DNA of 31,591 bases from a virus. The DNA lies in the IMG/VR virus record IMGVR_UViG_3300046007_008112, positions 1 through 31,591 of that record; one strand, given 5' to 3'. Positions 1-31,591 of the stretch are shown one piece after another (positions within the stretch are counted from its first letter, which is position 1; each line of letters begins with the position of its first letter). The notes below the pieces were generated by a model that was not told the DNA's origin, did not search any database, and was given only the letters and a program-made list of their open reading frames with translations. A program made the position numbers and the translations under genes.

Positions 1-416
1 GGGCCAGCCGTGGTAACTCCGTTTGTGGTAAACGTGTTGCCAGTGGTGGTGGCCCGAAACCGCAAGTTTGTGGTGTACGTGCCGGATAGAGTGAACACAA
101 AATTTGTGGCAGGCCATGTCATGCTGCCATAGCAGTCCAAGCACCCTGTGCTGCCAAGATCAAGGGTCATGGTGCCATCAAGCGCACCGCCAGCCCCACC
201 GGTGGTGAAGTTAGCGCAAGACGATGGTACTGATGTTGTGCCGGTGACGGTGACGGTAAACGGGTTCGTGCCGGTGTTCGACCCGGCATCGAAGATCACA
301 TCATCAGCAGAGGTGGGCACGCCAGCCCCGCCCGCGCCACCGGACGAAGATGCCCAGTTCGTGGTCGAGGTTGCGTCCCAGTTTCCAGAGCCACCGACCC
401 AGTAGTACGTTGCCAT
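1..416 (-). CDS. Virion or tail-associated protein, 3' part cut off
   Basis: The frame opens with ATG at 416 and stays open to the window edge, so at least 138 residues are present and the C-terminus is missing. It starts MATYYWVGGSGNWD and continues with a Gly/Ser/Thr/Ala-rich, Trp-containing sequence that includes PTSADDVIFDAG. I recognise this style of N-terminus from phage structural or fibre-like proteins with beta-rich folds; that is recall, not a search. It begins 3 bases after the stop of the gene at 420-602, in the same direction as the other virion genes, so it most likely belongs to the late structural transcript. Several plus-strand frames over it are shadows. Confidence 0.7.
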   Translation of the reverse strand, partial: MATYYWVGGSGNWDATSTTNWASSSGGAGGAGVPTSADDVIFDAGSNTGTNPFTVTVTGTTSVPSSCANFTTGGAGGALDGTMTLDLGSTGCLDCYGSMTWPATNFVFTLSGTYTTNLRFRATTTGNTFTTNGVTTAG

Positions 417-419
417 TGC

Positions 420-602
420 TTACTCCAGAACTTCAACCGGCGGCTCCTCGACCGGAGTGGTGACGAGCGCATACCAAGCATCAAACCGGGCCTGTTTCAT
501 GGCTTCGATATCTGCCTGCGTGAAGTCGTTGTCATCAGGCAAAACGATGGCGTCAACAAACACAAAGCCGTCCCGCTCCATACTGTAGTCGATGGTGACC
601 AT
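420..602 (-). CDS. Small hypothetical phage protein (60 aa)
   Basis: I chose ATG at 602 because it begins one base after the TGA of the preceding gene (604-606), a typical coupled arrangement. A longer upstream start would overlap that gene with no benefit. The product starts MVTIDYSMERDG, is acidic and ends in a Pro/Glu/Val-rich tail (EEPPVEVLE). No domain is recognised. Its place between the spike-base-like protein and the fibre-like protein suggests a tail-fibre or spike accessory, but that is context only. Confidence 0.6.
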   Translation of the reverse strand: MVTIDYSMERDGFVFVDAIVLPDDNDFTQADIEAMKQARFDAWYALVTTPVEEPPVEVLE

Positions 603-603
603 A

Positions 604-858
604 TCAGTAGATTCTGAGCAGGTTCGTGGCGGTAGTATCACTGGCCCACACGCGGATGACCTGTACGGGGATCACTTGGCCCGCTTGCAGGCCAATAAAC
701 ACCGTGTTGTCACCCTGTGCGGTTGTTACCTTGACATTCCCCGAGCTGCCAACATAGATGACAGACGGGGTTGCCAAGTTAACGGTATCGCTGTTGGTAA
801 ACGTGGTCGCACCCCCCGGAAACATCGGGAAGGTGGGACTGTAGTTTGTTTGTCCCAT
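604..858 (-). CDS. Spike-base-like small virion protein
   Basis: The protein has 84 residues. Its second half reads VIYVGSSGNVKVTT, then a short loop, then FIGLQAGQVIPVQVIRVWASDTTATNLLRIY. This pattern (YVG-G-v-V, then G-lPVqV-RV-a-gTTA-nl--l) resembles the small head-spike base proteins known from gene transfer agents (RCAP_rcc01079 type) and many phages. Length fits that family. It lies just downstream of the 871-1344 virion gene on the late strand. The family link is from memory of the pattern; a virion role is the inference. Confidence 0.6.
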   Translation of the reverse strand: MGQTNYSPTFPMFPGGATTFTNSDTVNLATPSVIYVGSSGNVKVTTAQGDNTVFIGLQAGQVIPVQVIRVWASDTTATNLLRIY

Positions 859-870
859 GACCGGCTCCCG

Positions 871-1344
871 TTAGACTTCGCGTGCAGTCTGATACATCGT
901 GCCATCAGAATTGCGGACCACGTACTCGACGATCAGCACGCCAGCGCCAACGTCAGAGATGCCCTGAGCAACAGTGTAGGTCACGAACTTGTCGGTCGTG
1001 CCAGTGTTTGCGACCAAAGCAGCGGCTGCAGTGGTGGAGGCGATGGTGAACTGATAGGCCCCGGCGGTGGTCACCGTCAAAGCAGCGGTCACAGCGGTGC
1101 CGCCAATCGACAGAGTGATCGTCGTTGCAGCGCCAAAAGCCGTAGTGGTGATGAAGCGGAAGGCCGTAATCAACGTACCAGCAGGCATCACAAACGCGTT
1201 GCTGTCGTCAGCATCGTCAAAAGCGACGGTCTTGGTCTGAACGACTTGAGTTGCGCCAGTGTTGCGGGTGGTGGCGGCGGTCGTGCCGGTGGTGTAACGG
1301 TTGGTGCCCAGAAGCCACGGGCCCAGATGAGTAGCGATTCCCAT
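871..1344 (-). CDS. Virion-associated protein, Ala/Thr-rich (157 aa)
   Basis: The product starts MGIATHLGPWLLGTNRYTTGTTA and is low in charge and rich in Thr, Ala, Gly and Val throughout, which suggests an all-beta structural protein. A GAGGA ribosome-binding site precedes ATG 1344. It is the first gene after the terminator behind the major capsid gene, and a 10-bp inverted repeat (1369-1415) occupies its leader. I know similar MGI-THLGPWLLGT openings from phage head-region genes but cannot assign a function; it could be the spike partner of the next gene. Confidence 0.65.
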   Translation of the reverse strand: MGIATHLGPWLLGTNRYTTGTTAATTRNTGATQVVQTKTVAFDDADDSNAFVMPAGTLITAFRFITTTAFGAATTITLSIGGTAVTAALTVTTAGAYQFTIASTTAAAALVANTGTTDKFVTYTVAQGISDVGAGVLIVEYVVRNSDGTMYQTAREV

Positions 1345-1368
1345 TTTGGTTCCTCACATGCGAGTTGT

Positions 1369-1415
1369 GGAGTATCTATCTGCATGTCGTCCAGCCGGGA
1401 CTGGTTAGATACTCC
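1369..1415 (-). promoter_or_regulatory. 10-bp inverted repeat in the leader of the 871-1344 gene
   Basis: GGAGTATCTA at 1369-1378 is matched perfectly by TAGATACTCC at 1406-1415. The 27-nt loop contains a smaller stem, CCAG (1391-1394) with CTGG (1401-1404). The hairpin lies about 25 nt upstream of the ATG and downstream of the capsid-gene terminator, so it would sit in the 5' end of a read-through or newly started transcript. It could be an mRNA processing or stability element, or an operator. Confidence 0.6.
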
Positions 1416-1450
1416 GGTGACCCCGGAATGATTGCAATATACCTGATTTT

Positions 1451-1482
1451 GAGAAAAAGAAAAGGGGCCGAAGCCCCCTTTC
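1451..1482 (-). terminator. Intrinsic terminator after the major capsid gene
   Basis: On the minus strand the sequence reads GGGGC-TTCG-GCCCC, a UUCG tetraloop closed by C-G, followed directly by TTTTCTTTTTC. It starts about 12 nt after the capsid stop codon. Such terminators limit read-through so that capsid mRNA outnumbers the genes behind it. Confidence 0.85.
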
Positions 1483-1492
1483 TTTACGTCGA

Positions 1493-2404
1493 TCAGGACG
1501 AACCGGGTGAGCCGAAGATGCCCAGAGGATCGCTGACGCCGAAGCTGTAACGCTCACGGGCCTTGTAACGGACGTTGCCGGTGTCGAAGTCTCCATCCAT
1601 GCTGTTTTGCAGCGGGGTGCGGACGAAGTGCTTCAGACCGTTTGGCACGTCGGTGATCAGGAACCAAGCGTTGGGATCGGTCAGGTAGTGGTTGACCGTG
1701 TAACCCTCAGGGATGGAACCATTGTTCTTCAGAGCGTTGATGTCGTTGTCGGTAGTACCAACGCGCAGCTCGGTTTCGAGCAGGCGGGTAGCGACGAACA
1801 TCAGGCTCGGAGGAACCACCAGTTTGCGCGGCTTGGCGGCAATCAGCAGGCTGCGTTCGTCGGTCCAAGCGGCGATCTGGATAACGGCGTTCTCAAGAGA
1901 AGTTTCGTTCAGATCAGCGCCGGTCGTCGGACGGTTGCTGTTGGTGCCACCAGACACCAGCGGGTGGGCGGTCGAGCACAGAACTTGACCGTCACCGTAG
2001 GTAGGACCACCGGTGAAAGCGTTGTTCAGCACATAAGCGCCTTTGACCTGCTTGGTGTAAGCCATAGCACGGGCCAGAGCCTTGGTGTAGCGCGAAGACA
2101 GAGAGTCGTACAGGTTGTCTTCGATCGCCTCTTCGGTGATCGCAAAACCCATAGCGATGGTCTCGTGAGTGTACCGAGCGGTAAATGCTTCTTGCGCGTT
2201 GTCGTACTGGATCGCAGAACCTTCGTTCTTGACCGGTGCGGCGCTGAAGCCTGACAGCTTGGTTTCTTCTTCAAAGCTACGCTCCGAGCTCTCGGTTTCG
2301 TAGATTTCCTTGTGCTCCTCGCCGTACTTTGCGTACTCAAGACCGAACAGTGCGTTCAGACCCGGCAGGAGTTCTTTCAGTAGTTGGGCACGTGAAATTG
2401 CCAT
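1493..2404 (-). CDS. Major capsid protein
   Basis: The 303-residue protein has features typical of HK97-fold major heads of the Mu-gpT-like kind. These are an N-terminal helix (MAISRAQLLKELLPGLNALFG), an acidic E-rich stretch near 30-50, the segment GFAITEEAIEDNLY near 85-98, and a middle region with CSTAHPLVSGG and a Thr/Asn-rich loop near 143-165. A second half (RKLVVPPSLMFVATRLLETELRVGT) completes the pattern. A strong AAGGAG site precedes ATG 2404. It sits between the probable decoration protein and a strong terminator, the usual place for the most abundant head protein. Length fits the family. Confidence 0.88.
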   Translation of the reverse strand: MAISRAQLLKELLPGLNALFGLEYAKYGEEHKEIYETESSERSFEEETKLSGFSAAPVKNEGSAIQYDNAQEAFTARYTHETIAMGFAITEEAIEDNLYDSLSSRYTKALARAMAYTKQVKGAYVLNNAFTGGPTYGDGQVLCSTAHPLVSGGTNSNRPTTGADLNETSLENAVIQIAAWTDERSLLIAAKPRKLVVPPSLMFVATRLLETELRVGTTDNDINALKNNGSIPEGYTVNHYLTDPNAWFLITDVPNGLKHFVRTPLQNSMDGDFDTGNVRYKARERYSFGVSDPLGIFGSPGSS

Positions 2405-2414
2405 GATTTACTCC

Positions 2415-3026
2415 TTAGGTGCCAGTAGTACTGTCGTACTGGTGGAGGTTGAACTTAACCAAGAACTCGAAATAGGTCGTGGTCGAAACGCTGGCCAGAT
2501 TGCTGGCAGTGTCAGGCACCACGTCTACCACGCGAATTGGCAGGGTGTTGGTCGTGTTGGACGAGGAACCGTCGATGCCGTAAGCGGAATCGCCAGTGAT
2601 CGTCGAACCTGCGCCAGCGACCAGAGCAACGTTGGAACCAACGATGTTGCGGTCATAAGCGGCAGGCGTGGTCGAGCCAGCGGTCGTTGCGGCAACGCGG
2701 AAAACCGCGTTCGGATCATCCACCACATAGGCGAACGCCAGATTGCTGGTGGTCGAGGCTGCTGCCGGGTACGCTTGACCTTGCACGGTTTGACCTTGCG
2801 AGTTCACGAACTGACAGCCAACCAGAACACCAACGGAAGCGCCGGTATCGGTGGCAGTTTTGGCGATGATGTAGCCGTTTGAAAGGGCCACAGTGTCGCC
2901 GTTGAGGATTGCAGTGGCGTAGCCAGCGGCAACCGGGATTTGACGGATCGCTCCGGCGTAGGGTAGGCCGTCCAGTCGATTGACCGGGCGGAAGCCATAC
3001 GTCTTATCAATGGTCGGGTATGCCAT
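2415..3026 (-). CDS. Probable capsid decoration / head protein
   Basis: This 203-residue, Ala/Thr/Val/Ser-rich protein of low charge starts MAYPTIDKTYGFRPVNRLDGLPYAG. It lies 10 bases ahead of the major capsid gene. A protein of this size and composition directly before the capsid gene is common in podovirus-like and other head clusters, where it is a decoration or minor head protein. I see no enzyme motif. Assignment rests on position and composition. Confidence 0.6.
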   Translation of the reverse strand: MAYPTIDKTYGFRPVNRLDGLPYAGAIRQIPVAAGYATAILNGDTVALSNGYIIAKTATDTGASVGVLVGCQFVNSQGQTVQGQAYPAAASTTSNLAFAYVVDDPNAVFRVAATTAGSTTPAAYDRNIVGSNVALVAGAGSTITGDSAYGIDGSSSNTTNTLPIRVVDVVPDTASNLASVSTTTYFEFLVKFNLHQYDSTTGT

Positions 3027-3043
3027 TTGAAGACTCCAAAAAG

Positions 3044-3514
3044 TTAAATGCCTTTGCCAAAAGTGACTTTCGTGGACCGCTCTTTGAAGAGAGGCATACG
3101 AGCGTCATTTTCTCGCATGAAGGTGTTGTCAACTGAATTCATCTGAGCTTCCGCTTGACTGCGGTAGTACTCGTCACGCTGTCCAGTCAACTCCACGGGT
3201 GTTTTGCAAAGGAGCAGTCCACCAACCTCAATGCTGTCGGGAAACCGCGATTGGCCTCCACTGAACAGGCGAATTTCGGGGTGTTCCGACGCCTTCACGG
3301 GCTCCCAGCCCTCGCGTAATTTTCCAGAAATGTTCGTGGCATCGTCTTTGCCAAGCGTTGAAATGCGAATCCAGCGGAACGCATAGCCCTCTTCCGGGTT
3401 TGGATCGGGCAGAAGCTGGGGCGGCATCCACTTCTTCGGTCGCTCTGCAGCGTCACGGTTTTGAAGGGAACGCGGTTCACGCACTTGATCTTGTTCAGTC
3501 TTAGCCATTTTCAT
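3044..3514 (-). CDS. Small head-cluster protein (156 aa), function unknown
   Basis: ATG 3514 overlaps the scaffold stop (ATGA-type overlap), so translation is coupled; a second ATG lies two codons in. The sequence is polar, with a Pro-rich segment (KWMPPQLLPDPNPEEGYAFRWIRIS, near 29-53) and a basic C-terminus (ERSTKVTFGKGI). Similar small proteins occur between scaffold and capsid genes in podovirus-like phages. A head-assembly or internal-virion role is plausible, but no motif proves it. Confidence 0.6.
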   Translation of the reverse strand: MKMAKTEQDQVREPRSLQNRDAAERPKKWMPPQLLPDPNPEEGYAFRWIRISTLGKDDATNISGKLREGWEPVKASEHPEIRLFSGGQSRFPDSIEVGGLLLCKTPVELTGQRDEYYRSQAEAQMNSVDNTFMRENDARMPLFKERSTKVTFGKGI

Positions 3515-4476
3515 TTCCTCATTTCATCCGCAACCTTGCGAGCATAGAGTTCCAACGGAACACCTAGCCGTTTGGCGATTTCGACCTGCGTCTTCGTAAG
3601 CACGATCTTTTTGGGCGCTGTGCTTCTTGTCGCGGGCGCAACATTCGACTTTTTGGGGGGCGAAGTGGACGCATCCGCCGGCTTCTCTGAATCGAATGCT
3701 TCAGGGAAACGCTCCCGCATTTCTTGGTCAATACGCCTGTAGTAGGCCTCTGACCCAGCGGTAACTCCTTCGGCAACCAAATCCTCGTGCAATCCAAGCG
3801 CAAACGCTGTCATACGCTTGTTAGGTCCAAACCACTGATTTTGTTCTTGCCAAGCAAGCAGTTTGGGGTCTCTTTGCACAGGTTGTGGTGCCTGTACCTC
3901 GGTTTTTACAGGAGTTTCTTGTTCCTGTAAAGAGGGTGGCTTGAAGCTGGCAATTCTCTCGGCCCGCATCTTTGCGGTCGTAAGCTCTTCCTGAGCCGAA
4001 ACAAGGGCGTCCGAGTCGCCAGACTCGTATGCCGCTTTGTATTTGGCTTTTGCCTGCTCCAAATCGTTCGCAATGTTCTTTTTTGCCTGCTCCAGCAAGG
4101 CCGTTTGATTCGAACTCAGAGAGCCTTTGAGCTTCTTGTTCTCCTCAATGATTGCCTCGGCCAAACGCAGAGCTTCTTCGCGCTCACGCAATGCCGCTTC
4201 CTTGGCCCGGCGTTCCTCGTGGTAGCCCTTGGTGAAGTGCTGGATGCGCTTTCGCACGCTCTCGTCGTACTTGGCCAACTCATCATCAGCCATCTCTTTT
4301 GGCGGCTCCTCCATAGGCTTGCGCCCACGGTCCGCCATAGGAGTGTCGTCAACAACCTCAATCTCAGGCTTGCTGTCGTCATCCTTATCATTGGCCTCAA
4401 CAACGGCACCGCCTTTGCGAGGGTTATCTTTCTCCTCGTCAGGGAAAGTGAACTCGACTTTTTCAATTTCAGCCAT
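3511..4476 (-). CDS. Scaffolding / capsid assembly protein
   Basis: The 321-residue protein is strongly charged. It has an acidic disordered N-terminus (about 1-75), a long Glu/Lys/Ala-rich coiled-coil stretch (about 75-175, e.g. EERRAKEAALREREEALRLAEAIIEENKKLKG), a Pro/Gln-rich linker, then a compact domain and a basic C-terminal helix (KTQVEIAKRLGVPLELYARKVADEMRK). This acidic coiled-coil plus basic C-terminal layout is that of phage scaffolds, which bind capsid protein through the C-terminal helix. It lies between portal and capsid genes as expected. GAGGTGA precedes ATG 4476. Confidence 0.8.
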   Translation of the reverse strand: MAEIEKVEFTFPDEEKDNPRKGGAVVEANDKDDDSKPEIEVVDDTPMADRGRKPMEEPPKEMADDELAKYDESVRKRIQHFTKGYHEERRAKEAALREREEALRLAEAIIEENKKLKGSLSSNQTALLEQAKKNIANDLEQAKAKYKAAYESGDSDALVSAQEELTTAKMRAERIASFKPPSLQEQETPVKTEVQAPQPVQRDPKLLAWQEQNQWFGPNKRMTAFALGLHEDLVAEGVTAGSEAYYRRIDQEMRERFPEAFDSEKPADASTSPPKKSNVAPATRSTAPKKIVLTKTQVEIAKRLGVPLELYARKVADEMRK

Positions 4477-4484
4477 GATTCACC

Positions 4485-4892
4485 TCACGCACGAGAGATG
4501 CCGCGGGGATCTTGCACAACGGCCTCCACGCTGTCATCGTTGATGATCCGGAATTCACGGCCGTGGATCTTGATCCGTGTGCCAGTGTTTGGCCGCACAA
4601 GAACAAAATCTCCAACCCTGCAGGACGGTCCGCTCGGGAATCGCTTTTCATCCTTGTAGGCGTCGGGCCCCATCTTGACAACAAACAACACAGGCGAGAG
4701 CACCTCTTCAAAGTGCATCGTCTGTCCGGCCTTGATGAGACCGCTGTCGTATTGCTCCTCGATTTCAGGCAGAACGCAAAGGAGATGGTAGGTAGCCGGA
4801 TCTGGCAATTGCTTTGCCTTGTCTTCTGACTCTTTGTTCAGAATGTTCGACAAATCAACGGCCGAGGCCAAGTTAAGATCACTCATCGTCAT
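4485..4892 (-). CDS. GroES-like co-chaperonin
   Basis: The 135-residue protein carries a Cpn10-like barrel from about residue 30. It runs YHLLCVLPEIEEQYDSGLIKAG, then VLFVVKMGPDAYKD, then CRVGDFVLVRPNTGTRIKIHGREFRIINDDSVEAVV. The order (lead strand, mobile-loop-like segment, V--vG-, vGD-Vl---g-G--i, -g-ey-ii--d-i-av) parallels GroES. Phage co-chaperonins such as T4 gp31 replace host GroES so that GroEL can fold the capsid protein, and position next to scaffold and capsid fits this. The N-terminal 25 residues are extra. The start overlaps the upstream gene by 14 bases; ATG 4886 is an alternative. Confidence 0.72.
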   Translation of the reverse strand: MTMSDLNLASAVDLSNILNKESEDKAKQLPDPATYHLLCVLPEIEEQYDSGLIKAGQTMHFEEVLSPVLFVVKMGPDAYKDEKRFPSGPSCRVGDFVLVRPNTGTRIKIHGREFRIINDDSVEAVVQDPRGISRA

Positions 4893-5076
4893 CGTCTTTC
4901 AGTTTACGCACGAGGTCGGCAATTTCTCGTTGTGCGGTCTGCAGACCTCGGATCACTCCGCACAACTCTTTGTAGGCGGCAAAGTCGTTTGCCGTACCGC
5001 CAACCAAAGCCTCTGAATGACTTTTGACTTGCTCTTCAATCTTCTTGTTGAGCAGATCCAGTACCTGTATTTCCAT
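4879..5076 (-). CDS. Small coiled-coil phage protein (65 aa)
   Basis: ATG 5076 overlaps the portal stop by one base (TGATG) and has AAAGGAGAT ahead of it, so I prefer it to the TTG three bases upstream. The product starts MEIQVLDLLNKKIEEQVKSH, has a helical heptad-like C-terminal half (GLQTAQREIADLVRKLK) and ends DDDDE. No named family is recognised. Coupling to the portal gene suggests a head-assembly helper. Confidence 0.65.
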   Translation of the reverse strand: MEIQVLDLLNKKIEEQVKSHSEALVGGTANDFAAYKELCGVIRGLQTAQREIADLVRKLKDDDDE

Positions 5077-7598
5077 CAATCTCCTTTACGTCCCGACGTA
5101 GGCGCAGTCGGCTTGGATAATGACTGCAGCAGTTTTTGTTGAGCCTTGAAGGCGGCATCAGCACGTTGCTGCTCCATCTTCTGCTCAAACAACTGCTGCT
5201 CTTGGCTCATCTCAAGAGCGTGCTTTTGCTGGCTTTGAACCATCTCTTGCTGCGCCCTTGCGGCAGCTATGGCCGGATCTTCTCCAACCCTGCTGGCAAC
5301 TTCTTGAGCCTTGAGTTGCAATTCCTGTTGCTTGATCGCCAGATCGCCCTGCACCTTTTGCGCCTTGGTCTGCGCCTCTTGTGCGCGAATCTGCAGCTCT
5401 GCCTGCTGCATCTGGACAATCGGGTCTTGAGCGACCTGCTGGGCCTGCTTTTGAGCGGCCTCACCTTGATGAATTTGGGTCAACTGCTGCGCAGCTTCGG
5501 CCGTCAACTTTGACAATTGAACCTCGACCTGCTCGGGCATGTCAGTATTGGGCGAAGGCAAAGTAACGCCGAGTCTCTGCTCAAGCTGCTGACGATATTG
5601 GAATGCCACATGCTCTGCAATGTGCGCCATCATCGCCGCTTGAATTTGCTGGGCCATCGGGTTCTGCCCAATCTGACCCATGATCATCGGGTCCTGCATC
5701 ATCGAAGTATGAACAGCAATGTGCGCCGCATGGTCTTGGTAAATGAATGCCTTGGTCGGCTTGCCGGTCAGGAAAGCCATGTTCTCGCTCACCGGGTCAC
5801 GAGGCTTCATGTCATCTTCGATTGGCACCAGCTTGTCTGCGTTCTTGATGCCCAGCACCTCGATCATCTGTCGGTGCAACTGTGGCAAGTCGTAAATCTG
5901 CGGGGCCTGCTGCGCCAACTGGATCACAGCCTGATACTGCATGATCCTCTGAGCCATCGTGGCGCTGTTGGGGTCGGACACGGGGATAACCTCCACCATG
6001 TCGTAGTCAGACTGCTTGGCCCGGCGGTTACCACTCTCAGGGTCATAGCCATACTCGGTCGGAGCATGGTCACGAATGATGTCGCGCAACAGCTTGAACT
6101 CTTGGCGCATCGAATAATGCACCCGAGCCTGCACAGCAGACATTGTTTTGAGCTGCCGCTCCAGCAAAGCCAGCGTAGTGCCCACCGGAGCGTTGGCACT
6201 CATGTCGCTGATCTTCATGTCAGCAATCGAGCCCAGCCTCCTGCCCTCTTCTGTGATCCTCTCAAGCAGCCCGGCAAGAACTTGGCTCGGCTCCTTGTAC
6301 GGCAGGGGCATGATGTTGTCACGCACGCTGCCCGAGGGCACATCTACATCACGGAACTCGCCCGGAGCGATCGGCGTATCGTCGCCCTTGATGCGCAGGC
6401 CGCGAGACTTCAGGCCACCGGGCAGGTTCGACAGTGTGCCGGCGTCAACAAGCTGCCGAATAATTGAAGTTCCGGCCCTCGCATACCCGCCAATCAGGTG
6501 GATATAGCCAAATCCATAGGGACCAAAGCCCGGCACATAGCAGTAATCGACGTAGTGCTGCCGCTTGAGGCGTTTGTCGTCCGTTTCCTTCCAGTTTCTG
6601 TAGATCGACAGCACCTTGTTTGTCGTTCTGTCCACAGAAATGATGTACGGCAGGGCAATCCCATCCTTGTCTTCAAAGCCGGGCAGGTCCCACTCAACAT
6701 TGGCCTCAAAAATCGTGTACCTGTTGTCCTCGTTGAGGCTGTAGCCCTGCTCTTCGGCCTTCTTTTTCTCAATGTCAGAGTGAAAAGTGACCGGCTCACC
6801 GAGGTCAACATCACGATAAAAGCCATCGACCTGCAGCTTCTTGATGTCGTTCTTGGTCTTGCGCATGATGTGCGTCACGCGCTCGGCCGTCCTTGCGCTC
6901 GACGCGCCATAAGGAATGATGATCTCCTCGGCCGGGATAAAAATCGCCACCTGTCGGCCAAGGTTCGGGTCAAAGTACACCTTCTTGAAGGCAGATCCCG
7001 CAAGGCCAAGGTTGAAAAGCATCCGCTCATGCTCGGGCCGGTACTCAGGCATCTCCTCGGTGAGCTGATAGTTCATGTCATCCTTGACACGCTCTGCAGC
7101 TTCTTCCTTGAGTTTGCTGATCGCCCCAACAATCTCCGTCTTGACCGGACCGCCAGCAGGGAAGGTCTCGATAATGGTCTCGCTTTGAAACCTCACCGCC
7201 GCCTCAGTCAGTAGCGTAGAGAAAACACCACAAGCCCCATCCCACGGCTCAGTGCGCTCCTCATAGCGCATCCCCAGCACTTCCAAGCCCTTGACGTACA
7301 TCTCAACCCAGTCACGACGACTGTTAACGTCAGCCTCCACCAGCTCCACAATCTCATTGGCTATGGATTGCAGATCACCCTCCTCCAGATATTCGGCCAA
7401 GTTCGCATCAAATGGAATGTCCTGCGCAACCTCGGCACCGGGCATCAGATCAATCACCGTCCCATCAATGCCAATCTGAACATCGTCCGGGTTCTCAATC
7501 ATGATCTCAATGGCAGGCGTGTCATCCTGAACCATGTTCTCCAGATCAAGACCAAGTGGGGCACCGCCAATACCGGGAACTATGCTGCTCGTTGCCAT
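5076..7598 (-). CDS. Portal protein
   Basis: At 840 residues this is one of the longest genes here. It lies directly after TerL, with GAGGATGCGAT before ATG 7598. The N-terminal third is acidic; SRRDWVEMYVKGLEVLGMRYEERTEPWDGACGVFSTLLTEAAVRFQSE (around 100-145) is typical of large podovirus-type portals. A portal stem-like region follows (GYARAGTSIIRQLVDAGTLSNLPGG and VPSGSVRDNIMPLPYKEPSQVLAGLLERI). The C-terminal ~200 residues are a very Gln/Ala-rich coiled coil (TQIHQGEAAQKQAQQVAQD and similar), compatible with a barrel. The portal is the dodecameric DNA gate of the head and the docking site for terminase. Confidence 0.85.
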   Translation of the reverse strand: MATSSIVPGIGGAPLGLDLENMVQDDTPAIEIMIENPDDVQIGIDGTVIDLMPGAEVAQDIPFDANLAEYLEEGDLQSIANEIVELVEADVNSRRDWVEMYVKGLEVLGMRYEERTEPWDGACGVFSTLLTEAAVRFQSETIIETFPAGGPVKTEIVGAISKLKEEAAERVKDDMNYQLTEEMPEYRPEHERMLFNLGLAGSAFKKVYFDPNLGRQVAIFIPAEEIIIPYGASSARTAERVTHIMRKTKNDIKKLQVDGFYRDVDLGEPVTFHSDIEKKKAEEQGYSLNEDNRYTIFEANVEWDLPGFEDKDGIALPYIISVDRTTNKVLSIYRNWKETDDKRLKRQHYVDYCYVPGFGPYGFGYIHLIGGYARAGTSIIRQLVDAGTLSNLPGGLKSRGLRIKGDDTPIAPGEFRDVDVPSGSVRDNIMPLPYKEPSQVLAGLLERITEEGRRLGSIADMKISDMSANAPVGTTLALLERQLKTMSAVQARVHYSMRQEFKLLRDIIRDHAPTEYGYDPESGNRRAKQSDYDMVEVIPVSDPNSATMAQRIMQYQAVIQLAQQAPQIYDLPQLHRQMIEVLGIKNADKLVPIEDDMKPRDPVSENMAFLTGKPTKAFIYQDHAAHIAVHTSMMQDPMIMGQIGQNPMAQQIQAAMMAHIAEHVAFQYRQQLEQRLGVTLPSPNTDMPEQVEVQLSKLTAEAAQQLTQIHQGEAAQKQAQQVAQDPIVQMQQAELQIRAQEAQTKAQKVQGDLAIKQQELQLKAQEVASRVGEDPAIAAARAQQEMVQSQQKHALEMSQEQQLFEQKMEQQRADAAFKAQQKLLQSLSKPTAPTSGRKGD

Positions 7599-7607
7599 AT
7601 CGCATCC

Positions 7608-9113
7608 TCAATAGAAAGCGGCCTTACGCCGAAAGGACAGGGGCTCGTCCTGTTCGTCAGATTCTAGTCTCAACAAGCCGCCTTGTCGAAACCTGAGCAT
7701 CGCCTGCACCGCCGTGTCCGTCAAATCATCATGCGCCGCATTCGGGAAAGCAGCCATCTGATCAATCAACTCCCTCGCCCACCTCGTGTCCGGCGCCCAC
7801 ACCACGCCAGACTTGAATATGTCAGACACAGAGTTCAAACGGGAAATCTTGTCGTTTGACTGCTTGGCCGTCCCACGAACCGGCGTGTACTCACTTACCG
7901 GTATGCCCGCCTGCCTCAACTCATACACCAACGGCGCACCAGCAGCCTTCGCCTCAATAATACAAGTGTCAGGTTGCCACTCCATATACATTGACTTGGC
8001 CTTCTCCTTCAACTCAGGAAACTCCATCCGCTTTTGAAAAGCATCAAGCAAAATAATGTTCGGCGCCCTCTTGTCCTCATCCAAATAAAAAATCCCCCAC
8101 GTCGTACACGCAGAAAAGTCCGACCGCTCATTCTTCGTATAAGCCGTGTCCCAACTCTGAATAATGTACTCACACGGCGGCGGATCATCCTTTTCCCACA
8201 CCCTCCACCAGTCCCGCTTGACAATCGCGCCCTCCTCACCCGTAGGCTGCTGCTGGTACTGAGCATTCCACTTGTTGGCCGGCAACTCCTCCTTGAGCGC
8301 CTCCAACTCCTTCAAAGACCAAAACTCCGGCCACAACGGCTTGCCAGAGGGCATGATCGCCGGCAACTCCACAACCTCCCACTCATCGAGCCGGTCCCTC
8401 TCGGCCGCATCCTTCAAAACCCGCCCAATCAAATCACGCTCAGACCACCTCGTCGCAATAATCACTATCGCCCCATTAGGCTGCAACCGCTGCCTCGGGC
8501 CAGACGTGTACCACTCATACGACTTGTCATACACACTCGGATCATGCGCCGCTAAAGCAGCCTCCTGCTCCGTGTGCGGATCATCAATTACCACCAAATC
8601 CGCACCCCGACCAGTCATCGTGCCACCCACACCAATAGCAAAATACTCCCCATCATGGTTCGTACTCCACCGGCCAGCCGCCTTCGAATCCTGCCTCAAC
8701 GTCACATTCGGAAACACCTGCGCATACTGCTCAGACATCACCAAGTTCCTCACCTTGCGACCAAACCCAACCGCCAACTCACCAGTGTTTGACGACTGCA
8801 TCACCTTCTTGCCCGGAAACTTCCCCAAAAACCACGCCGGAAATAAATAAGACCCAAACTCACTCTTCGTGTGCCGCGGCGGCAACGAAATCGCCAACCT
8901 CTTTAACCTCCCAGCCGCAATGTCCTCAAACTTCTGCGCCAACACCGCATGATGCCGCCCATGCACAAATCCCGGCCACATCTTCCTCACAAACGCCATA
9001 AACGACGCCTGCCCCCTCTCCCTCTCCAACGCCATCTTGTACTCGCCCACCTGCTCCATCAACTTCTCCCTCTCATGCGCAGGCAAACCCCCCACCAACT
9101 CCTCTATATTCAT
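7608..9113 (-). CDS. Terminase large subunit (TerL)
   Basis: The 501-residue protein has both terminase halves. In the ATPase, the Walker A-like PPRHTKSE lies at 78-85 (Thr replaces the usual Gly), Walker B LVVIDD at 173-178, and the coupling motif IIATRWSE near 218-225. In the RNase H-like nuclease, the first Asp is in SWDTAYT (D322), an acidic residue is in IIEAKAAG (near 387), and HDDLTDT is near 461-467. It packages DNA into the prohead through the portal, encoded 9 bases downstream. GGAGAT precedes ATG 9113. The gene is separated from TerS by a 188-bp gap full of palindromes. Confidence 0.92.
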   Translation of the reverse strand: MNIEELVGGLPAHEREKLMEQVGEYKMALERERGQASFMAFVRKMWPGFVHGRHHAVLAQKFEDIAAGRLKRLAISLPPRHTKSEFGSYLFPAWFLGKFPGKKVMQSSNTGELAVGFGRKVRNLVMSEQYAQVFPNVTLRQDSKAAGRWSTNHDGEYFAIGVGGTMTGRGADLVVIDDPHTEQEAALAAHDPSVYDKSYEWYTSGPRQRLQPNGAIVIIATRWSERDLIGRVLKDAAERDRLDEWEVVELPAIMPSGKPLWPEFWSLKELEALKEELPANKWNAQYQQQPTGEEGAIVKRDWWRVWEKDDPPPCEYIIQSWDTAYTKNERSDFSACTTWGIFYLDEDKRAPNIILLDAFQKRMEFPELKEKAKSMYMEWQPDTCIIEAKAAGAPLVYELRQAGIPVSEYTPVRGTAKQSNDKISRLNSVSDIFKSGVVWAPDTRWARELIDQMAAFPNAAHDDLTDTAVQAMLRFRQGGLLRLESDEQDEPLSFRRKAAFY

Positions 9114-9146
9114 CTCATATCTCCATCTCTACCTAACACATGACAT

Positions 9147-9167
9147 TGTGGATAAACCTGTGCATAA
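9147..9167. promoter_or_regulatory. Two adjacent DnaA-box matches
   Basis: TGTGGATAA (9147-9155) and TGTGCATAA (9159-9167) are both exact matches to the reverse complement of the E. coli consensus TTATNCACA. They are in the same orientation, with 3 bp between them. About one such match is expected by chance in a window this size on both strands; two within 21 bp and in non-coding DNA is not expected. Confidence 0.6.
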
Positions 9168-9177
9168 CTTTTTCAGG

Positions 9178-9211
9178 CAATCAAAACGCTTTGATTGAGC
9201 CCTCCTAAAAG
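9178..9211 (-). repeat. Dispersed palindrome, copy 1 (with CTTTTAGGAGG flank)
   Basis: CAATCAAAACGCTTTGATTG (9178-9197) has perfect 8-bp arms around ACGC. Three bases further on is CCTCCTAAAAG (9201-9211). Read on the minus strand the order is CTTTTAGGAGG, 3 nt, palindrome, exactly as at 31427-31460 on the plus strand. A third palindrome lies at 20153-20172. Confidence 0.85.
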
Positions 9212-9301
9212 TTCTCGTTTCGGAAAACGAAACTAACGCCAAGGTTATGAGTTTGAGAAAGTGCTTTTTTGCTTAAAAAATAAGCATGGGGCCAAGGCAG
9301 T

Positions 9302-9985
9302 TTAGGTACCATCACCGGGGGGGGTCTCCCTGTGGCAGGGGGTGGGGTCCAAATCCGACAAAACTTCTGATTGTTCAGGCGGGATAGTATGCGATTTGTC
9401 GCCGGGTCCCTCGCCGCCTGCTTGGGGGGTGCCCACCGGGTGGGGTGCGAGCTCGGCCAGCAACGCATCGGCGTCGGCCGCGGTCACGTCTACGGCGTCG
9501 GCATTCATGAGGGCGCGAAGCTCAGCCATGATGCGGGCGCGTGCATCTTCACTCGATTGCACCAGCCGGGTTTCCTTGCGCTCAGTGAATGCGGCCACTT
9601 CGGTTACGGTCCCCAGGGTTTTCAGGGCCTGCAGCCTGGTCGACTCTTTTACGTTGGGGTCTGTGGCCATCTCGACCAGGGAGTGCACGACAAGGGCGCG
9701 AAGGGCTGCAGGGCTTTTTATATGTTCCGCGTGCATTGCCGACTCGATTGCCGCTATTTCCCGGGCAACTGCCGGGTTTGCTGCTAGCTTGTATGGCTCT
9801 GACTTCATGGTCCGGAATGTAGTTACGTCATAGGCTTGGCGGTACGCTTCAGCTTTTGTAAGGCCATCTATTGCAATGGCCCGGGCAAACTTCTTTTGCT
9901 TTGCTGTCAGGGCTTGCCGGCCGCGAACGGCTTTTTTTGGAAACAGGGCAAGATCCGGGGCTTGTTCTATGTCTTCGGGGCGCAT
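9302..9985 (-). CDS. Terminase small subunit (TerS)
   Basis: I place the start at ATG 9985 (MRPEDIEQAPDLALFP), preceded by GAGGA. The longer open frame to 10186 adds only unlike, Cys/Arg/Trp-rich sequence. The 227-residue protein has a terminase-small-like N-terminal DNA-binding segment (LTAKQKKFARAIAIDGLTKAEAYRQAY, near 27-53). A helical middle follows (IAAIESAMHAEHIKSPAALRALVVHSLVEMATDP) and the tail is Pro/Gly-rich and probably disordered. It would recognise the packaging site and recruit TerL. It is the first gene of the minus late block. Confidence 0.78.
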   Translation of the reverse strand: MRPEDIEQAPDLALFPKKAVRGRQALTAKQKKFARAIAIDGLTKAEAYRQAYDVTTFRTMKSEPYKLAANPAVAREIAAIESAMHAEHIKSPAALRALVVHSLVEMATDPNVKESTRLQALKTLGTVTEVAAFTERKETRLVQSSEDARARIMAELRALMNADAVDVTAADADALLAELAPHPVGTPQAGGEGPGDKSHTIPPEQSEVLSDLDPTPCHRETPPGDGT

Positions 9986-10201
9986 GGCATCCTCATATAT
10001 GGGTTGACAGTATGGGGATGATACAGGGCTGCAGCGCTTCGCGCAAAGGGCGGGCCAGGCGCCGGGCGATTGTCTCAGGCTATCGGGTCCGCGTTTTCGA
10101 TTAAAAAATACTCGTTGCACAGGGCTTCGCAAGACCCGCAAAACTCCCGAAAATATCCAACAGGCAACACGCCTACAACCTAACACACAGGAACAGACAC
10201 T

Positions 10202-10390
10202 ATGAACAAATCAGAGACCCGCGAAATAGTAAAACTCGCCACTTGGCATAAGGCGGGCATACCCGCCGAAATTATCGCCCGAGGATTGTCCGCACTGATC
10301 CGCGCAGCACGAACCAAGAAAAGCCGCGCCGCCCTGATGGAATACGCGCCGATTTTCGCAGTAAGCAATAACCCCGAATTCATCATTTAA
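10202..10390 (+). CDS. Small hypothetical protein (62 aa)
   Basis: It starts MNKSETREIVKLATWHKAGIP behind an AGGA site and reads as a basic, helical protein (EIIARGLSALIRAARTKKSRAALMEY). It is the first gene of the plus-strand GC-rich run. No domain is recognised. Size and helical basic character would suit a DNA-binding or regulator-like early protein, but this is only a guess from composition. Confidence 0.6.
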   Translation: MNKSETREIVKLATWHKAGIPAEIIARGLSALIRAARTKKSRAALMEYAPIFAVSNNPEFII

Positions 10391-10436
10391 CCAAACCCGC
10401 CCGCCTAACCAGCGGGCACAACAGGAACCCACCACC

Positions 10437-10637
10437 ATGACCATGAAGCAATACACCTACGAAGCAACGAACCGCAGGACCGGCCGGGTTGAACACATCC
10501 GCGCCACCGCCAGCACGCCGGACATTGCACGAGCCGCCATCGTTGATTATTACGCCGACCAATTCGACATTGCCGAACTCTACGCCGACATTGACCCGCC
10601 GCACCACACGCTGGGCGAAATTGACTGCGCCGCATAA
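10437..10637 (+). CDS. Small hypothetical protein (66 aa)
   Basis: AGGAACCCACCACC precedes ATG 10437; an in-frame ATG two codons later is also possible. The product (MTMKQYTYEATNRRTGRVEHIRATAST, then DIARAAIVDYYADQFDIAELYADIDPP) looks like a small alpha/beta domain: a beta hairpin, then a helix. It is of a kind common in plasmid and phage early operons, where function is usually unknown. Confidence 0.62.
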   Translation: MTMKQYTYEATNRRTGRVEHIRATASTPDIARAAIVDYYADQFDIAELYADIDPPHHTLGEIDCAA

Positions 10638-10650
10638 AGGAGCCGCAACC

Positions 10651-10824
10651 ATGAACGCATACAAAGAAAACGGATTCACCAGCCGCCGGGACTATCTCGA
10701 CGACCTAGCCGACAGCACAGGGATTGACAGGGCCACCGTTTACGCGCTGGCCGACCTACTGGGCCCGAATGAAGATTTCGACGGGCTTGTAACCGCGCTG
10801 GAAGACATAGCGGAGGGTTACTAA
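10651..10824 (+). CDS. Small helical protein, HTH-like (57 aa)
   Basis: I chose ATG 10651 because AAAGGAGCCGCAACC lies just upstream; the longer frame back to 10489 would overlap the previous gene. The product MNAYKENGFTSRRDYLDDLADSTGIDRATVYALADLLGPNEDFDGLVTALEDIAEGY contains a helix-turn-helix-like stretch (YLDDLADSTGIDRATVYALADLLG). It stops one base before the next ATG. Confidence 0.62.
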   Translation: MNAYKENGFTSRRDYLDDLADSTGIDRATVYALADLLGPNEDFDGLVTALEDIAEGY

Positions 10825-11010
10825 ATGACCACCGCAGACCGTATCCGCCGCGCAGCCGCCCGCCTTGCCGGGTACACCGTACAGGGCGCCGGGTTTACCG
10901 CCCGGCATCACACGCTCACCCTACGCGCCGCCCTTGCATGGGCCGCGTGCTATCCAGCCGCAACCGTGACCCGCCGCGGCCGTTTTATCGCCAGCAAGAC
11001 CACCAACTAA
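10825..11010 (+). CDS. Small basic hypothetical protein (61 aa)
   Basis: ATG 10825 follows the previous stop directly, and GGAGGG lies about 10 nt upstream. The product (MTTADRIRRAAARLAGYTVQGAGFTARHHTLTLRAALAWAACYPAATVTRRGRFIASKTTN) is Ala/Arg-rich and basic. No family is recognised. It shares the GC-rich codon use of its neighbours. Confidence 0.58.
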   Translation: MTTADRIRRAAARLAGYTVQGAGFTARHHTLTLRAALAWAACYPAATVTRRGRFIASKTTN

Positions 11011-11027
11011 CCACAGGAGCCTAAACC

Positions 11028-11378
11028 ATGAAAACCGCAGACTTCCACGACTTCGCCCGCGCCATTCTCGCCGCACCGCCCGCCCGCACAGCGCCCACGC
11101 TTGCCGAAAAGGTAGACCGGCTGGGCGAAATCAAAGCCGCACAGGCAGAACTTCAAACCGAATTCGACAAGATCCGCGCCGAACTCGAGGCCGCGGGACT
11201 GCCCGCCATTGACGGCCACCAGTACCGCGCCACTTTCAGCACCAGCACCCGCGACACCGTGAACTGGCAAGCAATCGCCCGCCGATTGAAAGCCAGCGCC
11301 CAATTGATCCGCGCATACACCACCACCAGCGAACCCGCGACCGCGTGCCGCGTTACCGCCCGCAAAACCACACACTAA
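11028..11378 (+). CDS. Hypothetical protein with coiled coil (116 aa)
   Basis: ACAGGAGCCTAAACC precedes ATG 11028. Residues about 25-58 form a charged helix (LAEKVDRLGEIKAAQAELQTEFDKIRAELEAAG). A small beta-rich domain follows (IDGHQYRATFSTSTRDTVNWQAIARRLKASAQLI) and then a basic end. I recall the same order, coiled coil then RatvS--tr--vDWkaiA--L, in short proteins of plasmids and phages of Proteobacteria, all of unknown function. Confidence 0.68.
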   Translation: MKTADFHDFARAILAAPPARTAPTLAEKVDRLGEIKAAQAELQTEFDKIRAELEAAGLPAIDGHQYRATFSTSTRDTVNWQAIARRLKASAQLIRAYTTTSEPATACRVTARKTTH

Positions 11379-11387
11379 GGGGAAATC

Positions 11388-12023
11388 ATGGGCTGGACCG
11401 AATTCAGAGATAACCCAGAACTGAGCCGCGCCGAGATGATCCGCCGCGAACTGAGCCAAGAACCCACCGCGGTCAATCCCCGTTCATGGGGTTTTGAATA
11501 CATGACCGAACGAGGATCAACCGTTTACGCTATTGGCTGGAGTGACGCGCCCGACCGGCCGCGTTATTACTTCGGGCTTGTGTGCCTGACAAGCCGCCAC
11601 CGGTCCGAGTATTTCGGACGAGCATTCAGTTACAAAGACATGACCGAAGACATGGGCCCGAACTACTACGACGCACCCGCCAAGATGCTCGATATGCTCG
11701 ACAAACTGGCACCGAATCCGCCCGGACAGTACGCCGCAGGGTGGCGCCAAGCCTGCCGCGACCGCATCGCCGCAAAAAAGGCCCGCACCGTATGGCAGGC
11801 AGGCGACCGCGTGCAATACGGCCGAGAAGCCTACACCCTCAAAAGACCGGCAGGACCGCGTAGGGGCTGGATTGTGACGCACGCTAGCGGACTGGATTAC
11901 CGCTTGCCGGCCCGCGCACTCAGCAACGCCCGCCGACTTGAGCCGGGCGAAGAGCCATTCCGGCCGACCAAGCAAGTAACCGCCGCCGAAATTATCAGGG
12001 GGACCCATGCTGCCACCAATTAA
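11388..12023 (+). CDS. Hypothetical protein (211 aa), MGWT-type
   Basis: The protein begins MGWTEFRDNPELSRAEMIRREL and has a beta-rich middle (WGFEYMTERGSTVYAIGW, then YYFGLVCLTSR). Next comes a segment with FSYKDMTEDMGPNYYDAPAKMLDMLDKLAPNP, then a C-terminal part with an SH3-like look (WQAGDRVQYGREAYTLKRPAGPRRGWIVTHASGLDYRLP). Proteins opening MGWT and containing -kdMtE-mGP-y-d-P--iLdlL are common in mobile elements of Proteobacteria and remain uncharacterised. AAGGGGAAATC precedes ATG 11388. Confidence 0.7.
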   Translation: MGWTEFRDNPELSRAEMIRRELSQEPTAVNPRSWGFEYMTERGSTVYAIGWSDAPDRPRYYFGLVCLTSRHRSEYFGRAFSYKDMTEDMGPNYYDAPAKMLDMLDKLAPNPPGQYAAGWRQACRDRIAAKKARTVWQAGDRVQYGREAYTLKRPAGPRRGWIVTHASGLDYRLPARALSNARRLEPGEEPFRPTKQVTAAEIIRGTHAATN

Positions 12024-12198
12024 CCACGCCATGCCACACCCCGACGACGACAGCGAGCCGGAACCCTGGCCGCTTGCAGAAGCGATCGAGCACGCCTTGC
12101 GCGTGCTACGCGACCCGGACGCCGATACATGGGCGCGCCGCTTTGCGGCCGACCAGCTTGGCTATGCCCACGAATCAGCACAGGACCAGACGCCATGA
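12007..12198 (+). CDS. Small acidic hypothetical protein (63 aa)
   Basis: It starts inside the end of the previous gene behind AGGGGGACCC and ends in an ATGA overlap with the next gene. The sequence (PHPDDDSEPEPWPLAEAIEHALRVLRDPDADTWARRFAADQLGYAHES) has an acidic Pro-rich front and a helical rear. No function is apparent; coupling to the Cys-rich protein at 12195 suggests the two are made together. Confidence 0.58.
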   Translation: MLPPINHAMPHPDDDSEPEPWPLAEAIEHALRVLRDPDADTWARRFAADQLGYAHESAQDQTP

Positions 12199-12893
12199 AG
12201 TACAGTTTCACACCCGCCAGCAGCAACCGCAAAACTGGCCCGATACCGACGACGAACACCAGCCGCGAATCGTGCCCCCCATCGTGCCCGCACTACCGAG
12301 CCGACTGCTACGCCGAGGACTTTTTTACCCGCATTCATTGGGACCGCGTGACCGACCGGGGATTTTCGCTTGACGAACTCACCGCCCGCATTAAACGAAT
12401 GCCCGCCGGCCAATTGTGGCGCCACAATGTAGCCGGTGATTTACCCGGACAGGGTGAAATAGTGGACGCCCACGAACTGGGGCAGATTGTCCGGGCGAAC
12501 CGCGGCCGCAGAGGGTTTACCTACACCCACAAGAAAAGCCCGCTGGCTTTGCACTGGGCCCGCGCCGCGACTGACTGGGGTTTTACCGTGAACATCAGCG
12601 CCGACGATGCAGGGGAAGCCGACAAGTATGCCGCGCAGGGTTTGCCTACTGTGTGCATTGTGCCAATGGACACCCCGAAACACACCGCCACGCCCGCCGG
12701 CCGGCCAATCCTAGTATGCCCCGCGCAAACAACGGAATACATGACATGCGCATTATGCGGACTGTGCCAACGCCCCGACCGCCGGCAAATTATCGGGTTT
12801 CGGGCACATGGAAGCAAAGCCCGACAGACAGACGCCCGCGCCCGCCGCATTATCCCGATTTATACGGAGGCCGCACCATGCGCCAGCAAATGA
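12195..12893 (+). CDS. Cys-rich phage/plasmid protein of the TGPIP...CP..C..CYAE type
   Basis: The start at ATG 12195 overlaps the previous stop (ATGA). The 232-residue protein has a conserved-looking N-terminus: TGPIPTTNTSRESCPPSCPHYRADCYAEDFF (three or four Cys near 28-41). Then come LWRHNVAGDLPGQG, GFTYTHKKSP, FTVNISADDAGEAD and a C-terminal Cys cluster (VCPAQTTEYMTCALCGLCQRPDRRQIIGFRAHG, about 179-211). I recall this as a widespread uncharacterised phage family (I believe DUF7227). The Cys clusters suggest bound metal, zinc or Fe-S. A relation to radical-SAM-like phage proteins has crossed my mind but is unproven. Confidence 0.72.
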   Translation: MKYSFTPASSNRKTGPIPTTNTSRESCPPSCPHYRADCYAEDFFTRIHWDRVTDRGFSLDELTARIKRMPAGQLWRHNVAGDLPGQGEIVDAHELGQIVRANRGRRGFTYTHKKSPLALHWARAATDWGFTVNISADDAGEADKYAAQGLPTVCIVPMDTPKHTATPAGRPILVCPAQTTEYMTCALCGLCQRPDRRQIIGFRAHGSKARQTDARARRIIPIYTEAAPCASK

Positions 12894-13198
12894 CCGCCCG
12901 CTATTCCGGCCGATGCCACGCCACCGGCCACACAATCCGGCCGGGTGATTTGATCGAATATGACCGCGCCACCCGTCGCGCTTATCTCATCGACCGCGCC
13001 CCCACAATCAGCGCCGCGGCCGCAATGGTCCAAGACATGGACCCGGAAATCGACCCCGACACCGCCGAGGCCGTCGGCCGATACATGGCGAGCCGCCCCT
13101 ACAGGTCCGATATTTTCCGCGCCAATGGACGCGAATACTACCGCAACAGGGCCGGACGCTGCGAAGACGCGCCGTGTTGCGGATGTTGCAACTTTTGA
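12878..13198 (+). CDS. Small putative zinc-binding protein (106 aa)
   Basis: ATG 12878 is preceded by ACGGAGG and overlaps the previous gene by 16 bases. The N-terminus reads MTARYSGRCHATGHTIRPGDLIEYDRATRRAYLID, a half zinc-ribbon / treble-clef look (C--tg-xI--GD-I-yd) common in small phage proteins. The C-terminus has a tight Cys group (CEDAPCCGCCNF). Five Cys in total could hold one metal. Function unknown. Confidence 0.65.
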   Translation: MRQQMTARYSGRCHATGHTIRPGDLIEYDRATRRAYLIDRAPTISAAAAMVQDMDPEIDPDTAEAVGRYMASRPYRSDIFRANGREYYRNRAGRCEDAPCCGCCNF

Positions 13199-13208
13199 AA
13201 ATTTCAGC

Positions 13209-13248
13209 CCATGCCCTCCCGCCGAGGGCATGGACGGGAATTGTCCCG
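13209..13248. promoter_or_regulatory. Two tandem hairpins between genes
   Basis: CCATGCCCTC (13209-13218) pairs perfectly with GAGGGCATGG (13224-13233) over a 5-nt loop. Two bases later CGGGA (13235-13239) pairs with TCCCG (13244-13248) over ATTG. No T-run follows, so this is not a classic terminator; an mRNA processing or stability element, or an attenuator, is likelier. The next gene's SD (CAGGAG) follows within 10 nt. Confidence 0.6.
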
Positions 13249-13265
13249 ACACAGGAGAAAAGCGA

Positions 13266-13553
13266 ATGGACGAATACAGCCAGCGCGTTAAAGAATGCGC
13301 CGAACAGGGCCAAGCACTGGCCCGCATGATGGCCGCAGATGGCCGGATTGAGCCACTCTACCTATACCACCGCCCAAGCCAGCCAGGACAGCCAGGGCGC
13401 CTATTTTTGGCCCGAGATAGCGCACCAGTGCCGCCCGGTGTTGTCTTGACCGCCGGCGAAGGACTGCGCGGGAATGTACCTTATGAGCACTATTTCCAAT
13501 GGATTTACGACCGCGCACGCCGTGCCCCAATCCTTTCCATGGAGGAAGCATGA
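13266..13553 (+). CDS. Small hypothetical protein (95 aa)
   Basis: I chose ATG 13266, after CAGGAGAAAAGCGA; a longer frame from 12960 would run through the previous gene. The product is MDEYSQRVKECAEQGQALARMMAADGRIEPLYLYHRP followed by a beta-rich part (GRLFLARDSAPVPPGVVLTAGEGLRGNVPYEHYFQWIYDRARRAP). No domain is recognised. The stop overlaps the next start (ATGA). Confidence 0.6.
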   Translation: MDEYSQRVKECAEQGQALARMMAADGRIEPLYLYHRPSQPGQPGRLFLARDSAPVPPGVVLTAGEGLRGNVPYEHYFQWIYDRARRAPILSMEEA

Positions 13554-13720
13554 ACCACACCGCCGCCGAATACATAAACGCCGGCCACAGGTACGAACAG
13601 GGCAAGACAGGCCCCGACACCCTCCGGCGCATGATTGAATCAGAACTTATCGACGACCGCGCCGAAGCCCGCCGCCTAATCGAGGCCGGCCGCGCCGAAG
13701 CCCGGAGGGCGCCCGCATGA
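13550..13720 (+). CDS. Small hypothetical protein (56 aa)
   Basis: ATG 13550 follows GGAGG and overlaps the previous stop; the gene's own stop overlaps the following ATG. The product (MNHTAAEYINAGHRYEQGKTGPDTLRRMIESELIDDRAEARRLIEAGRAEARRAPA) is helical and charged with an Arg/Ala-rich tail. Function unknown. Confidence 0.58.
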   Translation: MNHTAAEYINAGHRYEQGKTGPDTLRRMIESELIDDRAEARRLIEAGRAEARRAPA

Positions 13721-13836
13721 ACTGGCCATTCCCGCCATTTCCGAACCCGCACGACCGACCGGGCCGGGCGCCCGCGCACCCGGACCCCGAGCCCGCCCCC
13801 TTCGTGGGGATTGATTGCGAGACAGCTGCCTGCTGA
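13717..13836 (+). CDS. Short Pro-rich ORF ending in a DxET-like motif (39 aa)
   Basis: The ATG overlaps the previous stop (ATGA), so the frame is probably translated. It is Pro-rich (MNWPFPPFPNPHDRPGRAP) and ends abruptly as FVGIDCETAAC. The string GIDCET looks like the first motif of a DnaQ-type 3'-5' exonuclease or polymerase exonuclease domain (hDxET), so this may be the front stub of a longer lost gene. The stop falls inside a short tandem duplication (13811-13865), which could have caused the break. The exonuclease link is an inference from six residues. Confidence 0.4.
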   Translation: MNWPFPPFPNPHDRPGRAPAHPDPEPAPFVGIDCETAAC

Positions 13837-13865
13837 TTGCGAGACAGCTGTTAATTGAGAGACAG
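13811..13865 (+). repeat. Iteron-like short tandem repeats
   Basis: TGATTGCGAGACAGCTG occurs at 13812-13828 and again at 13834-13850, 22 bp apart. A degenerate third copy, TAATTGAGAGACAG, lies at 13852-13865. The array marks the end of the GC-rich gene run and the leader of the next gene. It may be a regulator or replication-protein binding array, or simply a slippage or recombination scar. Confidence 0.75.
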
Positions 13866-13882
13866 ATTTCAGGAGTAAAACC

Positions 13883-14197
13883 ATGAGCAAACAGGACAAC
13901 CTTTTTTCACAAAACGAAACCATGAAAAATCAACGAACCATCAAAGACACAGACGACTTGTCGGTGGCCTGGAACAAGGCCGCTGAACAAACTTTTTTAA
14001 ATCGCAAGATTGTCGGAACGCGCTACATGACAAGAGCGGAGGCCGATGCAATCGGGTGGCATTCTCGCGCCGTAGTTCTGATGCTGGATGACGGGACATT
14101 GCTGTATCCCTCGACAGACGATGAGGGCAACGGCCCCGGCGCCCTCTTCACCACACACAAAGAGCACAACACATTCCCACTGTTGCCATGCTGGTGA
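13883..14197 (+). CDS. Conserved hypothetical phage protein (104 aa)
   Basis: CAGGAGTAAAACC precedes ATG 13883. After a polar N-terminus (to about 40) there is a compact domain: IVGTRYMTRAEADAIGWHSRAVVLMLDDGTLLYPSTDDEGNGPGALFT. I recall this pattern (v-v-rymt--ea-alGW-srplvi-lDDG-llfpS-DdEGN--GalFt) from many phage genomes, without known function. The start is AT-richer than the genes to its left, consistent with a composition change here. Confidence 0.72.
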   Translation: MSKQDNLFSQNETMKNQRTIKDTDDLSVAWNKAAEQTFLNRKIVGTRYMTRAEADAIGWHSRAVVLMLDDGTLLYPSTDDEGNGPGALFTTHKEHNTFPLLPCW

Positions 14198-14219
14198 CGG
14201 TGTGAAAGCGAAGGCCAAA

Positions 14220-14489
14220 ATGCAACTACAGACCATCAACAGCAAGAGCATCACATGGCAAAGGGTGCCGATTGATTGCGAGGAATATACCGCTGCATTC
14301 TGCGCGGACGGCGACGGCATCCTGCAGCTTGTGAAGTATCCGGACAGGTACGAGTTGCTGGACCAACTCGATGTAATCGAGACATGGCCGCGGCCCACGA
14401 GGTTGCGCCATATGCTCGACCAGTCCGACCTGTATCTCGCCTGCACTTACCGCGAGATCTGGGAATGCGCCCGGCATCACGAGGGCTAG
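14220..14489 (+). CDS. Hypothetical protein (89 aa)
   Basis: I use ATG 14220 (MQLQTINSKSITWQRVPIDCEEYTAAF). GTG 14202, six codons earlier, has a slightly better-placed AAGCGAAGG-type site and is an alternative; the frame back to 14088 overlaps the previous gene. The rest (DGDGILQLVKYPDRYELLDQLDVIETWPRPTRLRHMLDQSDLYLACTYREIWECARHHEG) looks like a small alpha/beta protein of no recognised family. Confidence 0.55.
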   Translation: MQLQTINSKSITWQRVPIDCEEYTAAFCADGDGILQLVKYPDRYELLDQLDVIETWPRPTRLRHMLDQSDLYLACTYREIWECARHHEG

Positions 14490-14501
14490 ATCGTGGTGCC
14501 G

Positions 14502-14675
14502 ATGCAAGACCACCCACTCACACGCGCCCACATGATGGGCGCACGAGCAACCACCCACCAATCGCTGGCGCAGGCTGCGATGCTGATCCGCGAACTGGAA
14601 AAGCGAGAGACCGAACAGACCATCGCCGCGTGCAAACTTGCGGCCGAGGTATTGATTGAGAGGAAGATGCCATGA
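14502..14675 (+). CDS. Small helical hypothetical protein (57 aa)
   Basis: The start is uncertain. ATG 14502 is used; GTG 14493 or 14496 would add two or three residues. The product is MQDHPLTRAHMMGARATTHQSLAQAAMLIRELEKRETEQTIAACKLAAEVLIERKMP, largely helical. Its stop overlaps the next start (ATGA), which supports translation. Function unknown. Confidence 0.5.
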   Translation: MQDHPLTRAHMMGARATTHQSLAQAAMLIRELEKRETEQTIAACKLAAEVLIERKMP

Positions 14676-14866
14676 TGTACCGCATACGCGTGCAGCGCAC
14701 GGGCTTTGAACTTGAGATGCTATTGCCTGCCGAGAGCCGGGCCGATGCGATTGGCGTGGTAATGCGCACTGCAATACTGTACGATGGACCAGATCAAGAA
14801 ACCAAAATTATTTCAGTCCATGAACAAGCCGCCGACCCACTCCCGATTCTCAATCCACATCCATGA
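14672..14866 (+). CDS. Small hypothetical protein (64 aa)
   Basis: ATG 14672 overlaps the previous stop; AGGAAGATG lies close upstream. The product MMYRIRVQRTGFELEMLLPAESRADAIGVVMRTAILYDGPDQETKIISVHEQ looks like a small beta-alpha-beta unit. It overlaps the next gene by about 47 bases in another frame. No family is recognised. Confidence 0.55.
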   Translation: MMYRIRVQRTGFELEMLLPAESRADAIGVVMRTAILYDGPDQETKIISVHEQAADPLPILNPHP

Positions 14867-15029
14867 GGACGAAAAAGGCCGACTCACTGTTGTTTGCGAG
14901 ACAGTTGGAAGGTGCGAGAACAGTCTGGATCTGGGCTGTCAGGTCATGGCCAACCTGATCGACGTGGCCGAGGATAACCCCGGCTACGTCGCGGTCCAGC
15001 ATCTCACCTACTCACAAGATTGGCAATGA
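14820..15029 (+). CDS. Small hypothetical protein (69 aa)
   Basis: ATG 14820 is my choice; ATG 14784 in the same frame would lengthen the overlap with the preceding gene. The sequence MNKPPTHSRFSIHIHEDEKGRLTVVCETVGRCENSLDLGCQVMANLIDVAEDNPGYVAVQHLTY reads as a beta hairpin plus helix. The stop overlaps the start of the PAPS-reductase-like gene, so the two are coupled. Confidence 0.55.
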   Translation: MNKPPTHSRFSIHIHEDEKGRLTVVCETVGRCENSLDLGCQVMANLIDVAEDNPGYVAVQHLTYSQDWQ

Positions 15030-15865
15030 GCGATCCATTCAAAATCAACGGCCCCACTTGCATCAGTTTCAGTGGGGGCAGAACAAGTGCGTACATGCTT
15101 TGGCGCGTACTGCAAAGCAACAATGGGTTACCAAACGACGCCGTTGTTTGCTTTGCCAACACTGGCAAGGAGGATGAGGCGAAGCTTCGCTTTGTGCAAG
15201 ACTGCGCCAGCAATTGGCAAGTCAACATTACTTGGCTTGAATACAGGGATGGAAGTCAATGGTCTGTTGTTGACTTTGAGAAAGCAAGCCGAAGTGGTGA
15301 GCCGTTCGAAGCCGTAATCAGGCAGCGAGGCGGGTACCTTCCAAATCGGGTTGCCAGATTCTGTTCAAGCGAATTAAAGACTCGCACCATGCACAGATAC
15401 CTAAAGGCGCAGGGCTGGGAGGACTGGGACACATTCATAGGAATTAGAGCCGACGAGCCGCGCAGGGTTGCAAAGTTTCGCGCCAATCCACGGCCAGAAT
15501 ACAAAGGTGAAGAGGTTCATATGCCGCTGGCAATATCCGGGGTGTCGTCCAAAGATGTTGGTAGTTTTTGGCAACAACAACCTTTTGACCTTCGGCTTCC
15601 GAACATTCAGGGGAAGACGATGCACGGCAACTGCGATCTGTGTTACCTAAAGCCAGCAAGCCAAGTGCTATCTCTGATTACGGAGAAACCAGAACGCGCA
15701 GTATGGTGGGCTATGCAAGAAAAAAGGGCCGAGGCATTTGCTGTCGCCGCGGCTAGATTTCGTGACGACAGGCCTTCATACGCGCAGATGGCTGAGTTTG
15801 CTGCCCAGCAAAAGGACATGTTTGACCCCTCCGAAGAGGGTATTGCTTGTTTCTGCGGGGATTAA
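15026..15865 (+). CDS. PAPS-reductase-like PP-loop ATP pyrophosphatase
   Basis: The 279-residue protein begins MSDPFKINGPTCISFSGGRTSAYMLW. The PP-loop SGGRTS at 16-21 is the nucleotide-binding signature of the adenine-nucleotide alpha-hydrolase superfamily. CFANTGKE follows, then FCSSELKTRTMHRYL, FIGIRADEPRRVAK, GNCDLCYLKP (a CxxC) and a C-terminal CFCGD. These are the usual stations of phage PAPS-reductase-like proteins. True PAPS reductases reduce activated sulfate. Phage members lack a proven function; some relatives act in DNA phosphorothioation or base modification. I use ATG 15026, not the upstream TTG. The gene ends tail to tail with the primase, overlapping 4 bases. Confidence 0.82.
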   Translation: MSDPFKINGPTCISFSGGRTSAYMLWRVLQSNNGLPNDAVVCFANTGKEDEAKLRFVQDCASNWQVNITWLEYRDGSQWSVVDFEKASRSGEPFEAVIRQRGGYLPNRVARFCSSELKTRTMHRYLKAQGWEDWDTFIGIRADEPRRVAKFRANPRPEYKGEEVHMPLAISGVSSKDVGSFWQQQPFDLRLPNIQGKTMHGNCDLCYLKPASQVLSLITEKPERAVWWAMQEKRAEAFAVAAARFRDDRPSYAQMAEFAAQQKDMFDPSEEGIACFCGD

Positions 15866-16683
15866 AGCATCGCCTTGTTCAGTGACTGTGAGAACTTGAA
15901 CATACCAACCTGCTTGTGTAGATCATTTGCATCCATGCCCACCGCGGGCGGCATCCAATACGGCCAGCCTATGCGCTTGGCCGCATCCTCCCCCGTCCTA
16001 GACTCATCGTTGTCGGCAATCACCAGGCCCACGGGCAGGGCCGATGCAATCTTGATCATGTTGCCGGCCGAAAAGCAAATGTGCAGGGTGTAGCGCCGCT
16101 TGAGTGTCTTCATCGCAGCCCTGATTGAGAGACCGGTGGCATAGCCCTCACAGAGAATGTGCGGGCCCTTGTTGTCGAACACAAACTCCGCAGCACTGGT
16201 GCGCTGGCCAAAAAGAAACTTCTTCTCCCCGTCCTCGCGGATAAGTTGACAGCCCACAAGCCTGTGCCCGACCCGCATGGGGATGACCAGCACCAAACCA
16301 TCCTCGGTCTTCCACACGTTGCCCTGCTCATCCTTGAAACCCTTGGCCTCAAGGTACGGGTGATGCGCAATCTGACACTGGTGCATGATCCAGCCAGCCT
16401 TCTTGGCCGCTGCTTCTTGCTGCTCGATGCGCCTGCGCTCGGCCTGCTGTGCGTCGCGCCTGATCTTGGTCATGTCCACAGACGCAGAGGCATCACCTTT
16501 CCAGACCTCCACCTCGGTGTTCATGGCCCAGTTTTGAACGAAGCCGTGCGTGCCCATGAACTTCACGGCGCCGTTGCGCTTGCGCTGGTGATCTTCTGTG
16601 GGGTATCTGCGCCACACTCCGATCGGCGGCAAGTGGTCAATCAAAATGCCGTGCGCCCGTGCGAATGCAATGAAGTCAATCAT
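15862..16683 (-). CDS. Toprim-domain primase-like protein
   Basis: This 273-residue protein opens MIDFIAFARAHGILIDHLPPIGVWRRYPTEDHQRKRNGAVKFMG, typical of plasmid/phage primase relatives. A charged helix follows (DMTKIRRDAQQAERRRIEQQEAAAKKAG). The Toprim core comes next: GLVLVIPMRVGHRLVGCQLIREDGEKKFLFG, the first acidic motif in ILCEGYATGLSI (near 179), and the DxD-type motif in VIADNDESRTG (near 222). It would make RNA primers, probably together with the helicase encoded upstream in the same operon. No full zinc-finger domain is visible at the N-terminus, which is odd for a complete DnaG-type primase. Confidence 0.8.
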   Translation of the reverse strand: MIDFIAFARAHGILIDHLPPIGVWRRYPTEDHQRKRNGAVKFMGTHGFVQNWAMNTEVEVWKGDASASVDMTKIRRDAQQAERRRIEQQEAAAKKAGWIMHQCQIAHHPYLEAKGFKDEQGNVWKTEDGLVLVIPMRVGHRLVGCQLIREDGEKKFLFGQRTSAAEFVFDNKGPHILCEGYATGLSIRAAMKTLKRRYTLHICFSAGNMIKIASALPVGLVIADNDESRTGEDAAKRIGWPYWMPPAVGMDANDLHKQVGMFKFSQSLNKAML

Positions 16684-16888
16684 CGGTCTGCTCCATGATC
16701 AGGCGGCTGATGCACTTGCCGTAGTTCGTGTCCGGGCGGTCAACGTCCCACTGCTCGGCGATCTTTGCGCAGGCCTGCCTTTCAGCGAGGCGCACCTTGA
16801 TTGCGAAAGCACGCACCTCATCGGCGGTGTATGCCTTGCGACGCTCTCCGCCCATAGTTGTGACGATCTTTGCTCTAGGCATTTTCAT
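16676..16888 (-). CDS. Small hypothetical protein between helicase and primase (70 aa)
   Basis: ATG 16888 overlaps the helicase stop (ATGA) and the stop overlaps the primase start, so it is a coupled operon member. The product MKMPRAKIVTTMGGERRKAYTADEVRAFAIKVRLAERQACAKIAEQWDVDRPDTNYGKCISRLIMEQTDD is helical, with a basic start. The AFAIKVRLAERQACAKIAE motif recurs in many phage small proteins of unknown role. Confidence 0.65.
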   Translation of the reverse strand: MKMPRAKIVTTMGGERRKAYTADEVRAFAIKVRLAERQACAKIAEQWDVDRPDTNYGKCISRLIMEQTDD

Positions 16889-18369
16889 GCTGACTTCCTT
16901 CCTTTAAGGTAGCGAATCAACGCCGCTTTGACCGCTTTTTCGAACTCAATACTAGGCGTCTTGATTTTCGTATCGTCGAGACCACGAGGCCAGACACCGA
17001 AGCGGTCTTTGTACGTGTGCGCCGCACGGCCGGGGTTCCATCCTGCGTATCTGACTTTGTATTGGCACATTGACCACCAGTCTTGCTTGCTTTCCCAACT
17101 GTGCTTGCCGGTCATGGCAAGCTCCTCCATCGTTCCGGGTAGTGAACCAACCTTGCTTGTGCGCTGGCGCACATGGCCACATTGAATGCAGGTGTCTGAC
17201 CCAGAGGGCCACAGAGCCGAACACTTCGGGCACTTGGACGCCTCCTTTTCCTTTTGTGTTTTTTCCTTCCGGGCCTTCTTGTCTTTGTTGGCATCGAGAG
17301 ACTTAGTGCCCTCGTGAAATAGCTCGTCCCAATCCTCTTGAAACCGCAGCCAGTTACCAGCGTTGTCCTGCACCACGCAAAATTTCTTGTCGGGGTGCGG
17401 GCGAGCCCCACGACCAACCATCTGAACGTGCATCGAGAACGCCTTGCGCAACGGCTTGGCAATGACCACATGCTCAACGCCCGTATTGTCAAACCCGCGG
17501 GTCAGGATGTCCGAAGAGATCACGCCAATGATGTCTGTGTCAGGCTTGGCAAAGTCCTCCAGAACCTGCTGCTTGTACTCTTCATCATCCAGATAGCTGA
17601 TCTGAACAAAGTTCAGGCCGACATCAGCAAACCGCTTGACCAACTCCGTGCCGTGCGCCACCCCTGAACTGAAGACGATGGTCTTTCTCGGCTCCCCCCA
17701 CACTTCGTGAGCGATGCGAACGTAGTCGGCCACGACATCGCCAACGATCATCAGGCCGCGCTTTTCCAGCTCGTCCTTTTGCCACTCACCGGCCGTGACT
17801 TTGACGCCCGTGGTGTCGATCTCAGTGGCAACGAACACGCGGTACGGCACAAGGAAACCTTCCTGCACCAGCTGCTCCATGCTCACCACGTTTGTGATGC
17901 TGGTGAAGTAATCTCCCAGCTCTGGGTGATAAGGCGTTGCTGTCAGCCCGAGGATCTTCACGTTCGGGTTGCCTTTGATGTACGACTTGAGAGACTTGCG
18001 CATGACCGCATGGATCTCGTCAACGATGATGAGATCTACCGCGGGCCATGAGCCCATCTTCTCAATGGTCTGAATGCTGGCCACCTGCACGTTCTCATAC
18101 GGGCGATACCGCCAGTGGCCTGCCATGTACACGCCATGATCCATGCCGTGCCTGTCGAGGTGCCGCGAGAACTGATCGACCAGCACCCGACGGTCGCAAA
18201 CGAACATGGTCTTTGAGCCCTTCTTGCGTGCGGCATCGAGGATGCTCAGGGCCATGATGGACTTGCCCGCACCGGTTGCTGCCGCGAGGACTTGCCGGAC
18301 ATGGCCCTGCTTAAATCCTTCGCGCAGCCCCTCGATGCTGGACTCTTGATAAGGTCTTAACTCAAACAT
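16885..18369 (-). CDS. SF2 DNA helicase (DEAD/H type) with zinc ribbon
   Basis: I set the start at ATG 18369 (MFELRPYQESSIEGLREGF), with AGGAGA just before it, giving 494 residues. SF2 motifs are clear: Q-like LRPYQ, Walker A ATGAGKS (31-37), CDRRVLVDQ motif Ia (58-66), DEIH Walker B (117-120), TATP motif III (143-146), and motif VI MVGRGARP near 320. After the helicase core there is a zinc ribbon (CPKCSALWPSGSDTCIQCGH, near 385-405) and a basic tail. This is the type of phage replicative or recombination helicase (UvsW/RadD-like) that often pairs with Toprim primases. A hairpin sits just ahead of its SD. Confidence 0.88.
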   Translation of the reverse strand: MFELRPYQESSIEGLREGFKQGHVRQVLAAATGAGKSIMALSILDAARKKGSKTMFVCDRRVLVDQFSRHLDRHGMDHGVYMAGHWRYRPYENVQVASIQTIEKMGSWPAVDLIIVDEIHAVMRKSLKSYIKGNPNVKILGLTATPYHPELGDYFTSITNVVSMEQLVQEGFLVPYRVFVATEIDTTGVKVTAGEWQKDELEKRGLMIVGDVVADYVRIAHEVWGEPRKTIVFSSGVAHGTELVKRFADVGLNFVQISYLDDEEYKQQVLEDFAKPDTDIIGVISSDILTRGFDNTGVEHVVIAKPLRKAFSMHVQMVGRGARPHPDKKFCVVQDNAGNWLRFQEDWDELFHEGTKSLDANKDKKARKEKTQKEKEASKCPKCSALWPSGSDTCIQCGHVRQRTSKVGSLPGTMEELAMTGKHSWESKQDWWSMCQYKVRYAGWNPGRAAHTYKDRFGVWPRGLDDTKIKTPSIEFEKAVKAALIRYLKGRKSA

Positions 18370-18380
18370 TTGGTTCTCCT

Positions 18381-18400
18381 GCCGGTACATGCCCACCGGC
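18381..18400 (-). promoter_or_regulatory. Hairpin directly upstream of the helicase SD
   Basis: On the minus strand GCCGGT and ACCGGC form a 6-bp stem with an 8-nt loop; AGGAGA of the helicase ribosome-binding site follows at once. The hairpin separates the helicase gene from the previous stop (18412-18414) and may tune helicase translation or protect a cleaved mRNA end. Confidence 0.5.
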
Positions 18401-18411
18401 TTGGGCTTTTC

Positions 18412-18609
18412 TTATTCACTGCTAACGAACGTGCTCCACTGCCGCTCTGTGACGGGCACGCCAGTCATGTAGATCTTTGCAATGTAGATCATCCGCATTT
18501 TGTTGTCCGGCTGTGCAGCCAGCCTTTCAGCCTCGTCTTTTGCACTTTTGAGTGTGTTGTGGACCACGCACGGGTGGTTTCTGCCCTCGACGTAAACCAT
18601 GTAGCTCAT
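18412..18609 (-). CDS. Small hypothetical protein (65 aa)
   Basis: ATG 18609 overlaps the ParB-like gene's stop (ATGA). The product MSYMVYVEGRNHPCVVHNTLKSAKDEAERLAAQPDNKMRMIYIAKIYMTGVPVTERQWSTFVSSE reads as a small beta-alpha-beta domain (VYVEG-HP--vh-t---A--EAERLA), similar to many phage proteins of unknown function. Confidence 0.68.
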   Translation of the reverse strand: MSYMVYVEGRNHPCVVHNTLKSAKDEAERLAAQPDNKMRMIYIAKIYMTGVPVTERQWSTFVSSE

Positions 18610-19433
18610 GGGGACTCCTTGAGTTTGCGGTTGAGGATTGCAATCTGTTTGCGCATCTGGTTTGCCTCTGCTTGGAATGCGTCCCGGCTTGCCTTTACCG
18701 CCACCAGCTCAATCTCAAGGACGCGGATGCGCTCTTTCTGCTCTGCGATGATGGCCGCTGCCGAAGCCTTGTCCTCCTCGGTGCCGCCCATGTGCGCAAT
18801 CGCAAGGCGTGCAGACAGATCTTGATTCTCTTTGGTGAGAACTTCGATGAGCTCCTTCTCGCCGTTTTCGATCTCTTGCTTAGGCTCTTCCTTATCAGGC
18901 TCCGGCGCCACTTGTTTTTTGCCCGGACGGCCCGGCGCCCGCGCTTTGGTTGCGACCTCTCCGTTCGGTGTTGTGTACTTCACCTTGTCGGTCTTCGGCG
19001 CTTGGCTGGAGTTGCGCAGATTGGCGACAAATGTTGGCGAAACTCCACAACGACGTGCAATCTCTGCATTGCTCCACTGTTGCCACTCAAAATCTTCAAG
19101 GAGGGACATCACTGACTTGCGCTTGTCGGCGTATGTCCTGCGAAGGCCGTGCTTTGCATTGACGCCTGCAGCGTACAACTGTGCATCACGGAATGTGCCA
19201 TTGATGACCTCGCACGCCACGCTGACCTTGCTGGCCCGCTTGTTTGCGTGATAGCGGTGAAAGCCATCGGTCAGATAGTAATGAACCCCGTCGAAGTGGA
19301 CCGTCAGGGGCGGAAATACATCTCCTTTCTCAACGTCGTGAGCGTAGTCGGCAACTGTTTCCTCGTTGATCTCGACGCGTGACTGCAGCCGTTCATCGAG
19401 AACCAATGCTGCAATGTTCATGTTCTTAATCAT
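18606..19433 (-). CDS. ParB-like DNA-binding protein
   Basis: ATG 19433 (MIKNMNIAALVLDERLQSRVEINEETV) is preceded by AAGGAG, giving 275 residues. The N-terminal ParB/Srx fold is shown by FPPLTVHFDGVHYYLTDGFHRYHAN (near 41-65, with the G-hR signature). A helix-turn-helix follows (WSNAEIARRCGVSPTFVANLRN, near 118-139), then a Lys/Pro/Gly-rich linker and a C-terminal coiled coil (from about 190). ParB proteins bind short palindromes and load CTP-dependent clamps; lone phage ParBs are usually regulators or of unknown role. No ParA is nearby. It could bind the 20-bp palindrome found three times in this window. Confidence 0.8.
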   Translation of the reverse strand: MIKNMNIAALVLDERLQSRVEINEETVADYAHDVEKGDVFPPLTVHFDGVHYYLTDGFHRYHANKRASKVSVACEVINGTFRDAQLYAAGVNAKHGLRRTYADKRKSVMSLLEDFEWQQWSNAEIARRCGVSPTFVANLRNSSQAPKTDKVKYTTPNGEVATKARAPGRPGKKQVAPEPDKEEPKQEIENGEKELIEVLTKENQDLSARLAIAHMGGTEEDKASAAAIIAEQKERIRVLEIELVAVKASRDAFQAEANQMRKQIAILNRKLKESP

Positions 19434-19582
19434 GTGTTCTCCTTGTTCATGTTCCATCCTAAGTAAAACCATCGCCAGTAAGTCTGGATGTTTTGGCTCG
19501 CGTATTTCTTGCCATCCCAGACCGGCGGCGTCCTGCCCTTGGCAACGATCAGGGCTTCAAACTTTCGCCTTGCTTCATTCAC
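19430..19582 (-). CDS. Small phage protein, GTG start (50 aa)
   Basis: GTG 19582 has GAAGGAGAAAGCA upstream, overlaps the previous gene by 8 bases, and its stop overlaps the ParB-like start (ATGA). The product MNEARRKFEALIVAKGRTPPVWDGKKYASQNIQTYWRWFYLGWNMNKENT has the FE---------yasq-iq--W--w--gW pattern of a short protein found in very many phages, function unknown. It is easily missed because of its length and start codon. Confidence 0.75.
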   Translation of the reverse strand: MNEARRKFEALIVAKGRTPPVWDGKKYASQNIQTYWRWFYLGWNMNKENT

Positions 19583-20051
19583 TGCTTTCTCCTTCTAAAA
19601 CTTTTCTTCGGTACTCCGGGTTCAGTATTACTCCCCTTGCTTTGGTTATGGCTTCTTCGTATTCCAGCCTTGACACAGATGTGCGCTGCAGATCGTGGTA
19701 TTCGTACAGATCTCTCAAGCACTGAAGTGCTGGCCCGGTAATGCCGTACTTGCCGGTCTTGAGAAACTTTTGCTCCGCCTCGTGCATGTGCTGCCATGCC
19801 TGTCTAGCCACGGGCAACACCTCTATGCCGATGCCCTCGTGGGCCATGACCGCAGCGATTGCAGCCATGACGGTCATCATGCTGTGGTCTGAATCGACCG
19901 CGGCCCCGGTGCGAAAGGACTCTATGGCGCTGAGTTCCGCCCGGCGTAGATGATCGAGCTGTTTTGCCTCTGGCAGAGCGGCGCCCTCGATGGCCATCGT
20001 TACTGGATTGATCAGCTTCCACACCTTGCGCCTTGTTTTTTTCCTTGTCAT
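19575..20051 (-). CDS. Conserved hypothetical protein (158 aa)
   Basis: This is the first gene of the minus replication island, with GAGGTGACAA before ATG 20051 and a promoter at 20072-20099. The sequence begins basic (MTRKKTRRKVWKLINPVTMAIEGAAL) and continues helical (LDHLRRAELSAIESFRTGAAVDSDHSMMTVMAAIAAVMAHEGIGIEVL, then ARQAWQHMHEAEQKFLKTGKYGITGPALQCLRDLYEYHDLQRTSVSRLEYEEAI). I recall this as a recurrent protein in betaproteobacterial phages and prophages, without known function. Confidence 0.72.
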   Translation of the reverse strand: MTRKKTRRKVWKLINPVTMAIEGAALPEAKQLDHLRRAELSAIESFRTGAAVDSDHSMMTVMAAIAAVMAHEGIGIEVLPVARQAWQHMHEAEQKFLKTGKYGITGPALQCLRDLYEYHDLQRTSVSRLEYEEAITKARGVILNPEYRRKVLEGESSE

Positions 20052-20071
20052 TTGTCACCTCGTTGGGCACA

Positions 20072-20099
20072 ATTTTACAGAAAACCACACGCAATGCAA
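20072..20099 (-). promoter_or_regulatory. Putative sigma70 promoter for the minus replication island
   Basis: On the minus strand, TTGCAT (20094-20099) and TAAAAT (20072-20077) are 16 bp apart. The -10 matches 5 of 6 consensus positions; the -35 is weak. It stands about 20 nt ahead of the start of the 19575-20051 gene and faces away from the promoter at 20117-20145. Confidence 0.5.
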
Positions 20100-20116
20100 C
20101 AGGCAGGTTTGCCCTA

Positions 20117-20145
20117 TTGCTAACTGACAGCAACGATGCTAAAGT
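20117..20145 (+). promoter_or_regulatory. Putative sigma70 promoter for the 20189 operon
   Basis: TTGCTA (20117-20122) and TAAAGT (20140-20145) are separated by 17 bp. The predicted start site lies near 20152, so the palindrome at 20153-20172 would occupy +1 to +20, the classic place for a repressor operator. Confidence 0.45.
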
Positions 20146-20152
20146 GGCACCG

Positions 20153-20172
20153 CAATCAAAGCGTTTTGATTG
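20153..20172. repeat. Dispersed palindrome, copy 2
   Basis: CAATCAAAGCGTTTTGATTG is the exact reverse complement of the copy at 9178-9197. Here it lies between divergent operons, just after a likely plus-strand promoter and 16 bases before ATG 20189. The CTTTTAGGAGG flank of the other two copies is absent. Confidence 0.85.
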
Positions 20173-20188
20173 CCGAACAGGAAAAGTC

Positions 20189-20521
20189 ATGAAACTTAAA
20201 CACAAGGTATTCTTAGTTGCATCATTTCTGGTTGGGGTGGTAAGCGCCAACCAGTTCTGGGATGGCAACAAACTGCTGGCGAGGATGACTGGCGATTACC
20301 AAGACCAGTCCCACGCCTTGGGCTATGTGCTGGGAGTGGTTGATACCGACGGCAAGCGCAAGGTGTGCGCCCCACCAAATGTCACGGCCGGACAGCTTAA
20401 TGACATCGTGATGCATCAGTTGCAGACGCGACCAGAGGTGCGCCACTTCCCAGCCGATGTGATTGTTCTTGGATCGCTGGCCCGTGTGTGGCCTTGTGAT
20501 CGCAAAGGTAACTCTTCTTAA
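20189..20521 (+). CDS. Exported Rap1a/Tai-like protein
   Basis: ATG 20189 follows ACAGGAAAAGTC. The 110-residue protein has a Sec signal (MKLKHKVFLVASFLVGVVSA, cleavage likely after residue 20). The mature part is GNKLLARMTGD, ALGYVLGVVDTDGKRKVCAPPNVTAGQLNDIVMHQLQTRPEVRHFPADVIVLGSLARVWPC. The order (GN-L---, GYv-GVvD, CaP--vT--Ql-diV---L--rPe-rh-pA---v--aL---wPC) matches Rap1a/Tai proteins, periplasmic immunity factors against type VI amidases. The first family Cys is replaced here. A phage could use it to protect or alter the host envelope. The role is inferred. Confidence 0.7.
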   Translation: MKLKHKVFLVASFLVGVVSANQFWDGNKLLARMTGDYQDQSHALGYVLGVVDTDGKRKVCAPPNVTAGQLNDIVMHQLQTRPEVRHFPADVIVLGSLARVWPCDRKGNSS

Positions 20522-20565
20522 CCCGACACGGTGGCGGGATTTCCACCGGATTTCAGGAGAAGACG

Positions 20566-20796
20566 ATGCATGAAGCAGTTAAGGCGCAGGTCCATGAAAT
20601 GGCCACCTACGTCAAAGACGGAGTAACGTATGTCCCGCATTATCGAAACAGCAACATCTTTGTTGGGCCGGGGTATCCAAGACGTACCCAGAGGAGATAC
20701 ACAGAGATTGAATTGCAAGAGGCCGGGGCGGTCAAAACCCCATCCTTTCTTTGGTCAAGAGGCTTCGTTGGTGAAGTTTCTGACAAAAACCCTTAA
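20566..20796 (+). CDS. Hypothetical protein (76 aa)
   Basis: CAGGAGAAGACG precedes ATG 20566. The product MHEAVKAQVHEMATYVKDGVTYVPHYRNSNIFVGPGYPRRTQRRYTEIELQEAGAVKTPSFLWSRGFVGEVSDKNP is basic in the middle, with no signal or recognised motif. It lies between two exported small proteins. Confidence 0.55.
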   Translation: MHEAVKAQVHEMATYVKDGVTYVPHYRNSNIFVGPGYPRRTQRRYTEIELQEAGAVKTPSFLWSRGFVGEVSDKNP

Positions 20797-20811
20797 ACAC
20801 TGGAGACTGAA

Positions 20812-21012
20812 ATGAGAAAACTGTTTATTGCACTGATCCTCGCCGCCAACCTTGCGCCCAGCATTGCGCTGGCGAGGGCTGGGACGCTTGTCCGTTGTGA
20901 CTATGTAAGCACTTCACAGGGCGGTAGGTACATCGGGACGTATTGTGTGGACTATCAATGTTCATACACCACCACCCGGATGTTCACCTCTTACTGCCCG
21001 TTCAGCATATGA
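20812..21012 (+). CDS. Small exported Cys-rich protein
   Basis: The product has 66 residues with a clear Sec signal (MRKLFIALILAANLAPSIALA, cleavage after residue 21). The mature peptide of about 45 residues carries four Cys (29, 45, 50, 62) in a Tyr/Thr-rich sequence (CDYVSTSQGGRYIGTYCVDYQC), consistent with two disulfides in the periplasm. It is two genes after the Rap1a-like protein and may belong to the same envelope-acting cassette (superinfection exclusion, immunity or lysis control). No family is recognised. Confidence 0.62.
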   Translation: MRKLFIALILAANLAPSIALARAGTLVRCDYVSTSQGGRYIGTYCVDYQCSYTTTRMFTSYCPFSI

Positions 21013-21227
21013 CCCGCGAACAAATAATCCGCATGGCGCGGGAGGCTGGCGTGTTATCGGGGTATGAGTCCGAGTTGTTTCAACGCTTCGCCGCCCTTGT
21101 CGCTGCTGCCGAGCGTGAGGCGTGTGCTGATCTTGTTGATTGCAACGCGATGGCCCTCGACAACCCGATTTATCGAAGCCTGCTGCAAGCGAACGCCGCC
21201 GCCATCCGAGCAAGGAGTAAACCATGA
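21009..21227 (+). CDS. Conserved small phage protein (72 aa)
   Basis: ATG 21009 overlaps the previous stop (ATGA). The product begins MTREQIIRMAREAGVLSGYESELFQRFAALVAAAEREACADLV and ends with an Ala-rich helix (LLQANAAAIRARSKP). The mareAG-----LerFAalvaaaEReaCa---------aaaIRaR pattern recurs in many phages of Beta- and Gammaproteobacteria; function unknown. Its stop overlaps the next start. Confidence 0.75.
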   Translation: MTREQIIRMAREAGVLSGYESELFQRFAALVAAAEREACADLVDCNAMALDNPIYRSLLQANAAAIRARSKP

Positions 21228-21466
21228 CAGACAACATCAAACCATTTCTCAAAGTTACGACAGCCGACAACTCTGATGCCATAAATATGCTGGAGCAGTG
21301 GCTGGAAGACGCAAAGTCTGGGGAGATCGTCACAGTGGCTATTGTTGGCAAGCGCGTAGGCGGCGAATGGCAGACCGGCATGAGCAGTAGTCAGAACCGC
21401 CTTGAGGACGCCGCAATGCTCATTGAGTTGGGGATGCGTCGGCTTGGCTTTAACTTACAAAGGTAA
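21224..21466 (+). CDS. Hypothetical protein (80 aa)
   Basis: ATG 21224 overlaps the previous stop. The product MTDNIKPFLKVTTADNSDAINMLEQWLEDAKSGEIVTVAIVGKRVGGEWQTGMSSSQNRLEDAAMLIELGMRRLGFNLQR has the shape helix, then TVAIVGKR-GGEWQTGMSSSQNRLEDAAMLIELG. I recall this in phages (sgei--vaiv---g-g-w-t---s---a---ig-le-a--r). Function unknown. Confidence 0.68.
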   Translation: MTDNIKPFLKVTTADNSDAINMLEQWLEDAKSGEIVTVAIVGKRVGGEWQTGMSSSQNRLEDAAMLIELGMRRLGFNLQR

Positions 21467-21469
21467 CGT

Positions 21470-21517
21470 ATGCGAAAGAGCTTACATCTTGACTACAAAA
21501 TTGCGGAGGCGGCATGA
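21470..21517 (+). CDS. Possible 15-residue coupled peptide
   Basis: ATG 21470 has AAAGG at a good distance, and the stop overlaps the next ATG (ATGA). The product would be MRKSLHLDYKIAEAA. It may simply serve to bring ribosomes to the next gene. Evidence is only the SD and overlap. Confidence 0.3.
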   Translation: MRKSLHLDYKIAEAA

Positions 21518-21789
21518 CTGATCTTTTACGCAGAGCATGGGCCACGTTGTATACGTTTAAGCAGGCTTATCCAGAAAATTGGCATGAGGACGACGAACAG
21601 GTTTTGAAAGACCTGATGCGGGCAGACTTAAAACTGTCTGGCGTGAAGCTCAAGTGGCATGGACTGACGGATGAAGAATTCGATGCAATTTACGAAGCGC
21701 ATCACAACCAATATGGGGAATGTGAGTCACCAAACTTTGGTTATGAACGTGCTATCGAAGTTAAGCTCAAGGAGAAGAACAATGAGTGA
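21514..21789 (+). CDS. Hypothetical protein (91 aa)
   Basis: GCGGAGGCGGC precedes ATG 21514. The product MTDLLRRAWATLYTFKQAYPENWHEDDEQVLKDLMRADLKLSGVKLKWHGLTDEEFDAIYEAHHNQYGECESPNFGYERAIEVKLKEKNNE is helical and charged, with an LTDEEFDAIYEAH segment (ltdeEi--iy-----yge---p-fg---A-Ai--kLkekN) common in phage small proteins. Function unknown. Confidence 0.65.
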   Translation: MTDLLRRAWATLYTFKQAYPENWHEDDEQVLKDLMRADLKLSGVKLKWHGLTDEEFDAIYEAHHNQYGECESPNFGYERAIEVKLKEKNNE

Positions 21790-21868
21790 CGAAACACAGC
21801 TATCAGTGAAGACCATCTTCCTGATCATTACGGCGTCGAGTCTGGTGAAGGAGAAGGTGAAGCCATGA
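21782..21868 (+). pseudogene. Truncated copy of the small membrane-peptide gene
   Basis: ATG 21782 overlaps the previous stop. The 28-residue product MSDETQLSVKTIFLIITASSLVKEKVKP matches the first ~16 residues of the 23303 gene (MSDETEMSVKTIFLII) and then diverges, losing the membrane segment. At DNA level the first 14 bases and a later 21-base block (AAGACCATCTTCCTGATCATT, 21810-21830) are identical in both copies. Its stop overlaps the methyltransferase ATG. It looks like a leftover from a duplication that brackets the methyltransferase gene, now serving perhaps as a leader peptide. Confidence 0.65.
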
Positions 21869-23247
21869 GATTCGGATCAGTATGCAGCGGCATTGAAGCG
21901 GCCTCAGTAGCGTGGCATCCACTTGGATGGCAAGCTGCGTGGTTCTCGGAGATCGAGCCGTTTCCCAGCGCGGTGCTGGCCCACCACTACCCTGATGTCC
22001 CCAACCTTGGAGACATGACACTACTGCCAGAGCGCATCCTCTCGGCTGAGGTCGAGGCACCAGACCTATTTTGTGGTGGCACACCATGCCAAGCCTTCTC
22101 GGTGGCCGGTCTTCGTAATTCTCTGGACGATGCCAGAGGCAATCTTTCACTCATATTCGCAGGTATCGCAAATGCAATTGACCATGTTCGATCTGTTCGA
22201 GGAGACGATCCGGCAATCATCTTCTGGGAGAACGTCCCAGGAGTCCTCTCAACCAAAGACAACGCATTCGGCTGCTTTCTTGCAGCACTTGCCGGGGAAG
22301 ATGATCCGATCATCCCATCAGGGGAAAAATGGACAAACGCAGGTTGTGTGTATGGTCCCCAAAGAGCAGTCGCGTGGCGAGTCCTTGACGCCCAATATTT
22401 CGGAGTGGCCCAACGACGCCGTCGTGTGTTCGTTGTCGCAAGTGCTAGAGCAGACTTTGATCCCGCAGCGGTTCTTTTTGAGTTCGACGGCCTGCGCCGG
22501 GATACTGCGCCGAGCAGAGAAGCGGGGCAAAAGCCTGCCCCTTGCGTTACAAACGGCCCTCCTTTCAGTCGCACAGGCAACGAAAGAGTAGAGGCTGAGG
22601 CTATGGTGGTAGCCGTACGAAAGGTTGCTTTAGGTGAATACTTGGATGATGGCGTTGCCAGCACCATGAAAGCTAGGGACTACAAAGAGGCAACTGATCT
22701 GGTGGCACAAACTTTTTCAATCCCAGCAATTGGGCACATTGTTAAAGATGATGTGGCAAGCACCATGACAAGACACACTGGTAGTGGATCTGGAGAAACT
22801 CAAAACCCTGCATTTGTGGCGCAGCCAGCCTACGCAATCCAAGGCAGCATGATCGGTCGCAACGACAATGCTAGCCCGCAAGGTGATGGCATCAATGAAG
22901 AAGTATGCTTTACGCAGAACACAATTGATCGCCATGCAGTGGCGCAGCCAATCGGTTGGGACGAGGAGTTGAACGCCAGCACCGAGCAGTCTGGAACCCT
23001 GCTGCGCGGCGGTCAGGGCGGTCGCCATGATGGCGTCATGACATCGACCATGCAAGTGCGCCGTCTTACGCCAGTTGAGTGCGAACGCCTACAAGGGTTC
23101 CCCGACAACTACACCAACATCCCTTGGCGCAAGAAAGATGAGTCGCCTGATGGCCCACGGTACAAGGCGCTGGGCAACTCATGGGCGGTGCCAAATGTCA
23201 GATGGATCGGCCAACGGATCGCAGAGCATTTGAAAGCCCATCCCTAA
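21865..23247 (+). CDS. dcm: C5 cytosine-specific DNA methyltransferase
   Basis: The 460-residue protein has the standard motif series: motif I FGSVCSGIEAASVAW (3-17), motif IV GGTPCQAFSVAG with catalytic Cys75, motif VI WENV (121-124), motif VIII QRRRRVF (183-189), motif IX RRLTPVECERLQGFPDNYT, and motif X ALGNSWAVPNV near the end. The target-recognition part (about 200-390) is long and repetitive (VASTMKARDYK and VASTMTRHTG; VAQP twice). It would methylate phage DNA to evade host restriction. No partner nuclease is seen, so it is an orphan. A second open frame (22172-22591) is nested inside it. Confidence 0.9.
   Translation: MRFGSVCSGIEAASVAWHPLGWQAAWFSEIEPFPSAVLAHHYPDVPNLGDMTLLPERILSAEVEAPDLFCGGTPCQAFSVAGLRNSLDDARGNLSLIFAGIANAIDHVRSVRGDDPAIIFWENVPGVLSTKDNAFGCFLAALAGEDDPIIPSGEKWTNAGCVYGPQRAVAWRVLDAQYFGVAQRRRRVFVVASARADFDPAAVLFEFDGLRRDTAPSREAGQKPAPCVTNGPPFSRTGNERVEAEAMVVAVRKVALGEYLDDGVASTMKARDYKEATDLVAQTFSIPAIGHIVKDDVASTMTRHTGSGSGETQNPAFVAQPAYAIQGSMIGRNDNASPQGDGINEEVCFTQNTIDRHAVAQPIGWDEELNASTEQSGTLLRGGQGGRHDGVMTSTMQVRRLTPVECERLQGFPDNYTNIPWRKKDESPDGPRYKALGNSWAVPNVRWIGQRIAEHLKAHP
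22172..22591 (+). CDS. Gene nested in the methyltransferase, +1 frame (139 aa)
   Basis: This frame is open from 22073; I start at ATG 22172 (MQLTMFDLFEETIRQSSSGRTSQESS), with ATG 22184 as the alternative. It overlaps methyltransferase residues 103-242 completely. The C-terminal half reads LTPNISEWPNDAVVCSLSQVLEQTLIPQRFFLSSTACAGILRRAEKRGKSLPLALQTAL. I recognise this as a recurrent phage protein pattern (SSSGkTs-----, then iseWpn----cSLs-iLE---iP-ryfLs--AC-GILRRa-kRGK-LP--L--AL), normally met next to or within cytosine methyltransferase genes. That reading, plus its length, argues against a shadow frame. Ribosome-binding evidence is weak. Function unknown. Confidence 0.6.
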   Translation: MQLTMFDLFEETIRQSSSGRTSQESSQPKTTHSAAFLQHLPGKMIRSSHQGKNGQTQVVCMVPKEQSRGESLTPNISEWPNDAVVCSLSQVLEQTLIPQRFFLSSTACAGILRRAEKRGKSLPLALQTALLSVAQATKE

Positions 23248-23302
23248 AATCCCCATTCCCAAAAGAAGTGGTATGTCGAGGAAACTGAAAAAGTGAGTGG
23301 CG

Positions 23303-23413
23303 ATGAGTGACGAAACCGAAATGTCTGTAAAGACCATCTTCCTGATCATTGCCGTTGCGTTGCTGATCTTCTGGCACGCTGTGATCTACTTCATTTATTG
23401 GGGGCTGACATGA
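23303..23413 (+). CDS. Small single-span membrane protein (36 aa)
   Basis: The product MSDETEMSVKTIFLIIAVALLIFWHAVIYFIYWGLT has a short polar front and one hydrophobic segment (12-34). The stop overlaps the next ATG (ATGA), supporting translation. It is the intact sister of the truncated copy at 21782, on the other side of the methyltransferase. Role unknown; short membrane peptides of this kind often act in exclusion or lysis control. Confidence 0.65.
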   Translation: MSDETEMSVKTIFLIIAVALLIFWHAVIYFIYWGLT

Positions 23414-23613
23414 GCAACATGCCAATTCACAACGCCGCGAGGGACAAAGCGTGGGCCGCTTTCATCTCAAGGAAAACCATCAAGGATATGTTTCCGCAGG
23501 ATTTCAAGTTCCCGCTTGACCGTGGGTACTACGAGCTTTGGTGTCAATGCTGGGACAAGGCGTGGGATGCAGGGTTCAAAGACGGCTACAAGGCTGGCGA
23601 GGAGTCAAAATGA
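23410..23613 (+). CDS. Hypothetical protein (67 aa)
   Basis: ATG 23410 overlaps the previous stop. The product MSNMPIHNAARDKAWAAFISRKTIKDMFPQDFKFPLDRGYYELWCQCWDKAWDAGFKDGYKAGEESK is Trp-rich, with paired DKAWAA / DKAWDAGFKDGYKAG elements near its ends. The W---W--G---G---g shape is common in small phage proteins of unknown function. Confidence 0.62.
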   Translation: MSNMPIHNAARDKAWAAFISRKTIKDMFPQDFKFPLDRGYYELWCQCWDKAWDAGFKDGYKAGEESK

Positions 23614-23864
23614 TCTGTGACGATTGCGATACTGTGGCGTACTGCACCAAGCACGGGTGCGTCCCGAAGCAACCCACACCGGAGGACGAGGAGTTCACCC
23701 GAGTGGAAACCGAGAGCAAGCTGCGACAGCACCTCATCCACCACATCACCCACAAGACCGACCCTGTGGATGACTTCCGGGCTCGGCTGGCGCAGGCCAT
23801 CGAGGCGATGCCTTTTGGAGACACCGCAGCCAGCTTTGCAGCGTTTGTGAGGCAGTTCAAGTGA
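23610..23864 (+). CDS. Small putative zinc-binding protein (84 aa)
   Basis: ATG 23610 overlaps the previous stop; GAGGAG lies just upstream. The N-terminus MICDDCDTVAYCTKHGCVPKQP has four Cys and a His (C3, C6, C12, H15, C17), which fits one zinc site. A helical C-terminus follows (DDFRARLAQAIEAMPFGDTAASFAAFVRQFK). It is the last gene of this operon; a terminator begins at its stop codon. Confidence 0.65.
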   Translation: MICDDCDTVAYCTKHGCVPKQPTPEDEEFTRVETESKLRQHLIHHITHKTDPVDDFRARLAQAIEAMPFGDTAASFAAFVRQFK

Positions 23865-23890
23865 CCCGTCCCCTGAGGCGGGTTTTTTCT
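23864..23890 (+). terminator. Intrinsic terminator of the 20189-23864 operon
   Basis: ACCCGTC (23864-23870) pairs with GGCGGGT (23877-23883), including one G-T pair, over the loop CCCTGA. A run of six T (23883-23888) follows. Confidence 0.85.
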
Positions 23891-23926
23891 AGGTGCTTTC
23901 CCTAGTATGGTGCAAAAAAGCAACAG

Positions 23927-24466
23927 TTACTTGCGCCAATCAGTCTGATCCCAGTTGCCTTTGCCGTGGTTGCACTCGTGACAAAGGATCTGAAGGTTGC
24001 TGATTTCCATGGCCAGAGATGGCCAGGCTTTGCGCGGTTTGATGTGGTCTACGTTCATCACGGCACCCGCGGCTGGCGTAGCCCCGCAGCACATGCACTT
24101 CGGTCCGTACTTCTTGAGGGCCTCCATACGGAGCTTGCGCCACTCGTAGGTTTCTAGGAACTCCTTAGAGGTTACATCTACGCCCGCGACCTTTGTGGGT
24201 TGTGGCCGACTTGGGATGGTCGTCCGGACATCGCTTCGCAGCTTTTGCTGCCTCCTGGCCTTCTTCGCCGCTTTCCGGGCCCGCTGCTTTTCGGCTTTGC
24301 TTTGTTTCGGCGGAGGCGCCGGCTTGGCGTCTATCTGCTTTTGCCTCTCACTCTTCTTCTCGGCCTCTCTCTCGATCTTCTTGCTTGCCCTGATCTTTGC
24401 CAGAAACTCCATGCGCTGATGAGGTGTAGCGTTCTTCCAGGCCTCTGATGTGAACAAGTCTTCCAT
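23927..24466 (-). CDS. HNH endonuclease
   Basis: I start at ATG 24466 (MEDLFTSEAWKNATPHQRMEFLAKIRAS), giving 179 residues. Residues about 30-75 are a Lys/Arg/Ala-rich basic helix. The C-terminal HNH domain reads YEWRKLRMEALKKYGPKCMCCGATPAAGAVMNVDHIKPRKAWPSLAMEISNLQILCHECNHGKGN. Two CxxC pairs bind zinc and VDHI holds the catalytic His, with NLQILCHECNHGKGN closing the fold. No good SD is seen ahead of the start. Such proteins are packaging-linked nickases or homing enzymes. It lies downstream of a structured gene-free region (24467-25062), which may matter for its role. Confidence 0.82.
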   Translation of the reverse strand: MEDLFTSEAWKNATPHQRMEFLAKIRASKKIEREAEKKSERQKQIDAKPAPPPKQSKAEKQRARKAAKKARRQQKLRSDVRTTIPSRPQPTKVAGVDVTSKEFLETYEWRKLRMEALKKYGPKCMCCGATPAAGAVMNVDHIKPRKAWPSLAMEISNLQILCHECNHGKGNWDQTDWRK

Positions 24467-25062
24467 GTGAGTCCGAGCGAGTGAGTGAGCGATTTTCGGG
24501 AAAGCTATGCCTAACGGTGACCGTGGCCACCTACATAGCATTACCTGAGTCGTCGGTCGTTCGCTCGCTTCATCAGGGGGTGTGTAAAGTTGTTCGCCAC
24601 ACCCTATCTCCCAACGTTATCCGCTCAACATGCGGCATTCCCTGACCACACCGTCGGGAGGCGACCCTACCCTCGCCACCGTGTACCGTCTCAATGAAGG
24701 ACTGGATTGGTATAGCTACTCTACGATCACTCTATCCCTATGCGCCCGGCTGGGGATGCTTCTGTCCGGGGTACAACACAAGCCAGAACTGTAGTGACCC
24801 TGCTCCTTGGGAACTACGCTTTGGCTGCGCTCCGTGACGGCCACAGTTACTCACTTCCTTCACCCTCGGTATGAGATCTTTCCCGCTAGACTCTTGCGTC
24901 GGCCGCCGCAGCAGGTGAGGGGGCGCGAACGCCCATGAAAAAAGCCGCTTACAACTACGATCCGGTAGCAACCTTAACTGATGACTCTCCCACTGAAAGC
25001 ATCGGGTAAGGCGGATCGTATGTGTAAACGGCCTTAGTTTCTCGTCGCTTGCTACGGCAACG
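24467..25062 (-). ncRNA. Candidate structured non-coding RNA upstream of the HNH gene
   Basis: No convincing gene lies in these ~600 bases. The minus strand begins after a good promoter and folds into many hairpins. They are a long helix 24944-25032 (10 bp plus 9 bp around a 2-nt internal loop); GGGCG-TTCG-CGCCC at about 24920-24933; GGCGA/TCGCC over GGGTAGGG (about 24660-24678); GGGTGTG/CACACCC (about 24577-24604); and GCTATG/CATAGC enclosing GGTG/CACC (about 24504-24539). T6 at 24938-24943 may end a short ~125-nt form. It could be a large phage RNA of the GOLLD/ROOL sort, a regulatory leader of the HNH gene, or something new. I could not match it to a known class. Confidence 0.55.
24938..25032 (-). 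terminator. Long hairpin followed by T6 (possible end of a short RNA)
   Basis: On the minus strand GCCGTTTACA pairs with TGTAAGCGGC (one G-U), and inside it TACGATCCG pairs perfectly with CGGATCGTA. CCTTA/TAAGG lies within the apical part. TTTTTT follows the 3' arm directly. The span (89 nt) is long for a terminator, so this may equally be an internal domain of a longer RNA. Confidence 0.5.
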
Positions 25063-25067
25063 CCCCC

Positions 25068-25097
25068 AGTATACCAAGAAGTCCCAAGACGTTGCAA
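25068..25097 (-). promoter_or_regulatory. Promoter for the candidate ncRNA
   Basis: On the minus strand TTGCAA (25092-25097) and TATACT (25068-25073) are 18 bp apart. A TGG immediately before the -10 gives an extended -10 element. Transcription would start near 25061-25062. Confidence 0.65.
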
Positions 25098-25148
25098 GAA
25101 CATATAGGGTTTGTGCAAAAACGACACGATGTCGCTTTTGAACCGCCT

Positions 25149-25185
25149 AAAAAAGAAACCCCCCTCACGTCTGAGGTGAGAGGGG
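25149..25185 (-). terminator. Intrinsic terminator after the VRR-NUC gene
   Basis: On the minus strand CCCCTC(TC)AC pairs with GTGAGGGG over CTCAGAC, with a 2-nt bulge, followed by GGTTTCTTTTTT. It isolates the downstream promoter and ncRNA-like region from VRR-NUC transcription. Confidence 0.75.
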
Positions 25186-25241
25186 AAACAACCTTTTCAA
25201 AGGAAAACCATGAAGCGGCAACTGCTTGCCGCGGTTTCACT

Positions 25242-25526
25242 TTAGCCGCATTGCTTGAGCAGCGCAAGGGCCTCCTCTACGCCCGTCACAATGTGCAGGT
25301 TATCGCCGGGCCAGCGGTCATGAAACTTCTGCTCCGCGGGCGATAACTGCCTCGCCGAGGGCGGGAGCCTGCCATTCTTGACCTCCAGCAGCAACGTGTG
25401 CCCCCGATACCACACCAGCAAATCAAACCGGCCGGCGTCATTGATGGTCTCCACATGGGCGCCGCACGCCTGCAGAGCAGAGATGATCTGGTCCTCATTG
25501 GCGTCCCGGCGTGCAGCCATCCTCAT
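25242..25526 (-). CDS. VRR-NUC domain nuclease
   Basis: The 94-residue protein reads MRMAARRDANEDQIISALQACGAHVETINDAGRFDLLVWYRGHTLLLEVKNGRLPPSARQLSPAEQKFHDRWPGDNLHIVTGVEEALALL. The N-terminal E in ANEDQI, GRFDLLVWYRG with Asp, LLEVK (PD-(D/E)XK core) and the LSPAEQKFHDRW helix are the full set for a stand-alone viral VRR-NUC. These are Holliday-junction or branched-DNA nucleases in repair and replication. AAGGA lies 9 nt before ATG 25526; the internal ATG 25520 is possible. It is divergent from the recombination operon. Confidence 0.85.
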   Translation of the reverse strand: MRMAARRDANEDQIISALQACGAHVETINDAGRFDLLVWYRGHTLLLEVKNGRLPPSARQLSPAEQKFHDRWPGDNLHIVTGVEEALALLKQCG

Positions 25527-25574
25527 AAGGGAAAGTCCTTAGATAAAAACATATTGCATCCAGTCTATCAGGTG

Positions 25575-25605
25575 TTGACATGTCTGGGAATCTACCTGCT
25601 ATAAT
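25575..25605 (+). promoter_or_regulatory. Strong sigma70 promoter of the recombination operon
   Basis: A perfect TTGACA (25575-25580) and a perfect TATAAT (25600-25605) are 19 bp apart, with TGC just before the -10 (extended -10). The spacing is 2 bp longer than ideal. Start is expected near 25612, giving a ~508-nt leader before ATG 26120. Confidence 0.85.
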
Positions 25606-25611
25606 CAACCA

Positions 25612-26119
25612 CAGACTACCTGATATAAATGGCGAGCAGTCGAAAGGCGAGGTGGGGTCGGCCAAGGTCCTGACCGGCTCGGCAAGGGCTGACAACAGCC
25701 AGAAGGATCAATCCTTCTGAGTGTTGTGCGAGCCTTGGACCGGCAAGGTCGGGAGTGGAGAGCATGGGTGAGGTCAGGCACGGCAAGCACTGGCAAGGGC
25801 TGTTTACAGCGGGGAGGCGACTCAACGAGCCGCTTCTTCGGTGGCAACACCATTTGGCGGGCTACGGTTAGCAAAGCTATGGCTTGGAAGCGCACCGATT
25901 GGCCGGGATCGCTAGGGATCGGCAAGGGCTGTTAACAGCGGGGTGAATGTTCAATGAGCTTTCACTTCGGTGGCAACACCAATTGGCGTGGCTGTACTCG
26001 GCGAGAGCGCGGTCAGGCTCGGCCGGCAAAGCTGTGGCATGGGCTGCAATGCAGCGGGATGGGTCTTTATCGAGGATTCATTCCGATGCAAAGGTGCATC
26101 AATCAACTACAGGAAAACC
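25612..26119 (+). ncRNA. Leader with four tandem structured RNA repeats (A-D)
   Basis: GGCAAGGGCTG begins at 25681, 25792 and 25921, and GGCATGGGCTG at 26037 (spacing 111, 129 and 116 nt). Each starts a module of small hairpins. In units B and C the offsets are identical: HP1 GCTG-4 nt-CAGC (25799-25810; 25928-25939), GGGG, HP2 (25815-25835; 25944-25964), CTTC, HP3 GGTG-GCAA-CACC with a GNRA loop (25840-25851; 25969-25980). HP2 differs in sequence but keeps pairing, with three fully compensatory base-pair changes. Unit D (26043-26100) repeats the plan with other sequences and ends at the SD. Unit A has HP1 (25687-25700) and HP2 (25701-25718). Open frames here do not resemble proteins. Confidence 0.72.
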
Positions 26120-26689
26120 ATGAAGACTGTTTCAATTCAAATCACCGGCAAATCGCCGCTGCTCATGCACTCGGACCGATTTGCCAACCCGCTGGACCCG
26201 TTGACCAAGGCCCACAAAGAGCTGACAGGCAAGCGCAAGAAGACCGACGACGACCACATTGCCATCGCCCGCAGCGAGTTCATCGGCGGCTGCTACTGGC
26301 GCAAAGATGTTGGCTTCTACATTCCGGCACAAAACCTCGACGCCTGTTTGATCGCCGCGGCCAAGCTCCAAAAGCTGGGAGTCAAGTTCAAGCAAGGCGT
26401 GCAGGTGCTGGAAGACGAGCTTCAGTTTGAAGGCTACGAACGCAAAACCCCCGAGCAACTCTGGAGCGACGCCGATCATGTGGACTGCCGCGGCGTCAAG
26501 GTCGGCACCTCAAAGATCATGCGCTACCGCCCCATCCTCCGCAAATGGAGTGTCAAAGCAACCATCGTCGTCAACGAGGACGTGGTGAACATCAGCGAAG
26601 TCAAGAAGGCCGCACAAGACGCCGGCGCACTGATCGGGCTTGGCGACTACCGCCCGCGCTTTGGTCGCTTTAACGTGGACTTCATATGA
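26120..26689 (+). CDS. RAMP-like phage protein of the recombination operon (189 aa)
   Basis: ATG 26120 follows ACAGGAAAACC, just behind the last leader hairpin; the open frame back to 25970 runs through that structured leader. The protein begins MKTVSIQITGKSPLLMHSDRFANPLDP and has an HIAIARSEFIGGCYWRKDVGFYIPAQNLDACLIAAAKLQ middle, VLEDELQFEGY, and ends GALIGLGDYRPRFGRFNVDFI. The G-tPLLMh--r opening and GLGD-RP-fGrF ending occur in an uncharacterised phage family near annealases and SSBs. The C-terminal pattern resembles Cas7/RAMP RNA-binding proteins; I regard that link as inference. Confidence 0.75.
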   Translation: MKTVSIQITGKSPLLMHSDRFANPLDPLTKAHKELTGKRKKTDDDHIAIARSEFIGGCYWRKDVGFYIPAQNLDACLIAAAKLQKLGVKFKQGVQVLEDELQFEGYERKTPEQLWSDADHVDCRGVKVGTSKIMRYRPILRKWSVKATIVVNEDVVNISEVKKAAQDAGALIGLGDYRPRFGRFNVDFI

Positions 26690-27165
26690 CAGAACCGACC
26701 CTGTTCCCGGCCTGGAAACAGGCCGTCAGGGTGCTGCTCGATGAGGGACTAACCTATGGCAGCACCGTTACACGGAAACGCCTTGCAGACCTCTGTCAGG
26801 TCAGACAGCCAGAGAGCATCGAGGATGTGCGGCGCTACGACTTGGAGCTACTCACTTGCATCACGGAGATCAAGGACGTTTTGCTTACCGCTCACTGCAT
26901 GTTGCTGGTCACCGACAACAAGGGCGCATACGTCGTTATCGCGCCAGAGTCGCAGACCCAGTATGCGGTGGACAACGGCATCAAAGCCATCGGCCGCGAG
27001 ATGAAGAAGATGTCAATGGCCGTCAGCTTTACAAAGACGGACCTTCTGTCTGACGCAGACCGGGCCAAGAACGCAGACGCCCAGGCAAAGATCGCCATGC
27101 TTGCTGGGATGGTCAAGACCAAGGGCGCCGATTTATTGAAACTATCAGAACGGAAACCTGAATGA
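26686..27165 (+). CDS. Hypothetical protein (159 aa), possible winged helix
   Basis: ATG 26686 overlaps the previous stop. The product begins MTEPTLFPAWKQAVRVLLDEGLTYGSTVTRKRLADLCQVRQPESIEDVRRYDLELLTCITEIKDVLLTAHCMLLVTDNKGAYVVIAPESQTQYAVDNGIKAIGREMKKM. The first 90 residues look like helix-turn-helix plus a wing (LLVTDNKGAYVVIAP), and the end is helical. Similar proteins sit beside annealase/exonuclease genes in phages. A regulatory or DNA-binding role is possible. Confidence 0.68.
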   Translation: MTEPTLFPAWKQAVRVLLDEGLTYGSTVTRKRLADLCQVRQPESIEDVRRYDLELLTCITEIKDVLLTAHCMLLVTDNKGAYVVIAPESQTQYAVDNGIKAIGREMKKMSMAVSFTKTDLLSDADRAKNADAQAKIAMLAGMVKTKGADLLKLSERKPE

Positions 27166-28061
27166 AGCTCACCAACAACTTCAACCTGCCCGACACATTC
27201 GTCAACGTCATCAGGCGTCCGCAGTACGATAAAGGAGATAGCCAGATCTCTGCCACAGAGATCCTCAACTCTCCCCGTATCGTGCAGCTCAAGCGCAAAC
27301 ACTGGGATGATTTGAGTGAAGACGCAAGCGATATGGTCTGGAGCCTGTTCGGCTCTGCGGTTCACAACATCTTGCAGCACGGCAAAGACGACCACCATGT
27401 TGTCGAGCAGCGCATCTTCACCGAGTTCCACGGATGGAAGATCTCGGGCGCGATCGACCTGCAGGAAGTCTACGAAGACGGCATCGTCATCAGCGACTAC
27501 AAAGTTACCGGCGCTTGGGCCGCGCAAAACGGCAAGCAGGACTGGATCACGCAGCTGAACCTGTATGCGTGGCTGGTCGAGAGGGTCAAACAGCAAAAGG
27601 TCAAGGCCCTCAAGATCGTGACCATCATCAGGGACTGGTCCCGCCGGGACGCACAGTCCAAGCCAGACTACCCGCAGTCACCAGTCTGGGTCATCGACAT
27701 CCCACTGTGGAACTACGAAGACCGCGAGGCCTTCATCCGCCGCAGGCTGGACATGCACAACGACGCGTTCTTTGCCGCTCACGCAGAAGGCGAGATGCCC
27801 CTGTGCTCTTCAGACGACATGTGGGAAAAGCCCACCATGTATGCCATCAAGAAAGAGGGCAACGTCCGGGCCAAGAGTGTTTACGAAAAAAGAGAAGACG
27901 CCGAAGAGGCACTCAAACAAATCGAATACGCCGCAAAGAAGGGCGAGAAATTCTTCCTAGAAGTCCGGGAAGGAAGCAGGACCCGGTGCGAAGGCTTTTG
28001 TCAGGTCGCGCCGTTCTGCAGTCAGTACAAGGACTATCAATCAACTAAGTCAAAGGATTAA
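27162..28061 (+). CDS. PD-(D/E)XK exonuclease (Cas4/RecB-like)
   Basis: The 299-residue protein has the RecB-nuclease series: SATEILNSPRIVQLKRKH, FGSAVHNILQHG (His of motif I, near 69), ISGAIDLQEVYEDGIVISDYKVT (GxID and DYK, near 97-119), and a QLNLYAWLV helix (near 132-140, QxxxY). The C-terminal EGSRTRCEGFCQVAPFCSQY has three Cys, which could bind an Fe-S cluster or zinc as in Cas4/AddB-type nucleases. Next to a DUF1071 annealase and SSB it would generate 3' single strands for recombination. It is coupled to the previous gene by ATGA. Confidence 0.85.
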   Translation: MKLTNNFNLPDTFVNVIRRPQYDKGDSQISATEILNSPRIVQLKRKHWDDLSEDASDMVWSLFGSAVHNILQHGKDDHHVVEQRIFTEFHGWKISGAIDLQEVYEDGIVISDYKVTGAWAAQNGKQDWITQLNLYAWLVERVKQQKVKALKIVTIIRDWSRRDAQSKPDYPQSPVWVIDIPLWNYEDREAFIRRRLDMHNDAFFAAHAEGEMPLCSSDDMWEKPTMYAIKKEGNVRAKSVYEKREDAEEALKQIEYAAKKGEKFFLEVREGSRTRCEGFCQVAPFCSQYKDYQSTKSKD

Positions 28062-28064
28062 TTC

Positions 28065-28262
28065 ATGGCATCACAACGCATTTATCTCGTAAGCGGACCG
28101 ACCGGGATTCGACTCGTGAAAGCGTCTGTCGCATCTCAGGCCATCTCTCATGTGGCCAAGTCAGAGTTCAGCGCAAAGGTCGCTTCGCAAGACGATCTTG
28201 TTGAGGCCCTTGGAGACAGCATCAAGGTGGAAAACTATTCAAACGATCAGGAGCAGGCATGA
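28065..28262 (+). CDS. Small conserved phage protein (65 aa)
   Basis: The product is MASQRIYLVSGPTGIRLVKASVASQAISHVAKSEFSAKVASQDDLVEALGDSIKVENYSNDQEQA. The pattern (riYlV----giRLVkA---aQA--Hva---f-akvAsqddLve-l--gi-VE) recurs in many phages next to recombination genes. It is probably a small beta-alpha-beta domain; function unknown. AAGGATTAATTC precedes ATG 28065. Confidence 0.75.
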   Translation: MASQRIYLVSGPTGIRLVKASVASQAISHVAKSEFSAKVASQDDLVEALGDSIKVENYSNDQEQA

Positions 28263-28426
28263 GCAACTTTTTGTCTATTGCCTTTTTTGCTTGGATCTTT
28301 GGCGCGTGGCTTACGCACGTCATCACTTGCATCGCAACATCGAAGTGGCTATTCCTGCTGGCGGGCGCCATTTTCTTCCCAGTTGGTTGTGTTCACGGAA
28401 CCGGCATTTGGTTCGGTTTGTTTTGA
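28259..28426 (+). CDS. Small membrane protein (55 aa)
   Basis: ATG 28259 overlaps the previous stop (ATGA). The product MSNFLSIAFFAWIFGAWLTHVITCIATSKWLFLLAGAIFFPVGCVHGTGIWFGLF has two hydrophobic segments (about 5-24 and 30-44) with two Cys. It resembles the short two-span membrane proteins of other phage early operons (fl--af-aWifg-wlthvitCI---kW-fLl-GaifFPiG-vHG-giWfG). Function unknown. Confidence 0.75.
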   Translation: MSNFLSIAFFAWIFGAWLTHVITCIATSKWLFLLAGAIFFPVGCVHGTGIWFGLF

Positions 28427-28435
28427 GGGGTTATC

Positions 28436-28687
28436 ATGAAAGTCTACGCACTTAATTTCATGGCGCCAGATATTGAGTATCTGATCTCTTCCATCGAGTT
28501 ACGCGCCGCATCCATCGTCGAGGGCATCAGGATGCAGATCGAAAGCCAAGACGCCCGGCCAGAAGATCCTCATATGGAGGACCCCTTCAAGGATGTGCAG
28601 CCCGCAGTCAAACCGCAGGAGGTTCAATGGGGATACAAGAAAGACGGCACGCCAAAGCGCCGACCCGGAAGAAGGGCACGCTCATGA
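28436..28687 (+). CDS. Small protein with basic C-terminal tail (83 aa)
   Basis: GAGGGG precedes ATG 28436. The product starts MKVYALNFMAPDIEYLISSIELRAASIVEGIRMQIESQ, has an acidic middle (DARPEDPHMEDPF) and ends WGYKKDGTPKRRPGRRARS. The GyKKDGTPkrrPGR tail resembles AT-hook-like basic tails of phage proteins and may contact DNA. Its stop overlaps the next start. Confidence 0.65.
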   Translation: MKVYALNFMAPDIEYLISSIELRAASIVEGIRMQIESQDARPEDPHMEDPFKDVQPAVKPQEVQWGYKKDGTPKRRPGRRARS

Positions 28688-28878
28688 AAATCAAAGAGTT
28701 CTTCTTCGATTTTGAGGCTGCGCCCATCAGCGACAACATCCTTCACGGCCCGATCACCACAGACCTGATGGAGTACATCCAACAGCGCAACGAAGCAAAA
28801 CGCAAGCAGTCCATCGAGCTCCTCGGTGAGAAGTGGCTGCTCCATCCAAGCAACATCAAGCGCAGGGAGGCGCAATGA
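28684..28878 (+). CDS. Small hypothetical protein (64 aa)
   Basis: ATG 28684 overlaps the previous stop; the longer frame from 28627 lies in the other gene. The product MKIKEFFFDFEAAPISDNILHGPITTDLMEYIQQRNEAKRKQSIELLGEKWLLHPSNIKRREAQ is helical and charged. The ELLGEKWLLHPSNRV/IKRRE ending is familiar from phage operons ahead of annealase genes. Function unknown. Confidence 0.65.
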   Translation: MKIKEFFFDFEAAPISDNILHGPITTDLMEYIQQRNEAKRKQSIELLGEKWLLHPSNIKRREAQ

Positions 28879-29585
28879 CAGAGAACTACTACATCAAGCT
28901 GGCGTCAGTTGACATCAGCAAAGAGATGGAGAAAAAGCAAAACCTCTCGTACCTTTCATGGGCTTACGCAGTTGACAAACTGATGCGCCAAGACCCGATG
29001 GCCAACTGGGAGTTCCATGCGCCCGAGATGTACGGCGAGACCATGATGATCTCTTGCACGGTCACGGCCTTTGGCAAGCCCATCAAGATGCACCTGCCGG
29101 TCATGGATCACAGGAATCAGGCGGTCAAGAATCCAGACGCCTTCGTGGTCAACAAGAACATGATGCGCTGTCTGGTCAAGGCCATCGCCTGCCACGGTCT
29201 GGGCATCAATGTCTACGCCGGCGAGGACCTGCCTCTCGACGAGGACGGCCACGTCAGCAAGCCCGCGCCAAAGGCAAAGGCGCCGCCAGCGCCCACACCA
29301 GCACCGCCGCCCAATAAGATCGAGGGCAAGGAAGGACCTTGGCAGCTCAAGGCCCAGATTAAACCGGCAGAGGGCAACTTCGTGGAGTGGGCAGAGATCG
29401 TCATCGAGTCCACCAACATCATGTTGGGTATGGCGCAGAGTGAGGCTGATGTTATGGCCATCTTCCGCACCAACACCAACATCTACAACCGCATGAAAGA
29501 AGAGCCCGGCAGCAGCGCCTACCAAGCCCTGCTGGAAAACTTCAAAAACGCCAAATCTCGATTCACAAACAAGGAAGAAGAATGA
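28875..29585 (+). CDS. Single-strand annealing protein (DUF1071 / Sak-like)
   Basis: ATG 28875 overlaps the previous stop. The 236-residue protein has the DUF1071-type core at about 1-125: YYIKLASVDISKEMEKKQNLSYLSWAYAVDKLMRQDP, ISCTVTAFGKPIKMHLPVMDHRNQAVKNPDAFVVNKNMMRCLVKAIACHGLGINVYAGEDLP. The YLSWAYA, LPVMDhRN-av and N--mmRClvKaIA-hGLGl-iYaGEDLP motifs are diagnostic in my experience. A Pro/Ala linker and a helical C-terminus follow (EIVIESTNIMLGMAQSEADVMAIFRTN). It anneals single strands made by the exonuclease, with the SSB encoded next to it. Confidence 0.85.
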   Translation: MTENYYIKLASVDISKEMEKKQNLSYLSWAYAVDKLMRQDPMANWEFHAPEMYGETMMISCTVTAFGKPIKMHLPVMDHRNQAVKNPDAFVVNKNMMRCLVKAIACHGLGINVYAGEDLPLDEDGHVSKPAPKAKAPPAPTPAPPPNKIEGKEGPWQLKAQIKPAEGNFVEWAEIVIESTNIMLGMAQSEADVMAIFRTNTNIYNRMKEEPGSSAYQALLENFKNAKSRFTNKEEE

Positions 29586-29944
29586 ACGTCATCACCATTG
29601 CTGGCACGGTCGGCAAAGACGCCGAGATGAAATACCTCAACGACGGCACGGCCATTGCCGCGTTCTCTGTAGCAGATAGCCAAGGCAAGGACAAAACTGT
29701 TTGGTGGAACTGCTCGATGTTCGGCAAGCGGGCCGAATCGCTTGGCCAGTACATCCTCAAAGGAACGAGGGTCACGGTCTCCGGTCAGGTCACAGAGGAT
29801 TCTTGGACCGACAAGAACGGCCTTGAGCGCAAGTCCATGAAGGTCCGCGTCAACGACATCGCCCTGCAGAGCAAATCAGAACCACGGCAAGAGGCGGCTC
29901 CAAAGCAAGAGCCGGTGATTGACGAGGGCGAAATACCGTTCTGA
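29582..29944 (+). CDS. ssb: Single-stranded DNA-binding protein
   Basis: The 120-residue protein has an OB fold: MNVITIAGTVGKDAEMKYLNDGTAIAAFSVADSQGKDKTVWWNCSMFGKRAESLGQYILKGTRVTVSGQVTEDSWTDKNGLERKSMKVRVNDIAL. The Trp pair and fgkrAE-l--yl-KG--v-v-G-v stations are classic SSB. It ends in a short disordered tail with DEGEIPF, the acidic tip that recruits partner proteins. The first bases overlap the annealase stop. It coats single strands in replication and recombination. Confidence 0.92.
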   Translation: MNVITIAGTVGKDAEMKYLNDGTAIAAFSVADSQGKDKTVWWNCSMFGKRAESLGQYILKGTRVTVSGQVTEDSWTDKNGLERKSMKVRVNDIALQSKSEPRQEAAPKQEPVIDEGEIPF

Positions 29945-29946
29945 TC

Positions 29947-30366
29947 ATGAAGACGCTGCAGTTTGAAGCCGTGAAGGTGGCCCTCAAGCAGGACAAGACG
30001 GGCTACATTCTTACCCTGAACATGCACCCAGAGGAGGTTCCCGAGGAACTGCTTCGTGACTTCGTGGGTGCCCGCTATCAGGTGGTCATGGTGAGACTCA
30101 ACGACGAAAACAGGCCAATGAACAGGGATCAGGAGTACGGCCGCGATCCCGTTCGGACGGCCGGCATTCTGTGCCGCGACAAGATGTTTGCAGAATACCT
30201 TTTCCAGACTGGCGCCATCTTTGAGATGGACGAGCAGTCTGTCATAGGTTGGCTCAAGTCAGAGCTGGACATCCAGTCTCGCGCAGAGCTGAAAGAAAAC
30301 CGCGAGGCCGCACGTCGCCTCTACGCAATACAAGAGGATTTCAATCTATGGAAAACAAGCGTCTGA
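29947..30366 (+). CDS. Conserved hypothetical phage protein (139 aa)
   Basis: The gene follows the ssb stop by 2 bases. The product begins MKTLQFEAVKVALKQDKTGYILTLNMHPEEVPEELLRDFVGARYQVVMVRLNDENRPMNRDQEY. It continues VRTAGILCRDKMFAEYLFQTGAIFEMDEQSVIGWLKSELDIQSRAELKENREAARRLYAIQEDFNLW. The first half (fe-v-----kdk-GyiltL-ihPd--P-el-rd-vG-RyqvvmvRl-de--P) is a pattern I have seen repeatedly next to phage ssb genes. Function unknown; a replication accessory is likely from context. Confidence 0.75.
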   Translation: MKTLQFEAVKVALKQDKTGYILTLNMHPEEVPEELLRDFVGARYQVVMVRLNDENRPMNRDQEYGRDPVRTAGILCRDKMFAEYLFQTGAIFEMDEQSVIGWLKSELDIQSRAELKENREAARRLYAIQEDFNLWKTSV

Positions 30367-30668
30367 TCCCCTACTCGGTGCATCTGCCAGAGGAGATCTA
30401 TAAAAAACTCAAGGCCGCGGCTGGTGAGCGAAAAGCATCAGCCCTCGTTCGTGACGCCATCACAATCATTGTAAATGGCGACGACGAATTCAACGGCGGC
30501 TACAACAAGGCAGTCTCTGATGTCATCAACATGATCAAGGACAACAGCATTTGCTCACGCATCAGCGTGGACGGCAACACCATCGCAGAGCATCTTGGAG
30601 AGCAGCTGCAAGAGATGATCGTCCCTCAGAACACGAAGGGGAAAAAGAATGGCAAAGCGAAAGGCTGA
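30348..30668 (+). CDS. Ribbon-helix-helix-like DNA-binding protein (106 aa)
   Basis: ATG 30348 overlaps the end of the previous gene. The N-terminus MENKRLIPYSVHLPEEIYKKLKAAAGERKASALVRDAITIIVNG has a strand (PYSVHLPEE) and two helices (IYKKLKAAAG; SALVRDAITIIV), as in Arc/CopG repressors. A helical middle follows and the end is very basic (NTKGKKNGKAKG). It could autoregulate the operon or bind elsewhere. The RHH call rests on about 45 residues. Confidence 0.7.
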   Translation: MENKRLIPYSVHLPEEIYKKLKAAAGERKASALVRDAITIIVNGDDEFNGGYNKAVSDVINMIKDNSICSRISVDGNTIAEHLGEQLQEMIVPQNTKGKKNGKAKG

Positions 30669-30849
30669 CGGGATCGAGATCCTTGTTGCCAGACAAGATC
30701 CAATCTCCATTCAAGAGATCACCATGCTCGACTGGTACGCCGCTTTTGCCATGCTCGGCATCAAGGAAGATAGCCCAAAAGATGCGGCCCGTCAGGCCTT
30801 TGAAAAGGCCGAGGCAATGCTGACAGAAAGAGCGCAAAGGATTCAATGA
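30649..30849 (+). CDS. Small hypothetical protein (66 aa)
   Basis: The start lies 20 bases inside the previous gene behind AAGGGGAAAAAGA. The product MAKRKADGIEILVARQDPISIQEITMLDWYAAFAMLGIKEDSPKDAARQAFEKAEAMLTERAQRIQ has a basic front and a helical, DnaJ-like spacing of WYAAFAMLGI and AARQAFEKAEAM. It is coupled to the next gene by ATGA. No firm family. Confidence 0.65.
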   Translation: MAKRKADGIEILVARQDPISIQEITMLDWYAAFAMLGIKEDSPKDAARQAFEKAEAMLTERAQRIQ

Positions 30850-31151
30850 TGGAACTTCACGACTGGTCAACATACATGCTTCGGTCCAAGCACCACCTCA
30901 AGGAGATGGAAAACAAACTGCTGCATAAAAACTACACAGAGATTGCTGCGCACGCCCATGCAATCAAGGATTCGGTCGATAAGGCAATGGCATGGGCTGC
31001 AGCCCGCAGGGGCGGGGCTGACATCGTGGAAATCCTTGAGGACAATTTGCCATCTGTTGCGGATGCGCAACGGTACGTCCTGCTTGCGGCCATCCAAGAA
31101 ATCAAACAGCTGCGCGATGAAAAGAGTTTTTTCCAGCAGGCGGGCAAGTGA
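30846..31151 (+). CDS. Helical hypothetical protein (101 aa)
   Basis: ATG 30846 overlaps the previous stop; ATG 30849 follows at once. The product MMELHDWSTYMLRSKHHLKEMENKLLHKNYTEIAAHAHAIKDSVDKAMAWAAARR is helical throughout and ends with IQEIKQLRDEKSFFQQAGK. The LHDWS-ymLRSk-HLK-ME--LL-KnY-eIaaHA-aIk-svdkAmaWA arrangement is one I have seen in phages, with a repeated helical hairpin. Function unknown. Confidence 0.68.
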   Translation: MMELHDWSTYMLRSKHHLKEMENKLLHKNYTEIAAHAHAIKDSVDKAMAWAAARRGGADIVEILEDNLPSVADAQRYVLLAAIQEIKQLRDEKSFFQQAGK

Positions 31152-31423
31152 ACAACCAGATCTCCCTCAAGGAACACGAATACCTGCAGCGACTCAAGAC
31201 ACTGCCATGCTCAGTTTGCGATGAGCCGGGGCCGTCTGACGCCCACCACATCAAACAGGGCTTGCAGTACACCTGCGTAGCCCTGTGCAAATCCTGCCAT
31301 CAGGGGAGCATTCTCGGCTGGCACGGACAGAAAAGAGCGTGGGCCATCCGCAAAATGGATGAGCTCGACGCACTTAATACCACGATCTCTAGGCTTATCG
31401 CACTCATTGAAGAAGAGAAGTGA
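31148..31423 (+). CDS. Ref-like / HNH-type nuclease (91 aa)
   Basis: The start is GTG 31148, overlapping the previous stop (GTGA). The product has CSVCDEPGPSDAHHIKQGLQYTCVALCKSCHQGSILGWHGQKRAW. The series C--C---GPSdaHHi-qg---t-valC--CHqG---GwHG----W is that of phage P1 Ref and DUF968-type proteins, zinc-binding HNH-superfamily nucleases that act on RecA or annealase filaments. It closes the recombination operon, which suits a RecA- or annealase-linked nuclease role. Confidence 0.82.
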   Translation: MNNQISLKEHEYLQRLKTLPCSVCDEPGPSDAHHIKQGLQYTCVALCKSCHQGSILGWHGQKRAWAIRKMDELDALNTTISRLIALIEEEK

Positions 31424-31426
31424 ATA

Positions 31427-31460
31427 CTTTTAGGAGGCCGCAACCAAAACGCTTTGATTG
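31427..31460 (+). repeat. Dispersed palindrome, copy 3 (with CTTTTAGGAGG flank)
   Basis: CTTTTAGGAGG (31427-31437), 3 nt, then CAACCAAAACGCTTTGATTG (31441-31460). One base (C for T at the fourth position) breaks the palindrome relative to copy 1. It fills most of the gap between convergent genes ending at 31423 (plus) and 31463 (minus). Confidence 0.85.
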
Positions 31461-31462
31461 CG

Positions 31463-31591
31463 CTAGCCCTCAATCTCGGCCATGCGATTATTAAGAACCT
31501 TCATTCTGTTAGCAATAAGGTTCTCAACAGATTGAATTGCCTGCCGGTCTGCACCCTTCTCCAAAAGGTCGCGCCTGCGCTGGCGCAGTTT
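31463..31591 (-). CDS. C-terminal end of a minus-strand gene, 5' part cut off
   Basis: The frame is open from the window edge to TAG at 31463-31465. The visible part reads KLRQRRRDLLEKGADRQAIQSVENLIANRMKVLNNRMAEIEG, a charged helical, probably coiled-coil tail. It lies on the late strand and converges on the recombination operon, so it may be the last gene of a structural cluster lying outside this window. No family can be named from 42 residues. Confidence 0.55.
   Translation of the reverse strand, partial: KLRQRRRDLLEKGADRQAIQSVENLIANRMKVLNNRMAEIEG

Follow-up and report, generated by a model that had tools for sequence, protein, structure and literature searches.

Several described systems bear on a C5 cytosine DNA methyltransferase (MTase) gene that carries a second reading frame. 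M.EcoHK31I and M.AquI are natural C5 MTases that work with a second small polypeptide (PMC3404938). The beta gene of M.EcoHK31I is known to overlap the alpha gene in another frame. The hidden HNH endonuclease ShiLan is encoded by an unannotated, out-of-frame gene within mycobacteriophage DNA methylase genes, where it occurs sporadically as a homing insertion containing an HNH domain (PMC11855218). In eukaryotes, the C5 MTase DNMT1 is brought to new DNA via the sliding clamp, using a PCNA-binding motif within the enzyme itself; the bacterial clamp-binding consensus is QL(S/D)LF (PMC9690074). Established overprinted genes of phages and other viruses are likewise nested on the same strand in another frame (reviewed in PMC8227390). 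Rz/Rz1 is the textbook overprinted pair, and in dsDNA phages there are few established cases of long overprinted genes on the same strand that rest on strong evolutionary evidence.

The window analysed here (the whole stretch of DNA, 31,591 nucleotides) is a contig of a tailed phage and encodes a terminase, a portal, a helicase, a ParB-like protein, an exonuclease and a Sak-like annealing protein. An auxiliary metabolic gene, phosphoadenosine phosphosulfate reductase-like (PHROG 424), is present at 15020-15865. Motifs I-X of the MTase are all found in one frame (GSVCSGIEAASVAW, PCQ, WENV, QRRRRVF, RRLTPVECERLQGFP and YKALGNSWAVP). The original prediction, made from the sequence alone, was that a +1-frame gene of 139 residues lies inside the MTase at 22172-22591, that it encodes the peptides SSSGRTSQESS, ISEWPNDAVVCSLSQVLE, IPQRFFLS and ACAGILRRAEKRGKSLP, and that the same DNA specifies MTase residues 103-242, including WENV and QRRRRVF. 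All of this held: the coordinates were exact, the four peptides were present in the translated product (MQLTMFDLFEETIRQSSSGRTSQESS...NISEWPNDAVVCSLSQVLEQTLIPQRFFLSSTACAGILRRAEKRGKSLPLALQTALLSVAQATKE), and the nested ORF covers MTase codons 103-242 with motifs VI-VIII, within the catalytic core (Table 1). In the window the +1 frame is already open from a GTG at 22073; most homologues have stops between the equivalent position and the ATG, but the ATG itself is common to them. A 226-codon antisense ORF (21987-22667, minus strand) also runs across the overlap region.

Table 1. Positions in the window of the MTase gene, the nested gene and their parts.
Feature	Position	Strand	Details
C5 cytosine DNA methyltransferase (MTase)	21865-23247	+	460 aa, complete; PF00145 E 5.5e-36, TIGR00675
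AGGT, Shine-Dalgarno-like site	22161-22164	+	7 nt upstream of the nested ATG; seen in the sequence
Nested +1-frame gene	22172-22591	+	139 aa, conserved ATG start; stop 22589-22591
Clamp-binding-like peptide QLTMF, nested residues 2-6	22175-22189	+	Consensus QL(S/D)LF (PMC9690074)
Nested Ser/Thr-rich middle, probably disordered	22190-22374	+	AlphaFold pLDDT about 42-55; four-fold difference 0.33-0.60 (weaker constraint)
Most constrained stretch, nested NISEWPNDAVVCSLSQVLE..IPQRFFLSSTACAGILRRAEKR	22375-22530	+	MTase four-fold difference 0.02-0.17 (viral set)
Predicted nested C-terminal helical hairpin, residues 105-136	22484-22579	+	Block pLDDT 85-92 (AlphaFold)

The locus differs from each of these systems. 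The second polypeptide of M.EcoHK31I or M.AquI carries MTase motifs (IX, or IX-X), whereas the MTase here is complete; no MTase motif was found in the nested protein, and motif IX lay within the same MTase-frame ORF in 353 loci. Unlike the ShiLan element, the nested gene is overprinted on a conserved catalytic core, occurs in almost every close homologue, and gave no HNH match in Pfam, PHROG or PDB. It therefore belongs to neither class. The likeness to DNMT1 is one of analogy, and the clamp-binding motif, in DNMT1 part of the enzyme, would here sit on a separate overprinted protein whose binding to the clamp is untested. Established overprinted genes occupy other host genes, and the nested MTase gene is spread over phages of several bacterial phyla. 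We found no prior account of this overlap in the open-access literature searched; subscription papers were outside the scope of the search.

We conclude, without expression data but with near certainty, that 22172-22591 is a genuine second gene for a protein, overprinted on the MTase's catalytic half. It starts from its own ATG, in most cases has a ribosome-binding site to itself, and purifying selection acts on it at the protein level. The selection tests quoted below rest on homologues picked by MTase residues 1-69 only, which lie outside the nested gene (80 viral and 80 bacterial-genome loci); sets selected by the nested sequence are biased. Nearly all of these homologues contained an open nested stretch of ~140 codons with a shared start and a shared C-terminal motif. 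When MTase synonymous codons were drawn randomly from each gene's own usage, the N part was expected to be free of stops in 17-25% of homologues and the C part in 31-42%; the observed values were 99-100% and 95-96%, respectively. Upstream and downstream of the nested ORF, the same +1 frame of the MTase homologues was full of stops.

The start of the nested ORF was analysed in 150 homologues that had not been chosen for this position. The aligned position read AAT, GAT or CAT with a G directly after it in 142 of them, corresponding to ~95% retention of the ATG. The Asn and Asp codons used here ended in T in 141 of 143 cases, compared to 40% elsewhere. A Shine-Dalgarno 4-mer was found upstream in 80 of the 142 homologues (~56%), about four times the 18.8 +/- 3.7 (maximum 27) expected from synonymous randomisation; typical contexts were GTGGAGCTTGCAG-ATG and GTAGGTATCGCAA-ATG.

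Constraint on the MTase codons was monitored at four-fold degenerate sites where two homologues have the same amino acid. In the viral set, the four-fold difference was about 0.65 in the N- and C-terminal regions of the MTase and 0.22 over the nested C part. In ten-codon windows it dropped precisely where the nested ATG lies (codons 101-110), reached 0.174, 0.044, 0.096, 0.170 and 0.015 over codons 171-220, and was back up at 0.71 past the nested stop. The genome set showed the same profile with more noise. In the overlap, MTase first positions, which are third positions of the nested frame, varied more than they did in the N-terminal region, the pattern that a +1 overlap predicts. MTase third positions were frozen only in the overlap and free elsewhere, which rules out a mere echo of MTase conservation.

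We then applied an OLGenie-like count of site classes, restricted to 9-mers with a single differing base. In the C part the nested dNN/dNS ratio was 0.13 for the viral and 0.30 for the genome set, and in the N part 0.23 and 0.49, respectively, compared to 0.48-1.14 for the same frame in control regions. These ratios are supportive rather than precise, since the SS classes were small and SN/SS was erratic. Relative to the N-terminal control, substitutions silent in the nested frame and changing the MTase were enriched 8-18 times in the viral set and 4-5 times in the genome set, an excess that fits protein constraint and not an RNA or DNA element. The homologues are related, and hence the counts are not independent. 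Two outcomes had been named in advance as refuting the gene, stops in the nested frame of most close homologues and a nested dN/dS near 1. Neither was seen, with the frame open in 95-100% of homologues and the C-part ratios lying below those of the controls. The original prediction had allowed two readings, true overprinting and a selectively maintained family that arose by frame confusion; overprinting was supported, and frame confusion is ruled out.

The same +1 ORF was present, unannotated, in dmt of phage P1 (locus L001 2815-3288; about 66728-67201 of the record) and in MTases of Enterobacter, Pseudomonas, Vibrio, Streptococcus, Mycobacterium (Omegavirus), Ruminococcus and Brevundimonas phages, so that it spans phages of Proteobacteria, of Firmicutes, gut Firmicutes among them, and of Actinobacteria. 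Matches in tblastn were also obtained in Akkermansia, Pseudanabaena and Caulobacter phages. P1-type DNA occurred in 517 of 5,426 complete E. coli genomes (about 10%), mostly on P1-like plasmids, and every E. coli match listed was annotated as a methyltransferase only. The nested ORF was not detected in the more distant phage MTases of Cerulean, Miro, Gohan, Andrew, 121Q and Leonard, and only partly in that of Javan374. All 426 nested loci lay in the +1 frame of an MTase; 14 did not show a simple PCQ/ENV pattern, apparently owing to contig ends, motif variants or frameshifts. The claim that the nested frame encodes a recognisable stand-alone phage protein was not supported, as no MTase-free copy was found among the 426 loci or by tblastn in phages and plasmids. 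The only annotated nested-frame product that we found was a partial one, Thibault gp104, whose MTase is broken up by an HNH element.

Two subclasses were distinguished. In subclass A, to which the window belongs, the nested ORF begins 30 codons after the PCQ motif of the MTase, and in subclass B it begins about 10 codons before it. The four-fold difference of the codons around PCQ was 0.52-0.53 in subclass B against 0.59-0.69 in subclass A, a modest but consistent internal control.

Some loci were irregular. An HNH endonuclease element breaks the MTase, and hence also the nested ORF, in Mycobacterium phages Schatzie and Thibault (L350, L352). Four Pseudomonas genomes (L184, L192, L200, L225) carry ALAGIARRDGRRS.. 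in place of the nested C-terminal motif, possibly due to a shared rearrangement that cuts both frames. In two Pectobacterium genomes (L221, L223), both the MTase and the nested ORF are disrupted by frame changes within one shared part, so that the N-terminal MTase sequence runs into the nested C-terminus; this could be decay or recoding. Directly downstream of the nested ORF, the Haemophilus-type loci L228 and L372 have poly-G tracts of G7 and G8, respectively, and are otherwise near-identical there. In the longer form the MTase is split and its C-terminal half is joined to the nested frame, as also in L366, L103 and L142; phase variation or sequencing error could each account for the length difference. 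A domain fusion of the nested protein with the MTase C-terminal half in L103, L142, L366 and L372 was discounted, the frame switch being at poly-G tracts. Arthrobacter Andrew gp43/gp44 and Mycobacterium Cerulean gp81/gp80 were rejected as split MTases without the nested domain. The methylase halves of Andrew (L357 1501-2650) lie in different frames with a 239-nt overlap, a separate split-MTase arrangement.

Sequence searches with the nested protein found no family in Pfam, NCBIfam or PADLOC (0 families) and no match in PDB. Fold searches against PDB and BFVD gave nothing significant; a phage MTase and Thibault gp104 headed the BFVD list. PHROG_16143 (139 positions) matched residues 67-105 of the window protein weakly, and 49 of its 85 members matched the nested protein (best E 9.2e-6). 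We infer that this family was probably built from nested-frame annotations; it carries the name 'DNA methyltransferase', has no function assigned and is not recognised as an overlapping gene. AlphaFold, run with 81 sequences, gave low confidence overall (mean pLDDT 61, pTM 0.35) and over the first ~90 residues, and a confident C-terminal hairpin. The model thus predicts a mostly disordered protein ending in a helical hairpin. Invariant and near-invariant residues were concentrated in the C part.

Of 204 non-redundant nested proteins, 95 had a pentapeptide of the QL[SDTE][LMF]F or QL[TSD][LMF]F type among their first 26 residues. In 100 randomisations of MTase synonymous codons with the ATG kept, the mean was 0.6 and the maximum 2. 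A looser form was present in 28 of 74 clusters below 60% identity. These counts use all loci, including those selected by the nested sequence, and the 95 sequences are related and not independent; the counts per cluster and the occurrence at two MTase positions answer this only partly. Subclass B proteins also begin with such peptides (QLTFL, QLDLF, QLSIF, QLTLW), several of which end in L, W or S and not in F. Subclass B encodes the peptide from MTase codons that are not homologous to those used in subclass A, which makes it unlikely that the resemblance to the bacterial clamp-binding consensus was inherited from the MTase sequence. About 60% of clusters lacked the pentapeptide, including the P1 (QLTTN), Xanthomonas-type, Pasteurellaceae, Streptococcus and Ruminococcus forms, and clamp binding is therefore not a universal function of the family.

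Our main reading, which is inferred without binding or expression data and to which we give a probability of about 0.4, and so hold as more likely wrong than right, is that the nested product is a small accessory protein that tethers MTase action to the replisome. Ribosomes would initiate internally on the MTase mRNA, and a mostly disordered protein of roughly 140 residues would be made beside the MTase. The conserved C-terminal hairpin may bind the MTase or the MTase-DNA complex, and in lineages that have it the N-terminal QL[TSD][LMF]F may dock onto the host sliding clamp at its peptide pocket. In this way the MTase would be recruited to newly replicated phage DNA, resulting in methylation and protection from host restriction. 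Binding to the MTase is inferred solely from strict cis-linkage, which overprinted genes tend to show anyway.

The rival that survives best accepts the gene and takes its product to be an accessory or regulatory subunit of the MTase, acting in folding, specificity or control of activity, with an N-terminus that resembles QLTMF and is no clamp ligand. This is possible. The cis-linkage (426/426), the existence of two-polypeptide C5 MTases and the peak of conservation in the C-terminal half, and not in the N-terminal peptide, are in its favour. However, it leaves unexplained the large excess of QL[TSD][LMF]F at two different MTase positions. We consider it unlikely that the product acts independently of the MTase, for instance as an anti-defence or replication-hijacking peptide on the host clamp. 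The protein is small, mostly disordered (as predicted), phage-encoded and equipped with a clamp-like peptide, and the toxin SocB attacks the clamp via the same motif (PMC9690074). However, one would expect a free-acting gene to have duplicated and moved elsewhere, and neither an MTase-free copy nor a PADLOC match was obtained. Programmed frameshifting from the MTase frame, which would yield a truncated MTase with a nested-frame tail, could account for constraint being strongest in the C half of the ORF; it is very unlikely given that the N half is also devoid of stops in nearly all homologues and that the internal ATG and Shine-Dalgarno site are conserved. An RNA or DNA element (a regulatory structure or homing site) or codon bias in an untranslated frame, for which only the HNH elements of related mycobacteriophage MTases speak, is all but excluded, as constraint tracks nested codon positions (the third MTase position is frozen and the first is freer), the C part has a low dN/dS, the ATG and Shine-Dalgarno site are kept and the boundaries match the ORF.

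A bolder form of the tether reading can be entertained as a possibility, namely that an overprinted gene shared across phyla encodes a separately translated link between the MTase and the replication sliding clamp. It might then be a two-frame counterpart, in bacterial viruses, of the DNMT1-PCNA link, overlooked in many phages and prophages.

The nested gene represents a protein family without a name, passed over by gene finders in favour of the longer frame, and the overlap is a strong natural case of one stretch of DNA under two protein constraints. Phage methyltransferases are standard counter-restriction tools, and a partner protein for the MTase, if true, would alter how these enzymes are understood.

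Follow-up and report, generated by a model that had tools for sequence, protein, structure and literature searches.

The approximately 508-nt leader at 25612-26119 of this viral DNA (IMG/VR record IMGVR_UViG_3300046007_008112; "the window" denotes the whole stretch of 31,591 nt) is, with a probability that we put at roughly 0.9, a tandem array of four guide RNAs (vrRNAs) of a VIPR system, with vipr and vap1 downstream of it in the same orientation. VIPR, first described only in 2026, is presented in the main text of PMC13142463 (preprint version 2) as a Vipr protein plus vrRNAs in which 9-16 YNNGG words are joined to a structured tail; it binds double-stranded DNA via the NN letters, each word passing over one target base, and represses competing phages. 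The systems of the SUSP1 and P. fulva prophage clades are classed there as type II. Our reading draws on the Vipr homology, the RAMP-like predicted fold, the vap1-like neighbour and the anatomy of the SUSP1 locus; on the five-base period, the word composition, the units found in 42 of 43 related loci and the covariation of the tails; and on the decoding of guides A, B and D, including words beyond the searched pattern, together with integrase matches that arose among 98 guides by a 1-nt skip only. The array, the tail covariation, the Vipr and vap1 homologies and the decoded matches are all read from nucleotide and predicted protein sequences.

A sequence-only reading had placed a near-consensus TTGACA/TATAAT promoter and the leader ahead of ATG 26120, and all three are confirmed here (Table 1). 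What it missed is an array of GG dinucleotides with a five-base period between the hairpins. GG pairs at lag 5 number 24; dinucleotide shuffles give 9.0 +/- 2.8, the highest of 2000 being 19, and the periodicity echoes at lags 10, 15 and 20. Since GG recurs every five bases, the unit boundaries move, and a unit becomes a GGHNN word tract plus the tail behind it. GGCA(A/T)GGGCTG, taken earlier as the opener of each module, is instead the guide-to-tail junction (GGCAAGGGCTG), in which the last guide word (GGCAA or GGCAT) meets the start of the tail (GGGCTG...). Of the four diverged modules proposed, unit A has another tail, without the GNRA-capped HP3. Units B and C carry three hairpins each, as described (79% identity over 68 nt, 129 nt apart), and unit D, said to copy this architecture and to end at the Shine-Dalgarno sequence, folds as three hairpins, with its tail next to the ribosome-binding site. 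Searched against phage records, the leader DNA returned just two 32-nt matches, judged to be chance.

Table 1. Features of the array and its neighbours; positions are those of the window.
Feature	Positions	Strand	Reading
Small nuclease-like gene, the window's own guide A target homologue	25242..25526	-	site EVKNGRLPPS, 7/10 words; family by homologues, phrog_93, phrog_5702
Putative promoter, TTGACA 25575-25580 and TATAAT 25600-25605	25575..25605	+	promoter-like; 19-nt spacer; read from sequence
Guide A	25631..25685	+	ten coding words and terminal GGCAA; NN = GA GT AA GA GG CG AA CC CC TC
Tail A	25686..25736	+	class differs from tails B and C; inverted repeat 25692-25727
Guide B	25737..25796	+	eleven coding words and terminal GGCAA; NN = CC AA CG GT GA TG GA CA AC AA CT
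Tail B	25797..25851	+	HP1, HP2, HP3; covariation
Guide C	25856..25925	+	thirteen words and terminal GGCAA; several GG degraded
Tail C	25926..25980	+	HP1, HP2, HP3; covariation
Guide D	25985..26040	+	ten words, one 6-nt step, and terminal GGCAT; NN = GT TG TC GA GC CA TC CG AA GT; antisense TFRDWASEQT
Tail D	26041..26100	+	folds as three hairpins; adjoins ribosome-binding site
vipr (Vipr homologue, RAMP fold, phrog_4652)	26120..26689	+	PDB 36pp_D match; AlphaFold model
Diverged vap1 homologue (phrog_5926)	26686..27165	+	homology to genes after vipr in LESphi2 and SUSP1

The guides of the window array contain 10-13 coding words of period 5. Over 101 guides, the first two positions of the word are G in 94% and 88%, the third is H (A 20, C 50, T 29 and G 0%) and the last two are N; this consensus is related to the GGY/NN word of which a VIPR guide has 9-16, with GGH in place of GGY and some words degraded. 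We counted three features against the VIPR reading: the third base, which is A in 20% of words here versus a pyrimidine in the main text of PMC13142463, the several degraded GG scaffolds, and the 6-nt step of guide D.

The compensatory changes in HP2 (25815-25835 versus 25944-25964), from which a selected RNA structure had been proposed, are real and hold in homologous tails. Among 18 distinct tails from related phages, both sides of HP2 changed in 9/13 pairs, with a covariation score of 0.340 versus 0.155 in shuffles (0/500 reach 0.340), which do not take out the effect of relatedness among the sequences; the signal is lost when the partner is slid by 1-3 columns, a control that does retain this relatedness. 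HP2 thus supports selection on a conserved, structured 3' tail, the feature expected of a vrRNA. HP1 and HP3 are almost invariant across the 18 tails, and covariation is therefore uninformative for these two hairpins. Tail A ends in the GAGTGTT element of another tail class.

The vipr product matches PDB 36pp_D, named as the SUSP1 Vipr protein, with E=8e-45 (1.4e-58 as a profile), and its reading frame is open and conserved. Its AlphaFold model (mean pLDDT 89.4) matches Csm3 and other Cas7-like chains, with a best E of 5.9e-6 and TM-scores near 0.5, in keeping with a RAMP homologue at the locus. This predicted fold is shared with the RAMPs of Class 1 CRISPR systems (Csm3/Cas7), which use a contiguous spacer whereas the window array has a word tract; neither a CRISPR array nor cas genes were seen in the window. 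The earlier suggestion of RNA units bound by the adjacent RAMP-like protein therefore appears essentially right, the protein being assigned by homology to the Vipr family. The following gene resembles the gene 3' of vipr in LESphi2 (29%) and in SUSP1 (23%; pairwise E=7e-9), and so the vap1-type accessory gene of type II systems is present, by distant homology. Farther downstream lie genes for a PD-(D/E)XK exonuclease, a Sak annealing protein and an SSB. On the other side, upstream of the array, are a DNA methyltransferase-like gene and an HNH endonuclease gene (21865-23247 and 23927-24541).

A search of viral contigs with Vipr gave 43 loci, some of them duplicates. Guide-plus-tail units, for which our finder requires the GG phase and an HP1-like stem, are present in 42 of these; the exception is L045, whose Vipr homologue is 44% identical and whose examined 12.6 kb yielded no vrRNA units. 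Units B-D are common to the window, L004 and L005, and the guide A of L004 and L005 differs from that of the window. In Pseudomonas phage Medea1 (L048 5139), one guide-plus-tail unit stands downstream of vipr and the next gene, and none was found upstream. The SUSP1 locus, read directly, has the same anatomy as the window array, with one vrRNA upstream of vipr and three downstream where the window has all four upstream. The window shares with type II VIPR the Vipr homologue, the vap1-like gene, the GG-NN tract, the structured tail, its encoding by a phage and the 1-nt skip with the skipped base at the wobble position. It differs in its third base (A, C or T), in its tails and in its decoded targets, which are an integrase, the nuclease of a sibling phage and a phage gene of unknown function. 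We would place it in type II, a placement made by homology and not from a tree.

When the NN letters are read with the published 1-nt skip, the skipped base is the codon wobble position in guides A, B and D, the three for which targets were found by this rule; guide C gave none. The 16-base pattern of guide A has 34 matches in viral contigs, 23 of them with all ten words, mostly at EVKDGRKPPS in a small nuclease-like family (the L087 member belongs to phrog_93 and phrog_5702, that of L013 weakly to phrog_93). Homologues of this target gene sit directly upstream of the array in relatives, and at 16 loci they match guide A at 8-10 words. L013, which was obtained via its Vipr protein and not via the guide, matches at 10/10. 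The sites of the window and of L005 match seven words, differing by two amino-acid substitutions and by a synonymous change of an arginine codon from CGN to AGG. Because L005 has this same 7/10 site without guide A, the divergence of the self copy need not answer to the guide.

The 20-base pattern of guide B was found in eight viral contigs and one Paracoccus MAG, and each of the nine sites translates as PKRV(D/E)WDQTKL in the skip frame. Its 11/11 coding words match in a conserved phage gene, whose full proteins, compared for five of the nine sites, are homologous; the copy in L056 is phrog_2480, of unknown function. Word 11, which lies outside the searched pattern, matches at 9/9 sites and the terminal GGCAA at 0/9, which suggests that the terminal word probably lies outside the code. 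The gene following the target in L056 has the P-loop GPSGIGKTT and may be read as a candidate Sak4-like gene. For guide D, 6/9 matches are tyrosine integrases with HG(F/C)RSTFRDWASE, and the remaining 3/9 look like chance; against the L064 integrase the guide scores 10/10 words if the 6-nt step GGCGAG is counted as a single word. For guide C, no consistent gene emerged from one 20-base and two 16-base patterns, and 31 related records contained no match when up to 3 mismatches were allowed; we counted this lack of a target against the VIPR reading.

Two skip controls were made. In the first, 98 guides were scored against the six integrase genes obtained with guide D. With a 1-nt skip, six guides reach 75% (0.33 in the shuffled control), five of them at one integrase site, and with skips of 0, 2 or 3 none of the 98 does; several of the 98 resemble guide D, and hence are not independent of the way in which the integrases were fetched. 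In the second, skip-3 scores of 11 and 13 involve L004 and L005, and by our reading are these arrays matching themselves, a period of 5 being equal to a skip of 3. When all sibling guides were set against sibling flanks, the 1-nt skip showed no general excess, and this also counts against the VIPR reading. A further guide, CG AA TC AC GA GA GG CT, recurs among siblings (L009 3215, L015 5428, L018 5813, L019 5802, L020 5921, L026 5679 and L027 5922) and matches at least 120 viral contigs, versus 15 and 24 for the 16-base patterns of guide C. In 64 of 80 matches read, the sense frame is the longest, and nearly all of these 64, to which individual checking was confined, are serine recombinases matched at YTRKST(D/E)EGL. 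Its NN letters stay constant while the scaffold drifts between sibling phages: H3 differs in 46% of comparisons versus 3-5% for the NN letters in a family chosen by NN similarity, the freedom of H3 being no criterion of that choice.

Could the array be decaying or out of use? The degraded GG scaffolds, the 6-nt step and the lack of a target for guide C would fit such a state, which we nonetheless consider improbable: vipr is open and conserved, the tails still pair, and guides A and D (10/10 words) and B (11/11) match in full, words on degraded scaffolds included. Slightly less probable is a genuine VIPR array that has its true targets elsewhere, the decoded matches being coincidences with conserved protein motifs. 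The matches of each guide are mutually homologous, and thus amount to about one independent match per guide, and the 16-base patterns of guide D also gave chance matches (3/9). Against coincidence, three of four guides match in frame and skip the wobble base, unsearched words match too, guide A matches the gene beside the arrays of sibling phages, and the skip controls favour the 1-nt rule. Tandem hairpins in an early-operon leader are known from antitermination RNAs such as the HK022 put sites, which are without a guide tract or RAMP partner; the window array, likened to them by description and not by sequence, has both. That the leader is a tandem riboswitch, sensor or antitermination element acting in cis on the recombination operon, the protein homology being coincidental, is very improbable: tandem structured, covarying RNA between a promoter and an early operon would suit it, but it leaves unexplained the five-base tract, the Vipr homology, the hypervariable tracts with conserved tails and the targets decoded elsewhere. 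No riboswitch or other RNA family in Rfam reaches its gathering score in the window, in keeping with the earlier remark that no riboswitch could be named. The riboswitch or sensor option is unsupported, the hairpins being probable vrRNA tails and the information lying in the GGHNN tract beside a Vipr-family gene; these readings, with antitermination, were dropped after the Vipr match and the guide decoding.

If the VIPR array works like the published system, in the main text of PMC13142463, the leader would be transcribed and processed into vrRNAs, each a 5' GGHNN tract followed by a folded 3' tail. Vipr subunits would coat the word tract in an RNP and leave the GGH bases unpaired, while the NN letters would pair with double-stranded DNA, skipping one target base per word at the wobble position, and the bound gene would be repressed. 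Guide A, which fits the nuclease gene of sibling VIPR phages more closely than it does the copy in its own phage, may act on those siblings, guide B on a conserved phage gene and guide D on tyrosine integrases, with guide C undecoded; the purpose would be competition with other phages.

The kind of system is already known, and what is new are targets that go unmentioned in the main text of PMC13142463. The words integrase and recombinase are absent from that main text, and similar targets may stand in its supplement. We give even odds to a broader proposal, taken as a whole: that VIPR guides in this phage clade are directed against the codons that specify catalytic motifs (HGFRSTFRDW of tyrosine integrases, YTRKST(D/E)EGL of serine recombinases and EVKxGxKPPS of the nuclease), the wobble base being the one skipped, which would let a single guide serve against many rival elements; and that a guide against the siblings' copy of a gene, beside a diverged self copy, achieves self/non-self discrimination by codon drift. 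The locus supports the VIPR code from sequence alone in uncultivated phages, and points to the aims of these phages, namely the integrases and recombinases of other elements and the nuclease of a sibling phage. Finally, a phage that retains a diverged copy of the gene matched by guide A in its relatives may provide a direct test case for self-avoidance.
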